The position numbers were made by a program, and so were the translations under genes. From positions 62,001 through 126,000 of the forward strand of contig CALLBO010000025.1 in assembly GCA_937998875.1 (NCBI GenBank): 64,000 nt of DNA. Direction: 5' to 3'. Origin of the DNA: an uncultured Granulosicoccaceae bacterium. Lineage in GTDB: Bacteria > Pseudomonadota > Gammaproteobacteria > Granulosicoccales > Granulosicoccaceae. Below, in pieces: positions 1-64,000 of the stretch (positions are counted from its first letter, which is position 1; every line of letters begins with the position of its first letter). Under the pieces are notes generated by a model that saw only the letters and a list, made by a program, of their open reading frames with translations, was not told the DNA's origin and did no database searches.

Positions 1-1650
1 CGTGCTGACTTCGGCTATAGCGATGTCAAAGATGGTAATCAGTTTGTTGCGATTACTGTCAGCACAATACCTGATAGCGGCTCTCTTACATTGGATAACA
101 ACCCGGTAACCGCCGAGCAAGTCATCAACATAGCTGAAATTGATACCGGACTGCTTCGCTATACCCCCCCGCAAGACGTGAACGGTCTGGGTTATAACGG
201 GTTTTCATTTAATGTGCATGACAATGGGGGTACCGACAACGGGGGTGACTTTATCGATCAGCTGGCGAACTATATCAACTTCGATGTGCCCGGTGTCAAT
301 GACCCTCCGCTACTGATTACCGAGCTCACTAGCTTCGATGAGGGTAGCGAAAACGTCATCACAACCGATATGTTATCCGCGACCGATGCAGATGACCTTG
401 CGCCGGACGACCTGACTTTCACCATAAATTCTTTACCGGGCAACGGTAGCCTCACCCTGGATGGCGTACCAGTGACTGTCGGCACCACATTAACGTTGAC
501 TCACTTGCTGCAGGATCGTTTGCAATACACCCACGACGGCTCTGAGACATCAGCCGATACGTTTAACATACAGGTCAGTGACGGTGGTGAGGACGGTTCA
601 ATGCCTGTGGCTGGCACGTTCAATCTGATTATCAATGAAGTCATCGATCCGGCTCCTGTCATTGACGATGAATCCGTGTTGCTGGCATACGGGCAGACTT
701 TCGACTCCGAACAGGGAGACAAGCTGGATTCCGGAGACAATGCCCTTGCCGCACAGGTAATTGCAGAGAACTCCCGGCTCATTGTTTCTATCGAAACTCA
801 ACCGACAAGCGGCACAGTCTCCATTAACAGTGATGGTACTTTCTCATACCAACACAATGGAAGTTCAATACTCAACGATAGCTTTCAGTACCGAGTGACC
901 AATGAAGACGGGATCTATGCTATTGCCACGGTCAAAGTCACTATTGAACCTCCGTTCGGAAATGCTTTCGATAGTACAAATTCTGACAGTTTTTCAATCA
1001 GCACCGGTAGTACTTCCATGGGTACTGACAATAACAATACAGAAAATGGAGAGTCCTCCCATGTAGAGGAAGCAAACGAGATAGAATCTGCGAACACCAT
1101 ACCCTTTGAGTTCGAGTATCTATATACCACGGATGCATCCACCGACTCACCGGAGGAAACCGGTCTCGCAGATGTTGAAACAATCGGAAACGATGAAATC
1201 GTAGATACACTAAAACAGCCATTTCGAGACCTGCTGGCTGAACTCGATGTCAGAAAGCACAATACGGTAAACTACACTTCGATTAGCGACGATGATGTTT
1301 CTACCTCAGTCACCGATATCGAATTTTTCATAGAACTCGACTCTGTACGCTTACACAACGTCGTTAATAACGAAAATTTTGTCAATGGACTAGATCAACT
1401 CGAGCAAAACCTGAGCGAAGACGAAGAATCCGAACTCAGAAGATACCGTCTGGCTACCGATATAACAATTGGCGCGTCAGTGAGTGTCACTGCCGGCTTG
1501 CTTACCTGGGCACTCAGGGGCGGCGCATTGTTTGCCAGCGTCATGGCATCCAGCCCGCTTTGGGGCAGCGCCGATCCCTATCGCGTACTCAATATAAAAG
1601 CAAACCGGGAGCAAGACGGCCCTGATAACGTTGAAGAAATGTTTCGCTGA
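1..1650 (+). CDS. C-terminal part of a giant cadherin-like repeat adhesin (5' end outside window)
   Basis: The frame is open from base 1, so the start lies upstream and only about 549 residues are visible. Successive beta-sandwich repeats of the cadherin-like/VCBS type can be read, with NDPP linkers, LQYTHDGSE and a DSFQYRVTNEDG motif. These are followed by an acidic Ser/Thr/Asn/Glu-rich stretch without repeats. Near the end is one hydrophobic segment (ASVSVTAGLLTWALRGGALF) followed by SSPLWGSADPYRVL, then a short charged tail. This ending recurs in large DUF4347/cadherin surface proteins of gammaproteobacteria and probably helps anchor or retain the protein. Role inferred: cell-surface adhesion or biofilm. 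No partner secretion genes are visible in the window. Confidence 0.85.
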   Translation, partial: RADFGYSDVKDGNQFVAITVSTIPDSGSLTLDNNPVTAEQVINIAEIDTGLLRYTPPQDVNGLGYNGFSFNVHDNGGTDNGGDFIDQLANYINFDVPGVNDPPLLITELTSFDEGSENVITTDMLSATDADDLAPDDLTFTINSLPGNGSLTLDGVPVTVGTTLTLTHLLQDRLQYTHDGSETSADTFNIQVSDGGEDGSMPVAGTFNLIINEVIDPAPVIDDESVLLAYGQTFDSEQGDKLDSGDNALAAQVIAENSRLIVSIETQPTSGTVSINSDGTFSYQHNGSSILNDSFQYRVTNEDGIYAIATVKVTIEPPFGNAFDSTNSDSFSISTGSTSMGTDNNNTENGESSHVEEANEIESANTIPFEFEYLYTTDASTDSPEETGLADVETIGNDEIVDTLKQPFRDLLAELDVRKHNTVNYTSISDDDVSTSVTDIEFFIELDSVRLHNVVNNENFVNGLDQLEQNLSEDEESELRRYRLATDITIGASVSVTAGLLTWALRGGALFASVMASSPLWGSADPYRVLNIKANREQDGPDNVEEMFR

Positions 1651-2118
1651 GCAAGTAGTCAGTTAAAAGGTACCCCACATCTCGGGATCTGCACCGGAGC
1701 TGTGATCGCATCGTGAACCGTGATCTCAGCCTGTGTCAGAAGTTTCAACCTTGCATTGAACCCTGGACGATGAGAGTCGCGGAACGATTCATGTGTACAA
1801 ACATGCAAAGAGTGGTTAGGGAAACGACAGCACAACCTTGCTCCTGTACCAGGCATTGTTTGTTGGAGTATTAGCCGGAATCATGCTTGTTTGGTTCTGG
1901 TAAACACCTGACACGCCAAGGTTTGTATTTTTGGTGATGATCGGAAACTAACTACAGTAGGCCAATGGATAAGTGTGAAGGCTCTTCGTTTGGGAGAGGC
2001 CGACTAAAACTTTATACCATCCTTCGCGACCGGGCTCGTATTGGTCGTTGCACAACAGTGCGACTTACAGGTTATGAAGATTTCACCGCGAGCGCAATGA
2101 TTGCCGGACGACGGTTTC
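1651..2118. other. Intergenic stretch, nothing recognised
   Basis: This 468-base gap lies between the adhesin stop and the convergent LysR gene. Short open frames occur on both strands, but none has a recognisable domain, a convincing ribosome binding site or protein-like composition. I saw no strong terminator hairpin, repeat or RNA gene here. Confidence 0.5.
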
Positions 2119-2934
2119 TTAACTCTCGATCAATACGTTATACAGTCTGTCAATCACGCGTCGAACCTGCGGCACATGACGATCCTCATGATGGGTAACC
2201 AACCACTGCATGTGTTCGAGTTCGGGGATTTCCTCAGATACTTGCTGTAAGCCCTCCTCTGCGTTACCGACAAACGTGGGTAAAACCAGTTTAACCGCCC
2301 CGGCAATCGCCATGTCAAGTGCGTTTCTTGGGTTGCTTACTTCGGTATAAGGCGAGTCTCCAATGTTGTTTTTCACCCAATTGGCGGATGGTGTGGAGCC
2401 AGTCACGCTCGCCCAGCTTGCAATACTTTCGTGCGATGCGTATACGGCAAACTTAATACTTTTTATCTGTCGGCCCGCAAGACTGATCTGTGATGGTCGC
2501 TGGTTTCGTATGCCAATAACTGCCTCTCTGTGCGCGATATCAAGCACATTATCCGCAGAGATAAATTGCAATAACACCGCTGGATCATCAATCAGGTGAT
2601 TAATGTGCCTGCTAAGTAATCTTGTCACCCACGTTCCAGCAGATATTTTTACCCGCAGGCTTGCAACACCGCCAGACGACCTCGTGATTGGCGTTACTCG
2701 ATGTTCGATCTCAATTGCTGTAGCAAGGAGTGCCTCGCCGTGCCCGGTTAGTTTATAACCGCGAGGTAAGCGCTCAAACAACTCCTGTCCAAGTCGCTTT
2801 TCAAGAGCGAGCATACGTCGTCCCAGTGTAGGCGCACTTTTGCCGGTAGCACCCGCCGCTGCCGCAAGCCCTCCTTCGCGCGCAACGCTGAGAAAAAGTC
2901 GTAAGTCATCCCAATCAAAGTTCGTTTCATTCAT
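2119..2934 (-). CDS. LysR-family transcriptional regulator
   Basis: This is a 271-residue protein starting at MNETNFDWDDLRLFL. I chose this ATG because the LysR winged-helix domain begins at once after it, while the possible 24-residue extension is not domain-like. Residues 8-65 form the helix-turn-helix (FLSVAREGGLAAAAGATGKSAPTLGRRMLALE). The rest is a periplasmic-binding-like effector domain, slightly shorter than the usual 290-300 residues. It is divergent from the aldo/keto reductase, with 83 bp between the starts, so it probably controls that gene and itself. A 10-bp perfect palindrome (2947-2956) lies in the gap. The effector is unknown. Confidence 0.9.
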   Translation of the reverse strand: MNETNFDWDDLRLFLSVAREGGLAAAAGATGKSAPTLGRRMLALEKRLGQELFERLPRGYKLTGHGEALLATAIEIEHRVTPITRSSGGVASLRVKISAGTWVTRLLSRHINHLIDDPAVLLQFISADNVLDIAHREAVIGIRNQRPSQISLAGRQIKSIKFAVYASHESIASWASVTGSTPSANWVKNNIGDSPYTEVSNPRNALDMAIAGAVKLVLPTFVGNAEEGLQQVSEEIPELEHMQWLVTHHEDRHVPQVRRVIDRLYNVLIES

Positions 2935-2946
2935 GAAATGTACACT

Positions 2947-2956
2947 ACATGCATGT
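2947..2956. promoter_or_regulatory. Short perfect palindrome in the LysR/AKR divergent promoter region
   Basis: The sequence ACATGCATGT is self-complementary and sits 13 bp upstream of the LysR start and 62 bp upstream of the aldo/keto reductase start. It could be part of a regulator binding site. At 10 bp it could also arise by chance. Confidence 0.25.
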
Positions 2957-3017
2957 CCGTTGTTTACGCAATAAATAGATGATTTGATAGTTCTCCGTTG
3001 CACACAGGAGCAAACTC

Positions 3018-4010
3018 ATGCAATTTCTCGATACGAACATTAATCCACTAGGGCTCGGCTGTTGGCCGATCGGTGGTGAGATGTATGCCGCAGACGGAAC
3101 ATCACTCGGGTATTCCAATTCAGACGACCGTGAGTCAATCAAGGCGATCCACGCGGCACTTGCTAACGGTATCAGGGTTTTTGATACTGCCGCCGCTTAT
3201 GGGGCCGGCCATTCGGAGCGGCTACTGGCAAAAAGTCTTAAGAACCATCCCGACGCTTTAGTGGTAACCAAGATCGGATTCGCCATCGACGAAAACAGTA
3301 AAACTTTAACCGGCGATGACATTGCCCCTGAAAATGTAATGCCGGCGATTGACAACTGTCTATCGCGACTTGATCGGGAAACAATCGATCTGCTGCTTTT
3401 ACATCAAAATGATTTACCGGTGCCTCAGGCCGCAGAGTTGTTCGTAGAAATGGAGAAAGCGCTGCAGGCAGGTAAGATTAGATCATTTGGCTGGAGCACG
3501 GACTACGCTGACAGCGCAAATACAGTGGCGGGTCTTCCGGGGTTTGTCGCCGTTGAACATGCAATGCATGCGCTTATGGATGCGCCAAACATGCAGAGTA
3601 TTGTACAGCGCCATAACCTGCATGCGCTTATTCGATCCCCATTGGCGATGGGACTGCTCTCTGGAAAATACACCGCTGACGTTTCCTTACCTGCCAACGA
3701 TGTTCGAACCACTAATCCGGGTTGGGCACAATACTATATCGATGGTAAACCTAACCCTGCATACCTAAAGCTCTTCACATCCGTACGAGACCTGCTGCAA
3801 ACAGGTGGCCGAACCACAGTTCAGGGGGCACTGGCATGGTTGTGGGCAAAATCATCACTCAACCTACCAATCCCTGGTGCCCGTACCGTCGAACAGGTTG
3901 AAGGACTTAGCGCCGCAATCGACTTTGGTGCCCTCCCGGATAATGTTATGGACGAAATCGCATCACTTGTTGGAGATGCGTTTGTAAGTGAAGGTAACAG
4001 TTCTCGGTAA
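3018..4010 (+). CDS. Aldo/keto reductase
   Basis: This is a 330-residue (alpha/beta)8-barrel NAD(P)H oxidoreductase. The AKR tetrad is visible: Asp and Tyr in RVFDTAAAYGAGHSERLL, Lys in LVVTKIGF and His in DLLLLHQND. The C-terminal part carries the GALAWLWAKSSLNLPIPGARTVEQV coenzyme-binding region. An AGGAG-like ribosome binding site precedes the ATG. The substrate, probably a carbonyl or sugar aldehyde, cannot be told from sequence. The divergent LysR gene is its likely regulator, and a bidirectional hairpin terminator follows at 4075-4096. Confidence 0.93.
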   Translation: MQFLDTNINPLGLGCWPIGGEMYAADGTSLGYSNSDDRESIKAIHAALANGIRVFDTAAAYGAGHSERLLAKSLKNHPDALVVTKIGFAIDENSKTLTGDDIAPENVMPAIDNCLSRLDRETIDLLLLHQNDLPVPQAAELFVEMEKALQAGKIRSFGWSTDYADSANTVAGLPGFVAVEHAMHALMDAPNMQSIVQRHNLHALIRSPLAMGLLSGKYTADVSLPANDVRTTNPGWAQYYIDGKPNPAYLKLFTSVRDLLQTGGRTTVQGALAWLWAKSSLNLPIPGARTVEQVEGLSAAIDFGALPDNVMDEIASLVGDAFVSEGNSSR

Positions 4011-4074
4011 CCAGTATCACCGTAGCCGGGTAACCTTGAGGGTCAATACGTAAAGACAACACAGCAGGCACGCA

Positions 4075-4096
4075 AAGGCGGGAAATCTCCCGCCTT
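4075..4096. terminator. Bidirectional hairpin terminator between convergent genes
   Basis: A perfect 9-bp stem (AAGGCGGGA / TCCCGCCTT) with a 4-base AATC loop lies between the convergent ends of the aldo/keto reductase and the cupredoxin gene. There is no long T run on either side, so termination strength is uncertain. Confidence 0.6.
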
Positions 4097-4142
4097 CTGC
4101 AACAGAGACTATCGGTTTATTGACCGCTGCTCGCAAAGTACT

Positions 4143-4529
4143 CTACTCGACAACTACAATTCTGCCTTTCATATTCGGGTGAATTTCGCAGAAGTATTCG
4201 TAGGTACCGGCATCTGCAATGGTGATTCTGCCGGACTCACCAGACGCGATATTGCCAGTGTCAAACACCCCACCAACGTCCGTTGCGGTATGTGGCGCAG
4301 TGTCTTCGTTGACAAACACCAGTGTGTCACCAGCAGATACTTTGATCAACGCTGGCTCAAAAACAAAATTCTTAATGGTAACCGTGACCTCATTATTCGC
4401 TTCTTCCGCCTCTAAATTAGTATCGCTTCCGTAACCCGAGTTGCCTGAACCCTGGTTAGTGGCGCACGCAGTAAGAAATACGGTTAAACAAATGGCCACG
4501 GCAGCCTTCAAGATACTTGATAGTCCCAT
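4143..4529 (-). CDS. Lipoprotein cupredoxin (plastocyanin/amicyanin-like)
   Basis: This is a 128-residue protein starting at MGLSSILKAA, chosen because a lipoprotein signal peptide follows directly: a hydrophobic core and then the lipobox LTAC with Cys22. A low-complexity Gly/Ser/Glu linker leads into a single cupredoxin domain (about 46-128). All four type-1 copper ligands are visible: His80 (TAPHT), Cys114, His117 and Met120 (YFCEIHPNMKG). Role inferred: a small membrane-tethered periplasmic electron carrier. No obvious redox partner lies next to it. Confidence 0.9.
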   Translation of the reverse strand: MGLSSILKAAVAICLTVFLTACATNQGSGNSGYGSDTNLEAEEANNEVTVTIKNFVFEPALIKVSAGDTLVFVNEDTAPHTATDVGGVFDTGNIASGESGRITIADAGTYEYFCEIHPNMKGRIVVVE

Positions 4530-4823
4530 AATGTTTCTCTCCAAAACAGTGATGTGAAAAACCAGTATACATAATCTGTGCACAGCACAGCATATGTTCT
4601 CAACCGTGATGCATAAGTCCCTCGCGTGAGAAATTCCTGAATTGCATGATCCGTGACCAGGTTAAAGTTCGTATGACGTTCTACCAGAGCTTTCAGGGCT
4701 TTGAGCATTTTTATACGAGCTACTGGTATTACGAATAGCTTTCTTAATCTGCTCGTTTGGGACGGTAGCGAATTCCCAGGCCGGGCTGAATCTATAGGCA
4801 TCCCTCCCATCGATAACCGGTTT

Positions 4824-5171
4824 CTACAGTTGTGTCGGGCTTTCATGAAGGGCCTGGTAAACGCCTAGTTTACCTCCACCGGGTAACGTAATTTCCACGA
4901 GTCTTCCCCATGGTTCTTCATGTACAGGTGTACAATCTACTTCGATCTCATGCATCCAGGTCACAAATCTTTCTATGTCTTCACACATTAAATACATCTC
5001 TTGCTTGCCACTTGATTCAGCCGGGTGAATGGCGATTTCCGACGGAGGGAGGCCAAAAATTAACCACCCTCCACCCACATCTACGTTTGGGAACTGCAGA
5101 ACATTCTTCAAGAACTCTCTATCTGCGTCTGGATCAGCAGAGTAGATAATGGAGTGCGCGCCAATAATCAT
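4824..5171 (-). CDS. VOC (glyoxalase/bleomycin-resistance) superfamily protein
   Basis: This 115-residue protein is a single vicinal-oxygen-chelate unit with two beta-alpha-beta-beta-beta modules. It begins MIIGAHSIIYSADPDADREFLKNVL and ends with the typical PWGRLVEITLPGGGKLGVYQ strand. His and Glu residues in the expected positions could bind metal. The family includes isomerases, dioxygenases and resistance proteins, so no reaction can be assigned. About 290 bases downstream toward the cupredoxin start hold nothing convincing. Confidence 0.85.
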   Translation of the reverse strand: MIIGAHSIIYSADPDADREFLKNVLQFPNVDVGGGWLIFGLPPSEIAIHPAESSGKQEMYLMCEDIERFVTWMHEIEVDCTPVHEEPWGRLVEITLPGGGKLGVYQALHESPTQL

Positions 5172-5356
5172 AATTCACCGGAAATGTAATTAGCCCGGAT
5201 CGATAATAGCAGTAGTAGCTCGATGTATCGATGGCGAGTTGGGGGCACAACCGTGTGGAACGGTGGTTTTTGTTTAAAAACTTGCGGGTTATACTCTGTA
5301 CTTGATGATTTCCATGAATAATCATCCTGCTCTCCTATCAACTATCAAGGTTTATC

Positions 5357-5995
5357 ATGTCTGCTGAAAAAGGTCGCCGCGCTCGCAATATTCTTGAAGG
5401 TCGGGCAGCACTAATTGTTGTCGATATACAGGCAAGTTGTTTTACCGACACATCCGAAGGGGATGATCGTGCCATCCCGCACATGAAAGACTATGCTCCG
5501 CGTATGCTAAAAGCACGGTCTGTCATAGACAAAGCACGTGAGCGGAATATTCCAGTTATTTTTATTCAGGAGATACATCGCGCCAATCTGATTGATTTTG
5601 GCCGTGAGCTGGATGGCAAAGAAACTGTACATTGTCTCGACAGCAACCCGGACACTGACCTGGCACGTGAACAAATGGGCGTTAGACCTGACGACTATCA
5701 CATACAAAAACGTCGCTACTCAGCCTTCTTCGGTACCGATCTCGAGATTTTATTACGCGGACTAAAAGCAGAAACGTTGATTCTTGTTGGTGGTTTAACA
5801 GACGTTTGTGTTCACTACACATTTGTAGACGGACATCAGTCAGATTACTTCTGCCGCGTGATCGAAGATTGTGTTGCAGGTTCAAGCGAGCCTGCGCATG
5901 AAGCCGCTCTTCAGGCAATGGAATATCTACAAACCGGGGCACGTCGGTCACTTGGTGAAATGCTGGATGCCATGAATAAATACAACATCAGTTAA
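5357..5995 (+). CDS. Isochorismatase-family cysteine hydrolase
   Basis: This is a 212-residue Rossmann-like cysteine hydrolase. The catalytic triad can be placed as Asp23 (ALIVVDIQ), Lys118 (YHIQKRRYSAF) and Cys151 (GLTDVCVHYT, with the usual preceding cis-peptide region). Relatives hydrolyse amides such as nicotinamide, N-carbamoyl compounds or biuret, and isochorismate ethers. The HYTFVDGHQSDYFCRVIEDCVAGSS region resembles ureidoacrylate/N-carbamoyl amidohydrolases more than nicotinamidases. It stands alone and converges on the YccU-like gene. Confidence 0.9.
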   Translation: MSAEKGRRARNILEGRAALIVVDIQASCFTDTSEGDDRAIPHMKDYAPRMLKARSVIDKARERNIPVIFIQEIHRANLIDFGRELDGKETVHCLDSNPDTDLAREQMGVRPDDYHIQKRRYSAFFGTDLEILLRGLKAETLILVGGLTDVCVHYTFVDGHQSDYFCRVIEDCVAGSSEPAHEAALQAMEYLQTGARRSLGEMLDAMNKYNIS

Positions 5996-6015
5996 CGCTT
6001 CTGCCACGTGTCACA

Positions 6016-6480
6016 CTATATCTTGAGATCGAGCCGGGGTTTCCAGAACGGGCGGAATAGTTCGATCTTCGGGCAACGGTCCATCACAACTTTAAGACCC
6101 GCGTCTTCCGCCAGTTTTGCTGCACGGTCATCATAGACACCGATCTGGCCCCAAAGTACTTTCGCTTTTACTGCTATCGCCTGTTGTGCAATTTCGTAGA
6201 GCTCTTCGGAACGACGAAACACCTCTACCATATCAATGGGTCGATCAACTTCAGTAAGAGAGTTGTACACTTTAATACCACGGATTTCGGTTAACTTTGG
6301 ATTCGGGTTGACGGGTATCATGTCATAGCCGGTTTCATGCAACACACGCAACACGCCGTAGCTGAATTTGGTTTTGTCCCCGCTGGCACCCACCATCGCA
6401 ATGGTCTTAACCGAACGTAGGATTTCTGACAGGTATTCAGAGTCATAGTTGTAAGAGCTTTGAACATCTGTGTTTGGCAT
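6016..6480 (-). CDS. CoA-binding domain protein (YccU type)
   Basis: This 154-residue protein is a single CoA-binding Rossmann domain: TIAMVGASGDKTKFSYGVLRVL nucleotide loop, YDMIPVNPNPK, EVFRRSEEL, KVLWGQIGVYDDRAA and VVMDRCPKIE. Family members bind CoA but lack the ligase domains of acyl-CoA synthetases, and their function is not established. The ATG follows immediately after the TGA of the ferredoxin gene, so the two are probably translationally coupled. It is the last gene of the selenium-binding protein operon, which suggests a role in the same pathway. Confidence 0.9.
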   Translation of the reverse strand: MPNTDVQSSYNYDSEYLSEILRSVKTIAMVGASGDKTKFSYGVLRVLHETGYDMIPVNPNPKLTEIRGIKVYNSLTEVDRPIDMVEVFRRSEELYEIAQQAIAVKAKVLWGQIGVYDDRAAKLAEDAGLKVVMDRCPKIELFRPFWKPRLDLKI

Positions 6481-6849
6481 TCATTTCTCCCTGGGGGTAG
6501 CGATATCAGCTTTTAGCTCGTGGGGCTCAAGCGGATCAAGAAACGGGTTGCGATATAACTTGTCATGACTTTCCACGCCTATGTCTATGGTGCAATCTGA
6601 TACAGGACGGGCGACACACAGTACAACGTAACCATCGTTGATTTGTCGGTTGTTAAGAGCAACTTGTTTGCGTTGTTCAACTTCACCCTCAATTAACTTG
6701 GCAGCACAGGTAATACAACCCCCATATTTGCAACCATAGGGTAAATCCACGCCTTGTTTGCGCAGGGTTTCAAGCAAAGGTCGGCGCGCGTTTACTTTGT
6801 AGGTAGCATTGTCCCGGTTAGCAATGGTGATGGTTTTGGTTTCACTCAT
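6481..6849 (-). CDS. [2Fe-2S] plant-type ferredoxin
   Basis: This is a 122-residue ferredoxin starting at MSETKTITIA. An earlier start would overlap the selenium-binding protein gene and add a non-family N-terminus. The cluster ligands are Cys40, Cys45, Cys48 (CKYGGCITC) and Cys78 (VVLCVARP). The C-terminal 35 residues extend beyond the core fold. It has no flavin domain, so it must receive electrons from a separate reductase or oxidise a partner. It lies 13 bp downstream of the selenium-binding protein gene and abuts the CoA-binding gene. Confidence 0.93.
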   Translation of the reverse strand: MSETKTITIANRDNATYKVNARRPLLETLRKQGVDLPYGCKYGGCITCAAKLIEGEVEQRKQVALNNRQINDGYVVLCVARPVSDCTIDIGVESHDKLYRNPFLDPLEPHELKADIATPREK

Positions 6850-6862
6850 ACAAAGCCAATAT

Positions 6863-8221
6863 CTAAAGCCAGATATCACTGGTGCAATCACCACCCGGAT
6901 ATCGGGTTTCATGGCAGCGGCTCGGGCCATTCGGTTCACTACCAAAATTCACCAAAAAGTCTTTATTGATGTTCATGCCACCTTTTTCTATGTCACAGTC
7001 GATCATCAACATCACGCCGCCTTTGGTACGAATATCCGGATAGAACTGGTTGTCCCAGGTGGAGAACAGTGAAGTTGTAACGTAAAGCCGTTTGCCGTCC
7101 AGCGATAGCTGATACATTTGCGGCCCTCCGGCCACATCAACGCCATTAACCTGTGGTGCTTTACCGAGCAGGCCACCCATCCATACCTGGCCGGTGAGTA
7201 CCGGGTTATGCGGATCGCTAATGTCGTACTGGCGCATATCACCGTGCAGCCAGTTGTTAAGGTACAGGTATTTGTCATCCATAGAAACAAGAATGGCTGA
7301 CATTACACCCGGGATCGGAATGGGCCATTCAGGGTGAGGTTCATTATCTACATCTATGATCTTTTCCCACTCCCATTTGCCAGATTCTGATTTCCAGAAG
7401 TGAATAACATTAGCGCTGAGTGCCGCACCGCAAAAACCATGCGTGCTGTCAGGGTTGTGGTGAAACTTTACTTCTAACGGAATGAGTCCATCCTCACCGA
7501 GATACATAGTCTCTATGGGTTCGCGTTTTTTAAAGTCCCAAAGATGCAGGCGTCTGCCGTACTTCAGGTGCCCCACTTCTTCCAGATCAAAGCCTGGCAT
7601 AAAAGTATTGGGAGCAGCCCACTCCGAGCTAACCATAATGTTATGGCGAGGCTGATACCAGAAGTCGTAGCTGAATGGTATGTCCCCCATTGAGTTTTCC
7701 CAGCGACCGATTATTTCAAAGTCCTTATCCAAGTGCAGATAACCACCGGGTGCTTCACCTTTAGCATCACCGAGAAAGGAAATGATTATCTCAGAACCCA
7801 GACAATGTACGGTGTGCGGACCGGACAGATTGGCTTTGGCTTTTATCTCGCCACCGTCTATCACTTTGTGCAAAGTGGGTGCACGCGGATCAGTGGCGGT
7901 ATCTACTATATGTATGTTGTTGGAGCGAACACCGGGCACTAGTAAGTACTTCCGGGACATCGATGAGTCCTCATGACAGGAGGAGCAGGCGTTCCACCCC
8001 ATGTGATGCAACTCATCACCTATGCCTGGCATCTCGAGTCGATGTATGACTTCTGAGTAAGTCGAGCTATCAGGGTCTGCATCTACCGTCGCGAGATAGT
8101 CCGGCTGTTGTATTCCGGTGCCGGTGTAGATCGCGATGGTATAGAGTAGCTTTTCTCTTGGGGCCGCCATTGCTTCTGACGGGTTGGCGTAGCCGGGCCC
8201 GCAACAGTTTTTTTCCGTCAT
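6863..8221 (-). CDS. Selenium-binding protein 1 family; probable methanethiol oxidase
   Basis: This is a 452-residue protein of the SBP56/SELENBP1 family, near the full family length of about 460-470. The N-terminus CCGPGYANPSEAMAAPREKLLY and the C-terminus ending GGDCTSDIW are family hallmarks. WNACSSCHED, HTVHCLG, KFHHNPDSTHGF and RCHETRYPGGDC carry the conserved Cys/His residues. Bacterial MtoX and human SELENBP1 oxidise methanethiol to formaldehyde, H2O2 and sulfide, with copper reported for MtoX. No signal peptide is visible, so this one appears cytoplasmic, like the human protein. It is the first gene of a three-gene operon, and a large palindrome lies just upstream. Confidence 0.93.
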   Translation of the reverse strand: MTEKNCCGPGYANPSEAMAAPREKLLYTIAIYTGTGIQQPDYLATVDADPDSSTYSEVIHRLEMPGIGDELHHMGWNACSSCHEDSSMSRKYLLVPGVRSNNIHIVDTATDPRAPTLHKVIDGGEIKAKANLSGPHTVHCLGSEIIISFLGDAKGEAPGGYLHLDKDFEIIGRWENSMGDIPFSYDFWYQPRHNIMVSSEWAAPNTFMPGFDLEEVGHLKYGRRLHLWDFKKREPIETMYLGEDGLIPLEVKFHHNPDSTHGFCGAALSANVIHFWKSESGKWEWEKIIDVDNEPHPEWPIPIPGVMSAILVSMDDKYLYLNNWLHGDMRQYDISDPHNPVLTGQVWMGGLLGKAPQVNGVDVAGGPQMYQLSLDGKRLYVTTSLFSTWDNQFYPDIRTKGGVMLMIDCDIEKGGMNINKDFLVNFGSEPNGPSRCHETRYPGGDCTSDIWL

Positions 8222-8236
8222 ATAGCTCTCGTTCTC

Positions 8237-8277
8237 GCGATATATTTATTATCGTATTATGATAATGAATATATCGC
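8237..8277. promoter_or_regulatory. 41-bp imperfect palindrome, candidate IclR operator
   Basis: The arms GCGATATAT and ATATATCGC flank an AT-rich centre. The two halves of the 41-base stretch match in reverse complement at all but about two arm positions. It sits 15 bp upstream of the selenium-binding protein start and about 100 bp before the divergent IclR gene. IclR proteins often bind palindromes beside their own gene. The AT-rich composition also suits a promoter. Binding is inferred. Confidence 0.5.
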
Positions 8278-8375
8278 AATATGAGATTTAGTTGAGCGAG
8301 CAGGAAACCAGTTACGATCAGGCCGATTGTTAAACCTGGTTTTTAAAGATTAGCGCCGCAGATCTGGAAAAAGTT

Positions 8376-9149
8376 ATGCACCTTGAAAGACTTGCCATCA
8401 TCTTAGAAATCGTCGGGCAGCATGGTGAAGCAACGGTTGCTGACATTTGCATTAGCTCAAAACTCCCCAAGCCGACGGTCTACCGGCTGGTGCAGGATCT
8501 GGTCTCGGCTGGATTGCTGGAACCCGCATCTAAAGGCCGTGTTGCGATAGGCACTCGATTAAAGCGAATCACCCACAACGACTTATCGGATCGGGCATTG
8601 CTGGAACTTATCGCACCTGCACTCAAAGATGCAGCGCAGTCGCACGGTGCGGCATTTTTCCTTTCCCGATTATGTGGGTCTTCAGTTGAAATTATTCACG
8701 TTGAAACGCCGGACAATGGTGTCTCATTTTTACACCCGGGCTTAGGAAAGCGTCCATTACACGCCTGCTCCTGCTCGAAAGTGGTTGCGGCATTTTCACC
8801 GGAGTTAATGCTTGAGCAAAAGCTCAAGGGACGATTAAAGGCATACACTGAATTTACTCTGACCCGGGCTACCGATTTAAAGGCAGAGCTGGCAGTTATT
8901 CGTGAACGTGGATATGCAGAATGTGTTGAAGAGATTGAGCGCGGTATGTGCTCTGTGGCGGCACCTGTCGGTCATAGTGAATTAGGTAAAACGCTGTCTA
9001 TAGGTGCAACAGGATCATCACGGGTTTTCAGTTCTTCTTTTCGTTCACGACTCGGCAGGCAGCTGGTTCGAGTTGGTGAAGATCTATCTGCTCAGTTCGG
9101 GTGGGATTCGCCTGCCGCTGCCGTTAAGCGCGTCAGCACACCCCAATGA
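8376..9149 (+). CDS. IclR-family transcriptional regulator
   Basis: This is a 257-residue protein with an N-terminal winged helix (about 1-62: AIILEIVGQHGEATVADICISSKLPKPTVYRLVQDLV) and a C-terminal IclR effector domain (GLGKRPLHACSCSKVVAAF, LAVIRERGYAECVEEIERGMCSVAAPV). It lies between the divergent methanethiol-oxidase operon and the co-directional aconitase X gene 96 bp downstream, so it may control either. IclR members usually sense small organic acids. A match to hydroxyproline catabolism would fit, but this is inference. Confidence 0.93.
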   Translation: MHLERLAIILEIVGQHGEATVADICISSKLPKPTVYRLVQDLVSAGLLEPASKGRVAIGTRLKRITHNDLSDRALLELIAPALKDAAQSHGAAFFLSRLCGSSVEIIHVETPDNGVSFLHPGLGKRPLHACSCSKVVAAFSPELMLEQKLKGRLKAYTEFTLTRATDLKAELAVIRERGYAECVEEIERGMCSVAAPVGHSELGKTLSIGATGSSRVFSSSFRSRLGRQLVRVGEDLSAQFGWDSPAAAVKRVSTPQ

Positions 9150-9245
9150 CTTAGCCGGATGCAGGGATACCGGAATTTGTCCTCATAATTCATTACACTG
9201 ACGCACTCTTTAAATCCGACTTATCAGAATACGCGATGGCGAACA

Positions 9246-11030
9246 ATGATTGAAGGCAGCGTGTTTGTGAATGGCTCCGCAACCGGACCAATACTCATGT
9301 CTACTACCGGGCTGAGTTTCTGGGGTGGTGTCGACCCCGCGACGGGCGTAGTTATTGATCAACACCATCCTTTGTACGGCGCTAATATTTCCGGATGTGT
9401 ATTGGCAATACCAAATGGACGAGGCTCTTGCTCTGGTAGCGGAGCGCTACTGGAGCTCATTCTCAACGATTGCGCACCTGCCGCCTTAATATTTTCAGAA
9501 GCCGAAGATATTTTGACACTCGGTGTCCTTGTGGCTGAGGCGATGTTTAATCGCAGCTTACCGATATTGCGATTGTCGCGATCAGACTTTGCAGACTTGA
9601 GTCAACATTCGTCGCCCCGGTCTGCAGAAACACAGAGTGCAGCAACCAAGAGTTCAATAGCTTCGATCAATGGCAGTCAGATGCTGATTGTTAATTCGGT
9701 AGATGAGATACCAACAGAACAACCCTCGTATGATTCCTCTGTAGAACGGGTAGTCGCACTTAACAACCTTGATAAAGACATACTGGCCGGTAAACATGGT
9801 ATTGCTGCCGGTATGGCGATGGAGATACTGCTCAAGATTGCAGACATCCAAGGTGCGGAATCGCTAATTGATGTCACCCAGGCGCACATTGATGCCTGCA
9901 TCTATCACGGCCCCTCGAGCCTGCGATTTGCAGCAGAGCTACAGGAACATGGAGCCAAATTCAAAATACCAACAACGCTTAATGCCATTTCAGTTGATCA
10001 GCGCAACTGGCGCCATCAAGGCATCGACAATGCAGTAGGTCAACCTGCGAGTGATCTTGGAGACATCTACATGCAAATGGGTGCAGATCTTAGTTATACC
10101 TGTGCTCCCTATCTTCTCGAAACAGCCCCCTCTTTTGGCGAACAAATTGTTTGGGCAGAATCGAATGCAGTGATGTTTGCCAACAGCGTCATCGGTGCCA
10201 GAACACAGAAATATCCGGATTTTCTGGATGTGTTCATCGCACTCACAGGCCGTGCACCGGCAAGTGGCAGCCACCTCGACAGCGGCCGTAAGCCAACGGT
10301 ATGTATTCACGTAGAAGCCCTCAAAAACACCGATGAAACACTCTGGCCATTGCTTGGTTACTACATTGGTCTGTATGCTGGTAACGATATTCCGATGATT
10401 ACCGGGTTGAGTGGCTCAACCGTGAGTAATAATCCAAGTGCTGACGACCTCAAGGCTTTTAGCGCTGCTTACGCCACCACCGGCTCATCAAGTATGTTTC
10501 ATATGGACGGAATCACACCGGAAGCAAACGACGCAATGCACTACTGCAGACAAAACGGATTACTTGAGAATGGCCTTACTGTGACCAGGGAAAATCTAGT
10601 CGCAAGCTACAGTGAACTTAATAGCGCAGAGCATTCGACTGTAGATGCAGTATGTCTCGGTAATCCACATTTCTCTGAGGCCGAATGCGCAAGGTTAGCC
10701 ACACTGTGCGACGGTCGACACAAGCATCCGGATGTGAAATTCATGGTGACACTCGGACGTGCTATCTACGATAAAGCCAAGGCACAAGGAAGCATCAATA
10801 CATTGGAAAACTTCGGTGTGCAGTTTATCACTGATACCTGCTGGTGCATGATAACCGATCCGGTTATTCCACCGAATGCAAACACATTAATGACAAATTC
10901 GGGTAAGTACGCTCACTATGGCCCGGCGCTGGTGAAGCGCGGGATTCATTTTGGAACCCTTGCAAATTGTGTTGACGCTGCGTGTAGCGGAAAACATGAG
11001 GTGAGCGTACCGCTGTGGTTGCGGAGCTAA
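9246..11030 (+). CDS. Aconitase X (fused small and large domains), probable cis-3-hydroxy-L-proline dehydratase
   Basis: This is a 594-residue protein. Residues 1-130 match the small swivelling domain (DUF126: GPILMSTTGLSFWGGVDPATGVVIDQHHPL, GRGSCSGSGALLE). Residues about 175-594 match the large aconitase-X domain (DUF521), with ADLSYTCAPYLL, SNAVMFANSVIGARTQKYPD, ITDTCWCM, MTNSGKYAHYGPAL and NCVDAACSGK, which carry the Cys residues expected to hold the iron-sulfur cluster. Fused bacterial AcnX proteins studied so far dehydrate cis-3-hydroxy-L-proline, while the split archaeal forms act on phosphomevalonate. No proline racemase or delta-1-pyrroline-2-carboxylate reductase gene is adjacent, so the substrate is inferred. 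An IclR gene precedes it. Confidence 0.92.
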   Translation: MIEGSVFVNGSATGPILMSTTGLSFWGGVDPATGVVIDQHHPLYGANISGCVLAIPNGRGSCSGSGALLELILNDCAPAALIFSEAEDILTLGVLVAEAMFNRSLPILRLSRSDFADLSQHSSPRSAETQSAATKSSIASINGSQMLIVNSVDEIPTEQPSYDSSVERVVALNNLDKDILAGKHGIAAGMAMEILLKIADIQGAESLIDVTQAHIDACIYHGPSSLRFAAELQEHGAKFKIPTTLNAISVDQRNWRHQGIDNAVGQPASDLGDIYMQMGADLSYTCAPYLLETAPSFGEQIVWAESNAVMFANSVIGARTQKYPDFLDVFIALTGRAPASGSHLDSGRKPTVCIHVEALKNTDETLWPLLGYYIGLYAGNDIPMITGLSGSTVSNNPSADDLKAFSAAYATTGSSSMFHMDGITPEANDAMHYCRQNGLLENGLTVTRENLVASYSELNSAEHSTVDAVCLGNPHFSEAECARLATLCDGRHKHPDVKFMVTLGRAIYDKAKAQGSINTLENFGVQFITDTCWCMITDPVIPPNANTLMTNSGKYAHYGPALVKRGIHFGTLANCVDAACSGKHEVSVPLWLRS

Positions 11031-11041
11031 CGCGCAAGAAC

Positions 11042-11184
11042 GAAACCGTTCGTGGGATTGCACGTTGTGATGATGCGATATTTTCGCCATAACCTAACTG
11101 CGTATTAGATCACCACACTGAACGGATAAGTGGCTATCTGGCGTGCTATACATTTGGTGGATGCGCAGGCTTATCCCCCCTACG
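11042..11184 (+). repeat. MITE-like repeat, copy 1 (left arm deleted)
   Basis: This stretch aligns along its length with 11289-11474. It shares GAAACCGTT, GTGGGATTGCACG, CCATAACCTA, TTAGAT, CCACACTGAACGG and the right end GGTGGATGC...TTATCCCCCCTACG. It lacks about 50 bases corresponding to the left inverted arm of copy 2, and the junction occurs at a shared CG. It begins just after the aconitase X stop. Confidence 0.75.
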
Positions 11185-11288
11185 TCACACTCATAACCAA
11201 CAGACAGGTGTGTAATCGGTACTCTAAATTAATCATATAACGAATTACAGCAAGCTGTGTTAAGCATTCTGGCAACAGAAAACTATAA

Positions 11289-11474
11289 GAAACCGTTGTG
11301 GGATTGCACGTAGTAATGACGCGATAATTTCGTAGGGGGGATAAGCTTGCGCATCCACCAAACTACCGCAACGAACGCCATAACCTACTGCAAATTAGAT
11401 AGCCACACTGAACGGGTAGTTATTTATCTGACGTGCCATACATTCGGTGGATGCCCAGGCTTATCCCCCCTACG
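11289..11474 (+). repeat. MITE-like repeat, copy 2, with intact terminal inverted repeats
   Basis: Within this copy, 11331-11362 (starting CGTAGGGGGGATAAGC) is the reverse complement of 11443-11474 with about three mismatches over 32 bases, enclosing 80 bp. The whole 144-bp unit could fold into one long hairpin, as small non-autonomous mobile elements do. The sequence before the left arm (11289-11330) is also shared with copy 1, so the duplicated block is larger than the hairpin. No transposase lies near. Confidence 0.75.
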
Positions 11475-11517
11475 GAGGCTGTCGCTAAAGCAAAGCGAAT
11501 CTCACTGTGCGACAAAA

Positions 11518-11562
11518 CCCTCCCCCGAGCTTAGACTCGGACCCTCCCAAAAGGAGGGTGTC
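11518..11562 (+). repeat. Hairpin-bearing repeat unit A
   Basis: The unit begins CCCTCCCCCGAGCTTAGAC and ends with a hairpin, CCCTCC-caaaa-GGAGGG at 11542-11558. It is the inverted counterpart of unit B at 11676-11723. The flanking direct repeat TCTCACTGTGC occurs at 11500 and 11572. It looks like a REP/BIME-type intergenic repeat. Confidence 0.6.
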
Positions 11563-11675
11563 TTTACAGGTTCTCACTGTGCAGCAAAAACGAATGGAGT
11601 TTTTGACAGAAGAGCAGGTTAAGGCTGAGGCCGGTAGTTGCATGAGTTGCTATAGAACAATCATTAGTAACGATT

Positions 11676-11723
11676 GCCACCCTCCCGCTTGCGGGAGGGT
11701 CGGCGTCTAAGCGCCGGGGAGGG
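11676..11723 (-). repeat. Hairpin-bearing repeat unit B (inverted copy of unit A)
   Basis: Read on the minus strand it begins CCCTCCCCGGCGCTTAGAC and ends with the hairpin CCCTCCCGC/GCGGGAGGG (11680-11699). It aligns with unit A along its whole length with a handful of differences. The two units therefore form an inverted pair about 115 bp apart. Confidence 0.6.
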
Positions 11724-11846
11724 AACTTCGCACGGCTTGCAAGCGATAAACTGCAACCTAAAAAGCGTGTTACTTTACTTTGGCGACACCCCCCTACGGC
11801 ACGGTCTTGACTGAATAGACACAGGACCAACCGGTACACCGTTCAT

Positions 11847-12302
11847 CTAGCTCAGTTTTGGCATCTTCCATGTTGCTGTTGCCAATGCACATAAGTTCGA
11901 GTCAGAATCTAACAGCTTGCTTTCCATAAAGCTCAGGTTCCTGCCGCGTTTCACAAAACTACCCTCAACTGTCACTATCCCTGCCAATACCGGTCTGATG
12001 TACTGAATTTTCATTTCTATCGTAGCACCAGGCCCTGCAACCTTATTTATAAGATGTCCCATTGAAATGTCCATCACCGTCGCTATCGTTCCACCATGCA
12101 GGGAGCCCTGAGGATTGAAGAGAAAGTCCTCGGCAGGGAAGCTGATGCGACACAGGTTTTTCTCACCATCAGCGGCGTCTTCCGGAAAATACTCAAAACC
12201 CAGATCCAGCAGCCGTGCCAGAAAAAAGGTCTCGAAGGCTTGAGCGTACTCTGTAAGCGCTTTGTCAAAACGCGTCCGTGCTGCGGTTTCGTCTATCTGC
12301 AT
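11847..12302 (-). CDS. PaaI-type hotdog-fold thioesterase
   Basis: This is a 151-residue single-domain hotdog protein. The family signature NPQGSLHGGTIATVMDISMGHLINKV carries the HGG motif and catalytic Asp, followed by IEMKIQYIRPVLAG. Relatives hydrolyse acyl- or aryl-CoA thioesters in the cytoplasm. The N-terminal 50 residues include an unusual helical extension (LTEYAQAFETFFLARLLDLGFEYF). The gene lies 28 bp downstream of the racemase-like gene on the same strand, so the two probably form an operon. Confidence 0.9.
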   Translation of the reverse strand: MQIDETAARTRFDKALTEYAQAFETFFLARLLDLGFEYFPEDAADGEKNLCRISFPAEDFLFNPQGSLHGGTIATVMDISMGHLINKVAGPGATIEMKIQYIRPVLAGIVTVEGSFVKRGRNLSFMESKLLDSDSNLCALATATWKMPKLS

Positions 12303-12330
12303 ATGCTTGTCTCTCAGGCGTTAACGGAAT

Positions 12331-13056
12331 TCAGGCGCTAACGAAATTCGGATTGCGCTCTTCGACGATTACGGATTGGCCTTCATGAGAATCTTTACCC
12401 TCCACAACCTTTTTCATTTTTTTGATTGCGGCTTCCGGGCTCGACAACACAGGTATGCTGGTTACTTTTCGCACTGCAGAAATTGACTGGGCCGTCGAAA
12501 ATTGCGCCAACATTATTGCGTCAGCGTCTTTTATTCCCGCAGCTGCTTCCGCTACTAATCTATTGTGAGCTTCAGAATCACCGGCTTTAAGCGCATCAAT
12601 TGCACTTTCGGCAAACACAGATTCTATTCTTGCTTTTGTTCCCTTCAGATCCGCTGCCTCATAGAACTCCCTTTCCATACCAGCGACCGATGGCTGAAAT
12701 GTGTAGATCATCGCAATGCGATCGCCGCTTGCAAAGGCTGCTTCGAACATTGCCTCGTTTGGCTTGTGAACTGGCAGACTTGATGTATTCGCCACCTGTT
12801 CTATCGCTTCACCAAATGCCGAACAGGTATAGAGAATACCATCTGGATTGAGTCGTTCCGCGTAGCGCGCCAGATCAATAATTCGTGAATTAATCTCGGA
12901 CATTGGAACTGTGCCAGCTGCACGATCTATAGACAGCGCTTCTTCCAGAATTGTCACCATTTCGGCTTCTGGCCACAGGGATTTCGCTGCGACCTCAATC
13001 GGGTCAATAGCCACACGAGTGGCATGTATAAGCGCTATTCTAATTTGTCTGCTCAA
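12331..13056 (-). CDS. Asp/Glu racemase-superfamily protein with a single active-site cysteine
   Basis: This is a 241-residue two-domain alpha/beta protein of the Asp/Glu/hydantoin racemase and arylmalonate decarboxylase superfamily. The first catalytic Cys is present as Cys78 (DGILYTCSAFGEAIE). The second position, usually in an LGC motif, reads IMLAQFSTAQ with no Cys, and Cys78 is the only cysteine in the protein. True two-base racemases need both cysteines, so decarboxylase, isomerase or lyase chemistry is more likely. It pairs with the PaaI-type thioesterase. Confidence 0.85.
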   Translation of the reverse strand: MSRQIRIALIHATRVAIDPIEVAAKSLWPEAEMVTILEEALSIDRAAGTVPMSEINSRIIDLARYAERLNPDGILYTCSAFGEAIEQVANTSSLPVHKPNEAMFEAAFASGDRIAMIYTFQPSVAGMEREFYEAADLKGTKARIESVFAESAIDALKAGDSEAHNRLVAEAAAGIKDADAIMLAQFSTAQSISAVRKVTSIPVLSSPEAAIKKMKKVVEGKDSHEGQSVIVEERNPNFVSA

Positions 13057-13413
13057 TGAAATTTGCTCGCAGTCCGGTCTATGAAATTTTCAAGTCGTAG
13101 AATACCGGAAACCGGCGCCGGCAGTAATGAATTATCTGCCCGGGAGGTAGCTACAAAGCTGCCAGATTCATTGTTATTGAGTACGATTCCGGTGATGCTT
13201 CATACCGCTTCGCATTTTAGATGTTTCAACTCGTCGATCCCCGGGTTATCCGGAATTTTGAAGGTATCCTGTATGGTAAGAGATGCAACCGGGCGTCTGC
13301 AGGATGGACAATCAAAGCGAGTCCCGGTCTCTCAGAAGCCAGGTTCACCCGTTTGACAAGTATCCGGTACCATTAGCTTATCCACTGAACAACTTCCAAG
13401 GCGCGCCGTAACG
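13057..13413. other. Divergent intergenic region before the reductive-dehalogenase-like gene
   Basis: These 357 bases separate two divergent genes. An open frame of 97 codons on the plus strand (13063-13356) has no domain signature and composition unlike its neighbours, so I do not call it. The region should hold both promoters. The only promoter-like element I can point to is at 13353-13381. Confidence 0.4.
13353..13381 (+). promoter_or_regulatory. Possible sigma-70 promoter of the reductive-dehalogenase-like gene
   Basis: A perfect TTGACA (13353-13358) is followed after 17 bases by GCTTAT, a weak -10 match. The expected start would give a short leader of about 25-30 bases before the ATG at 13414. 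The weak -10 keeps confidence low. Confidence 0.35.
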
Positions 13414-16400
13414 ATGCCAATACGTTTTTTCTCAGACAAAAACCGGCCGGTTCATATGGGGCCTTACCCACTTGAACGACTGGCAAGAACCCAATTGTCG
13501 GACTTTTCAAACGTACCCGCATTTCACCCGTTGTCTTTCGTGCGCCCGGATGAACCGCTTAACCTCGTCAACGCCATGGATGATTATCAATCCATGATGG
13601 ACGCAATCCGCGACGGGTTTACCAACAAAACAAAATCATCCATGCCGGAAGATACGAAAGCTAGAGCAGAACATTTAAAATCGTTTTGTTACTTTCAGGA
13701 TGCGACTCAGGTGGGTATCTGCGAATTGCCGGACGCTGCCCGTCTTGCCCACCAGGTTCGCAACCCGGGTATCGAGAGGCTCGCAGAAGAACTGCGCACA
13801 AAACAGACTAAAACACTCGCTTCCGGCATAGACATGATCATGGCGGATCTAAAAGAATCCATGGAGTCACCACCCGCCTCTATCGACGATCACACGCATG
13901 CACTGGTGATTGTCAACGACATGGCCCGTGATCCGCGTGCCGGTGAGACTGGCACCAGCTGGCTTCGTGATTGCGCGGGCCATGCAGCGGCCATGCGGGC
14001 TACAGAAACTGCCGTAGTGATCGCAAATTATATTCGTTTGCTTGGCTGGGATGCGGTTGCACATACCGCTACAACTTCAGATATCGATCTGAATATCGCC
14101 ACCGTCGCCGCTGGTATTGCCACTGTTGAAAACGGAGAATTGTCTGCTCCGTACATCGGTAATCGATTTGCAGTTGCAGTTGTCACCACCACTCTTGATC
14201 TCGCTACTGACAAACCACTACGCGCTAAAGCTGAGCAACCGTGGTTACGCACTCAGGGACCAGCCTGGTGGTTCGGCACCGGCTTTCGTAAAAGCGCGCT
14301 TAACTATGACCCGTTTTCCAAACGGGACTTTTATCAGGGACCACACCCGTTTGAAACGCTAAAGCGAGTAGAAACCCCGACCACCTATATTGATGAGCCC
14401 CGCGTCGCGCGTGTGCCAAAGCGTACTGATATGTTTGCCCGCGCACAGTTCGGTGATATGGGTAAGAACCTGCAGGAAGGTGCAAAAGGTGGTTATTACG
14501 CTCGTAAAGCAGCACCATCAATGGCACAGAGAAGAATGTTAGGAGCTTTTGTTTTATTGCAGGACGGAACACCGAAAGAAGGTTCCCCAATTGATGGTAA
14601 GGCCGATGATGAAGCAGAGAATGCCAGTGCAGTAAAAGCGGCCAGCTACTTTCTGGGTGTAGATGCAGTTGGTATATCGCGCTGCCCGGACTGGACATGG
14701 TATAGCCATGATGCAACCGGTGCTCCGCTCGACCCACCGCATGATCAGGCAATCAGTATGATCATCGATCAGGGTTACGAAACCATGGAGGGCGCCAGTG
14801 GAGACGACTGGATAAGTGTTGCTCAATCCATGCGCGCTTACCTTCGCTTCTCGCTACTCGGTGGTGTTATCGCCAAACAAATAAGAAACCTCGGCTACAA
14901 AGCCAAAGCACACAGCGTACTAGATGGTGAAGTCCTGCAGCCACCGTTGCTATTGTTGGCAGGTTTGGGTGAAGTGAGCCGTATTGGTGAAGTGATCTTA
15001 AATCCGTTTCTTGGGCCAAGGCTTAAGTCCGGTGTCGTCACCACGACCATGCCAATGGCTCATGACAAACCCATCGACTTTGGTTTACAGAAGTTTTGCG
15101 AATCATGTAACAAGTGTGCACGGGAGTGTCCGTCAGGGGCCATTACCGCAGGACCTAAACTGATGTTTAACGGCTATGAGATCTGGAAGTCTGACAGCCA
15201 GAAATGTGCAACCTACCGAATCACCACAGAAGGTGGCGCCATGTGTGGGCGTTGCATGAAAACCTGTCCGTGGAATCTCGAAGGCATTTTTAAAGAAAAG
15301 CCGTTTCGATGGGCTGCCATGAATCTTCCAGTCACCGCACCCGCACTTGCAAGGCTTGACGACGCGGTTGGCAATGGCGGCCTTAACCCGGTAAAAAAAT
15401 GGTGGTGGGACCTTGAGCTTGATAAAGATGGCGGTTACCACCCGACAAAGAAGGAAGTTAACGAACGCGGCCTGCAGCGAGATCTGCATTTAAAATACAA
15501 AGATCAAACACTCGCCGTATACCCGGCACCACTCGCACCTCATCCACACCCGTATCCGTTTCCTATGGATCGCGAAGCCGGGATAGAAGCCTATCAGGCA
15601 ATGGTTACCGCGGAAGAGTATCAGGACAGGCTCAAACGAGGCGATGAGAGCATGGTGCACCAGTATTCAGAAGATAACGAAAGCCCCGTGTTGCGAGTGG
15701 TTGTCAGTAAAGCCGAAAACATGGGTGGTGCTATCACCAAATACGAACTTCGCGATATTGATGGTGCTGAACTGCCGGAATGGGAAGCCGGAGCACATCT
15801 CGATGTAGTAGTAGCACCCGAATTTCTCAGACAATATTCGATGTCTGGCAACCCGGCAGACAGGTCTGTCTATCAGATTGCAGTCCTTCTTGAAGATGAT
15901 GGGCGTGGTGGTTCTAAGCTTATGCACCGTATCTTTTCTGAAGGCCGTAAAGTGTTTATATCGCGACCGATTAATCACTTCCCTCTAGATGAAACCGCGT
16001 CAAAATCCGTATTGATGGGTGGAGGCGTTGGCATCACACCAATGATTGCAATGGCCCATAGACTACACGCCACAGGTGGTGATTTTGAGTTGCACTACTC
16101 TGCCCCATCCAGGGCAGAAGCTGCATTTGAAAATGATCTGATGTCATTCGAGTGGTCTAACAAGGTTAACTTGCATATTTCCGATGAAGGTACACGAGCA
16201 GATCTGGATGAAATACTGAAACGCTACCAGCAAGGAACTCAGCTATATACCTGCGGCAGCGAAAGATACATGAATGCGGTGACCGCAGCGGCAGAAGCCG
16301 CAGGTTATCCCGAAGAAGCCTGCCACCTTGAGTATTTCTCAGTTCCGGAAGTACCCGACTACATTAACCACGACTTCACATTGAAACTCGCCAAAAGCGG

Positions 16401-16635
16401 TAGGGAATTTCTTATTCCAGCAGATAAAACAGCGACCGATGTTCTGGCAGAAAACGGCATTCAGATTGACGTGAAATGTTCAGATGGAATTTGCGGTGTT
16501 TGCAAGTGCGGTCTACTTGACGGTGACGTAGAGCATCGGGACTTTGTGCTTTCCAAGGCACAGCGGGAAGGATCTATAATTTTGTGTCAGAGCAGAGCCG
16601 TGAAAGAGAATGGTGTTGTTACTGTGGATATATAA
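13414..16635 (+). CDS. rdhA: Reductive-dehalogenase-like enzyme fused to a flavin/[2Fe-2S] reductase (self-sufficient, catabolic type)
   Basis: This is a 1073-residue fusion. It opens NRPVHMGPYPLERLART with no Tat signal, so it should be cytoplasmic. Residues about 50-560 form the cobalamin-binding, nitroreductase-like region. C562xxC565xxC568xxxC572P, plus C598, C611, C614 and C618P, supply two [4Fe-4S] clusters. Residues about 680-1073 are a phthalate-dioxygenase-reductase-type module: flavin motif RQYS (806-809), pyridine-nucleotide motif GGGVGITP (from 869) and plant-type [2Fe-2S] ligands Cys1022, Cys1027, Cys1030 and Cys1058. The same architecture occurs in respiration-independent dehalogenases (Nitratireductor NpRdhA, Comamonas BhbA), which remove halogen from halophenols using NAD(P)H. 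No membrane-anchor RdhB gene is present. Substrate unknown; an aryl halide is inferred. Confidence 0.88.
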   Translation: MPIRFFSDKNRPVHMGPYPLERLARTQLSDFSNVPAFHPLSFVRPDEPLNLVNAMDDYQSMMDAIRDGFTNKTKSSMPEDTKARAEHLKSFCYFQDATQVGICELPDAARLAHQVRNPGIERLAEELRTKQTKTLASGIDMIMADLKESMESPPASIDDHTHALVIVNDMARDPRAGETGTSWLRDCAGHAAAMRATETAVVIANYIRLLGWDAVAHTATTSDIDLNIATVAAGIATVENGELSAPYIGNRFAVAVVTTTLDLATDKPLRAKAEQPWLRTQGPAWWFGTGFRKSALNYDPFSKRDFYQGPHPFETLKRVETPTTYIDEPRVARVPKRTDMFARAQFGDMGKNLQEGAKGGYYARKAAPSMAQRRMLGAFVLLQDGTPKEGSPIDGKADDEAENASAVKAASYFLGVDAVGISRCPDWTWYSHDATGAPLDPPHDQAISMIIDQGYETMEGASGDDWISVAQSMRAYLRFSLLGGVIAKQIRNLGYKAKAHSVLDGEVLQPPLLLLAGLGEVSRIGEVILNPFLGPRLKSGVVTTTMPMAHDKPIDFGLQKFCESCNKCARECPSGAITAGPKLMFNGYEIWKSDSQKCATYRITTEGGAMCGRCMKTCPWNLEGIFKEKPFRWAAMNLPVTAPALARLDDAVGNGGLNPVKKWWWDLELDKDGGYHPTKKEVNERGLQRDLHLKYKDQTLAVYPAPLAPHPHPYPFPMDREAGIEAYQAMVTAEEYQDRLKRGDESMVHQYSEDNESPVLRVVVSKAENMGGAITKYELRDIDGAELPEWEAGAHLDVVVAPEFLRQYSMSGNPADRSVYQIAVLLEDDGRGGSKLMHRIFSEGRKVFISRPINHFPLDETASKSVLMGGGVGITPMIAMAHRLHATGGDFELHYSAPSRAEAAFENDLMSFEWSNKVNLHISDEGTRADLDEILKRYQQGTQLYTCGSERYMNAVTAAAEAAGYPEEACHLEYFSVPEVPDYINHDFTLKLAKSGREFLIPADKTATDVLAENGIQIDVKCSDGICGVCKCGLLDGDVEHRDFVLSKAQREGSIILCQSRAVKENGVVTVDI

Positions 16636-16785
16636 AAGGTTAATGATGGGATCTTTTTTAAGGGCTGAGAAAGTTGTACTTGAGAGCTTAACCGTGTCAG
16701 ATCGCCAATTGAACTCGGGGGGAAATTCATCTGTGCGTTTACGCAGAAACCTTACCAAACACATATTGTGGTAGAAACAGATATA

Positions 16786-17151
16786 ATGGAAATCACCTTA
16801 CTCAATAGATTGCTTGCAGTCGCTACAATATTAATCGGTGTTGTGTTGGTTTGGAATCCAGAGCTTGTTAGTAACAAACCAGTCCCAAGTGATGCGTTTG
16901 AAGCAACAGAAAGAAGAATATGGTGGGGTTTGGTGATCGGCTTTGGCACGCTACTTTTATTTCATCACAAACTACTACCGTGGGTACCCACTGTTGCCGC
17001 TACCTGCTTGTCACTTCTTTTTGGGCTACTAGTCGCGCGATTGATAGGGGTAGCGTTAGATGGGTCTATTGAAAGACAATGGGTATACGTAGGAATTGAG
17101 ATCGTCATTTTAGTACCGTTGCTATGGTGGTACTTGCGTGTCCGTGAGTAG
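16786..17151 (+). CDS. Small integral membrane protein, unknown function
   Basis: This is a 121-residue protein starting MEITLLNRLLAVATILIG; a GTG 18 bases earlier is possible. Four hydrophobic stretches can be read: about 6-24, 49-62, 70-90 and 100-115. A polar loop (VSNKPVPSDAFEATERR) lies between the first two. I do not recognise a named family. It stands alone between the dehalogenase-like gene and a convergent SDR gene. Confidence 0.65.
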   Translation: MEITLLNRLLAVATILIGVVLVWNPELVSNKPVPSDAFEATERRIWWGLVIGFGTLLLFHHKLLPWVPTVAATCLSLLFGLLVARLIGVALDGSIERQWVYVGIEIVILVPLLWWYLRVRE

Positions 17152-17228
17152 AATATATGCGTTAATCGATAACGTAATCGGACCTAAAGCACCGAATTGT
17201 ACACTTGTAAAGACCGGTGATGGTCGTG

Positions 17229-17963
17229 TTACCGACAGATAGCGAATAGATACAACTTAAAAGGCAAGCAATACAGTAAAACCGCGATAAGCCTCCATCT
17301 TTTAGTTATGTATACAACACGCCTCTTCCTTCTGATAGCATCTAAGATCTGCGAGGCGGCCTTCTCCACCGGTGCTGCCCAAAATATTCCATCTCCTTTG
17401 GCCATTGCCATTTGAACAAAACCCGGCCGTACATCTGTAACTACAATATTGTGCTTATTCAAACGTGCCTTACAGCTAAGCCCTTCCAGATAGGAAGACA
17501 CATAGGCTTTTGAAGCATTGTACGATGGATATGGCCCACCCCTAAGCGCCAAAATAGACGATGTACCAACGATATGACCTCCGCCATTGTCAGCAAAATG
17601 GTGAAATGCAACATTTGCTATAGCAGTAAAGCCCGCAACGTTCACCGAGATAGTATCGAGTTCACCAGCAAGCGGAAAATCGGGATCATCACACCCTGTT
17701 CCAGAGTTTATTACCACGATATCAACCACACCCATCTCTAAAAGCAATCTCTTAAATGTGGTGATCGATTCGGGAATATTTGTAAGATCCATTGGTGACG
17801 GGAAGCACCTTCCGTGCAGCTCATTAGCCAACGACTCCAGTAATTCAGTACGGCGGCCAGTGACACCAACTGTATAGCCATCATTTGACATTTCCTTTGC
17901 TAATTCTCGTCCGATGCCGGAGGTTGCGCCGATTATTATTGCTTTCACAAATTCCAATCCCAA
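17229..17963 (-). CDS. Short-chain dehydrogenase/reductase with hydrophobic C-terminus
   Basis: This is a 244-residue classical SDR: cofactor loop GATSGIGRELA, an NSGTG-type structural motif (normally NNAG), catalytic Ser in GTSSILALRGG and YxxxK in PSYNASKAY. The C-terminus (RLIAVLLYCLPFKLYLFAIC) is hydrophobic and could associate with membrane, as in SDRs acting on lipids or long-chain compounds. The ATG used gives MGLEFVKAIIIGATSG, starting directly before the first strand. No neighbour shares its direction closely. Confidence 0.9.
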   Translation of the reverse strand: MGLEFVKAIIIGATSGIGRELAKEMSNDGYTVGVTGRRTELLESLANELHGRCFPSPMDLTNIPESITTFKRLLLEMGVVDIVVINSGTGCDDPDFPLAGELDTISVNVAGFTAIANVAFHHFADNGGGHIVGTSSILALRGGPYPSYNASKAYVSSYLEGLSCKARLNKHNIVVTDVRPGFVQMAMAKGDGIFWAAPVEKAASQILDAIRRKRRVVYITKRWRLIAVLLYCLPFKLYLFAICR

Positions 17964-18186
17964 GTTAATCCCGCTTTACAATTAATGTAATATTTCAACT
18001 CCCTCGAAAAATAATAGACTTATACTTTGATCAGAGCATTTATATAACAGACAGTCCTAATGAAATTTCCTACCTACCGGCAAAAACTACCAAAACAAAG
18101 GTTTGATTGTCAGTTAACCCGCTGCCTATGTCCGAAACTTGGTGAGTGTCGGATTGCTGTCGTTAATTTATTCTATTAATTGCCAC

Positions 18187-19182
18187 TCAATTCGAAAACG
18201 CAGCGGCATTGTAGATCATTTCCGGACGCAATTTTCCATCAAACACATCAAGAATATTCTGCGCTGAGTAAGTTGCCATACGGCTTAATCCTTCGTTCGT
18301 GCTGGCTGCGTTGTGCGGTGAATAGATCGTGTTCGGAAGGTTTAACAGTGGATTGTCTGCCGCGGGTGGCTCGTCTACGAAAACGTCACACCCAAACCCC
18401 GCTATGTCGCCCTTGCCAATGGCAGCTGCTATCGCGGCTTCATCAACAATACCACCTCGTGCGCAGTTAATAACATAGGCATGTGCAGGCAAGGCTTCGA
18501 GCTCTTTCTCACCAATCAGGTTGAAGGTGCTGGTTTCAGCACCGAGGCCGATACTGATGCCATCATGCAGTGGCACATGTACTGTCAGGTAGTCTGAATC
18601 TGCCAGATGCGCTCGGAAATCGGTTACTCCCTGACAACCCAGATCAATAGCCAGACTATCATCAAGAGCGATATCTGCGACAGTCACATTCATGCCGAAC
18701 GCTTTGCATACGGGAGCCAATCGTTTGCCGATACGACCAAAACCCACAATCAGTATTTTCTTATCCAGTAGCTCAGAGGTTGCATGCTGGCAGCGCTGAT
18801 GAAACTGGTTGTTTCGGGTGAGTGCATCATACTGAAAGGCACGTTTGTTAAGCGCCAGCATCATCATTATCACTTGCTCGACCACGGACGTAGTATTTGA
18901 GTCAACGGCAATGGTCATCGGGATCTTGCGTTCCGACAAATGACCTACATCGATATTGTCACAACCTACCCCATGGCGTGAGACAACCTCCAGATGTTTT
19001 GCAGACGCCATCATCTCTGCATCGAGATAGAGAGTACGTATCAACACTGCATGGGCCTGCGGCATGAGTTCCCGCAACCTCGCCTCGTCACCCCGTGCCT
19101 CCAGCACAGTAACATCAGGTCTGGATTTAAGCAGCTTGATGCCATCAGGATGAAGCTCCTCGCTAACAACTATCGTTTTCAC
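18187..19182 (-). CDS. D-2-hydroxyacid dehydrogenase (3-phosphoglycerate-dehydrogenase-like)
   Basis: This is a 331-residue NAD-dependent enzyme. The substrate domain includes VSRHGVGCDNIDV and TIAVDSNTTSVVEQVIMMMLAL. The Rossmann domain carries ILIVGFGRIGKRLAP. The catalytic set is Arg in NCARGGIVDE, Glu in VFVDEPP and His in IYSPHNAAST. It lacks the ACT regulatory domain of serine-pathway SerA, so it could serve hydroxypyruvate, glyoxylate or sugar-acid metabolism. The inactivated RraA-family gene, whose relatives act on oxo-acids, lies about 290 bp upstream on the same strand. Confidence 0.92.
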   Translation of the reverse strand: MKTIVVSEELHPDGIKLLKSRPDVTVLEARGDEARLRELMPQAHAVLIRTLYLDAEMMASAKHLEVVSRHGVGCDNIDVGHLSERKIPMTIAVDSNTTSVVEQVIMMMLALNKRAFQYDALTRNNQFHQRCQHATSELLDKKILIVGFGRIGKRLAPVCKAFGMNVTVADIALDDSLAIDLGCQGVTDFRAHLADSDYLTVHVPLHDGISIGLGAETSTFNLIGEKELEALPAHAYVINCARGGIVDEAAIAAAIGKGDIAGFGCDVFVDEPPAADNPLLNLPNTIYSPHNAASTNEGLSRMATYSAQNILDVFDGKLRPEMIYNAAAFSN

Positions 19183-19476
19183 TGTGCTGGCCCTTCCCGC
19201 TGGAGTTTAAAACTGTTACTAGCCTGCATTATTCATGAGGCGACCAACCAGTTTAAGTAAGAGTCTGTATTTATAGAGATTAGTAGTAATTTAGCCTGTT
19301 ATTAGAAATAACACTCCTGTCTATTCGACACCAGAGATCGCGTGGTTAATGGGAGCAAGGCGCGTCACATCTCACCGGATCCCATTCGGCACATGGCAAC
19401 CCACGTTTCTCAGGCGATCGAGTGACCTGTTTAGCCTATAGACTCCTAGCGTACAACGAAACTACGCAGCCACACG

Positions 19477-20197
19477 CTAGTGGATATCTCCGTCACCGGT
19501 GATTACCGCTTTAAGTTTTTCAATTGAAAAGTCTGCAGACCTTGCTGCCGCCAGTATGCCTGCCTCTCGACGACCCATCTCAGCTACGGCTTCGGGAATA
19601 TCCTTAATAACATCAGCTGGAATGACAACAGCACCATGGACGTCCGCGTGTATAACATCATTGTGTTTGACCACCATGCCATGCACAGTTACCGATCCAC
19701 CAAAGTCGACCGGATGCACGAAAGCATGGCTGGGGCCTAACTGCCCGCCCAGTACCTGGAAACCCGACGCCACTATCCGCCACATCTCGATAAGACCCGT
19801 TTGTCACTACACCAAGTGCACCCAGACCTTTGTGCACTGCTGTATGCACTTCACCCCAGAACGCACCAACGGCCGGATGAGCATCAAGATCCTCGATGAC
19901 GATGATGGTCGGCCCGGTACCTGCTGCAACATACTCATAATACGGAATTCGGTCAGCCATACCATTGCCTCCGGAAAGGTCCGGCGCACTGGCTCTGATT
20001 GTCGCCGTTCGGGCATAACCGACAATAGGTTTTGCGCCGGGGTCAATACATGAAAATGCCTTAACGGTATAACCGTACCCTCGCCGGTGCGGAGCTACCA
20101 ATTCAAGCGCGTTACAAATTGTCGGGGTGTCCCACCGGGAAAGAATTTCAAGGTCAGCATCGGTTAATTTCAAGTCAATCTCCTTTTTAACAATCAT
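19477..20197 (-). pseudogene. RraA / HMG-aldolase-like protein, frameshifted
   Basis: The N-terminal part (IDLKLTDADLEILSRWDTP, then GYARTATIRA and ALGVVTNGSYRDV) is in one frame. The C-terminal part (RIVASGFQVLGGQLGPSHAF, VDFGGSVTVHGMVVKHNDVIHADVHGAVVIP) is in another. The switch falls near 19775-19800, where the first frame runs on into unrelated residues. Together they make a normal family length of about 235 residues. Intact relatives are 4-hydroxy-4-methyl-2-oxoglutarate/oxaloacetate-type aldolases or RNase E inhibitors. The start is unclear: ATG 20197, or TTG 20173, which has AAGGAG six bases before it. A sequencing error is possible. Confidence 0.85.
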
Positions 20198-20585
20198 TGC
20201 AATTACCGGCTCGTTTGGCAAACTAATAATGATCAGAAGTTTCGCTATATTTATAGCACCGAGGCAACTGAATCACTACAGTGAAATAGTTATGCTGATT
20301 GATCTTTTATTGCTGCAACCGGACCACTACAGGCTTCAAACCACCACGAGTCTGCATTCTCACCAGTGCGATCTGAGATTTTAGCGATGTAACCACTATG
20401 CAACGTACAACGATAATTCGCTGTATACAGGAGAAATAGCACTGTTTTGTAGATACCAGAACCCAATTTGGCGTCTATTGATTAACACTTCACGCAATTT
20501 GGCCGATAGACATAGCCTGGAAAAGTCCTATTGCTGAAAATGTTGCCGGCGAAAATAGGAAGTAACAGGTAAGAAGGAAGCTCAG
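20198..20585. other. Intergenic stretch, nothing recognised
   Basis: These 388 bases separate the divergent RraA-like pseudogene and the zinc-ribbon membrane protein gene. A ribosome binding site (GGAAG) precedes the latter. Short frames are present but unconvincing. I saw no repeat, RNA gene or strong hairpin. Confidence 0.4.
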
Positions 20586-21467
20586 ATGGCGTACGAAACT
20601 TCGGCATTGTGCAATTTATGTGACGGCTATACCTACGACGATGACGGTACATGCCTTGGATGCGGTGCAGCACCTCAGAGCAGAAGTATCTATGCAGCAA
20701 TTGAAAGACTCAAAGCGTCGAAAGGGTTACTAACCGTCTTATTCCTGCTAATCTGGTTTTCCACGCGTATCGAGTTTGGAGGGCAGGAAAAAGCACCAGG
20801 CAATATAACTTCAGATAAAACTCAACCCCAACGTGCTGTCCAGCCTCGTGATGCAACCGCCGCGAGGCGCATTACTCCCAGCCAACTCAATCCTCCACAA
20901 CCGATTCAGATATCAGACGACCAACCAGCTCCCTTCTCGCTGACAAAAACTACATGGGGTGCGCATTTCAATCCCGATAGTACGGTGCCAGCTGACGGGT
21001 TCTACGCGTATTACTTTGACAGTTCCAGCATGCCTGCACCAGTGCAACCAGAAAAGGTGCAGAACATCAGTATTGAAGTTGAAAAGCAATTCCGTGGCAT
21101 TAGTCCTGGTAATTTCGCCGCCTATTTTATTGGTGTGATCAACACACCCGAAAAAGTAGACATTGAAATTATGACTAACAAGGGCTGGAATGAATTTAGA
21201 GTGATTGTAGATGGCTCAGTTGTTCAAGACTACTCGCGTTCCGGAGCGTTGTCTCTTGTAAAGACACCCCAAAAGAAGCAAATGAGAGACAAAAATTCCC
21301 CTCGTGAGAAGGTGGCTCTACAACAACACAGTGCCACACAAATTCCAAAAAGCCCAAAAGGTAATGCTGTGGTAAGCCTTTTGCCGGGGGATCATTTGAT
21401 CGAAGTTGAATTTCTTAACCATTGGCACACTACAGACTTCAGTGTAGATTTTCGAACGATACAATAA
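20586..21467 (+). CDS. Unrecognised protein: N-terminal zinc ribbon, one membrane segment, extracytoplasmic domain
   Basis: This is a 293-residue protein. Cys9-x2-Cys12 and Cys23-x2-Cys26 (CNLC...CLGC) form a likely zinc ribbon. Residues about 44-59 (KGLLTVLFLLIWFSTR) are a single transmembrane helix. A Pro/Gln/Thr-rich linker then leads to a beta-rich domain (about 115-293) with WGAHFNPDSTVPADGFYAYYF, EKQFRGISPGNFAAYFIG and LLPGDHLIEVEFLNHWH. The pattern suggests a bitopic protein with cytosolic metal site and outside beta-sandwich. I cannot name the family. An AAGGAAG ribosome binding site supports the start. Confidence 0.75.
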   Translation: MAYETSALCNLCDGYTYDDDGTCLGCGAAPQSRSIYAAIERLKASKGLLTVLFLLIWFSTRIEFGGQEKAPGNITSDKTQPQRAVQPRDATAARRITPSQLNPPQPIQISDDQPAPFSLTKTTWGAHFNPDSTVPADGFYAYYFDSSSMPAPVQPEKVQNISIEVEKQFRGISPGNFAAYFIGVINTPEKVDIEIMTNKGWNEFRVIVDGSVVQDYSRSGALSLVKTPQKKQMRDKNSPREKVALQQHSATQIPKSPKGNAVVSLLPGDHLIEVEFLNHWHTTDFSVDFRTIQ

Positions 21468-21607
21468 GTCGACCGATTAGTTTGGTCTCACTATCGTTTG
21501 ATTTTCCAAATCGTACGGGTAATTTCCCGGTAAATAGAGAAGCCACTCAGAGTTGATTCCAGGCGTATTGAGTGTTTTCATACACCGCATCTGAACACCG
21601 CATTTAA

Positions 21608-23281
<1,674 letters not shown>

Positions 23282-23401
23282 GGGCTTGCTTCTTGCCCCG
23301 GATACCTATTGACGCTGTAATCCCGTCTTAACAGCCACGGCCCAAATACTTCTGTCGCGAGATCTGTCGCACAACACAGTTGACCGGTTAGTATTGAAAC
23401 G

Positions 23402-24676
23402 ATGAATGACAAAGCATCACAGGTATCCAGAGCGCGTGCGTTGGCAGCTTTTCTGGTTGGTTGCACTTTTTTCGTTTACGCCTTTGTGCATCGAGTTGCG
23501 CCCAGTGTAATGACAGAAGACCTGATGCGGGATTTCGCAGTAGGCGGATCAGCACTGGGGGTGCTATCTGCTATGTACTTTTACGCCTACGTCGCGTTGC
23601 AAATACCGGTAGGTATGTTAATAGATCGCTTTGGTCCTCGTCGCCTGATGAGTGGTGCACTACTGGTGTGCGCCTGTGCATCATTTGGTATGGCCACTAG
23701 TGAAACACTGTTGGCGGCCTCCATTAGCCGTTTTCTTATTGGTGGATCAGTCGCTTTTGCGTTCGTCGGTACTTTAACGCTGCTGACCTTCTGGTTTGAC
23801 TCACATCGCTTTGCGACGTACGCCGGAATATTGCAATCAGCTGGAATGTTGGGCGCCATGCTGGGTCAGGCACCGTTACGTATCGCCGTGGAAGCGTTGT
23901 CCTGGCGTGGTGCAACAATCATGTTAGCCGTTGTTGGATTAACCTTAGCCGCACTCGCCTATACACTCATACCACGTCGACCAGTAAAAGAACGCAGTAC
24001 AGCCGCCAATGAAACGGAAAATGCGGGGGTAGGCAGCATTCTAAAACAGCGGCGAAACTGGTTATGTGCGTTGGTCGGATTCGGTATGGCAGCCCCAATG
24101 CTCGGCTTTGCCGCCTTATGGGCTGTACCGTGGCTTAGTACCGTGCACGGATTAGATCAAACGCAAAGTGCGGGCATTGCATCAACGGTGTTTTTGGGGT
24201 GGTTGGCGGGAGCACCGGTTTGCGGTTGGCTATCAGAAATAATAGGCAGACGAATACCGGTTCTGCTTGCGGGCTCACTGTTAAGCCTCACCACATTCGT
24301 GGCTATCCTACTGGTTGACAACGCCTATACAAACACCAATGCCACAATACTCACTATATTATTCTTTCTAAATGGTTTGGGTGGCTGCACCATGGTGATC
24401 TGTTTCAGTGTAATGCGTGAGTACAATGCATCCAATAATACTGCGGCATCCCTGGGTATGGTGAACACACTGGTCGTAGGGTCAGGTGCAGTGATGCAAC
24501 CGTTAATAGGCTGGTTGCTCGATCTTCGTTGGGGTGAAACACTGATAGATGGTGTACGCATCTACACAGCGGAAAATTATCAGGCCGCATTTCAGGTGCT
24601 CATACTCGCGAACGTAATGGCTATCGTCTGTAGCATGTTGTTGAAGGAAACCTATTGTCAGGCTATTGATGATTAA
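23402..24676 (+). CDS. Major facilitator superfamily transporter
   Basis: This is a 424-residue protein with about 12 hydrophobic segments and a central hydrophilic loop (RRPVKERSTAANETENAGV). The MFS motif A region reads GMLIDRFGPRRLMSG after TM2, with a second copy GWLSEIIGRRIPVL in the C-terminal half. FVYAFVHRVAPSVM in TM1 is typical of a proteobacterial MFS group without a firmly known substrate. It follows the monooxygenase gene in the same direction by 120 bp and may move the same compound. Confidence 0.92.
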   Translation: MNDKASQVSRARALAAFLVGCTFFVYAFVHRVAPSVMTEDLMRDFAVGGSALGVLSAMYFYAYVALQIPVGMLIDRFGPRRLMSGALLVCACASFGMATSETLLAASISRFLIGGSVAFAFVGTLTLLTFWFDSHRFATYAGILQSAGMLGAMLGQAPLRIAVEALSWRGATIMLAVVGLTLAALAYTLIPRRPVKERSTAANETENAGVGSILKQRRNWLCALVGFGMAAPMLGFAALWAVPWLSTVHGLDQTQSAGIASTVFLGWLAGAPVCGWLSEIIGRRIPVLLAGSLLSLTTFVAILLVDNAYTNTNATILTILFFLNGLGGCTMVICFSVMREYNASNNTAASLGMVNTLVVGSGAVMQPLIGWLLDLRWGETLIDGVRIYTAENYQAAFQVLILANVMAIVCSMLLKETYCQAIDD

Positions 24677-24757
24677 CGGTCACTTTCGTTGCGGGCAATA
24701 TTTCCGCTGTTCTTCATCCAGCTAAAAGTCGGTGTTGAGCCTGGAAAATGGCTTTTA

Positions 24758-25171
24758 TCACCGGCATTGCGATTTTCGTATTGGATCATACGGGGTTGTA
24801 AAAGGCTTTACTCTAAACTGATCAATGTCCATGATCTCTGCACACTTGCCCTGCTCTATAGCATTTGGCTTGCTTTCGGTATTACATTCCTTAGCGTTAG
24901 TTCTTTTCAAGAGCGTTAGACGGTCAGGCTCCTCTTTTTGTACATCAGCACCGGTGTGAAACATACCAATATCCTTAAGCAGGTGATCGGACAACTCCAA
25001 CAACGGCTTGCGTAACAGACGTTCGCGACGGGATTTTCTGATATGTGTGTATCTATCCGCAACCCACCGAATAACCGCTCTCCAGCGAGAGTAGAACGCG
25101 AAAGCGCGGCTTTCGTTTTCTTTTGCCAAGGTCTCTGAATTAGTGTAAATCCAAAGCCAACCAATACCCAT
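24758..25171 (-). CDS. DUF1127-containing small protein with long acidic tail
   Basis: This is a 137-residue protein. Residues about 47-70 (SRRERLLRKPLLELSDHLLKDIGM) match the DUF1127 (YjiS-like) motif, a short basic helix known in some bacteria to bind RNA or affect phosphate and stress physiology. Most DUF1127 proteins are 45-70 residues. Here about 45 residues precede the motif, starting MGIGWLWIYTN, and about 65 follow. A good ribosome binding site (TAGGAG) precedes the ATG. It is divergent from the LysR gene. Confidence 0.8.
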   Translation of the reverse strand: MGIGWLWIYTNSETLAKENESRAFAFYSRWRAVIRWVADRYTHIRKSRRERLLRKPLLELSDHLLKDIGMFHTGADVQKEEPDRLTLLKRTNAKECNTESKPNAIEQGKCAEIMDIDQFRVKPFTTPYDPIRKSQCR

Positions 25172-25331
25172 GATATGCTCCTAATCACGAACTTTCAGTG
25201 ATTGCAGTTGAAATTGTCTCCGTGCTTTAATGCAACGAAGTATTGAGGTATTACTCTGGCGTCTAACACGAGACTCTACAAATGATGATTTCAGCTGTGA
25301 TAAACAAGAAAAACTTGTTCATCAAATTTTA

Positions 25332-26258
25332 ATGAGCAATCGGTTGCCCGCGCTCAATGGCTTGCGTGCCTTCGAGGTGTCTGCCAGGTATCTAAGCTTT
25401 AGTAAGGCCGCGGAAGAATTGCATGTCACCCCGGCCGCGATCAGCCAGCAGGTGCGCTCGCTTGAGCAGCAGCTTGGTGTTGCGTTATTTCATCGACGTG
25501 TGCGAGCGCTGGAGCTCACAGAAGCGGGAAAGGCGGCATTGCCGCACCTCTCAGACGGATTTGCACGATTGCAGTCTGGTGTTGATGCAATGCAACTGAC
25601 CCGGGAAGTCGACTATCTGACCGTTAGCGTAGCGCCCTCTATGGGTGCTCGATGGCTCGTGCCAAGGCTGGATCGATTGCACAAAGCTCATCCTGAAATT
25701 GAGATTCGAATTGATGCAAAAGATGACCTGGCTAACTTCACCAATGATGGTGTTGATGTGGGCATTCGCTATGGCCTTGGCAACTACCACCCGCACATAG
25801 CCGAGCGCATGTTGGCCGCTAACGCATTTCCGGTGTCTAGCCCCGCATTGCTAAAAGACGGGGCTCTGAACTGCCCGAATGATCTGGCGAATGTCACGTT
25901 GTTGCATTCTACCTGGGATGATAAATCCGAGTCTGTACCCGGCTGGCGTATGTGGCTTAAAGCTGCCGGTGCCATCGCAGTAGATCCCGAGCCCGGCCCC
26001 CGATTGGGCAGCGACAATATGCTGGTTGAGGCGGCATTAGCCGGGCAAGGAGTTGCACTGATCAGTGATGCAATGATCTCGCGTGAACTGGAAAACGGTG
26101 ACCTTGTGCGTCTATTCCCACCTGCAGAGTTTGAAGAGACAGACTTTTGCTATTTTCTGGTGTATCCGGAGCGGCATCGGTCAACACCTAAAGTAATGGC
26201 TTTTCGTAACTGGATTTTTAAAGAGATCGCTAACGATGAGAGTTCACCAACAACTTGA
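25332..26258 (+). CDS. LysR-family regulator, GcvA-like subgroup
   Basis: This is a 308-residue protein starting MSNRLPALNGLRAFEVSARYLSFSKAAEELHVTP, the classic GcvA/AmpR-subgroup N-terminus. An upstream in-frame extension of 34 codons is not family-like. The helix-turn-helix spans about 10-65. The effector domain shows LTVSVAPSMGARWLVPRL and a C-terminal FCYFLVYPERHRSTPKV. GcvA-like proteins control amino-acid and other catabolic genes. The target is unknown; the divergent DUF1127 gene is the only close neighbour. Confidence 0.93.
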   Translation: MSNRLPALNGLRAFEVSARYLSFSKAAEELHVTPAAISQQVRSLEQQLGVALFHRRVRALELTEAGKAALPHLSDGFARLQSGVDAMQLTREVDYLTVSVAPSMGARWLVPRLDRLHKAHPEIEIRIDAKDDLANFTNDGVDVGIRYGLGNYHPHIAERMLAANAFPVSSPALLKDGALNCPNDLANVTLLHSTWDDKSESVPGWRMWLKAAGAIAVDPEPGPRLGSDNMLVEAALAGQGVALISDAMISRELENGDLVRLFPPAEFEETDFCYFLVYPERHRSTPKVMAFRNWIFKEIANDESSPTT

Positions 26259-26314
26259 AAGCTCTCGTAAGTCTTCAGGTAGCAAGACTACTCATCGTTT
26301 ATTTTCATCGATGC

Positions 26315-27121
26315 TTATTCTGATAGATTCTTTAAAATCACTTTCTCGAGATAGTCTGCAACCCCATCCTCTCCATTACTAAGCGTACAACGATTTGCCA
26401 TCGCTTTTACTTCCGGAATCGCGTTACCCATCGCCACCGATACACCTGCCCAGCGCAACATAGAAGTGTCATTAAGGTTATCCCCGAATGCCATCGTATG
26501 GTCTGATGTAAAGCCAAGCTCAGTCGCAACTTTGGCCAAAGCGCTACCTTTGTTAACGCCAGCCGCTGTAATTTCTGCAAACGGTGCACCTGATGAAGAT
26601 ACTTCAACCTCACCATCAAGTATCTTGTGCAGCGTGGCAGCCAACTCACCACCTTTTTGTTCCGGCGTTCTTACGTACACTTTCAACAGGTCACATTGAC
26701 CTAATGTGTCTTTGTGTCCTCCCTGCTCTAGAGTGTGGGCACCACCAGCCTCGGTGATGAACTTCGGCTCGTAACACAGTCCTTCCGCTGACTCCCAGCC
26801 AAAGCTGGCAGTTTTGAGTTCTTTGAGAATTAGTTGCCGGATCTTGCTCGACAACGAGCTCGGTAAATAATGCGCCCGGACAATCGACCGACAGGTTCGG
26901 TCATATTCATAAGCTCCGTTGGAGCATATCACTCGAATGCCGTCAGGAATTGATTGTAACCTCGGGATAGCAGTGTGTGAACTCCTGCCAGTAACAACCA
27001 CCATGCTGTGGCCAAGTTCTACAACTGAATGCATGGTTTTTAATGTTCGCGATGATACCTGATGATCAGTTTGAAATAGAGTGCCGTCTAAATCGACGGC
27101 TATAAGCCATTTGTTCGGCAC
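26315..27121 (-). CDS. HAD-superfamily Cof-type sugar phosphatase
   Basis: This is a 268-residue HAD hydrolase. Motif I is AVDLDGTLF near the N-terminus, motif II VVVTGR, motif III the Lys in AAGVNKGSALAKV and motif IV FGDNLNDTSML. A C2B-type cap lies between motifs II and III. Cof/YidA relatives dephosphorylate sugar phosphates and similar small phosphorylated metabolites in the cytoplasm. It ends convergent with the LysR gene. Confidence 0.93.
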   Translation of the reverse strand: MPNKWLIAVDLDGTLFQTDHQVSSRTLKTMHSVVELGHSMVVVTGRSSHTAIPRLQSIPDGIRVICSNGAYEYDRTCRSIVRAHYLPSSLSSKIRQLILKELKTASFGWESAEGLCYEPKFITEAGGAHTLEQGGHKDTLGQCDLLKVYVRTPEQKGGELAATLHKILDGEVEVSSSGAPFAEITAAGVNKGSALAKVATELGFTSDHTMAFGDNLNDTSMLRWAGVSVAMGNAIPEVKAMANRCTLSNGEDGVADYLEKVILKNLSE

Positions 27122-27381
27122 GCGCGATACTCACTCGGTTTGGATTTTTCTATCTTAAAGCATCTGGCTTATGGCTGCTGGCTGATCGTACAGTGCATGA
27201 TCGTCACTGGTACCCTTAGCCGGTCAATTGCGAAACTAATTAAGTAGTTTCAGGAAATTCCACTACTACTCACTCACTTACCTGCACTGAGTGAAGCGCA
27301 ACGAATATCCACGCTAACCATTGATCAATTGCATATCCGGACTGAGGTCGAGGTCGTAAACAGGTCACCATGAAAAAACAG

Positions 27382-27416
27382 TTGAGATCTGATGTATTGC
27401 CTGTCTTAGATCTCAA
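27382..27416. promoter_or_regulatory. Perfect 9-bp inverted repeat upstream of the Rieske oxygenase
   Basis: TTGAGATCT and AGATCTCAA are separated by 17 bases. It is too widely spaced for a typical terminator and not followed by T residues. It may be a regulator site or a mere inverted repeat. Confidence 0.35.
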
Positions 27417-27447
27417 TGCCGGTTGAATGTACAGCTTAGGTGCGATT

Positions 27448-27462
27448 CTGTATCGCATACAG
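27448..27462. promoter_or_regulatory. 15-bp palindrome CTGTAT-N3-ATACAG, candidate operator
   Basis: CTGTATCGCATACAG has perfect 6-bp arms with a 3-base centre and lies 38 bp before the Rieske oxygenase start codon. Its size and TGTAT/ATACA form resemble sites bound by GntR-family repressors of aromatic catabolism, but no GntR gene is in the window. Confidence 0.45.
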
Positions 27463-27500
27463 TAAGATTAACGCAGAAATACGAGATTACAGGGTTCACA

Positions 27501-28826
27501 ATGACTGATACGCAAACTGCTCCATACTCAGGTTACTTCAAAAGGGACGTGCCCGCGGAAGACCCCGAACTTACCCATACGGGACCGGGCACCGCATGTG
27601 GCGAATATCTGCGTCGTTACTGGCAACCAGTAGCCATGTCGAATGAAGTCAGTGACCTTCCGGTCGCGATACGCATTCTCGGTGAAGATCTGGTGTTGTT
27701 TCGGGACAAGGCGGGCACACTCGGGTTGTTGCACCGCCATTGCGCCCACCGTGGTGCGTCACTTGAATTTGGCATTATTATGGACTGCGGTATCAAGTGT
27801 TGTTATCACGGCTGGCACTTCGATGTAGATGGCAGACTTATCGACGCGCCATCAGAGCCTTTGGGTAGTCCGGTTCGTGACAAGGTTGTGCAAGGTGCTT
27901 ATCCCCTGCATGAAGTGAATGGACTGGTGTTCGCCTATATGGGGCCGCCAGATAAAAAACCTGACTTCCCCATCTATGACACGATGAACATCGAAGGCAC
28001 AGAGTCAAAAACGTTTTCACTCAGTATGCCAGCCAACTGGTTACAGGTTTATGAAAACACACAAGACCCAATTCATGTGATTCACCTGCATGCTCTGTCC
28101 AGTGGTGTGCAGTTTGGAGCGGCATCCGGTGTTGAGCAACTTATCGACTACCGCACCACACCACTCGGTATGATGAACGTGCAAACGCGTAGAGTGGGTG
28201 ATCACCTATGGACGCGCACAACCGATTCAATTTTCCCGAATGGCAATCAAACCGGTGCCATATGGGAGGAAGCAGAAGGCAAAAAGATATTTCAGCGAGT
28301 ATCGATGCTGCGCTGGATGGTACCAATTGATAACACGCATACCCTCACTATCGGGTGGCGCTACTTCAGTAAAGAGCTAGATCCGCGGGGGCAGGATGAT
28401 CCCTCACTGGTCGGAAAAGAGACCATCGATTTTATCGGCCAGACAGCTGGCCGTCCTTACGAAGAACAACAACGCCAGCCTGGTGATTATGAAGTACAGG
28501 TATCGCAACGACCAATAGCAGTACATGCACTCGAACACAGGGTAACGTCCGACCGGGGTGTGTCAAAGTTACGTGGTCTGCTTCGTGACAGAGTGAGAGC
28601 ACACGATAAAACGGGTGAGGCACCGATGCCTGTACTTAATGAAGATTCGATAGTATCGACGTATTGTCAGGATACTGTCTACCCGGTTGCACCCGTTGAA
28701 GACGATGAACAGTTGATGAAAAGATTTGGCGGGCGTGTTGCGGATACTGTCCTGGAGAGCGACTCTCTGACAGCTGCGAAACGCATCGAATCGATCGACA
28801 AGGTATGCACTAAAGAGTTTGGTTAG
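27501..28826 (+). CDS. Rieske non-heme iron oxygenase, alpha subunit (phthalate 4,5-dioxygenase-like)
   Basis: This is a 441-residue protein starting MTDTQTAPYSGYFKRD, with in-frame codons upstream dismissed as non-family. The Rieske cluster ligands are CxH in LLHRHCAHRGASLEFG and CxxH in KCCYHGWHFD (about residues 85-125). The catalytic iron motif is in NTQDPIHVIHLHALS. The length and ECxR-like C-terminus fit ring-hydroxylating or O-demethylating oxygenases of the phthalate/vanillate type. No reductase partner is adjacent. The fused reductase of the dehalogenase-like protein or the ferredoxin at 6.5 kb are too distant to assign. Confidence 0.93.
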   Translation: MTDTQTAPYSGYFKRDVPAEDPELTHTGPGTACGEYLRRYWQPVAMSNEVSDLPVAIRILGEDLVLFRDKAGTLGLLHRHCAHRGASLEFGIIMDCGIKCCYHGWHFDVDGRLIDAPSEPLGSPVRDKVVQGAYPLHEVNGLVFAYMGPPDKKPDFPIYDTMNIEGTESKTFSLSMPANWLQVYENTQDPIHVIHLHALSSGVQFGAASGVEQLIDYRTTPLGMMNVQTRRVGDHLWTRTTDSIFPNGNQTGAIWEEAEGKKIFQRVSMLRWMVPIDNTHTLTIGWRYFSKELDPRGQDDPSLVGKETIDFIGQTAGRPYEEQQRQPGDYEVQVSQRPIAVHALEHRVTSDRGVSKLRGLLRDRVRAHDKTGEAPMPVLNEDSIVSTYCQDTVYPVAPVEDDEQLMKRFGGRVADTVLESDSLTAAKRIESIDKVCTKEFG

Positions 28827-28904
28827 AGTAAGTCGTGTACAATCAAGCTTGCCAAACACTGACAGAATTGATTCATTCAATGTAGCTCAACTTCGATCAG
28901 TTTT

Positions 28905-29360
28905 TTATTCGCAAAAATATTGATGCATATCGCGGGCTATCTCTACCGCATGTTCTTCAGCCATATAGTGAGTAGCATCCAAAGCATGGCCTGTCACTAT
29001 CTCTGCTTGTGCTCGCCGAAGAGCAACTGCATCGAAACAAGTTTCAATGACCCCTTGTTTTTTCCAAACCACGTGTAGTGGTATTACCAACTACTATTAG
29101 CGTCCGCGTCATCATGGGAAATGTCAATGGAGGCAGCGGCGCGATAATCTTCGCAGGAAGCATGCACCGCATCTTCGGTTTCAAAGCCGGACAGGTACTC
29201 TTCCAACGCGTCGGGGTGAAACGGGTTTCCATTTCTCGCTTGCATAGTGCACTTCATCACCCAAAACCCGCGGCAATGGGAACTTTGAGATAAGGAAAAA
29301 CCAGTGCCAGCAATGTCGGGCGAAGCTGACCCTACAGGCTTGTAGCTTACATCTGCACCC
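28905..29360 (-). pseudogene. Haloacetate (fluoroacetate) dehalogenase remnant, multiply frameshifted
   Basis: Three reading frames must be joined to follow one protein. From upstream: SFARHCWHWFFLISKFPLPRVLGDEVHYASEKW; then NPFHPDALEEYLSGFETEDAVHASCEDYRAAASIDISHDDAD ending in TAA at 29084-29086; then PLHVVWKKQGVIETCFDAVAL and GHALDATHYMAEEHAVEIARDMHQYF. This order and spacing is that of the cap and C-terminal half of alpha/beta-hydrolase haloacetate dehalogenases, including the catalytic His in GHYMAEE. The N-terminal half with the nucleophile Asp is not recognisable, so this is a decayed gene. Upstream limit approximate. Confidence 0.8.
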
Positions 29361-29620
29361 CAGGTTCTCAGAAAGGAGAACGCTTAATGGGGCAGCACAT
29401 CTTCTGAGTACGAATTTTCGAAAATATTACTGGAATCTATCCATGGTATTGACTCTTGGCTATCTAAATGGGACTATTGAGATGAAGGGATTATTTTCCC
29501 ATCACAAAAAGGATGATAATTTCACTGTCTGAGATCTACTGCGACAATGCTCGCACAAGTAATCTCCGCAGCCGAGTCTCACATCCAACCGATAATCTTA
29601 AGATTAGTGAGGAACCTAAG

Positions 29621-30184
29621 ATGAAGACACAGCATGTTTTCAGTTCGCTGGTAGCAACAATTTTCATACTGTGCGTTGGCTCATCCGCATATGCAGCCCC
29701 ACGCTATATAAATATAAATTTTGCAGCTAAAAATGTGGTCTATCAGGCAACCGGGTATTCGCAAGTAGAGTACAAATGGCCAAAATCAGGTGTTGTTTGT
29801 AGGCACAACCAATCACGATTAACCCGCACGTGCAACAATTTAAAACCTGGTGAGAGCTACCAGATTGTAGATTTTTACGATCACCGAAAATACACGTTTA
29901 CGTTTCCAACCAGAGCGCCGAATACATTCAACTGTCTTGCCGGTACAAGCGGAAATCTGAAAAATGTGCGTTACGGGCTGAACGGCAGCAACCAGTACTA
30001 TATTAACTGGGAAAGAAAACGATCGTCTTCCTGGATTCAGCTCCAACAGGAAAGCCCCCGCGTTATTGTTGCTCGAGGTACCGGGAGTATTAGGACAAAA
30101 CTTTCACCAGGCAAAAGGTATCGACTCGACGATCTAACCTACGGTGGCACGATATACATCGATATAAAGCGAAACGGTTGCTAA
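29621..30184 (+). CDS. Secreted protein of unknown function
   Basis: This is a 187-residue protein starting MKTQHVFSSLVATIFILC, with a signal peptide cleaved after SAYA-A. The mature part is basic and beta-rich, with two short similar turns (NNLKPGESYQIVDFYDHRKYTF and KLSPGKRYRLDDLTYGGTIYI) suggesting an internal duplication. Four Cys (VVCRHN, RTCNNL, FNCLAG, RNGC) could form two disulfides. No family is recognised. A strong hairpin follows the stop. Confidence 0.75.
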   Translation: MKTQHVFSSLVATIFILCVGSSAYAAPRYININFAAKNVVYQATGYSQVEYKWPKSGVVCRHNQSRLTRTCNNLKPGESYQIVDFYDHRKYTFTFPTRAPNTFNCLAGTSGNLKNVRYGLNGSNQYYINWERKRSSSWIQLQQESPRVIVARGTGSIRTKLSPGKRYRLDDLTYGGTIYIDIKRNGC

Positions 30185-30187
30185 CAC

Positions 30188-30210
30188 CAGGTTAGCGTAG
30201 TTCTAACCTG
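30188..30210 (+). terminator. Hairpin terminator after the secreted protein gene
   Basis: A perfect 8-bp stem (CAGGTTAG / CTAACCTG) with a 7-base loop begins three bases after the stop codon and is followed by TTCATTT. It is a plausible, not very strong, intrinsic terminator. Confidence 0.55.
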
Positions 30211-30211
30211 T

Positions 30212-30373
30212 TCATTTGGCAGGTGCCAACTTTTGCCGCAGTGCAAAGTCATAAAGGGTCGGGTTGCGATTTGTAAGTACAACAAGAATTTGTATATTAC
30301 AAACGCACCCGATCCAGCTTTCCGTGTTTTTTAGATCGCGATTTGCAATGGCTCGAAAGATAGTGCAATCCAT
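30212..30373 (-). CDS. Possible small protein (53 residues), unknown
   Basis: From ATG 30373 a short frame reads MDCTIFRAIANRDLKNTESW and ends FALRQKLAPAK. A GGGAGG ribosome binding site lies nine bases before the ATG. Composition is protein-like with a central hydrophobic stretch (NIQILVVL). It fills an otherwise empty gap of 329 bases. No family is recognised, and it could be a chance frame. Confidence 0.35.
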   Translation of the reverse strand: MDCTIFRAIANRDLKNTESWIGCVCNIQILVVLTNRNPTLYDFALRQKLAPAK

Positions 30374-30513
30374 GGCTTCCTGCCTCCCTGTTTCAATCAA
30401 CGCTCAATAGTTCTGAAGCGGGCTCACCGGCAGACAACTTTGTTATCTCCCCCAGACTGCTTAGTTCATCATGCGACGCGAGTGCTTATCAATTAACACA
30501 GCACCATGATTTA

Positions 30514-30927
30514 TTATACCAGTGCCTGCTCGCACACCGTCATATCTACTGGATAACACATATCGGATCGAGCTGAGCGTGCCCAAATATGAGCTGAAAG
30601 CTCATACCAGTCAGGGTTGTCATAGCTACCACCTGCAATAGCACGAAGCCCGGGGCGCATTTCTAACGTCCAGCTTACGGTCGAACCGCAGTGCACGCAA
30701 AATTCATTTTTTATCCATCGGCCAGTCGTATCCGAGGCGTATTTGAAGCTGGTAAGCTCACCAGATTCAAACACAACCGCTGAATCCTCAAAATATACAC
30801 CAATACCATAGGGCGCGCCCGTTCTTAGCTTACACGCAGCACAGTGACAGGCCATTGCTCGAACAGGGTTACCTGTTGTTGTGAATCTAACGGCACCACA
30901 TTGGCAACCACCCTGATTACTATTCAT
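30514..30927 (-). CDS. GFA-family zinc protein (glutathione-dependent formaldehyde-activating enzyme-like)
   Basis: This is a 137-residue protein with the GFA zinc-site pattern: GGCQCGAVRF, MACHCAACKLRTGAPYG and NEFCVHCGSTVSW. The founding member Gfa was described as speeding the condensation of formaldehyde with glutathione, but most relatives are uncharacterised. Formaldehyde is a product of the methanethiol oxidase reaction, yet that operon is 22 kb away, so a link is only speculative. Confidence 0.93.
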   Translation of the reverse strand: MNSNQGGCQCGAVRFTTTGNPVRAMACHCAACKLRTGAPYGIGVYFEDSAVVFESGELTSFKYASDTTGRWIKNEFCVHCGSTVSWTLEMRPGLRAIAGGSYDNPDWYELSAHIWARSARSDMCYPVDMTVCEQALV

Positions 30928-31346
30928 TAGACTTGACCATTAAATTTGAAGAAGTAAACCGTTGTACAGTGCTGTGTTGAGAGTAACGTTCTGTATATCT
31001 TAGTCAATCTTTTCTTTACAATGATGAGAATCCGGAGCGCGTAGTCCAAATGATTGCTTGCGCGTGAAAGTCCATGCATTGCACTCTTCTGACTGCCTTC
31101 AATATTAACAACGATGATTGAAAAATCAGGCAGCAGCTATTTCAATACAGAAAAATGAGGCGATAAAAGAGCTAACTGTCAATTTTTACAGCTTGCCCCT
31201 GGCGATGGAAGTATGGATGATATAGCGTGCTACACCTGCAAGATGAATGATCAGTTCTTTATTATAAAGTAAAACTCATGTTTTACTTTCTGCAATACAC
31301 ACCTGACCCTGCTTATTCTCAACTATTCTGCACGCGAGAAACCTCC
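30928..31346. other. Intergenic region before the second aldo/keto reductase
   Basis: These 419 bases lie between the divergent GFA-family and aldo/keto reductase genes. The main structure is a perfect 10-bp inverted repeat at 31266-31289, listed separately. No gene or other repeat was recognised. Confidence 0.45.
31266..31289. promoter_or_regulatory. Perfect 10-bp inverted repeat before the aldo/keto reductase
   Basis: AAAGTAAAAC and GTTTTACTTT flank a 4-base TCAT centre. It lies 57 bp upstream of the start codon. It could be a repressor operator overlapping the promoter, or an mRNA leader hairpin. Confidence 0.45.
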
Positions 31347-32378
31347 ATGTCCTACCAACCTGAACCGGCGCGATATGACTCGATGGTGTATCGGCGCTGT
31401 GGGAATTCCGGATTACAACTACCTGCAATTTCATTCGGACTGTGGCACAACTTTGGACACGATGTACCAGAGTCAACCCATCGGGCACTGTGCCGTACCG
31501 CACTGGATCAGGGTATTACGCATTTTGATCTTGCCAATAACTATGGTCCGCCACCAGGATCTGCCGAAGAATCTTTTGGCCGAATATTAAAAACGGACTT
31601 TGCCGGCTTGAGAGATGAACTGATCATTTCCTCAAAGGCCGGATACCGAATGTGGCCGGGGCCTTATGGTGAAATGGGTTCGCGAAAAAACCTGATAGCG
31701 TCATGCGATCAAAGTTTAAAGCGTATGGGCCTCGATTACGTGGATATCTTCTATTCACATCGATTTGATCCGGATACACCGTTGGAAGAGACGATGGGAG
31801 CATTGGACCATATTGTACGTTCCGGTCGTGCGCTCTACGCAGGCATATCATCTTATAACTCAGAGAAATCACGCGAAGCCATTAAGATACTTAATGACCT
31901 TGGAACCCCTTGCCTCATCCATCAACCGAGCTACAACATGTTTAATCGCTGGATTGAAACTGATGGCCTCAAGGATACGCTTGCCAAACTTGGCGTCGGT
32001 TCGATCGCCTTCACGCCCCTTGCACAGGGCATGTTAACCAACCGCTACCTCAATGGTATTCCAGAAGATAGCCGTGCCTCTCAGGGTAAGTCATTACGGA
32101 CAGAATTTATTAATGAAAACTCACTGGCATCCTTGCGGTCACTACACGAAATCGCCGAAAATCGCGGCCAATCGCTGGCCCAGATGGCTATTGCCTGGGT
32201 TTTACGAAACGAAGGCATTACCACCGCGCTGATCGGTGCGTCTAAGCCTGAACAAATTGTTGAGTGTGCTGGTGCGGTACAGAATCTGGAATTTACCGAC
32301 ACAGAACTGAAGAACATCGACCAATATGCCCGCGAACAGAACATCAATCTGTGGGCCGCATCATCAGCTACGGAATAG
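31347..32378 (+). CDS. Aldo/keto reductase, L-glyceraldehyde-3-phosphate reductase (YghZ)-like
   Basis: This is a 343-residue protein starting MSYQPEPARYDSMVYRRCGNSGLQLP, a typical YghZ-type opening; the 23 in-frame codons before it are not family-like. Tetrad residues are Asp and Tyr in THFDLANNYGPPPGSAEESFG, Lys in IISSKAGYRMWPGPYG and His in FYSHRFDPDTPLEET. The C-terminal coenzyme loop is LIGASKPEQIVE. YghZ relatives detoxify aldehydes such as L-glyceraldehyde 3-phosphate and methylglyoxal. It is distinct from the AKR at 3 kb. Confidence 0.94.
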   Translation: MSYQPEPARYDSMVYRRCGNSGLQLPAISFGLWHNFGHDVPESTHRALCRTALDQGITHFDLANNYGPPPGSAEESFGRILKTDFAGLRDELIISSKAGYRMWPGPYGEMGSRKNLIASCDQSLKRMGLDYVDIFYSHRFDPDTPLEETMGALDHIVRSGRALYAGISSYNSEKSREAIKILNDLGTPCLIHQPSYNMFNRWIETDGLKDTLAKLGVGSIAFTPLAQGMLTNRYLNGIPEDSRASQGKSLRTEFINENSLASLRSLHEIAENRGQSLAQMAIAWVLRNEGITTALIGASKPEQIVECAGAVQNLEFTDTELKNIDQYAREQNINLWAASSATE

Positions 32379-32557
32379 CTGGATGCCCGGTTATGTACTA
32401 AATCGCCTGATTAGTTTTAACGTCGTTGCAATACCTTCTCACCATTGTGTCCTGTCAGTTTTCCCTCTGACCCAACTGCCCAATGGTTCTGACTGGCATT
32501 TTTTGAAAACGGTTAAATTAATCGAGCGTCATTGCAAAAACCGATTCACAAAATTTC

Positions 32558-32818
32558 CTAGTCTCTCAGCACCGTGTAGCTGCCCTCAATTGGCGGCTTA
32601 TGCGAATTGGTCCGCACAGAAGGATCGGTTTGTGACTGCTGTGCTCCACCCGCACTTGCAGTTCGGAGTCTGGATCGCACGTTGGCCAATGCAATCATTC
32701 CGGCAAATACCATTAACACCATTGCAGCCAATACGATGGGTAATGTCAACACAAATACAATCGCCGCTACCACGACCGAAAATCCTCTGACAGCATAGTG
32801 ACTGATTGACTCTAACAT
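32558..32818 (-). CDS. Small membrane protein, unknown function
   Basis: This is an 86-residue protein starting MLESISHYAVRGFSVVVAAI, with AAGGAATACAGGA before the ATG. One long or two short hydrophobic helices cover about residues 12-45. A basic, Gln/Ser/Pro-rich tail follows, containing SRLRTASAGGAQQSQ. No family is recognised. The good ribosome binding site and coherent topology support it. Confidence 0.55.
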   Translation of the reverse strand: MLESISHYAVRGFSVVVAAIVFVLTLPIVLAAMVLMVFAGMIALANVRSRLRTASAGGAQQSQTDPSVRTNSHKPPIEGSYTVLRD

Positions 32819-32991
32819 TCCTGTATTCCTTGTTTGTGTATGGAGAGTATCGTCCGCTAACCGGCGAAAAACATCTCCCCATAGCAACAGTTTGTAACAG
32901 GATGTAACACAGCCGTATTTGCCCTAACTGCACGTTTCGCGTTCAGTTAGGGCGAATGGCCAACCGTCACCGGAGACAAACACACGGGCAA

Positions 32992-34293
32992 CTACACCCC
33001 GCGATTTTTGTAGCGATTCACAAGGTAGTCAAACAGTTTATCCAGTCCGACCCCGGTACGGATCTCGAATAACTCGAAATGAAAACGACGAGCACTTAGT
33101 CCTTGATTGCGCAATCCCTCCCACAGGGTATCTCGCAGAGAAGATGGGCCGCAATACAGTAGATGTTTCCCTTTGAAGTCACCTACCTTGTCAGTGATCA
33201 CTTTAGCGTTTAGTCGTCCTTCGCTTGAGGTTTCACGCACAACAAGTTCAAAGTTCGGGTTGTTAGCAGCAATGCTTTCCAGCTCGGCCAGATGGGCCGC
33301 CTTGCTGCGATCTTTAACTGAATAGAAGAGCGTGACTGGCCCGTCGTCCGGTTTCAGCGTTCCCGCCATCGCTGTAAACGGAGTAATACCGATACCTGCG
33401 GCGACCCACGTCTGAGTGCCTCGTGCCAGAGCGAAGTCGCCAAAAGGGCCTTCGACGCGTGCGCCAGCCCCGACTACCAAACGCGACATTAAGCGGATGG
33501 TGTAGTCGCCGAGCGGACCTATGCTTACACGCAAATGCCCATCATCTGCTGGCGCTGCACTTAGCGTAAACGGGTGAGGCTCACCCATTCCCAAATCTGC
33601 AAAACTGATAAATGCAAACTGTCCTGCTCGGTGTCGTAAAGCCTTGCCTTCAGGGGCAAACGTTACAGACAATGCTTCACCCTGCTTCTCCAATAGCTCA
33701 ACTTTATACCGTCTGCTGGGTCGAAACCGGCGCGGCGCTGAAGTATACGCATAGGCGATCAACCCCAACAAACAAATAACTCCCATGTACAAACCAAGGG
33801 GGTGCGAATTAGAAAAGGGACGCTCAATAAAGAAATAATGAAAAGCCGATAACACAAAGAACACACCGATAAAACGATGTGTCCACTTCCAAAGATGATA
33901 CGGAATGAAAGTAGCGACGGTGATCAACACCAATATCAGCATACCGTTGAGCCCGATCTCCCCGGCTGTCTCCGCTATCTCACCCAACGCTGTTCGCTTA
34001 CTACCTTCGATGTCAGCATCTATCGTATCGTGCAGAAACGTTGCGACCAGCGCCCAAAGCCCCATCCACTTATGCAATCGGTAGGATTGGTCCAGTGGTC
34101 CAAACATTTTTTCAACACCGGGCCACCGTGTGGCTATCAGTTGGGAGAATGTCATTGCTATCAGAGCAGTCATCCCAAGGTACTGGCTGAAAATTGCTAC
34201 GACATTGCCACCGTTTGCCATACCCGGCAGCCACACCCAGGGAAATAACATCGCCAACGTTAAAAGCAACAGTCCTGTTTTCCTAAATGCCAT
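32992..34293 (-). CDS. Ferric-reductase-like transmembrane flavocytochrome
   Basis: This is a 433-residue protein starting MAFRKTGLLLLTLAMLF. An upstream in-frame extension of 70 codons lacks membrane or domain character. Six hydrophobic helices (about 5-230) contain His pairs for heme (RLHKWMG, TFLHDT, WTHRFIG, AFHYFF). Then come an FAD-binding barrel (GQFAFISF, HPFTLSAAP) and a pyridine-nucleotide domain (AAGIGITPFTAM, HLLYCGPSSLRDTL). This is the ferric reductase/NADPH-oxidase-like family (COG4097). Likely role: moving electrons across the inner membrane to metal or oxygen. Confidence 0.93.
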   Translation of the reverse strand: MAFRKTGLLLLTLAMLFPWVWLPGMANGGNVVAIFSQYLGMTALIAMTFSQLIATRWPGVEKMFGPLDQSYRLHKWMGLWALVATFLHDTIDADIEGSKRTALGEIAETAGEIGLNGMLILVLITVATFIPYHLWKWTHRFIGVFFVLSAFHYFFIERPFSNSHPLGLYMGVICLLGLIAYAYTSAPRRFRPSRRYKVELLEKQGEALSVTFAPEGKALRHRAGQFAFISFADLGMGEPHPFTLSAAPADDGHLRVSIGPLGDYTIRLMSRLVVGAGARVEGPFGDFALARGTQTWVAAGIGITPFTAMAGTLKPDDGPVTLFYSVKDRSKAAHLAELESIAANNPNFELVVRETSSEGRLNAKVITDKVGDFKGKHLLYCGPSSLRDTLWEGLRNQGLSARRFHFELFEIRTGVGLDKLFDYLVNRYKNRGV

Positions 34294-34584
34294 AGCAACT
34301 CGCCCTAAGTCCGTCTTCAGCAAGACTTGAATTATGAGACCGGATTTTAATTGGTACAACTTGCCATTTATTGTGTAAAGAGCGCGGCCCTTTATTAGGT
34401 TGGAATACGGATGGCAACCTGGGTACGGCCCTAGTCGCCCACACCTGTTGATGATTACGGTGTAGACATTCACTTTACATCTGGTTACCTGGCACACGTA
34501 CAAACCGGGACTAACGACTCCATTTAGCTTAGAAGCTGAGGAAAAGTAAAATAGGAATAGGTAATTTGACTAATAGACCCAGGG

Positions 34585-35259
34585 ATGCCGTTGGCGGAAG
34601 ATGTTCTTCCTGAGCAGCATGGAGTGATTCAGATCATGGATGATCTGGTAATTAATCGAACACCCGGAGCCTCACAAGCAAGATTACTGGCCGGCATAGG
34701 TGGCCCTTTATTGTTGGGGCTGGGTTCCGGGATATCGGTGTCAGCAGGGTTTGGGGCATTCGGGTTTTCTGTTTTACTCGACGGAATTTATGCCATCACT
34801 GGTCTGCCTTTGTGGGTATCACAAATATTAATAACATTGCTATTTTATTCTGCAGCCGGCATATGGGCTGGTATTCCATTGGGAGCGGGAACTTTGCCGA
34901 GCCTGCTACTGATCGGACCGGCCATTAGTCTTGGTTCCTCGATCACCCCCGATACAGTAGCTTTCAGCGGCAATCTGTTGGCTTTTGTTGTGGGCCTGTT
35001 ATTTTTTGCCCTCGGCATCTCACTAGCCGCTGCGGCAGCGCTTGGACCTGACGGTATTACCGCGATGTCGTTAGCTGCTGAAAAACGCTTGAGCGTGGCT
35101 GTACCGCACAGCAATTTTATACTCAATTTTACAGCAATCACTATGGGCCTGTTTCTCGGTGGTACGTTTGGTCCGGCGACGGTCGTTGGTTTATTTGTCA
35201 CACCACTACTGATTGGGCTGATGCTACCCGCTCTTCGGCAACGGCTGGGCTCTCAGTGA
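34585..35259 (+). CDS. YczE/YyaS/YitT-type membrane protein
   Basis: This is a 224-residue protein with five to six hydrophobic helices and Gly-rich loops (GGPLLLGLGSGISVSAGFGAFGFSVL, WAGIPLGAGTLPSLLLIGP, LGPDGITAMSL). This pattern matches the YczE/YitT-like integral membrane group, whose function is not established. An alternative start at 34636 (MDDLVINR) is possible and has GGAG about 11 bases before it. The gene stands alone. Confidence 0.8.
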   Translation: MPLAEDVLPEQHGVIQIMDDLVINRTPGASQARLLAGIGGPLLLGLGSGISVSAGFGAFGFSVLLDGIYAITGLPLWVSQILITLLFYSAAGIWAGIPLGAGTLPSLLLIGPAISLGSSITPDTVAFSGNLLAFVVGLLFFALGISLAAAAALGPDGITAMSLAAEKRLSVAVPHSNFILNFTAITMGLFLGGTFGPATVVGLFVTPLLIGLMLPALRQRLGSQ

Positions 35260-35430
35260 TATGCAGCGATTGCGATGCCTGATTTCCCACCACCAGGAGT
35301 TTGATAAAACCCACAAATGTGTTCTCGCAATACTTCAAATGTGGCGTTGCAAGAGCCCGCCTATATTTATCTAAACTATAGTTTACTGCATTTTGAAATC
35401 TGACTTGAATCCGAATGCCTCTCCCGATCG

Positions 35431-37587
35431 TTAGAGGCTATATTTATCTACGGCGACCTGATCTTTCTTGCACAAATACACAACCAGCGCTATTAAGATT
35501 GCACCAGTAAAATTATAAGCCCAGTGCAACGGATAAAAGGCAGCAGCTGCACCGGCTGCTAACAGCGGATACATCCACCAGCGTAGTGGCCCTTCGCTGT
35601 AGCGCTGCAACAAACAATTAGCAGCGTAAATACCAATCAAACTGAATATCCCGATTCTCAATACAGTCAGTGCATCACCCCCAATTAACGGAGTATAAGC
35701 AAATATCAACGGCACAATGTAAAGACCTTTAGCGATCTTCCAGGCCTCAACACCCGTTGCCATGGGTGGCGACTTGGCAATACCCGCTGCCGTGAATGCT
35801 GCAAGACATACCGGTGGGGTTACGTTGCTATCCTGACTGAGCCAGAAAACAATCAAATGTGCGGTTAAGAGAAAAGTAGTCATCGCACCTGCGTCAACCA
35901 ATGACGGTCGAATAACCACAGCCAGTTCAAATGGCATTGCTGCCATCAGCTGCCCTGCTTCTGCCAGCGTCATTCCAGTGGCCACTTTTGCTACCAACGG
36001 TGAATCGACCAACATGAACGAAGCGGCTGCAACCGGATCAGCAATGCCCGTGACCAGTTGCTGAACAATCAAGCCGTCAGCCAGCATGCCTGCAAGGGCT
36101 GGTGCAGATAAAATGGACAATACAATGTAGGCTGCAGTAACAGGCAACCCCATGCCGAGTATCAATGACGCTAATGTGATCAGCAACAGCGCGATCCATA
36201 ACGACCCTTGTGACCACTGCGCAATCATCAATGCAAAAGTATTGGCTAATCCGGAGGTAGTAACAGCATTGTTAATCAGACCTACAGCGACCAGTAAAAC
36301 TGCTGTCATGATCGAAGTACTTACCCCCAGCGCGAGTGCTCTGGATATGTTTTTCGGCCCCATTTTATTGGGTGAAAACCAACTGACAACAATCAATACA
36401 GCGATAGCAACAGACGCCGCGTAACTCGGTGTACGGCCGGACACCAGCATGTAGGTCATCACACCGAGCGGCAGCAGAAAATTTAACGCTCCGGCCAGCA
36501 ATTTCTTGCGATCGACTTTCTCGGGCTGCTCGGTACCGATGCCGTATTTTATTGCTTCAATACGAATCACAAAGGCAACCGAAAGAAAATATAACAATGC
36601 CGGTACAACAGATACCGCGACAATAGTGCCGTAATCAATGCCGGTGTAGCTGGCCATAATAAACGCACCCGCCCCCATAATCGGTGGCATCAACTGCCCT
36701 CCCGTTGAAGCAGAAGCTTCGACACCTGCAGCAAATTTTGCCCTGAAGCCGTTTGACTTCATCAACGGAATGGTAATGACCCCGGTAGATGCGGTATTGG
36801 CAACAGCAGACCCGGAGATAGTGCCGGTTAATGCAGACGACATCACTGCTACAAAAGCAGCGCCACCACGCAGCTTTCCGGCAATACTTTTAGATAATTC
36901 AATAACAAAATCAGAAGCCCCGGATACCACCAGAAAAGCGCCAAAGATCATAAACAAGGTAATGTTGGCAGATGAAATAGTGGTGATGATGCCGAACATA
37001 CCTTCGTCGTTATATAATGATCGAAACAGCACATCGTCTAGCGGCAAGCTGGCGGCTCTGAATGCGCCGGGCATCATCTCACCCAGGAACAGGTTGTAGG
37101 ACAAAGCAAGTACCACAAGTATTGGAATTATCCAACCCGTGAGACGCCTTGTCAGCTCAATTGCACCAACGATAACCACAATTCCCGCAAACCAATCCAG
37201 CGGTGTAAATTGCCAGCTCTGCCCGGTTTTGGCTAGAGTTCGTTCATAGACACCGTTCTCAGCATGCGCTATCCATAGCGAGCTAAAAGCGATAAGCAAG
37301 CCGAACACCAGATTGCACCAGAACCTGAAATTGTAACCGTGCTTGTCTACCGCAGAAGTGGTCACTGCTGCCAGTAGCCCAAAGCCTGCAAAATGAATAC
37401 TGTTCTGCCAGAGCCCACCTTCATTGAGGTAGACATTGGTGACAATGTGCCATAGACCGAACAGACATATACCTAAGTAAATCAGAAGATTGGGAAAGGG
37501 TTTAACAAGAACAGATTCAAGGTCAACCAGCCGTTCCTTAAATGGCAACTTGATACTTGAATGATCCTGCAATTCTTCTGTATTCAA
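35431..37587 (-). CDS. TRAP transporter fused permease (DctQM type), TAXI system
   Basis: About 718 residues with many hydrophobic helices: a small-subunit-like part first, then the large permease with GSAVANTASTGVITIPLM, GVEASASTGGQLMPPIMGAGAFIMA and LGMGLPVTAAYIVLS, the TRAP DctM signatures. No ATG lies near the N-terminus. I chose TTG 37587 (NTEELQDHSSIK) because the alternative TTG at 37665 would include the intergenic hairpin. It works with the TAXI binding protein just upstream to import an unknown, probably carboxylate, solute by a Na+ or H+ gradient. Confidence 0.92.
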   Translation of the reverse strand: MNTEELQDHSSIKLPFKERLVDLESVLVKPFPNLLIYLGICLFGLWHIVTNVYLNEGGLWQNSIHFAGFGLLAAVTTSAVDKHGYNFRFWCNLVFGLLIAFSSLWIAHAENGVYERTLAKTGQSWQFTPLDWFAGIVVIVGAIELTRRLTGWIIPILVVLALSYNLFLGEMMPGAFRAASLPLDDVLFRSLYNDEGMFGIITTISSANITLFMIFGAFLVVSGASDFVIELSKSIAGKLRGGAAFVAVMSSALTGTISGSAVANTASTGVITIPLMKSNGFRAKFAAGVEASASTGGQLMPPIMGAGAFIMASYTGIDYGTIVAVSVVPALLYFLSVAFVIRIEAIKYGIGTEQPEKVDRKKLLAGALNFLLPLGVMTYMLVSGRTPSYAASVAIAVLIVVSWFSPNKMGPKNISRALALGVSTSIMTAVLLVAVGLINNAVTTSGLANTFALMIAQWSQGSLWIALLLITLASLILGMGLPVTAAYIVLSILSAPALAGMLADGLIVQQLVTGIADPVAAASFMLVDSPLVAKVATGMTLAEAGQLMAAMPFELAVVIRPSLVDAGAMTTFLLTAHLIVFWLSQDSNVTPPVCLAAFTAAGIAKSPPMATGVEAWKIAKGLYIVPLIFAYTPLIGGDALTVLRIGIFSLIGIYAANCLLQRYSEGPLRWWMYPLLAAGAAAAFYPLHWAYNFTGAILIALVVYLCKKDQVAVDKYSL

Positions 37588-37624
37588 AAGATATCGCTCA
37601 GTCTGAGTAGTAGAAATAAATAAA

Positions 37625-37651
37625 GGATGAGTGCCCCTAGAACACTCATCC
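37625..37651 (-). terminator. Intrinsic terminator/attenuator between TAXI binding protein and TRAP permease
   Basis: Read on the minus strand, a 9-bp perfect stem GGATGAGTG/CACTCATCC with a 9-base loop is followed by TTTATTTATTT. It lies between the binding-protein stop and the permease start. It should end part of the transcripts so that more binding protein than permease is made. Confidence 0.75.
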
Positions 37652-37686
37652 CGTAGAAGCCACAAATGGCCCGTTATAACTCTTCG

Positions 37687-38676
37687 TTACATCAGGTGAT
37701 CGGGGATTTCTATACCAACCTCCTTGTAGTACTTGATTGCTCCTGGATGCAGCGGTACTGGTAAACCACCGACAGCCTTGGACACATCCATGGCATTAGT
37801 CGCTTTATGTATCGCCTGCAGAAACGGCAGGTTTTCGTATAGTGCTTTAGTCAACAGGTAAACGTGGTTTTCATCAACACTTGCATTGACCGCCAGAAAG
37901 TTTGGCTGCGCAATTGTCTGAACATCAGCATCCTGACCCGGATAAGTGCCAGCAGCGATTGTATAAGGTACCCAGAGATTTCTGCCACCATCCATTTTCG
38001 CAGCTTCTTCTGCTGTGACGTTCAGCAGTGTGAATTTATCGCCATTTGAAGACATCAGTTTTGTAATTGCACTAGTCGGAGGACCTGACGGAAAGCCGCC
38101 ACCAACCGCCTGACCATTTGCCAACGCATCGACTGACGGGCCATACCCGGCGTGCATTAAGGTATAGGATCCAATATCACTTCCGAGCCCACTCAGCAGA
38201 ACAGAGTTAGAACCCAGGGTTCCGGAATTCTCTTTACCCATTGCCATGGTCTTGCCTGTTGCACCTAACAAATCCGACACGGTGCCGTCTTTAACAAGGT
38301 CATTGGAGAGAATAAACTGCTCAACGTTCTGCCACAGCATAGAGATAGAGCGAAGATTCTCCTGTTTTTCCGTCACCGGTCCCGTGCCGGTTGCAGCGTA
38401 TGACCCGTACAGCCCCTGCAAAATAGCAAATTGTGCTGTGTCAGCTGCCAGTGCCTGAACATTTGCACCAGAACCCGCAGAGTTAACCGCTGTCAGGCTG
38501 AACTTCTCTTTTGGCAGCAACTTAATCTTGGATAACGTTGCAATGGCAGTTCCAACCGGATGGTAGGTACCACCGGTTGAAGCAGTGTTAAGGACGTAGT
38601 CATTTGCCTGTGCGGTTCCAATGGAAGCGGCAGTGGCCGAAGCAAATACTAATGACGCTAAAAGTTTTTTGATCAT
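37687..38676 (-). CDS. TAXI-family TRAP transporter solute-binding protein
   Basis: This is a 329-residue protein with a signal peptide (MIKKLLASLVFASATAASIGTAQA) and a mature start NDYVLNTASTGGTYHPVGTAIATLS, the TAXI-family hallmark. It also shows VNSAGSGANVQALAADTAQFAI and MGKENSGTLGSNSVLLSGLG. TAXI proteins deliver solutes, often glutamate- or 2-oxoglutarate-like acids, to DctQM permeases. The neighbouring kinase/regulator pair on the same strand may sense the same solute. Confidence 0.94.
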   Translation of the reverse strand: MIKKLLASLVFASATAASIGTAQANDYVLNTASTGGTYHPVGTAIATLSKIKLLPKEKFSLTAVNSAGSGANVQALAADTAQFAILQGLYGSYAATGTGPVTEKQENLRSISMLWQNVEQFILSNDLVKDGTVSDLLGATGKTMAMGKENSGTLGSNSVLLSGLGSDIGSYTLMHAGYGPSVDALANGQAVGGGFPSGPPTSAITKLMSSNGDKFTLLNVTAEEAAKMDGGRNLWVPYTIAAGTYPGQDADVQTIAQPNFLAVNASVDENHVYLLTKALYENLPFLQAIHKATNAMDVSKAVGGLPVPLHPGAIKYYKEVGIEIPDHLM

Positions 38677-38873
38677 TTATGGGTCTCCAGGAAAGCATCA
38701 GAGTGATGCAACGCCCCATTTTGCAATACCGACCAGCCGGTACACAACAAAGACTAAATACATGAATTATAAAGGTATATCTATTCTTCGATGACCCAGG
38801 CACTTCAAAAAATATACTTTTAGGCAATAATTTGCCTATCAATAGCAAGCTGTGTGACGTTCTACACCCTGAC

Positions 38874-39485
38874 TTACTGGTTAGTATCACCGAGCAATGC
38901 ATCCCGACTAATACCGAGCTTTGACATTTTATCATTCAGGGTTCTGCGATTAACCTGCAGTGCCTCAAGGACCAACCCGATCTGACCATTGCTTTGAACT
39001 ATCGCACTTTCTATCAGGTATTTTTCATAGGCCAGCACCCGCATACGCAGCGGATATTCATCTGCCAGACCATCAAACGCCTTACGCGAGTTAGACAAAG
39101 ACCCATAGTGGCTTTTTTGTAGAGCACCTATAACCTCTAAAAGCTCATCAGGATCGATAGGTTTCTCAAGAAACTCTACCGCACCAAGCTTCATCGCGGC
39201 AACGATATCTCTGACTTGCGCGTACCCAGAGAAAAATATAATAGGTATTAGCGGCCTTGAAAGACGGGCCTGCTGCGCAAATTCGATACCGTTGCTCTCA
39301 GGCATTCTTAAGTCTGTTACGATGATATCGATATCGCTCTCCTGCATTCTTTGAAGCGCAGTTGCAGAAGACTCTGCCACGATCACATCGATATCATTCA
39401 GACGTAGGAAACGGCTGTGAGCGCCAAGCACATCAATATCGTCATCCACCAATAGTACAAGAGTTGGTTTTTTCACTTCCATCAT
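38874..39485 (-). CDS. Response regulator: receiver plus Fis-type HTH, no AAA+ domain
   Basis: This is a 203-residue protein. The receiver domain (about 7-125) has the acidic pocket Asp14-Asp16 (VDDD), phospho-acceptor Asp58 (VTDLRMP) and Lys in EKPIDP. The C-terminus (about 155-195) is a Fis/HTH_8 helix-turn-helix, QIGLVLEALQVNRRTLNDKMSKLG. DctD-type partners of DctB kinases normally carry a sigma-54 AAA+ domain of about 230 residues between these parts; it is absent here. It probably acts as a simple activator or repressor. Its start overlaps the kinase stop. Confidence 0.92.
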   Translation of the reverse strand: MMEVKKPTLVLLVDDDIDVLGAHSRFLRLNDIDVIVAESSATALQRMQESDIDIIVTDLRMPESNGIEFAQQARLSRPLIPIIFFSGYAQVRDIVAAMKLGAVEFLEKPIDPDELLEVIGALQKSHYGSLSNSRKAFDGLADEYPLRMRVLAYEKYLIESAIVQSNGQIGLVLEALQVNRRTLNDKMSKLGISRDALLGDTNQ

Positions 39486-41212
39486 CCAACCTTGACTTCA
39501 TGAAGCGGTAAGAACAATGTGAATCTGCTCCCCGTTTGGTATTCGCTATTCTCAAGACTCAATAACTCATAGGTGAGTTCACCCTGGTGATCCTCTGCAA
39601 TCATTTCTGTCAGTGTAAGGCCTAAACCAAGGCCCGAAGACTTCGACTTATCGCTCACAAATGGCTTAAATAAATGCGGCAGAACATCTTCACTGACTCC
39701 TGGCCCATTATCCAGAACACTTATTTGTATTGTTTTACCCGAGCGCGCTAATTTTAACGTTACCTCAGGCTGTCCGTGACTCAAGACTGCATCAAAGGCG
39801 TTATACAGCATATTTAGCAGCGCTTGTTGCAATAATATCTCATTGCCCTTAACCCACATATTTTTCTCGGCAAGTACAACCTTCAATGAATTTTTCATGG
39901 CAGGTCGCTCCCTGCTTATCGTATCTACAATACCACCAACGAGGTCGTCGACCCCAAGCGGCACACGCTCTGTGGCACGTTGCGCTGCAAGACTCCGAAG
40001 CGAAGTAACTACCCTGCCTATACGTTTGGTTGTCCGGTCGCTATCTACGATAATCTGCCGTAGCTCATGAATGTCAGCATCCGGTTTGTCGATAATATTT
40101 CTGAGTGAAGCGAGGTTTAGCCTCAGGCTGGTTAAGGGCTGATTGATTTCGTGATTAATTGCGCCCGACATACGGCCCAGCATCGCGTAGTTTGATTCTG
40201 TAATCAGCGCTTCCTGTGCCATTCGAAGTTCGCGGGTACGCGCAGCTACTTCCAACTCCAAATCCATTGCGTGTCTCTGTTCTGTAGCAACAAGCCTCTT
40301 TTGCACAAGCATGTTTCGATAACTGAGCAACAGAATTAGCAGTATTGAACCTAAAGCAAGGAGCCAAATTGCTGCGCGTATCCAGATTCGTGATACCTTC
40401 ACTAACAACGTCAGATTCCATTGTTCACTATTCAATTGTATTTGCTGCATAAAGTACGCTTGATTTGTGGATTGATGCTGATACTTTATACGATCAGTGC
40501 TCAGGGGCATTAAGTAGGCATCGTGTACCGCCTGATACCTTCTATCCTGCTTGATTATTTGCCTGTCACTTTCAGATAGTTGTCGCATTGGAACATATAG
40601 AAAACGAGTATCTGTAGCCAGGGTAACCACTCCTAGTTCATCAACCACCGCCCATTCATAAGGACTCAGCTGCCAGGAATCCAATAGCCCGGCAAGGTCG
40701 GTTTTGACCACCACCACTCCAATAGTCTCCTCCGCCACCGTCACAGCACTAGCGGTAAAATAACCCGGGATACCGGTAGTTGCACCCACGGCAAAAAATG
40801 TCGCAGCACCATCAACTAACGCTCTCGTAAAGTACGGCCTGAACCCGTAGTTCACCCCAATGAAACTGACACTATCTTCATAGTTACTTGCAGCTATCGT
40901 AGTGCCGTCAGTATTCATGACAAAAGCGAACGCAGATTTACTATCCTGCTGTGATTTCCTCAACATTAAGTTTGCATTGGATACACTGGATGACGATGGA
41001 TCAGATAGCGCTCTTATTACGTATGGGTGGCGAGCCAATACGCGTGGCAACACAGCGAATTGCTCCAATTGCCTGTCCAGTTCTGCCGCTTTTCCCTGTA
41101 GCTGAAATTGCATTAAATTACTTTCCCTTAACTGCTCAAACTTCAACACTGCCAGTCCGAGCGCTATCACTACCAGCATAATGGCTATCGAAGGTTTATA
41201 GAAATTTCGCAC
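39482..41212 (-). CDS. DctB-like sensor histidine kinase
   Basis: This is a 576-residue membrane kinase. One N-terminal helix (about 8-24) and a second near 275-300 enclose a periplasmic Cache-type sensor (AFAFVMNTDGTTIAASNYEDSVSFIGVNYGFRPYF, typical of DctB). The phospho-acceptor box is GAINHEINQPLTSLRLNLASL. The catalytic domain has NMLYNAFDAV, LDNGPGVS and SSGLGLGLTL. The gene overlaps its regulator, with the TRAP-TAXI system just beyond. DctB proteins sense C4-dicarboxylates; the ligand here is inferred to be the TRAP substrate. Confidence 0.93.
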   Translation of the reverse strand: MRNFYKPSIAIMLVVIALGLAVLKFEQLRESNLMQFQLQGKAAELDRQLEQFAVLPRVLARHPYVIRALSDPSSSSVSNANLMLRKSQQDSKSAFAFVMNTDGTTIAASNYEDSVSFIGVNYGFRPYFTRALVDGAATFFAVGATTGIPGYFTASAVTVAEETIGVVVVKTDLAGLLDSWQLSPYEWAVVDELGVVTLATDTRFLYVPMRQLSESDRQIIKQDRRYQAVHDAYLMPLSTDRIKYQHQSTNQAYFMQQIQLNSEQWNLTLLVKVSRIWIRAAIWLLALGSILLILLLSYRNMLVQKRLVATEQRHAMDLELEVAARTRELRMAQEALITESNYAMLGRMSGAINHEINQPLTSLRLNLASLRNIIDKPDADIHELRQIIVDSDRTTKRIGRVVTSLRSLAAQRATERVPLGVDDLVGGIVDTISRERPAMKNSLKVVLAEKNMWVKGNEILLQQALLNMLYNAFDAVLSHGQPEVTLKLARSGKTIQISVLDNGPGVSEDVLPHLFKPFVSDKSKSSGLGLGLTLTEMIAEDHQGELTYELLSLENSEYQTGSRFTLFLPLHEVKVG

Positions 41213-41531
41213 GATACTGATATTCCAGTACTCTAACAGGGGTTGTCTTACACTACTAAATTTACCAATTCACTTTTTTGCAGTGAGTTCGTTCTTTGAC
41301 ATACATAGCACATTCAGGCTGCTCATCGGGATTTGAGGCTTTTGGCGAGGAATAGGCACGTTCCCGAGAATTGCGATTGTGCGCATATAGCGCCGAGTAT
41401 GAAGTTTGAAGTGCAACAAGTTGCTAGCGACAGGTGCATGTATAACCCTTCGGAGGCCCTCTGGAATGTGGCCAACCTGAACGCTCCGGGGATTGGCTTC
41501 TCCATCTAAGCAAGGCATCTTATGCGAAAAG
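41213..41531. other. Intergenic stretch, nothing recognised
   Basis: These 319 bases separate the SorC-type regulator stop from the kinase start. Short frames on both strands have no domain. No strong hairpin or repeat was found; the kinase promoter should be here. Confidence 0.4.
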
Positions 41532-42509
41532 CTAGTCAGAACCGGCATACCGCAACAAGCGCTCAGCTGTAGCATTATCCGTTATCAGGGTGTGTATAAG
41601 GTCTGCAGAAAGGGCTGCATGCATAATGGGAATTTTGTGCACGCCGGCCGCAACGAGCACCGCATGCTTAAGCTGTTTAAAAGATGCATAAGGCGGGCTT
41701 ATTACCCGGTCATTAATCGGATGTTTTACCAGCTTGCCTTCACTATCTAGAAATCGGCCAAGCACATCACCCACGGCACCTGCCTTTTTCAACTCTGCCA
41801 TAGTCACATCACGAGGAAGTCCCTGATTCATCAAGATAGATTTTTTTGAAATATCCCCGGCTGAAAGCAAGGCAATGTCAACCGATATCGCCTTTTTAAT
41901 TTGATCTTTTAGTAGATCTGTTTTTAGCAATGTTTGTGTTAATGCTTCTGACTCACAATAGATGGGTGCAGCAAACAAATGATAGCGGGCGTTTAAAATA
42001 CTGGCAAAATTGGCGGCAATGCCGAAAGAGTTAATTGATGTTCCTCTTGAAACTCCCCCCATAAGAGAAACCACATCCATCTCCGAACCTGAATAAGGCT
42101 TGAGTGTCTTCAAAGAACATTCAAGTGATGAGCCCCAGGCCACACCGATCGATTTAATTTTCTTAGTGGCCAGTAAATCATTGAGATAAAATGCCAGTGC
42201 AGTGCCCACGCTCTCATGGCAATCATTGGACTCTGGCGCGACCAAACCAACATAAGCATCTTTTAGCGAATAGCGGCTTGCAAGATGATCTGCAAGTTCA
42301 TACGTACCGGTGAATGGTGATGCAATATCGATTTGCACCATGCCCTGGCGACGTGCATAGCGAATCGTTTTATTGATTTTGAGGCGTGTGGTGCCCAACT
42401 CCTTTGCCACTTCGCTCTGAGTTAACCCACACACGTGATAAAGCCAGGCTACTTTTGATAGAAACGGTTCTTCCGGGATGAAACCGTTTTTCTCGTCTGC
42501 TGTTTGCAT
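41532..42509 (-). CDS. SorC/DeoR-type sugar-binding transcriptional regulator
   Basis: This is a 325-residue protein. The N-terminal HTH (about 18-60: VAWLYHVCGLTQSEVAKELGTTRLKINKTIRYAR) is followed by the SorC sugar-phosphate-binding domain with IGVAWGSSLECSLKTLK, VVSLMGGVSR, AAPIYCESEAL and DVALLSAGD-like segments. SorC proteins respond to a phosphorylated sugar made by the pathway they control. It lies 3 bp downstream of the xylulokinase gene in a minus-strand operon with the ABC permeases, so D-xylulose 5-phosphate is a reasonable effector guess. Confidence 0.94.
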   Translation of the reverse strand: MQTADEKNGFIPEEPFLSKVAWLYHVCGLTQSEVAKELGTTRLKINKTIRYARRQGMVQIDIASPFTGTYELADHLASRYSLKDAYVGLVAPESNDCHESVGTALAFYLNDLLATKKIKSIGVAWGSSLECSLKTLKPYSGSEMDVVSLMGGVSRGTSINSFGIAANFASILNARYHLFAAPIYCESEALTQTLLKTDLLKDQIKKAISVDIALLSAGDISKKSILMNQGLPRDVTMAELKKAGAVGDVLGRFLDSEGKLVKHPINDRVISPPYASFKQLKHAVLVAAGVHKIPIMHAALSADLIHTLITDNATAERLLRYAGSD

Positions 42510-42512
42510 GGT

Positions 42513-44006
42513 TTATGAATTCACTATAGCCTGATATTGCTCGAACCGTTCTGACATGGGCTCAAACAACTGCTTGTCAGGCTCTATCTCGAATTCGACT
42601 TTCGGGGACCGGCACAATACATCGTTGACTGCGTCAACTCCAGTGGTGTGCCGAAAACTGGCAGCAACCTGAGCCAGGCGTGTCGCACCCAGACAGGCTG
42701 CGAGATGACGACCAACGGGAAGAATCGACGGCTTACCCAACAGGGTGGCGATCATTTTACTCCAGAGCAGATTGTTCGCACCTCCACCGACCAACACCAG
42801 CTTGCCTACATCCATACCCGCTTCCTGTTGGTGAAGAAAACACTCCCTGAATTGAAAGGCTACCCCTTCAAGAATTGACCAGCCCAGCATTGAAGCATCG
42901 GTACTGGCGCTTACGTTGGTAAATGTACCCCGGCTGCCGGGCTGATTATAAGGCGTTCTGTTGCCGCTAAGCCATGGTGCACTCACTGGAGATTCGAACG
43001 CACGGCCGTCTTTGTACAACGCATCGATCTTGTCACTTAATGATTCTGTGGTTTCACCGAGCAAACTCACCAGCCACTCAAAGCTTGCTGTTGCACTCAT
43101 CACCACCCCCATCGATAGATAGGCATTCGGCGCTGCGTGATGACTGGTGAGAAACGCTTTGTCTGGCAGAGGTTTAAAAGAACCGTCAACAGTGCAAATA
43201 ACGCCGGAGGTACCAATAGTCACTGCACAGTCACCGGGTTTCGCAACACCCACTCCGATACTACAGGCCATGTTATCTCCGGCACCTGCAGCGACCGTAA
43301 TCCCTCGCGTGATATTAAAGCGATCAGCCAGTGTATCCCTTAGCTGACCCGCCGGTTCCCAGGCCCATGAAACGGGTGGCAACTTGTTGTAGTCCCACAT
43401 GGCGGCCTCACAAAGTTGTGCTGACCAACTGCTATCTGCACACTCCATCAACATGGTGCCACCGGCATCACTCGGTTCAGTAAAGCGTTCGCCTGTCAGT
43501 TTCAGTCTTATATAGTCTTTCGGCAGCAGCAGGCAATCCGCTCGATCAAGGATCTCAGGCTCATGTTTGTAAAGCCATCGCAGCTTTGGTGCGCCTACAC
43601 CCGGGTCTGGAGTACAGTTGGTGCGTAGTCCGATGTCGGGTACCAATTCCAGCAGTTCCCTGCACTCCTCAACACTGCGACCGTCATTCCACAAGATGAC
43701 ATCCCTGATTGCCTTGTCAGACTTGTCGATAAGTACAGGCCCGAGCATTTGACCGGAAAGCCCGATACCCCTGACTCGTGCCATCACCTGTTTTCTCTGT
43801 GCGAGCTCGTCTAAACAAGCACACACTGCGTCCCACCACTCATCGGGATCTTGTTCGTTCCAGCCATCGTGCAGGCATTTAGTGTTAACTGAACGGCTCG
43901 CAACGGCATGCACCTGGTCATCACTGTCTGCAATGATTACCTTGATGCCTGAAGTTCCGAGATCAATGCCTGCGTAGAGATCTGTGGCCTTTCCATTTGT
44001 AACCAT
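42513..44006 (-). CDS. xylB: Xylulokinase
   Basis: This is a 497-residue FGGY-family carbohydrate kinase. The first ATPase motif is YAGIDLGTSGIKVIIAD. Substrate-side motifs are RGIGLSGQMLGPV, ILWNDGRS, LLLPKDYIRLKLTGE and FTEPSDAGGTML, all typical of xylulokinases. Others are AAGAGDNMACSIGVG, TIGTSGVI and LVLVGGGANNLLW. It phosphorylates D-xylulose or a related ketopentose for the pentose phosphate pathway. I chose ATG 44006 (MVTNGKATDLYAG); a GTG at 44024 would overlap the permease gene. Confidence 0.9.
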   Translation of the reverse strand: MVTNGKATDLYAGIDLGTSGIKVIIADSDDQVHAVASRSVNTKCLHDGWNEQDPDEWWDAVCACLDELAQRKQVMARVRGIGLSGQMLGPVLIDKSDKAIRDVILWNDGRSVEECRELLELVPDIGLRTNCTPDPGVGAPKLRWLYKHEPEILDRADCLLLPKDYIRLKLTGERFTEPSDAGGTMLMECADSSWSAQLCEAAMWDYNKLPPVSWAWEPAGQLRDTLADRFNITRGITVAAGAGDNMACSIGVGVAKPGDCAVTIGTSGVICTVDGSFKPLPDKAFLTSHHAAPNAYLSMGVVMSATASFEWLVSLLGETTESLSDKIDALYKDGRAFESPVSAPWLSGNRTPYNQPGSRGTFTNVSASTDASMLGWSILEGVAFQFRECFLHQQEAGMDVGKLVLVGGGANNLLWSKMIATLLGKPSILPVGRHLAACLGATRLAQVAASFRHTTGVDAVNDVLCRSPKVEFEIEPDKQLFEPMSERFEQYQAIVNS

Positions 44007-44010
44007 GAGG

Positions 44011-44853
44011 CTACTTAACAGCACCCATAGTTAGTCCTCTAACCAATTGTTTGGACGCGATAAGGGAGAAAATAATCACCGGTATTACAATAAGCGTAGA
44101 GGTTGCCATTATTTTTCCGTACGGCAGGTTGTAACCCTCCATGAAACTAACCGCCATCGCGGGTGCCGTCTTGGCTGAGTTGCGGGTTAACACCAGCGCG
44201 TACATCAACTCGTTCCAGGAAAATATAAAAGAGAAAATCGCACTTACTGCAACACCGGGCATCGCCAGTGGCAAACAGATTGATCTAAATATACGAAACG
44301 GGGATGCCCCCTCCAACATCGCAGCCTCGTTTAACTCAAACGGAACCGAGCGAAATTGATCAGTACAGATCCAGATCACAATAGGTAAGTTAAAGGTTAG
44401 GTAGATAAGTATCAACACCAAATGAGTGTCGAGTAAACCAATCTTCCTGACTATCAAAAAGAACGGCAACGCCAATACAATCGGTGACACCATTCGATTA
44501 GTGATAAACCAGAACCAAAGATCGCGCTTACCACGAAATTCAAATCGGGCTAACGCATAAGCCGCTGGACAACCCAAAGTTATAGCGAGCATTGTCGTAG
44601 AAACTGCCACAATCAACGAGTTGATTAGGGTTTTTGCCACTCCATCCTTTGTTAATACCTCGGTGTAGTTTTGAAAGGTCGGCTCAAAAAGCCAGACTGG
44701 TGGAGACTTCAGAGCCAGCAGTTGGGTTTTCAGGCTGGTGGTCACCATCCAATAGAAAGGGAACACACAAAAAGTAATAATAAGTAGCAGCAACAAAATC
44801 TGCATACCCATTCTGTTATGGGTGCCTGGCATTGCCCGGTTAATCTTCATCAA
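44011..44853 (-). CDS. ABC sugar/polyol transporter permease (MalG-like)
   Basis: This is a 280-residue inner-membrane protein with six hydrophobic helices. The EAA loop that contacts the ATPase reads NEAAMLEGASPFRIFRSICLPLAMPG. The N-terminus MMKINRAMPGTHNRMGMQILLLLLIITFCVFPFYWMV is typical of the second permease of CUT1 importers. Its start overlaps the stop of the upstream permease gene by 4 bases, which suggests translational coupling. It works with the second permease, the binding protein and the divergent ATPase. Confidence 0.94.
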   Translation of the reverse strand: MMKINRAMPGTHNRMGMQILLLLLIITFCVFPFYWMVTTSLKTQLLALKSPPVWLFEPTFQNYTEVLTKDGVAKTLINSLIVAVSTTMLAITLGCPAAYALARFEFRGKRDLWFWFITNRMVSPIVLALPFFLIVRKIGLLDTHLVLILIYLTFNLPIVIWICTDQFRSVPFELNEAAMLEGASPFRIFRSICLPLAMPGVAVSAIFSFIFSWNELMYALVLTRNSAKTAPAMAVSFMEGYNLPYGKIMATSTLIVIPVIIFSLIASKQLVRGLTMGAVK

Positions 44854-45731
44854 CCAACTTCCTTGTACAGGAGCCTGATGTAAAGCTGGCTTAAGATAAT
44901 AGTTATTATCAACAGAATAATTGCCTGTGCCGATGCCAGACCCTGGTCAAATGCACGAAACCCGACACGCTGAATCATTAGCGAAATCAACTCTGTTGAT
45001 GCACCAGGTCCACCGCGTGTCAGTGTAAAAACCATATCAAACAGTTTTAATGTATCGGCAGTGCGTAAAATCAACACAGCCGTCAGTCCTGGTATCAGAA
45101 ACGGAAGTTGGACATACCGAAGTACCGTGTACCAACGTTTAGTCTCAAGCTTTGCCGCCTCTTCAATCTCAGCTGGCACCGTCGTCAAACCCGCCAGCAA
45201 CACCAATGCAACAAACGGCGTCCATTGCCAGATATCCCAGAATATGATTAATGCAAAAGCGTTGGTCGGATCACCGATCCAGTTGACAGGCTCTATGCCA
45301 ACAAAGCCCAGCAGTTGATTGATCACACCATATTTGATGTTAAACATCACCTGCCCTAACAAGCCTACCACCGCATAGGTGGTGGCCATTGGCAGAACCA
45401 ATGACAAGCGCGTGAGTGTTTTTAAAAAGCTTAGACCAGGCTGATGCAACAGCAGTGCGATGCCTAGCCCGAGCGCAATCTGGATAGGTAACGCAATACC
45501 CAGTAACGTAAAGGTCCGCCCCATGGCCTGCCAGAACACGCTGTCAGTTAGAACCGTTGCATAATTCTCAATGCCGATGAATTCGACATTTTTGAGCTTG
45601 GTAAGATTAAAGTAATGCAGCGAAGTCCAAACTGCATACAGCAGCGGCACAATACCAATTGCCAGCAATGCAAATATTGAAGGCCCTAGAAACCCGATCA
45701 GGGTTGATCGTTTTACGGAGACAGCAGACAT
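44850..45731 (-). CDS. ABC sugar/polyol transporter permease (MalF-like)
   Basis: This is a 293-residue inner-membrane protein with six helices. The EAA loop reads EEAAKLETKRWYTVLRYVQLPFLIPG, and the periplasmic part has MVFTLTRGGPGASTELISLMIQRVGFRAFDQGLASAQA, typical of the first CUT1 permease. It is preceded, after the binding-protein gene, by an intrinsic terminator-like hairpin (45759-45784) and is coupled to the MalG-like gene. Confidence 0.94.
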   Translation of the reverse strand: MSAVSVKRSTLIGFLGPSIFALLAIGIVPLLYAVWTSLHYFNLTKLKNVEFIGIENYATVLTDSVFWQAMGRTFTLLGIALPIQIALGLGIALLLHQPGLSFLKTLTRLSLVLPMATTYAVVGLLGQVMFNIKYGVINQLLGFVGIEPVNWIGDPTNAFALIIFWDIWQWTPFVALVLLAGLTTVPAEIEEAAKLETKRWYTVLRYVQLPFLIPGLTAVLILRTADTLKLFDMVFTLTRGGPGASTELISLMIQRVGFRAFDQGLASAQAIILLIITIILSQLYIRLLYKEVG

Positions 45732-45758
45732 ATACGAACTGTTCCTGAAGGCATAAAA

Positions 45759-45784
45759 AGAGGCACCTCGAACGAGGTACCTCT
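45759..45784 (-). terminator. Intrinsic terminator/attenuator between ABC binding protein and permeases
   Basis: On the minus strand a 12-bp stem with one mismatch (AGAGGTACCTCG / CGAGGTGCCTCT, 2-base loop) is followed by TTTTTATGCC. It lies after the binding-protein stop and before the permease start. It should stop a share of transcripts and keep binding protein in excess. Confidence 0.8.
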
Positions 45785-45815
45785 AGTTGCAGTACACACT
45801 TAAAGTTTAACTATT

Positions 45816-47156
45816 CTACTGGGCAAGTGGCTTCTTACCATCGTAATAACCGGCTTTTTCCAACACCGCTTCCATACGACTACCAAGCTCCTGGGCACCC
45901 TCTTCTGTGGATACTTCACCGAGCATTATTTTGGTCCCCCACTCCTGCACAATTTCGGTAATCTCAGGCCACTCAGCAAAGCGTGGTCGAAACTCCGGCA
46001 CACCGTCTTGCCAACTCTCAACCAGCGCCGGAACAAAATCATACTTTTCTGCAACTCCAGGCTCCTGGTAAACACTCTGGCGAGCAGGTACACCACCGCG
46101 CTCTAGGTATTCCATGGCATTAGCTTTGGACGTCACCCACTGAATAAACAACCAGGCTGCTGCCTGTTCTTTGTCGTCAGCCTGTTTTGCAACCGCCATA
46201 GAGAATCCACCCAGCGCAGGCTTGCGACCCGCAGGTCCGGTAGGCTCTGGTGCTATCTTTAAGCAATCTACAATCTGCGAAGTGTCCGGGCTCTTCAGGG
46301 TGGAATAAAATGCCGACCACTCGGTCAGCAACGCAATATCACCTTGTGCCAGTGCGTTAACCGCTTCTGCGTGATCGTAGCTCACTATCCCTTCTGGCAT
46401 GTACTGCATCAGGTCTTGTCGGAACTTTAAACCCGCCTGACTTTCAGCAGACATCAGGTTGGACTTAAAATTCTCATCGAGAAACGATCCGCCAAAAGGC
46501 CACAGTACACGTGCAAAGCTGTCAGCAGATTGGGTTTCATTACGTTTCGACTGCAACGCATAGGCATACTTGCCATCTTTGGTCAGCGCCGGACCATACT
46601 TGTCTTTGAGGTCTGACCATGTTTCCGGTGGCCCATCAAAACCGGCATCCTTCAACATGCACTCGTTATAAAATAAAAGTCCCGAATAATTATCAAACGG
46701 AAGCCCGTAGACTTCATCATTCCATCCACCGAAGGCATTTAACACCAGTGGAAAGAAATCGTCGATATCGAGTTCAGGGTCTGCGAGATCTGGGTTGGAT
46801 GTGAACTTGGATATTGGTTCTATCCAGTCATTCTCTGCAAAATTGCCAATCCAGACCAGATCAATCAACGCAATATCAAGGTCGCCACCAGCAACGAAAT
46901 CACGTACTTGCTCCCCCAGCGCGTTCTCATACGGGTGTTTAATGATGTTGACTTTAATACCTGTAGCGTTCTCAAACTCCGGCAGCATAGCCTCTGCCGC
47001 TTCATAGCCTGGTCGTAGTAAAAACACTACATCAACAGTAGTGCCTGCATAAGGCTTTGCAGCCTCCTCCAATGTCCAGGCACTTGCCGTAGTGGTGCCC
47101 AGACACCAAATTGCAGCCGCAGCAGCCACGCTGTGCAAGGATGCGCTTAGTTTCAT
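45816..47156 (-). CDS. ABC transporter sugar/polyol-binding protein
   Basis: This is a 446-residue periplasmic protein with a signal peptide ending TTTASA-W. The mature chain has the family-1 solute-binding fold: VDVVFLLRPGYEAAEAMLPEFENATGIKVNI, GGDLDIALIDLVWIGNFAENDWIEPIS, YGLPFDNYSGLLFYNECML and LALGGFSMAV-like segments. The aromatic-rich surface suits a sugar or polyol ligand. It is the first gene of the minus-strand operon, divergent from the ATPase gene with the promoters between them. Confidence 0.94.
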   Translation of the reverse strand: MKLSASLHSVAAAAAIWCLGTTTASAWTLEEAAKPYAGTTVDVVFLLRPGYEAAEAMLPEFENATGIKVNIIKHPYENALGEQVRDFVAGGDLDIALIDLVWIGNFAENDWIEPISKFTSNPDLADPELDIDDFFPLVLNAFGGWNDEVYGLPFDNYSGLLFYNECMLKDAGFDGPPETWSDLKDKYGPALTKDGKYAYALQSKRNETQSADSFARVLWPFGGSFLDENFKSNLMSAESQAGLKFRQDLMQYMPEGIVSYDHAEAVNALAQGDIALLTEWSAFYSTLKSPDTSQIVDCLKIAPEPTGPAGRKPALGGFSMAVAKQADDKEQAAAWLFIQWVTSKANAMEYLERGGVPARQSVYQEPGVAEKYDFVPALVESWQDGVPEFRPRFAEWPEITEIVQEWGTKIMLGEVSTEEGAQELGSRMEAVLEKAGYYDGKKPLAQ

Positions 47157-47309
47157 GACTTTCCTCCGTAATCAATTTAAGCAGTGAGATACACTTGTAT
47201 CACACACAATGCTTATGTAAATTACAGACACTGTCAACAGGTATTTACTAAATTCCCTGCTTGGCGCGAATTTACCCGTTGGGAACGTACCACTACAGAG
47301 GAAAACGAG
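47157..47309. promoter_or_regulatory. Divergent promoter region of the sugar/polyol locus
   Basis: This 153-bp AT-rich gap lies between the binding-protein gene and the ATPase gene and must hold both promoters and, probably, SorC-type regulator sites. I could not single out one convincing operator by eye. Confidence 0.5.
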
Positions 47310-48377
47310 TTGGCCGCTGTCTCACTAGCCAGTATCGATAAGCACTACGGTTCCTTTCAGGCCCTGTCTAATGTCTCTTTGGAGATCGAAGATGGTGAGT
47401 TTGCAGTATTCGTAGGGCCATCCGGATGTGGCAAGTCAACGTTGTTAAGAAGCATTGCCGGTCTTGAGTCGGTATCGCAGGGCAAAATCAGCATCGGAGG
47501 ATCAGACGTTACAGCTGTTGCCCCTTCTGACCGCGACGTCGCCATGGTTTTCCAATCCTATGCCTTGTACCCCCACATGAGTGTGCAAGACAACATGGAA
47601 TTTGGTATGAAGGTTAATGGTGTATCGAAAAAGGAGCGCCATCAACGCGTATCGGAAGCTGCACAAATACTTCAACTCAACCCCTACCTCTCCCGTAAAC
47701 CTTCTGAGTTGTCCGGCGGACAGAGACAACGCGTTGCAATCGGGCGTGCGATCGTTAAAAACCCCAAGGTATTTTTGTTTGACGAGCCATTATCAAACCT
47801 CGACGCAAAACTGCGCGTTCAAATGCGTATAGAGCTGGAAGCGTTGCATAAGAAACTGGGTGCAACAATGATCTACGTGACCCATGACCAGGTTGAAGCT
47901 ATGACCATGGCAGACAAAATTGTTGTATTGAATGAAGGCGAGATAGAACAGATCGGCAAACCTCTGGATCTTTATCATGCCCCGGGTACAGAGTTTGTTG
48001 CGGGATTTCTTGGCTCACCCAGTATGAATTTTATCAACGTGACTTGCGACAATGGCTCTGTACTAGTTAACAACAGCGTTATTACCCAAAACGTCAACCA
48101 GAGCACCAGTGAAGCCGTGCGTTGTGGTATCCGCCCGGAGCATGTGGAAATAGTACCACCTGACACCGCTCAACTTACCGCACAGGTATATGTAGTTGAA
48201 TCATTAGGCGGCGAGGCTTACCTGTACTGCAAGCTTACAGGTACCGAAGAAGATATCGTTATAAAAACAGATGGTGAGCTGACCCACAGCAGTGGCGACA
48301 ATATCGGGCTTGGCTTTTCCGACAAGCACATTCATCTGTTTGACGCCGATGGCATGGCCATCGGCCAACGCACATGA
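47310..48377 (+). CDS. ABC sugar transporter ATP-binding protein (MalK/UgpC/MsmX type)
   Basis: About 355 residues. Walker A is GPSGCGKST, Q-loop FQSYALYPH, signature LSGGQRQRVAIGRA, Walker B KVFLFDEPLSNLDAKL and H-loop YVTHDQVEAMT. The C-terminal regulatory TOBE domain (about 235-355) includes GIRPEHVEIV. I chose the TTG at 47310 (LAAVSLASIDKHYG), which has AGAGGAAA eight bases before it; the usual family length supports this. It energises the divergent permeases and starts the plus-strand operon with two dehydrogenases. Confidence 0.93.
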   Translation: MAAVSLASIDKHYGSFQALSNVSLEIEDGEFAVFVGPSGCGKSTLLRSIAGLESVSQGKISIGGSDVTAVAPSDRDVAMVFQSYALYPHMSVQDNMEFGMKVNGVSKKERHQRVSEAAQILQLNPYLSRKPSELSGGQRQRVAIGRAIVKNPKVFLFDEPLSNLDAKLRVQMRIELEALHKKLGATMIYVTHDQVEAMTMADKIVVLNEGEIEQIGKPLDLYHAPGTEFVAGFLGSPSMNFINVTCDNGSVLVNNSVITQNVNQSTSEAVRCGIRPEHVEIVPPDTAQLTAQVYVVESLGGEAYLYCKLTGTEEDIVIKTDGELTHSSGDNIGLGFSDKHIHLFDADGMAIGQRT

Positions 48378-48431
48378 GCACACCCACAACATACAGTAGC
48401 AGCATGCTACCCAAACCAACGGCGAATCTTT

Positions 48432-49196
48432 ATGTCAGACTGGATTGATCGTTTTTCGCTTGAAGGTAAAACCGCACTCGTAACAGGCGCGTCCAAAGGC
48501 ATTGGTGCCGAAATCTGTTCAGTTTTTGCTGATGCTGGGGCGAATATAATCGCGACCGGCCGTGATCAGGCTGGATTGGCCAAAGTAAAAAAGATTGTTG
48601 AATCCAAACAGAGAACCTGTATTGACAAAATCTGCGATTTGGCATCCTCAGATGAAATAAACGATCTGGTCAGTTCAATCTCCGGACAACAAGTAGACAT
48701 TCTGGTTAATAATGCAGGTGTCGCATTGATAGAACCTGCTATTAGTCTGAGCCTGGACCAATGGGACCGAACCATGGCTATCAATGTCCGAGCACCTTTT
48801 CAACTAGCGCAACTTATTGCACCGGGCATGATTGAACGGCGATGGGGCAAGATAATCAATATCTCTTCTCAGGCAGCGGTGGTCGCATTCGACAACCATG
48901 CCGCATACTCCGCATCCAAAGCAGCAATGAACGGGTTGACTCGTTGCCTGATGAAAGAATGGGCTCAACATAACATTCAAGTGAACGCTATTTGTCCAAC
49001 CGTTATTCTTACAGATATGGGTATAGAAAACTGGAGTGCTCCTGAAAAGAAAGATCCGTTTATAGCCAGAACCCCGCTACGGCGGTTTGGAGAACCGGTT
49101 GAGGTGGCAGATCTTGCCCTGTTTCTCGCCTCCTCAGCATCCGAACTCATCAATGGCGAAACTTTGATGATCGATGGCGGCTTTTCAGCGGTATAG
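48432..49196 (+). CDS. Short-chain dehydrogenase/reductase, polyol/sugar-acid type
   Basis: This is a 254-residue classical SDR. The cofactor loop is TGASKGIGAEI, then NNAGVALIEPA. Catalytic Ser is in NISSQAAVVAFD and YxxxK in AAYSASKAA. The C-terminus ends LINGETLMIDGGFSAV. It resembles gluconate 5-dehydrogenase and polyol dehydrogenase-like SDRs. It lies between the ATPase and zinc dehydrogenase genes of the polyol locus and presumably oxidises an imported sugar alcohol or acid. Confidence 0.93.
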   Translation: MSDWIDRFSLEGKTALVTGASKGIGAEICSVFADAGANIIATGRDQAGLAKVKKIVESKQRTCIDKICDLASSDEINDLVSSISGQQVDILVNNAGVALIEPAISLSLDQWDRTMAINVRAPFQLAQLIAPGMIERRWGKIINISSQAAVVAFDNHAAYSASKAAMNGLTRCLMKEWAQHNIQVNAICPTVILTDMGIENWSAPEKKDPFIARTPLRRFGEPVEVADLALFLASSASELINGETLMIDGGFSAV

Positions 49197-49269
49197 GCTA
49201 AGAGTTCTTCTACTACATTGTGAATGAACTCTTGAACAGAAATCAGGAACTCAAACGTCGAGCAGTATT

Positions 49270-50295
49270 ATGAACAGAGCAGCGTTTATTCATGGTGTAC
49301 GCGATATTCGGATTGAACCGTTCGATCCACCCGTTGGCAGCCCTGACACTGCCCGCTTAGATGTCGCGTCTGTTGGTATCTGCGGTAGCGACCTGCACTA
49401 CTACAAAGACGGGGGTATCGGTTCGGCTACTATTGATACTCCTTTCGTACCGGGCCATGAGTTTTCAGGCAGACTTCAGGCTGATATTGAATCTTTAGAA
49501 CTATCACGCGGTCAGCTGGTATCGGTTGACCCGGCTCTACCTTGTCATACCTGCGAGTGGTGCCACCGTGGACATCATAACCTTTGTCCGAATGTTATTT
49601 TTCTTGGTGCACCACCTTATAACGGAGCATTGACCCACTCGATAAACGTACCTCGCCAAAGTATTGTGACTATTCCTGAATCGATGACTGCAGATGAAGC
49701 GGCCATGCTTGAACCGCTGGGTGTTTGCATCCACGCTATAGATTTGGCCAAACCAAGACTGTTCGAAACAGTTACTGTTCTGGGTTGCGGACCCATCGGG
49801 CTGGGCATTCTGCAACTGCTGAAACTAAGCACTTGCGGTCCTGTGTACGCTGTCGATCCACTGCCGCACCGTGCCAAAGCCGCACTGCAACAGGGTGCTG
49901 ACGAGATTGGTGATAGTACGGATGCAATACTTGATGCAACCAGCGGATTGGGCTCTGATCTGGTTATCGAAGCAACAAACTCGCCCAATGCATTTGTCGA
50001 TTCAGTAAAAGCCGCAAAGATTGGAGCCCGTGTTGTGCTGGTCGGCATCCCCGATGGCAACGACTACGCACCTTTGTCTGCTGCAGAAGCCCGTCGCCGG
50101 GGATTGAACATTAAATTCTCTCGCAGAATGGGAAATGTTTATCCCAGAGCTATAGAACTGGTGGCCGCAAAGAAGGTAGATGTGGAATCACTGGTTAGCC
50201 ATCATTTCACACTTGACGGTACTCCAGATGCTTTTGCAATGCAGGATGCCAACGACAGCGAGCTAATAAAAAGCATTATTCGCCTTGATCAATAG
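49270..50295 (+). CDS. Zinc-dependent polyol dehydrogenase (L-iditol/sorbitol/xylitol dehydrogenase-like)
   Basis: This is a 341-residue medium-chain dehydrogenase. Catalytic zinc ligands are in GICGSDLHYYKDG and VPGHEFSG. The structural zinc site is the Cys cluster of PCHTCEWCHRGHHNLCP. The NAD Rossmann loop is VLGCGPIGLGIL. It closely follows the sorbitol/xylitol dehydrogenase pattern, and oxidation of a polyol to a ketose such as D-xylulose would feed the xylulokinase of the divergent operon. Last gene of the plus-strand set. Confidence 0.93.
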   Translation: MNRAAFIHGVRDIRIEPFDPPVGSPDTARLDVASVGICGSDLHYYKDGGIGSATIDTPFVPGHEFSGRLQADIESLELSRGQLVSVDPALPCHTCEWCHRGHHNLCPNVIFLGAPPYNGALTHSINVPRQSIVTIPESMTADEAAMLEPLGVCIHAIDLAKPRLFETVTVLGCGPIGLGILQLLKLSTCGPVYAVDPLPHRAKAALQQGADEIGDSTDAILDATSGLGSDLVIEATNSPNAFVDSVKAAKIGARVVLVGIPDGNDYAPLSAAEARRRGLNIKFSRRMGNVYPRAIELVAAKKVDVESLVSHHFTLDGTPDAFAMQDANDSELIKSIIRLDQ

Positions 50296-50607
50296 CTACG
50301 GTGCCAGATAGTAGTCGTTTGGTTGCTATCTTCCTACCATAGCCAGACAGAAAGATGCGCTTGCGAATCATGGGATTAGGCGCACGGCTCTACGGCCGTG
50401 TAACGAGGTTCCTGACGGTAATGTTTTTTGAGTCAAAATCAAAGCCAATATTACCCCACAGGCCCGAAACTGTTTCGGCCCATGGACGGTTGGTCCACGG
50501 TGGATTATGACTCACGTGCGGACAATGCACACTATCAAGTATTGTCACCCAAGACTCTAGAGACCATTATACCTGGCGGATTACCGTACATTCCTGTACC
50601 CAGCAAG
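50296..50607. other. Intergenic stretch with a doubtful short frame
   Basis: These 312 bases follow the polyol dehydrogenase. A plus-strand frame from about 50428 reads YYPTGPKLFRPMDGWSTVDY and continues plausibly to about 50600, then runs antisense through the next gene. It might be the remnant of a lost gene, but it matches nothing I recognise. Confidence 0.3.
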
Positions 50608-51177
50608 CTACTGAATTTTTGCCTTGCCGGAAAAAAACACAGCCAGATCATTAGCACGGATAAATTCAATATTATTTTCTCTGGCAAACTCAATGGAATT
50701 GCTGGAAATCTCACCAAGCGTCACGTACAAATACCCTGTCGCTTCTGCGCGCTCACCCGCAGCAACTAGCTTTTTCAGTGGTTCAACACCTGTATTCGCT
50801 GCCTTGAAACGTTTACTACTAACAAGTATTTTTCGATAGCCTCGAGTGAGTTCGAGTTCTGCTTCGGCACCACTAAAAGCTGCTGACTCAAAGCGCTCAC
50901 GCGTGTAATTGGCGGCAATTTTTTCTGCAACTTCAGCCGCCGTCATTTTTCGCGCCTGTGCTGCACCTTCTGCAATCTGCTTTACGCTCGGACGCTGCGA
51001 CTGCTTAAACGCGGCATAGGCTGCGATGCCAAAAAATGGCAGCGAAAGTGATACCCCAAGAATCTGGTATTGGCCTCGAGCAAGTGCCATTGCCAGTGCA
51101 CTCACCAAAACACCGGCTGCAGCGCTGTACCACCACGGTGACCTTAACAAAATCGCGAATAAGGAATTTTCTGACAT
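50608..51177 (-). CDS. Membrane protein with Mrr-like restriction-endonuclease fold domain
   Basis: This is a 189-residue protein starting MSENSLFAILLRSPWWYSAA. Two hydrophobic helices (about 16-55) are followed by a cytosolic domain with AEVAEKIAANYTRERFES, GAEAELELTRGYRKILVSSKRFKAANTGVEPLKKL and GYLYVTLGEISSNSIEFARENNIEFIRANDLAVFF. The second part resembles the Mrr_cat/endonuclease-like fold (beta-alpha-beta with a Ser-Lys motif in SSKRF). Membrane-bound members are common and their role is unknown. Nothing suggests a classic restriction system: no methylase is near. Confidence 0.75.
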   Translation of the reverse strand: MSENSLFAILLRSPWWYSAAAGVLVSALAMALARGQYQILGVSLSLPFFGIAAYAAFKQSQRPSVKQIAEGAAQARKMTAAEVAEKIAANYTRERFESAAFSGAEAELELTRGYRKILVSSKRFKAANTGVEPLKKLVAAGERAEATGYLYVTLGEISSNSIEFARENNIEFIRANDLAVFFSGKAKIQ

Positions 51178-51312
51178 TTTTATCGCCACTTTCAGCCACC
51201 GTTTTCCAGTTACACAACGGGACTAGTATATAGGGCTCAGCAGATCCTTGTTTATCTTGCAGCTCTTTACCAATTGCAGAAAATACGAGCCCTCTTCTCC
51301 GTTGAATCCCAT

Positions 51313-54300
51313 CTACGGCATACGGCAGCTCGCAACTCCGTCCCACCCCCATCCGTCTCCATCGGAATCAACACAAGCACCAACAGCAGGGGGTGCGATC
51401 GAACCAACATCGGGTAGTGGTGGGCAGCTCTCACGCAGTCTCTCATTCCAACCCCAACCGCCGTAAAGATAAGCGCTTGAATAGTCACAATCAGGGTCAG
51501 CGCTGATTGTAGCTGTTTCGGTTGGTGAAACGACATCAGGAGTATATTGCGTGATTGGTGCAGTCAGATGATGCAAACCCTCGTCTGAAGCAATAAACAA
51601 ATGGTTCTGATACATTTCTACGTCATTGGGCCAGCCAATGTCTAGTCCGGTATTGAACAGGTATTTCCATTGTCCAGAAGAGTCCCTGAATAGTGAGTCG
51701 ATTTCCAACTCCGATCGGTTGGATAAAGTTGAATAAGTTAAAAACAATCCATCCTCACTTCGATGAGATCGGGTGCCGGGTAGATTAGTTATAGGTATTT
51801 CCTGGGTAAGCACCCAACCCGTGTCGGGCGCGCGCTGATAAAACAACACAGCCGGGTTACTGTCACCGCTTCTGGTAGGTGTAGGGATGGCAATTTCGGT
51901 ATCAAACCCGAAGTTCCTGGACAACACGGTGTCGCTGTTTGATACCGGGAAATAGTCACTATAAGTATAGCTCCACTGAGTAGTGTTCCACCTGTGAGTC
52001 AGGTTGTTAACGGATGTGGTTTCAGTCCAGCCACCGTTAGTATTTCGTGTATACGTAATTCGATCTTCTGACGTATCGATGCTTGATGTCAGAAAACTGA
52101 AAAATATCTGATTGTCGTCAACTCTGGTAAGTTCATATTCACCGCTGTATGAAAATTGGAACTCCAGTTCACCGGACGCCTGCTTTTCGTATAATTCCGT
52201 GCCGCAGCTTGAGTTAAGTACCAACATACGATTGTGTACGTGCTTGATAAACGGCCTGCAATCTGCGCTTAGATTTGCAGGCGCGAAAGTGCTTTTTAAC
52301 TGTCCCGTACCGGCATCATAGCGTTTGATACCCGCGCTACTGGTAGTGATGAGCTCATCGTCGAAGAACGCATGACCAGACTCGCGATCTTTTGTGTACA
52401 GCTCAGTCCAGCTTCCGCCCTCTCGTCCGAAAACTGTGACTGTCTGCCAGGTGTAGGGGGCGACAAGGTCATCCGTAATATGGTGATCTTTGAGTACCCA
52501 GCCAGCAAACCCATCCCCCCGGGAGCGAGCGGCGGGCAACAATTCAGCTTCTCTACGCAACTGGCCCGTGTCATCCAGACTGTAAACAAGCACTGAGCCT
52601 GATCCGTAGCAGGCTTGTGGTGATGAATCGGAGTTGATGAACAATGTGTTATTGCGCATGTTTATGTGGCTACCGAACTCCTCGTAGATTGGGTTATAGG
52701 TAAGTTCACAACTACAGGTACCATTCCAACCCCAGTTGTCGTTGAATGGAACCACGTCGACACACTGACCTGTGATCTCAGGAGTTACAGTAAGCACCAG
52801 TGGATTGCTGGATACTGCGTCGAAGATTAACGGATTGATTGCAGTGTTTGTTGAAACAACAGAACTGACAGGTGGACAAGATGTTGAAGTGTTCGGATTC
52901 CATCCCCAACCACCATATTGCGCAGCATTGGAATAATCACAACCTGATGTATTGTCCGGTATCAGGATAGTCTGTTCGTTCATAGATGATTCGTTTGATT
53001 GGGATAGTGGCGCGCAGGATGTACCCGTAGTCGCGTTCCATCCCCATCCGTCGTGCTGCGGAGCATTAGTGTAGTCACAACCATTACTCGTTATTGAGTT
53101 GTTGCCGGCACGGCCCTCCGCTTCGCCGCCATTAAAATACCCGTCAGCGTCGAGGCTGTAGACAAAGAGGTTGTTATCATAGAAAAAGGAAACGTTTTGT
53201 CCGTATTGAACGAGCTGGCTTTGAAAGACACGTTCCATATCGTTGAGATAGATACGATCAACCGTAACCCAGTTACCGTTCACCAGTCGATATGAGGTTA
53301 TACCGGGACTTAAATCAACTCCACAGCCAAAGCACGGCTCTTCCGGGTTGGAAGGCAGCAAGCGACGGATGTCAAAGCTAAGATCTCCATAAGGCAGTAG
53401 CGTTTGCGGTATCAGGGTTAAATGACCAAATCTCGTGTCCCGCGGTCTTTCCACCCATGCACCGTTTGATTGTTTTTCATACGATGTTAGTCCGACAATC
53501 AGAAGTCCGTTTTCAAAACTGTAGTTGCTGCTCACGTTACCGCTTGAGTAGTCAGGCAGTGACAGAGTGCTTTGCTCTATCCACTGACCATTAATTTTTT
53601 CGAAAAAAATAACCTTTGGGTTAGAGGTATGTAGTGCTGCCAGTGTATTGCCATCAAGTCGCAAAAGCGGATACTGCTGATAGGTTCTTTCCGGCTCAGT
53701 GGTAGAGAGCCGGGCCGTTTCATACCAGAATCCATCACCAGATTTTTCATAAACAAAAATTGGATACTCGTCATTAAGCTTGTATGAGAAGACGAGTGTC
53801 TCACCATCAAACTTTACGCTTTCCCGCCATTCAGGCACTGGACTGTCAACAATAATGGTTTGCAGTTCTGTCCAGGTGTCTGCAGCGTCTTTTTCGAACA
53901 AGGTTATGTAGGGATAGGCGGTCTGATTGTCATTAAACCTGCCGCTGGTCGCAACAATGGTGTCACCTGCGATTGTTACGTTATCCGGAAAATTGTCATG
54001 CGGTTGATTATGAGTTGAACGCAGTTCAGCGGATACCTTCCACTCGTCTTCTGCCTTTGTATAGGCGAACAACGCGTTTGAACCTGTGCACGCGGCGGGA
54101 CTGCGCCCGGACATTAGCAGGATATCCTGTTCTGCAAACTCAAGAGAAATGCCGGGAGTGTGCTCGGTTAGGCATCCACAGGTGCCGTTCCATCCGAAGC
54201 CGTCATTATACGGCGGTGTATCGACGCAGATGCTGCTGTCAATTTCCGGTTGCTGAACCGCTTCTATCATCGGGCCAGCGAGCAGATTCACCATAGGTAC

Positions 54301-54351
54301 TACGAGGAGCGTAAAAAATAATGCCAGCTGATAGCGATTAGGTGTTTTCAT
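51313..54351 (-). CDS. Large secreted protein with propeller-like repeats and six CBM10-like GWGW motifs
   Basis: This is a 1012-residue protein with a signal peptide (MKTPNRYQLALFFTLLVVP). Six short Cys/Trp motifs occur: CVDTPPYNDGFGWNGTCGC (42-60), CDYTNAPQHDGWGWN (about 424), CDYSNAAQYGGWGWN (about 465), CVDVVPFNDNWGWNGTCSC (about 530), CDYSSAYLYGGWGWN (about 955) and CVDSDGDGWGWDGVASC (C-terminus). Their GWGW core resembles family-10 carbohydrate-binding modules. Between them are two regions of beta-propeller-like repeats (LFAYTKAEDEWKVSAELRS, NVTIAGDTIVATSG). Function inferred: extracellular polysaccharide binding or surface adhesion. No catalytic domain seen. Confidence 0.8.
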   Translation of the reverse strand: MKTPNRYQLALFFTLLVVPMVNLLAGPMIEAVQQPEIDSSICVDTPPYNDGFGWNGTCGCLTEHTPGISLEFAEQDILLMSGRSPAACTGSNALFAYTKAEDEWKVSAELRSTHNQPHDNFPDNVTIAGDTIVATSGRFNDNQTAYPYITLFEKDAADTWTELQTIIVDSPVPEWRESVKFDGETLVFSYKLNDEYPIFVYEKSGDGFWYETARLSTTEPERTYQQYPLLRLDGNTLAALHTSNPKVIFFEKINGQWIEQSTLSLPDYSSGNVSSNYSFENGLLIVGLTSYEKQSNGAWVERPRDTRFGHLTLIPQTLLPYGDLSFDIRRLLPSNPEEPCFGCGVDLSPGITSYRLVNGNWVTVDRIYLNDMERVFQSQLVQYGQNVSFFYDNNLFVYSLDADGYFNGGEAEGRAGNNSITSNGCDYTNAPQHDGWGWNATTGTSCAPLSQSNESSMNEQTILIPDNTSGCDYSNAAQYGGWGWNPNTSTSCPPVSSVVSTNTAINPLIFDAVSSNPLVLTVTPEITGQCVDVVPFNDNWGWNGTCSCELTYNPIYEEFGSHINMRNNTLFINSDSSPQACYGSGSVLVYSLDDTGQLRREAELLPAARSRGDGFAGWVLKDHHITDDLVAPYTWQTVTVFGREGGSWTELYTKDRESGHAFFDDELITTSSAGIKRYDAGTGQLKSTFAPANLSADCRPFIKHVHNRMLVLNSSCGTELYEKQASGELEFQFSYSGEYELTRVDDNQIFFSFLTSSIDTSEDRITYTRNTNGGWTETTSVNNLTHRWNTTQWSYTYSDYFPVSNSDTVLSRNFGFDTEIAIPTPTRSGDSNPAVLFYQRAPDTGWVLTQEIPITNLPGTRSHRSEDGLFLTYSTLSNRSELEIDSLFRDSSGQWKYLFNTGLDIGWPNDVEMYQNHLFIASDEGLHHLTAPITQYTPDVVSPTETATISADPDCDYSSAYLYGGWGWNERLRESCPPLPDVGSIAPPAVGACVDSDGDGWGWDGVASCRMP

Positions 54352-54539
54352 TGTGATCTGCGTATACCGTAAAGCACCATATTGTCATGACATATTAAAT
54401 TTGTAAAGCAAACTCGCATCCAGTTTTGAATTGACGCGAAAATCGAGGCTGGTTTTGTCTACTGCTGCTTAACCCGCGTACCGGCGAAGAAGCTTCCCAT
54501 TTCACATTCCCTTCATGCTTCCGAAAATATCCTCCCAGA

Positions 54540-57500
54540 TCAGACTCCCTCAACCTTCCCACCGAACCCACCACCCCCGGGCGTTTGCATCACAAACACA
54601 TCGCCCGGATACACCTCAATCGCATCAATCCCTTTTACTGGAACAACAGTACCGTCAGCGCGTTCAACCCAGTCATTACCAACTTCACCAGGCGAACCTC
54701 CATCAACCCCAAACGGGGGCACTCGTCTGTGACCACCAAGCACCGTCACCGTCATCGCTTCAAGAAAACGCAATCGACGGGTGATACCATCACCACCGGT
54801 ATGGCGACCTGCTCCACCTGAGCCGCGGCGAATCGTGAACTCTTCTACACGCACGGGAAAACGCCACTCCAGAACTTCAGGGTCTGTCATCCGGGTATTG
54901 GTCATGTGAGTTTGTATTGCCGAGCAGCCGTCGAAGTCAGGTCCGGCCCCTACTCCGCCACATATGGTTTCATAGTTCTGCCGTTGCTCATTGCCCCAGA
55001 CAAAATTATTCATGGTGGCCTGACTACCCGCCATAATCCCGAGCGCACCAATTAGTGCATTGCACATCGCCTGACTGACTTCGGTGTTACCGGCGATGAC
55101 TGCCGACGGATATTCAGCGTTAATCATACTGCCCTTCGGTGCGATGATTGTTAACGGCTTAAAACAACCTTCATTTAACGGAATCGGTTTATCAACCAGC
55201 GTCCTGAACACATACAGTACAACCGCACGACACACAGCGAATGGTGCATTAAAGTTGAGTGAATCTTTTTCCGAGGTACCGGTGAAGTCAATCGTTGCCT
55301 CCCTTGCTTCGGCGTTAACGCGAATGGCAACATTGATTACCGCTCCACTATCCATTTCATAACGGTAGCTTCCATCTTTTAGTGCAGTAATAACCCGACG
55401 AACACATTCTTCTGCGTTGTCCTGCACGTGCTTCATATAAGCCTGTACAACATCAAGCCCGAATTGCTCTACCATTTTCCGCACTTCCTGTGCACCGGTT
55501 TCGTTGGCTGCGACCTGGGCGGCCAGATCAGCCATATTTTCATCGATGTTGCGACACGGGTATTTGCCGGACGCCAGAAGTGCTCTGGTTTCTTTTTCTC
55601 TGAGCTGGCCTTTATCAACCAGTTTGAAGTTATCAATCAAGACACCCTCATCATCTATGTGACTACTGTCAGGAGGTGCACTGCCAGGCGTGCTACCACC
55701 AATATCAGCATGGTGACCACGGGATGCAACGTAAAACAGAACGGTATCCTGTGTAACGTTCCAAACCGGAGTTACCACGGTCACATCGGGTAAATGGGTG
55801 CCCCCGTTAAACGGGGCGTTTAATACATACACATCACGAGGTGCCATTGTATTGCTATTGAGCCGTATCACAGTATTGATTGATTCGCTCATGGAGCCCA
55901 GGTGTACCGGTACGTGCGGCGCATTAGCGACTAACGTACCGTCTGTGGCAAACAATGCACAGGAGAAATCCAGACGCTCTTTAATGTTTACCGAATAAGC
56001 GGTATTCGCAAGCGTGGCTCCCATCTGCTCGGCGATATTCATAAACAGATTATTGAATACTTCCAGCATTACCGGATCAGCGCTGGTGCCTGCAGAAAGC
56101 TCTCGCTTCATCTGCGTGACTCGTTCCAGTACCAACTGGCCCCAGGCATCAATGGATAGCCGCCAGTCATTTTCTACAATGGTGGTACCGGTTTGTTCCT
56201 TGATGATGGCAGGGCCTGCAAGCGTCTGTCCCGGTAACAGCTGATCGCGATCATACAAAGGTACGTCAACTCTGTTGCCATCGCTTACCATGGCGACGGT
56301 ATCAATTGATTTTGGCGTGCTGTCTGTTAGTGTTGCGATATTCTCTGCAGGTGAATCTGTAGCGCCGATTGCTTCTGCACCCAGTGACTCAATCACCAGA
56401 TCACGATCACCAGCAGAGAAGCCGTAACGCAGTTGGTGCGCCTCTTCAAAGCGCTGACGCATCTCGGCTTCTGTACCGAATGTCACTTCAAGTGGAAGGA
56501 AAGAACCCGGGTAGCGCAGTTGCACGCGCTTAATCACGGTAGCAGCGCATTGCTCTACTCCCTGGCTTAGCACTTCGGCCAGTGCCTCTTGTGCGAGTCG
56601 GTCAAGTTGTTTACCGGCATCGTTAACATCAGTAATGCTTTGCTCAAACTGCTCTTCGCGCAAGGCACGAATGTCTGCAAGACCCATCCCGTAGGCCGAC
56701 AAAACACCTGCAAAAGGATGCAACAGTACTTTTTGTATACCGAGTGCATCAGCCACCCCACAGGCATGCTGGCCACCAGCGCCACCGAAGCAGTTCAACG
56801 TATAACGGGTAACATCATAACCACGTTGCACAGAGATTTTTTTAATCGCATTTGCCATATTTTCAATAGCAATGCGTAAGAAGCCGTTGGCAACCTGCTC
56901 TACAGACATTATCGGATCACCTGTTTCTGTCGCAATTGCCCTGGCAAGCGTCTGAAACTTTTTAGTAACAATTTCAGTATCGAGCGGCATATTGGAATTC
57001 GGGCCAAACACCGATGGAAAATGGTGCGCCTGCAATTTACCCAGCATCACATTGCAATCTGTGACGGTTAACGGACCACCGCGACGATAGCAAGCAGGCC
57101 CAGGTGTGGCACCGGCACTGTCAGGCCCCACTTGAAATCGACCTTCCTCGAACTTGAGTATTGAACCACCACCGGCAGCTACCGTATGAATATTCATCAT
57201 CGGGGCGCGCATACGTACACCGGCAACTTCGGTTTCAAAACTTCGTTCAAAGCTACCGGCATAGTGACAAACATCGGTTGATGTGCCGCCCATATCAAAA
57301 CCAATCAGCTTGTGATGGCCTGCCTGTACACCGGTTTTGACCATGCCAACAACACCACCTGCAGGCCCTGACAATATGGCATCCTTACCCTGGAACAAAC
57401 TGGCATCAGTTAACCCGCCATTGGATTGCATGAACAGCAAACGTTCACACCCACCCTGATCTGCATCAAGTGCATCACGTACCTGTTGTACGTATCTTTG

Positions 57501-58148
57501 TAAAATTGGTGACAAATACGCATCTACTACCGTGGTGTCTCCTCGGCTGACCAGCTTCATCAATGGCGACGTTTTATAAGAGGTAGAAATTTGCGTAAAA
57601 CCAACTTCTGCTGCTATCTCTGCCAGGCGCAGTTCATGTGACGGATTTTTGTATCCGTGCAGCAAGGCGATGGCGACACTCCTGATGCCGTCGTTGTAAG
57701 CATCCTGCAAGGCAACCAGAGCAGATGCTTCAGAAAGCTTGGTAACGACATCACCATTGGCGGCTAGTCGCTCTGTTACTTCATTCACTCTTTCATAGAG
57801 AAGCTCAGGCAATTCAACATTCAGATCAAAAAGCGTTGGCCGCGCTTGATAGCCAATGCGCAGCTGATCAGCAAAACCCTTTGTTATTAACAGCAGCGTC
57901 CGATCACCCTTGCGCTCCAGCAATGCATTGGTGGCTACGGTGGTGCCCATCTTAACGGCACTGATGGCGCCAGCCGGAATAGGTTCATTGGCCTCCAGCT
58001 GCAGAATATCACGCACACCCTGGACAGCAGCATCACGATACTGCTCGGGATTCTCTGAAAGCAACTTAATTGTCTTTAACGTGCCATCAGTATGACGAGC
58101 AACAATATCTGTGAAGGTGCCACCCCGATCAACCCAAAACTGCCACAT
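54540..58148 (-). CDS. Fused hydantoinase/5-oxoprolinase (HyuA-HyuB)
   Basis: This is a 1202-residue protein. Residues 1-690 are the HyuA-like ATPase part ([66 protein letters not shown]). Residues about 690-1202 are the HyuB part ([68 protein letters not shown]). The fusion equals eukaryotic 5-oxoprolinase (OPLAH), which uses ATP to open 5-oxoproline to glutamate. The split bacterial forms hydrolyse N-methylhydantoin or carboxylate acetone. Substrate here uncertain; 5-oxoproline or a hydantoin most likely. Confidence 0.92.
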
Positions 58149-58226
58149 GGTTTATTCTCTAATGTATTTTTGTTAAAACAGGAGATAATATTTCTAAGAC
58201 TTTACCATCAGCACGCAAACAACATC

Positions 58227-58553
58227 CTACTGAACCAGAGAATAATCTGTAGGTGTTAAAATAGTATTACTGATATGGGCAACAATCGCCTCGTCTTTCT
58301 CACTGGCCGCCCGGGCCTCAATCCACACCGGATCACTGGTAAACGCGTTCCAGCGTGACTCCCGCTCAGCCAGGCTTTCCCACTCAAGCAGGTAATACAA
58401 ACACTGAGAATTTTCACCGATGGCCACCGTCCAAAAACCGGTTGGCCGAATCCCGTGTTTTTCCCAGAGCTTTAACGTGGTATTTCGAAACCGATCGTTT
58501 AACGCCGGCAATCGACCGGGCAGGCAGTGGTAGATTCTTAGTTCATGGAGCAT
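58227..58553 (-). CDS. NIPSNAP-family protein
   Basis: This is a 108-residue ferredoxin-like-fold protein. It opens MLHELRIYHCLPGRLPALNDRF and contains LYYLLEWESLAEREKRW-like and AFTSDPVW segments, typical of the NIPSNAP domain (dimeric alpha/beta barrel). Bacterial members are small and functionally obscure, often next to catabolic enzymes. It sits 78 bp upstream of the fused hydantoinase gene on the same strand and downstream of the GMC oxidoreductase. Confidence 0.88.
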   Translation of the reverse strand: MLHELRIYHCLPGRLPALNDRFRNTTLKLWEKHGIRPTGFWTVAIGENSQCLYYLLEWESLAERESRWNAFTSDPVWIEARAASEKDEAIVAHISNTILTPTDYSLVQ

Positions 58554-58722
58554 ATTGGTTCCGGAAGAGTGGATGGAAAACCCGAATTACTTGTATACCC
58601 GAAGGCGACTCGCAGGCAATACTGCGCTTTTCCCTTTGCGGTGGCGGGATTGAGCATAACAGCCCCACGACCGACTCACTCTCGTGCGACCTGCCCGGCC
58701 ATGGTCAGTATCTTCAAAATGT

Positions 58723-60342
58723 TTACTCACTGAACCGATGACGAGAATTGTGCTGCATCATGGCTGCCCCTTTTTGACCGATCATTAAAGTCGGTGCATT
58801 GGTGTTTGCCGATGTTATAGATGGCATCACTGACGCATCGATAACACGTAGTGCATCTACACCCCGAACGCGTAGTTCAGGATCTACCACCGCGCGTTCA
58901 TCACTACCCATTCGGCAAGTACCTACCGGATGAAAAACAGTGCCACCACCATTGCGGATAGAATCAAGAATCTCGGCGTCGGTTTGCGTCTCGCTGCCGG
59001 GCACCATTTCAACATCCCATAGATTGCGGAAGGCGGGCTGGTTGTTGATGTCGCGCAGAATCCTGATAGCATCAATCATGACCTCTCTGTCCTTTTTGGC
59101 AGACAGATAGTTTGGCGCGATCTTCGGTTGCTGAAACGGATCACTCGATTGAATGGCGACTGAGCCCCGGCTTTCCGGATGACACTGCCAGACCGATGAA
59201 GTAAATCCGGAATACTTGTGTAGAGGTGTACCAGGTTTATCAACCGACAGCGGCATCACGTTGAATTGAATATCCGGCCGACCGTTAGTTGCGTATTGCG
59301 TACACGCAGCACCCCCTACCTGTCCTGCACCAACTGTTAGTGGCCCCTCGCCTTTTAAAATCCAGTCAAGGCCCATTTTCGCAAGCTTCAAGGGATTGCG
59401 GACGTCATCGTTCAGTGACAGTTTTTGTTTGAGCTTTACCACCATACGCATTTGATAGTGATCCTGCAGATTCTCGCCAACCTCCGGGGAATCTGCGACC
59501 ACCTCAATACCATGGCGTTGTAACAGGCCGGCCGGACCAACACCTGATAACTGCAGTATTTGAGGCGACTGCAGAGAGCCTGCAGATAACACCACCTCTG
59601 AGCTGGCCATGGCACTATGACGCTGATCGCCGGTGATCCACTCAACACCAACAGCACGGCCTTGTTTGATGATAATTTTCGAAACGTGTGCTTTAGTCTG
59701 AAGGGTGATATTCGGTCGCTGCAATACTGGTTTTAAAAAGGCGGCGGCAGCGCTCGCTCGAAACCGTTTGGAAATTGATAATTGATATGCGCCAACGCCC
59801 AGTGTGGTAGCGCCGTTAAAGTCAGGATTAAACGGCAGGCCATATTCTTGTGCGGCTTGTACCCATGCCGCACAGGCCGGGTTATCGTTGCGTAAATTCG
59901 ACACCGAAAGCTCACCGTCTCTGCCGCGAAAATAATCGTCCCCGCCGTTGTAGTTTTCTAACTCTTTAAAGTGAGGTAACAGCTCTTCGAATGACCAACG
60001 AGAGGCACCTTGCTTTACCCAGTCATCATAATCCTGGTGTTGACCACGAATGAATACCAGGCCGTTTATTGAACTTGATCCACCGACTATGTGCCCACGC
60101 GGCCAGACAATGCCGCGCTGGCCATCGCCTTCTGATGGTTCAGTTTTAAATGAACGTGAAAAACGTGGATCGTAAATGGATCGGAAATATCCCACTGGTA
60201 GCTTAAGCCAGAAATTACGATCCCAACCGCCTGACTCCAGCACCAGAACTTTAGCATCCGGATCGGCGGATAAGCGATTTGCCACCACAGAACCTGCAGA
60301 GCCAGAGCCTATAATGATGTAATCGAATTCAGCTGATGGCAT
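58723..60342 (-). CDS. GMC-family flavoprotein oxidoreductase (choline-dehydrogenase-like)
   Basis: This is a 539-residue protein. The FAD loop YIIIGSGSAGSVVANRL opens the chain, followed by GGSSSINGLVFIRGQHQDYDDW and VVLSAGSLQSPQILQLSGVG (both GMC signatures) and the C-terminal HPVGTCRMGSDERAVVDPELRV with the catalytic His. GMC enzymes oxidise alcohols. It overlaps the stop codon of the upstream enolase-superfamily gene by one base, so both are expressed together and may act on the same compound. Confidence 0.94.
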   Translation of the reverse strand: MPSAEFDYIIIGSGSAGSVVANRLSADPDAKVLVLESGGWDRNFWLKLPVGYFRSIYDPRFSRSFKTEPSEGDGQRGIVWPRGHIVGGSSSINGLVFIRGQHQDYDDWVKQGASRWSFEELLPHFKELENYNGGDDYFRGRDGELSVSNLRNDNPACAAWVQAAQEYGLPFNPDFNGATTLGVGAYQLSISKRFRASAAAAFLKPVLQRPNITLQTKAHVSKIIIKQGRAVGVEWITGDQRHSAMASSEVVLSAGSLQSPQILQLSGVGPAGLLQRHGIEVVADSPEVGENLQDHYQMRMVVKLKQKLSLNDDVRNPLKLAKMGLDWILKGEGPLTVGAGQVGGAACTQYATNGRPDIQFNVMPLSVDKPGTPLHKYSGFTSSVWQCHPESRGSVAIQSSDPFQQPKIAPNYLSAKKDREVMIDAIRILRDINNQPAFRNLWDVEMVPGSETQTDAEILDSIRNGGGTVFHPVGTCRMGSDERAVVDPELRVRGVDALRVIDASVMPSITSANTNAPTLMIGQKGAAMMQHNSRHRFSE

Positions 60343-61508
60343 CAGTGTGCGACCGACAGTGCTGGATCATTTTGTAATGCCGACAGCACGCTAAGGTCAA
60401 TGCCAAGACCGGGTTCGTCACTGATAACAATCCGGCCATTCTCAACAACTGGTGCATACAGTTTTTCACGCAGCGGGTTCGGGTTTGAATCTATTTCTAA
60501 TATGCCATCACCGCCCACTGCTGCCAACAAGTGCGCAGACGCAATCAGCCCTACTCCACCGCCTAAAAAGTGCGGGCAGTAACTTTTTGCATTCTCCAGA
60601 GCCTCATTGGCCACCGGTATTACACCGCTGAAGCCACCCCACTTGCACATATCCGGTTGCATGACGCTCAACCAGTTTGATTGGTTAGCTGCAGTAAACG
60701 AATGGACACTTGCAATGTTTTCACCTGCTGCCAGTGGAATATTCGACGCTTGAGCAAGTGTTATCCAGTCATCGGCTGATGAATCAGCCATAATAGGCTC
60801 CTCCAGCCATGTAATAGGATAGTCGGCCAACCTCACTGCCTGCACGATAGCCTGATCTAACGACCACGCCTGATTGGCATCCACCATCAATTGTTCGCCG
60901 GAATCGAGTTGCGAACAGATGCTTTCTATATTGGGATAGTCGATCTCATCACCAAATCCAATCTTTAATTTGAACCCCTTATAACCTGCATCACGACAAC
61001 GTAAGAATGACTCAGTTGCACCCGTGGGATTAATACCACTGGCGTATACACCGATATTCGCTTGACCTGCACCTAATAATTTAAAGAGTGGTAGCTGCAG
61101 TCGTTTTGCAACAAGATCCCATAGGGCGATATCAATACCTGCAATGGACTGTGCTACCGGACCCGGTTCTCCGGATTGCACGGACAGCCTTTGAAACTGA
61201 TTCTGCAAAGTCTGGAAACATTGCTCAGGGCTTAAGAATTCATTACCGACTAATGCAGGTAGAATGGCAGATTCAAGAAGCCGTGCCCGGTGCTCCGCGC
61301 CGCAGGTAGGAAAATTACACCACACCTCACCGACACCTGTGTTTCCCTGCGTGTCTCGCAACATCAGGTATACAGCCGGTCTGTCAGTCATGGTGCCAAA
61401 GGATGTCTGCACCGGTGTTTTAACCGGGGACCGCAACACGATGGTTTGGGCGCTTTCAATAACAAACGAAAGATCTTCGTTAGAATAGTCAGCTGCAATA
61501 TTAATCAT
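60342..61508 (-). CDS. Mandelate racemase/muconate lactonizing enzyme family protein (enolase superfamily)
   Basis: This is a 388-residue protein. The catalytic KxK is Lys180/Lys182 (GFKLKIGFG). Metal ligands are Asp210 (MVDANQAW), Glu236 (WLEEPI) and Glu263 (AAGENI). The capping domain includes TSFGTMTDRPAVYLMLRDTQGNTGVGEVW. Such enzymes abstract a proton alpha to a carboxylate to racemise, cycloisomerise or dehydrate sugar acids. With the GMC oxidoreductase directly downstream, sugar-acid oxidation is a likely context. Specific substrate not predictable. Confidence 0.93.
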   Translation of the reverse strand: MINIAADYSNEDLSFVIESAQTIVLRSPVKTPVQTSFGTMTDRPAVYLMLRDTQGNTGVGEVWCNFPTCGAEHRARLLESAILPALVGNEFLSPEQCFQTLQNQFQRLSVQSGEPGPVAQSIAGIDIALWDLVAKRLQLPLFKLLGAGQANIGVYASGINPTGATESFLRCRDAGYKGFKLKIGFGDEIDYPNIESICSQLDSGEQLMVDANQAWSLDQAIVQAVRLADYPITWLEEPIMADSSADDWITLAQASNIPLAAGENIASVHSFTAANQSNWLSVMQPDMCKWGGFSGVIPVANEALENAKSYCPHFLGGGVGLIASAHLLAAVGGDGILEIDSNPNPLREKLYAPVVENGRIVISDEPGLGIDLSVLSALQNDPALSVAH

Positions 61509-61738
61509 TTGGACGGCTCCCGCGTCAGGTAGCGGCGGATAAAACGCTTATACAGCTCTTCAATGACACACCAATTTGTAGTGAAGAATTTTTCACCAGT
61601 GTAGCATCGACTAATTTATTGCCAGCAAATCGGGAACTCAGGTGAGTTGGCATGTGCGTACACTCTTACAATTCATCCGTATTTACCGCCACGCTGGTAG
61701 AGACGGCAATGATTTATATGGACTATCTGCCAGTATAG

Positions 61739-64000
61739 TCATATCACCTGACGCAGAAGTTGCGCTGGTGACGCCGCGAGTGATTTGGAAACCCACAGGG
61801 CCCCGGCACCTAAACACGATATTACGATGCCAAAGGCAACAACTGTTGCAACCAGCCACGATACCGGTCCAACGGGTAGTTCAAGCCAGCTGGTCGCTAC
61901 CAACGTGCCCAGCACAGTGCCAATAACTATGGCAAACAACGCGACAACTGTTCCCAGTAGCACATACTCAATTCCCAGGGCGCGTATTAGGCTGCTGTGG
62001 CGGCTGCCTATGGCGTGCAGGATGGCGGCTTCCTGCAATTGCCGCTGTCTGTTGGCTGCCACCACACTGGCCAGTACCAGTAAACTGGCTACCAGGCTGG
62101 TAATCGCAACGATACTTACTGCCAGTGCCGCTGCATTTAAAATGCGTCTGGCAGTTGCCAGCCCGCGTGTCGTACGAATGGTGACTACAGCGGGATAGTC
62201 GGCTGCAATTGCGTTGGCGGCTGCAATATCCAGCGGTATGTCAGCTGGCGGCGAATCTGTGTTGTGATCTGTCGTGTGTTGATACGCTACTCCTACATAA
62301 CGCGTAATGTACTCATCTAACGCACCAGGGCTAAACAATGCCTCGAACCAGAAGCGCGTTTCAAAGTTACCCTGAGCATAAATAGCGACAAGCTCCGCTT
62401 CTAATACCTTGCCCAGAATACTAAAAGTCAACGTGTCACCCACTTCAACACCAATCTGCCCTGCTTCTCGATCTTCCATTGCCACCAGTACCGGGCCGTT
62501 ATAGTCCGCTGTCCAGAACTGACCCGACGTTGCGCGTACATAGTCTATACGCTCAAGTCGATAACTCAGTTTGTGTTCATCGTTTGCTTCAAGTGCTTCA
62601 GAAGCTTCGGCACGTTCCTGCAATAGATCTCCGTTTACTTTGGTCAGTCTGCCGTGCACCAGGGGCACTGTGTTCACCTCGGTAACACCCGGTGCTTTTA
62701 AAACAGTGGCTTCGAACGCCTTAACATCAGGCGCTTGTACATCGTAAAAAGCCAGTGCCGGTGCGCGCTCCGGAACAGTACTGTCCAGCAGGCGTACCAT
62801 AGACACAATGACGATGGTGGCCGTCACCAACAAGGTGGTAGCGATGCCTAGAGACAGCAACAAAGGCCGCAATGGTGAACCGGGTTGATCAAACCCTGCA
62901 AGCGCACGACGCGCAGCAAAGTGCCGGTCTATTTTTCCCGACCGTACAATCTGCCTGGAGGCTCTGCGTATACCAATCACTATTGCTGACAGTGCGGCGT
63001 ACAACAGTACCATTGCAACCACAAATCCGATGCCGATAGTTTTATCGGGTAGCAGTGCGATCAATGCAACTGCTGCTGCAACACCGAGCAGCGTGCAAAC
63101 ACCTTTTGCGCCGGCCGAAAGCGGCATACGAGCGTCTTGATCTGTATCACCGCGTAGTAATTGCGCCGGTGCGGTAGATAAGCTTCTGGCGAGGTTAGGT
63201 GCCGCGAAAGTCAGTGCGGCCAGGGTGCCAAACGCCATTGAAATTGCAGTAGGCTTGAGCAGTAACAACGGGGAAGTAGAGATCGGTAAGCCACCGGCGA
63301 GGCTGCGCGACAAAACATAGGCAATTAGCGCCCCTGCCAATGCTGCTATGGCGCTGGTTAAAAACGCCACCAGTAAAACTTCTGTCACCATTACCCTTGA
63401 TCGCCATGCGTCACGCGCACCAATGGCCGATAAGGTGGCCAGATCTTCACGCCTTGAGTCCAGCCAGGCGGCCACGCCATTTGCAACACCAAGCCCGCCG
63501 ACCAACAATGTGGCAACGGCAATAAGCATGAGTACAGCAGCCACTTCATTTAAACGATCTGTGACACGATCATTACGTTGCTCAACCGTGTTGAGTTCGG
63601 CAGTGTTGTCTGGAAAAGCTGCGCGCCATGCGTCGATAAAGTCACCCGTATTACCGTGTACTCCACGAGCAGGATCTATGTTTGGACCTTCAAGTCGCAC
63701 TCTGTATTCGTAGTCCACAAGGCTGGTAGGTGTTATCAGGCCAGTGGCATTCAGAGTAGACTGCGACACTAAAACCGGCGGCCCGCGTACATCAGCACTC
63801 AAGGCACGATCCGGCTGATTTAGAATAATCGCGCGTACTGTCAGCTCGATATCACCCACCAAAATAGAGTCTCCGACCTCAAGTGCCAGGTCCAGTGCGA
63901 GCGCCGGATCTATAGCTGCACCAAAATCTGCGGTCGCGTCTTTAAGGCTAAGTGGCGGCTCAAATTTAACGGTGCCGTAAAGCGGATAGTTTTCGTCTAC
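61739..64000 (-). CDS. FtsX-type ABC transporter permease, large two-domain (5' end outside window)
   Basis: The frame is open to base 64000 and continues upstream as PALALDLALEVGDSILVGDIEL, so about 754 residues are seen and the N-terminus is missing. Two FtsX domains with four-helix groups can be read (AAVLMLIAVATLLVGGLGVANGVAAWLDSRREDLATLSAIG and SIVAITSLVASLLVLASVVAANRQRQLQEAAILHAIGSRHSSLI). Between them is an extracytoplasmic domain. This matches the YbbP-like permease group, usually paired with a LolD-type ATPase (YbbA-like), which would lie outside the window. Confidence 0.9.
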   Translation of the reverse strand, partial: VDENYPLYGTVKFEPPLSLKDATADFGAAIDPALALDLALEVGDSILVGDIELTVRAIILNQPDRALSADVRGPPVLVSQSTLNATGLITPTSLVDYEYRVRLEGPNIDPARGVHGNTGDFIDAWRAAFPDNTAELNTVEQRNDRVTDRLNEVAAVLMLIAVATLLVGGLGVANGVAAWLDSRREDLATLSAIGARDAWRSRVMVTEVLLVAFLTSAIAALAGALIAYVLSRSLAGGLPISTSPLLLLKPTAISMAFGTLAALTFAAPNLARSLSTAPAQLLRGDTDQDARMPLSAGAKGVCTLLGVAAAVALIALLPDKTIGIGFVVAMVLLYAALSAIVIGIRRASRQIVRSGKIDRHFAARRALAGFDQPGSPLRPLLLSLGIATTLLVTATIVIVSMVRLLDSTVPERAPALAFYDVQAPDVKAFEATVLKAPGVTEVNTVPLVHGRLTKVNGDLLQERAEASEALEANDEHKLSYRLERIDYVRATSGQFWTADYNGPVLVAMEDREAGQIGVEVGDTLTFSILGKVLEAELVAIYAQGNFETRFWFEALFSPGALDEYITRYVGVAYQHTTDHNTDSPPADIPLDIAAANAIAADYPAVVTIRTTRGLATARRILNAAALAVSIVAITSLVASLLVLASVVAANRQRQLQEAAILHAIGSRHSSLIRALGIEYVLLGTVVALFAIVIGTVLGTLVATSWLELPVGPVSWLVATVVAFGIVISCLGAGALWVSKSLAASPAQLLRQVI

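Follow-up and report, generated by a model that had tools for sequence, protein, structure and literature searches.

The 1073-residue fusion protein encoded in a 64,000-nucleotide stretch of an uncultured Granulosicoccaceae genome (the whole stretch is referred to as the window) is, judged from its sequence, clearly a new member of the known and already studied self-sufficient catabolic reductive dehalogenases BhbA and JtRdhA, since the architecture, the catalytic residues and the cysteines are kept and the protein aligns with BhbA from end to end. By analogy with these enzymes, it is very probably a soluble, cytoplasmic, cobalamin-dependent and self-powered reductive dehalogenase for ortho-bromophenols and ortho-iodophenols, acquired from alphaproteobacteria. 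The known mechanism is unchanged by this finding, and the mildly new part is the evolutionary side, namely the nesting of the gene across bacterial classes.

The frame starts with ATG, is intact over 1073 codons and has no internal stop. Table 1 lists its features together with two distant neighbors. The NCBIfam model TIGR02486 ("reductive dehalogenase") matched with 211.7 bits against a cut-off of 160.35, placing the RdhA core above the family cut-off. When the protein was compared with itself by two-sequence BLAST, residues 81-330 matched residues 391-560 (31% over 112 residues, E 6.6e-13), indicating that the cobalamin-binding domain is duplicated; a second reductive dehalogenase match, at 75663-76220 of contig C25 (45 bits), points to the same N-terminal copy. 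The initial annotation had raised closer kinship to the epoxyqueuosine reductases (QueG) as a reading that would leave no dehalogenation activity. QueG does belong to the same cobalamin class III family (PMC10463259), and the fusion gave a weak match to the QueG model; however, this match reached only 25.6 bits against a cut-off of 200, compared with 211.7 bits for the reductive dehalogenase model, a separate QueG of the genome scores 499.2 bits, and the fused reductase and the duplicated fold are as in BhbA. A QueG identity was therefore rejected and has practically no chance of being correct.

Table 1. Features of the fusion gene and of two other loci in the window (window coordinates)
Feature	Position	Strand	Evidence
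Predicted self-sufficient catabolic reductive dehalogenase (BhbA/JtRdhA type), 1073 aa	13414..16635	+	profile matches, full-length BhbA alignment
Vestigial N-terminal copy of the cobalamin-binding fold (about aa 80-270)	13651..14223	+	internal BLAST match
42-aa insert relative to NpRdhA (aa 106-147)	13729..13854	+	alignment; common to BhbA and other aligned fusions
Catalytic cobalamin-binding core (about aa 400-560)	14611..15093	+	TIGR02486 match 445-653, residue mapping
Y476 (equivalent of NpRdhA Y426)	14839-14841	+	residue mapping
K538 (equivalent of NpRdhA K488)	15025-15027	+	residue mapping
Two [4Fe-4S] binding motifs, C562-C618	15097..15267	+	Pfam Fer4_16 / Fer4_7
R602 (equivalent of NpRdhA R552)	15217-15219	+	alignment to NpRdhA
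Phthalate-dioxygenase-reductase-like module	15676..16602	+	2pia, 6kbh and 6laa matches; Fer2 993-1062
Rieske protein	27423-28826		Pfam
Decayed alpha/beta-hydrolase remnant, two pieces (29087-29383 and 28908-29090)	28908-29383	minus	sequence matches

In the C-terminal part of the protein, residues 756-1064 matched phthalate dioxygenase reductase (2pia; E 2.4e-53). The P450 fusions 6kbh and 6laa were matched as well, and all three matches lie within residues 755-1066. This module contains RQYS (806), GGVGITP (870) and C1022/C1027/C1030/C1058, which we take to be the flavin site, the NAD(P) loop and the ligands of a plant-type [2Fe-2S] cluster, respectively. Thus, a single frame joining a dehalogenase core to a flavin, NAD(P) and [2Fe-2S] reductase was correctly recognized in the initial annotation; its placement of the reductase at residues 806-1058 puts the start too late, as the matches show that the module begins near residue 755.

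Among the characterized relatives, BhbA of Comamonas sp. 7D-2 (plasmid pBHB, WP_015585978) has the same domain order as the window protein end to end, with 527 of the 1063 aligned positions identical (49.6%, residues 3-1073), and has the same catalytic residues and the same 42-residue insert relative to NpRdhA. The second fusion of this type, JtRdhA, comes from an alphaproteobacterial host. JtRdhA of Jhaorihella thermophila (WP_104007082), to which we liken the protein by its published description, is a marine self-sufficient RdhA-PDOR fusion with the Tyr, Lys and Arg residues (PMC10463259), and the 42-residue insert probably corresponds to the insert that covers the active site in JtRdhA (PMC10463259). 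While the BhbA-like domain order proposed earlier is borne out by this alignment, the same order had wrongly been attributed to NpRdhA. NpRdhA of Nitratireductor pacificus (4RAS, 6ZXU) is a catabolic RdhA core (about 42-44% identity over 677-678 aligned residues) that keeps the catalytic site and has neither the fused reductase nor the insert at 106-147. Indeed, the solved NpRdhA chains have 704-725 residues, and their matches are confined to stretches within residues 3-743 of the fusion, and NpRdhA belongs to a clade without the reductase domain (PMC10463259).

Alignment with NpRdhA, which had been suggested as a check, showed that the catalytic Tyr and Lys/Arg are kept as Y476, K538 and R602. 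The equivalents of NpRdhA Y426, K488, R552, S422, M423 and F291 are identical in all 120 aligned rows (duplicates included), and are identical in BhbA too. Cys-562, 565, 568, 572, 598, 611, 614 and 618 are present as previously described and align with the cysteines of NpRdhA, all eight being kept in 120 of 120 rows, again with duplicates included. On the other hand, several residues in the pocket area differ from NpRdhA (F290 to M340, A419 to V469, N452 to V502), as does the K307/F310/P311 stretch, whose placement varies between two alignments; the substrates may therefore differ. The NpRdhA structures were the best matches by sequence (E about 1e-161), and NpRdhA chains took ranks 1-14 in a Foldseek search with the predicted model, which is poor in the cofactor core: the mean pLDDT is 68.1, several regions such as residues 503-536 and 557-632 fall below 50, and the core is too weak for a check of the pocket.

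The RdhA core and both cluster motifs are common to catabolic and respiratory reductive dehalogenases. A respiratory enzyme is nevertheless extremely improbable and was rejected, because the protein has its own NAD(P)H reductase, a motif scan found no twin-arginine motif in its first 60 residues, and no RdhB-like gene was found by Pfam among 44 window ORFs, of about 125 residues or longer, other than the fusion. Nor did the motif scan find one in the first 80 residues of 119 locus rows, a count that includes duplicates and the loci of the window itself. Cobalamin genes were likewise missing from these 44 ORFs. These scans agree with the initial annotation, which reported no Tat signal, no RdhB gene and, in the window, no cobalamin genes.

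If the enzyme works as its relatives do, a hydride would pass from NAD(P)H to the flavin of the C-terminal reductase (FMN in JtRdhA), and single electrons would then travel from the flavin through the [2Fe-2S] cluster and the two [4Fe-4S] clusters to base-off cobalamin, where the ortho bromine or iodine would be removed from the phenol, with a proton coming from Tyr476 with Lys538/Arg602. This electron path, the preference for bromophenols and iodophenols and a tolerance of oxygen are what the relatives lead us to expect. JtRdhA catalyzes NADPH-driven debromination and deiodination, with debromination in air too, and allows E. coli W to grow on 3-bromo-4-hydroxyphenylacetate (PMC10463259). The earlier proposal that the organism strips halogen from aryl halides stands as far as a cytoplasmic, self-sufficient, BhbA-like dehalogenase is concerned; "aryl halides" is too broad, and the analogy with BhbA and JtRdhA narrows the likely substrates to ortho-brominated and ortho-iodinated phenols. 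It is unlikely that an enzyme with the same fold and mechanism has chlorinated phenols, another halo-aromatic or a non-halogen compound as its natural substrate, as organic bromine and iodine compounds are common in the sea. The differing pocket residues would fit such a substrate, as would the report that NpRdhA, unlike JtRdhA, reduces chlorinated compounds (PMC10463259), but the tested chlorinated compounds only inhibited JtRdhA, which has the same architecture, and were not turned over (PMC10463259). With ortho-bromophenols and ortho-iodophenols as the preferred substrates, the enzyme may be used in the salvage or detoxification of algal halophenols.

The oxygen tolerance of the window enzyme is not assured, because Ros_A3X954 of Roseobacter sp. 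MED193, a non-fused, non-Tat marine debrominase, lost activity upon oxygen exposure (PMC13101508). Ros_A3X954 is short (395 residues), has no reductase and is 29% identical to the window fusion over 248 residues. MED193 also has a fusion, 70% identical to that of the window, for which we found no activity report in the literature. That Ros_A3X954 is this fusion was rejected, as the printed motifs and positions match the short 395-residue protein in L144 exactly.

Elsewhere in the host genome, cobyric acid synthase (CobQ, 461.1 bits) and two aromatic-pathway proteins, PobA (607.7 bits) and HmgA (655.6 bits), were found, all above cut-off. CobQ by itself is not enough to establish that the cobalamin pathway is complete, and across the family the presence of PobA does not clearly follow that of the dehalogenase (19 of 27 carriers and 11 of 21 non-carriers). 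The plasmid that carries the BhbA gene is conjugative and of the IncP type, and there the gene has protocatechuate 4,5-dioxygenase and porin genes next to it. For the window fusion, we could recognize no associated gene for transport, regulation or ring cleavage. An intergenic repeat pattern was also looked for and was not found in the form searched. The Rieske protein and a decayed haloacetate dehalogenase had been cited as fitting halo-organic metabolism. The Rieske protein is indeed present, and the decayed gene is an alpha/beta-hydrolase remnant. When its two pieces were searched separately, the best matches were Alr0039 (E 3.9e-11) and 8sdc (E 7.3e-5), the fluoroacetate dehalogenase 9c9f matched the pieces with E 9.3e-6 and 1.2e-4, and Pfam and NCBIfam gave nothing meaningful; the name haloacetate dehalogenase is thus only possible. 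Because the two genes are 10.8 kb and 12.3 kb from the fusion, with no signs of linkage, they do not bear on its substrate, and the support drawn from them is weak.

The fusion was found in 27 of the 48 Granulosicoccaceae genomes searched (28 matches listed, one reductase-only match dropped). Trees were built by quick search from 100 distinct fusion rows (99 and the window), combining 80 named loci with 20 of the 21 other full-length Granulosicoccaceae copies; G044 and five partial copies were left out. The named loci were the best 80 of 552 confirmed relatives in terms of similarity to the window protein, and its near kin are therefore overrepresented in the tree. In this tree, the window gene nests among alphaproteobacterial copies and groups with L001 (support 100). 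The window fusion is 79% identical to the copy of a Rhizobiaceae MAG. Since rpoB was not found in the host genome, GyrB was used for host placement, although no GyrB of G022 passed the cut-off. Of the six family genomes in this comparison, those nearest to the host carry copies of 66% identity, showing discordance between GyrB and the dehalogenase. A single clade for the 21 Granulosicoccaceae copies was rejected (p-AU 1.5e-5).

Such a pattern could also arise if alphaproteobacterial DNA had been misplaced in the genome by binning or assembly. Outside two same-genus genomes the fusion is most like alphaproteobacterial genes, and the gene 358 bp upstream is patchy: of the 31 other family genomes searched, 8 have a match, and G013, G015, G020 and G022 have none. 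However, the best sampled relatives of that upstream gene (62%) are from Granulosicoccaceae, with none in eight alphaproteobacterial genomes, and another window gene, which encodes 1202 residues and lies 38 kb from the fusion, has a 93% identical counterpart in the same-genus genome G015, so that contamination, tested with these two genes of the same contig, is very unlikely. In addition, the fusion sits inside a contig of 136,898 bp, two other same-genus genomes hold copies of 87-91% identity, and the one-contig family genome G045 holds a copy. Based on the tree and the flanks, this Granulosicoccaceae lineage appears to have acquired the gene, as an isolated gene, from alphaproteobacteria.

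We surveyed the neighbors (ORFs of at least 110 residues within 8 kb) of 100 loci, of which 79 were alphaproteobacterial, 20 were from Granulosicoccaceae and one was the window, with contig ends cutting many loci. The commonest neighbor family occurred at 13 of the 100 loci, and no neighbor-gene signature for a substrate emerged from them. Upstream genes are shared within some alphaproteobacterial groups, where two families recur at 11 loci each and a third at 9, with no Granulosicoccaceae locus among them, and only 2 of the 15 window neighbors matched anything, at unrelated places. Plasmid records with the fusion numbered eight, of which seven were typed as non-mobilizable, giving little support for plasmid-borne spread. 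The pattern reads as a one-gene function that moved repeatedly. We lean slightly towards the view that fusion to the reductase made debromination a one-gene trait needing no partner protein, and that marine Alphaproteobacteria and the seaweed-associated Granulosicoccaceae have repeatedly exchanged the gene, with replacement or alternation between lineages within a single genus as well; no neighbor is common to more than 13 of the 100 loci. The selecting force would be the shared habitat of halogen-rich macroalgae, and the gene would act in detoxification and in salvaging carbon opportunistically, not in a dedicated pathway.

With the window fusion, the range of self-powered debromination would come to include a gammaproteobacterial family that is known from the surfaces of kelp, and a concrete enzyme with an intact active site provides a testable link between algal bromophenols and epiphytes. 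A kelp study reports, for eight Granulosicoccus MAGs, the complete B12 gene set in one and at least 10 of its genes in seven (PMC9238374), and Granulosicoccales MAGs have already been tied, in another study, to a bromoxynil-degradation gene cluster (PMC10919026).

The initial annotation had described one frame joining a dehalogenase-type core to a reductase, and this description was borne out. The frame is intact, and the encoded protein matched the NCBIfam family TIGR02486 (reductive dehalogenase) with 211.7 bits against a cut-off of 160.35, with both types of iron-sulfur domain assigned by Pfam. In a sequence search, the best solved structures for two stretches within residues 3-743 were those of NpRdhA, the catabolic dehalogenase of Nitratireductor pacificus (4ras, 6zxu; E about 1e-161). 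Within residues 755-1066 the best were phthalate dioxygenase reductase (2pia) and two self-sufficient P450s (6kbh, 6laa). A structure search with the predicted model returned NpRdhA chains at ranks 1-14 and 6kbh, 6laa and 2pia at ranks 15-17. Because the mean pLDDT of the model was 68.1 and residues 503-536 and 557-632, among other stretches, were unreliable, we did not rely on its geometry. The core fold also recurs, as a weaker second copy, in the N-terminal half, a feature that PMC10463259 describes as typical of catabolic enzymes.

Features of the fusion and its surroundings in the window
Feature	Position	Strand	Remarks
Dehalogenase-reductase fusion	13414-16635	+	ATG start; 1073 aa
Double [4Fe-4S] domain of fusion	residues 562-621		Pfam
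Plant-type [2Fe-2S] domain of fusion	residues 993-1062		Pfam
42-aa insert of fusion	residues 106-147		relative to NpRdhA
Aconitase X	9246-11030	+	single chain including swivel domain; adjoins IclR regulator gene
88-nt direct repeat	11097-11184 / 11387-11474		84% identity; between aconitase X and thioesterase
32-nt inverted copy of repeat end	11331-11362
RraA-like gene	19477-20221	-	apparently split in two overlapping frames; Pfam match for upstream part
Baeyer-Villiger/FMO-type monooxygenase	21608-23281	+	assigned by eye, weak Pfam FMO match; apparently two frames, 21608-21799 / 21800-23281
Decayed alpha/beta hydrolase	28908-29383	-	two frames; adjoins Rieske gene; 12.3 kb from fusion

Residue conservation was counted over 120 rows (the window protein plus 119 locus rows, duplicates and the window's own loci included), at the positions for which PMC7565698 and PMC10463259 report a catalytic or substrate-binding role in NpRdhA. 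The catalytic Tyr and Lys/Arg, for which an alignment with NpRdhA had been proposed, were retained: Y426, K488 and R552 of NpRdhA correspond to Y476, K538 and R602 of the window protein, and S422, M423 and F291 to S472, M473 and F341, all six being identical in 120/120 rows and in BhbA of Comamonas sp. 7D-2. The eight cluster cysteines were likewise conserved in every row. Other positions differ, as NpRdhA F290 is replaced by M in 117 of the 120 rows (F in BhbA), A419 by V in 118 (S in BhbA) and N452 by V in all 120 (A in BhbA). Two alignment runs placed the K307-P311 stretch of NpRdhA differently, and therefore nothing was concluded from it. The 42-aa insert is common to BhbA and the other aligned fusions, and would correspond to the fusion-specific insert over the active site described in PMC10463259. 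The kind of function, a reductive dehalogenase, is strongly supported, and any particular substrate is putative.

The window protein shares 527 identities over 1063 aligned positions with BhbA. NpRdhA had been thought to share the fused domain order; PMC10463259 instead places it in a clade without the reductase. The same paper reports that the marine fusion JtRdhA draws on NADPH to remove bromine and iodine from phenols, that its debromination proceeds under nitrogen and also in air, that chloro compounds only inhibit it, and that it enables E. coli W to grow on 3-bromo-4-hydroxyphenylacetate. Ros_A3X954 of Roseobacter sp. MED193 is a short unfused enzyme: the motifs printed for it in PMC13101508 (CDICTKCADACP at 283 and CAICMRVCP at 337) occupy the same positions in a 395-aa MED193 protein, which shares 29% identity with the window protein across 248 aa. 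A fusion with 70% identity to that of the window is also encoded in the MED193 genome. Since Ros_A3X954 is reported in PMC13101508 to be oxygen-sensitive, oxygen tolerance should not be presumed across the cytoplasmic enzymes. G020 and G022, the same-genus genomes holding the fusions closest to the window's, each encode a further dehalogenase, short and unfused, with about 62% identity to the characterised Ros_A3X954 (G020:C97 and G022:C248), and none was found in the window genome (92% complete).

A search of the open-access literature for Granulosicoccus with reductive dehalogenase found no paper, and with 'dehalogenase' the single match concerns OleA thiolases, by its title. Genes for halogen metabolism, a bromoxynil cluster among them, are reported in PMC10919026 for Granulosicoccales MAGs of macroalgal origin, so that a link of the order to bromo-aromatics is already in print; the terms 'reductive dehalogenase', 'rdhA' and 'bhbA' are absent from the main text of that paper. 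These searches of open-access papers gave no description of this fusion enzyme for Granulosicoccales. The window fusion belongs to a known enzyme family, of which it is a well-founded but ordinary member, and we found few descriptions of it in this lineage.

The host genome (5.2 Mb, 121 contigs) is 92.16% complete. The family genomes compared include G045, a one-contig, 7.78-Mb genome that we take to be Granulosicoccus antarcticus. The fusion was carried by 27 of the 48 family genomes searched, in 22 as an essentially full-length copy and in 5 as a partial copy of which one piece lies at the start of a contig, and 0 of 47 genomes of the same class outside the family matched at E up to 1e-60. 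G036 was rejected as a 28th carrier, its sole match being the reductase-like stretch of a 729-codon frame. Three family genomes have frames of 717-744 codons (G032:C119, G036:C200 and G047:C51) in which a stretch of about 300 residues shows 36-38% identity to the reductase module; these frames are possibly self-sufficient P450-type fusions. Cobyric acid synthase (461.1 bits in the host; above cut-off in 37/48 family genomes), 4-hydroxybenzoate hydroxylase (607.7 bits; 30/48) and homogentisate dioxygenase (655.6 bits; 39/48) could support dehalogenase function, although one cobalamin gene does not prove a cobalamin pathway. Because 4-hydroxybenzoate hydroxylase was above cut-off in 19 of the 27 carriers and in 11 of the 21 non-carriers, it is no marker of fusion carriage. 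The host also encodes a separate QueG (499.2 bits).

There is good evidence that the fusion spread laterally as a single gene. The closest sampled copies are those of G022 (91%) and G020 (87%), both of the host's genus, followed by a copy in a Rhizobiaceae MAG, L001 (79%). The host GyrB was compared with that of six further genomes of the family and of three alphaproteobacteria. In G013 and G015, GyrB identity to the host is 92% and 89%, yet their fusions are at only 66%; GyrB identity is 80% for G020 and 56% for the L001 genome. Quick trees were built from 100 distinct fusions, among them one with BhbA as outgroup and another including NpRdhA. The sampling, which took the best 80 of 552 relatives, favours close kin of the window protein. 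The window fusion and its two same-genus kin grouped with L001 (support 100) and then with two Boseongicola copies (97). With BhbA as outgroup, these three belong to a set of 44 fusions whose other 41 members are alphaproteobacterial (96); the tree with NpRdhA has a similar set of 43 (87). Forcing the 21 Granulosicoccaceae copies into one group cost 470 log-likelihood units (p-AU 1.5e-5). The Granulosicoccaceae copies required 9 label changes (gains or losses) with BhbA as outgroup, of which well-supported branches force 5, and 8 in the tree without an outgroup.

The flanks look native to the host: a 1202-aa hydantoinase/oxoprolinase gene 38 kb from the fusion is 93% identical to its G015 counterpart, and for the gene 358 bp upstream the nearest relatives sampled (62%) belong to Granulosicoccaceae, with none in eight alphaproteobacterial genomes. 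The distribution of this upstream gene is nevertheless patchy as well: of 31 other family genomes searched, 8 carry it, and it is absent from G013, G015, G020 and G022. The fusion has a third-position GC of 0.474, close to the mean for the window (0.480, SD 0.033, 30 ORFs), so that either the gene did not arrive very recently or its donor was alike in composition. Eight records of a plasmid collection, BhbA's among them, matched the window protein at E up to 1e-100; BhbA's is typed conjugative and the other seven non-mobilizable.

No general neighbour of the fusion was found among 100 loci. The most frequent family, by eye a TRAP-transporter subunit, accompanies the gene at a distance of up to 8 kb in 13 loci. 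Upstream genes are shared within some alphaproteobacterial groups, with two of the families present in 11 loci each and a third in 9. The window neighbours, which comprise an Asp/Glu racemase-like gene, a thioesterase, aconitase X, an IclR regulator, a DUF4345 protein, an SDR and a 2-hydroxyacid dehydrogenase, hold no substrate clue. On its plasmid, by contrast, the BhbA gene lies beside ring-cleavage genes. This setting would fit a stand-alone function of the window fusion. A nearby decayed haloacetate dehalogenase had also been claimed. The decayed alpha/beta hydrolase is present, and its best solved matches are Alr0039 and other alpha/beta hydrolases, with fluoroacetate dehalogenases among the rest; it was perhaps formerly a haloacetate dehalogenase. 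The monooxygenase, split over two frames, is probably decayed or misassembled. The 88-nt repeat and its inverted copy possibly represent a dispersed intergenic element.
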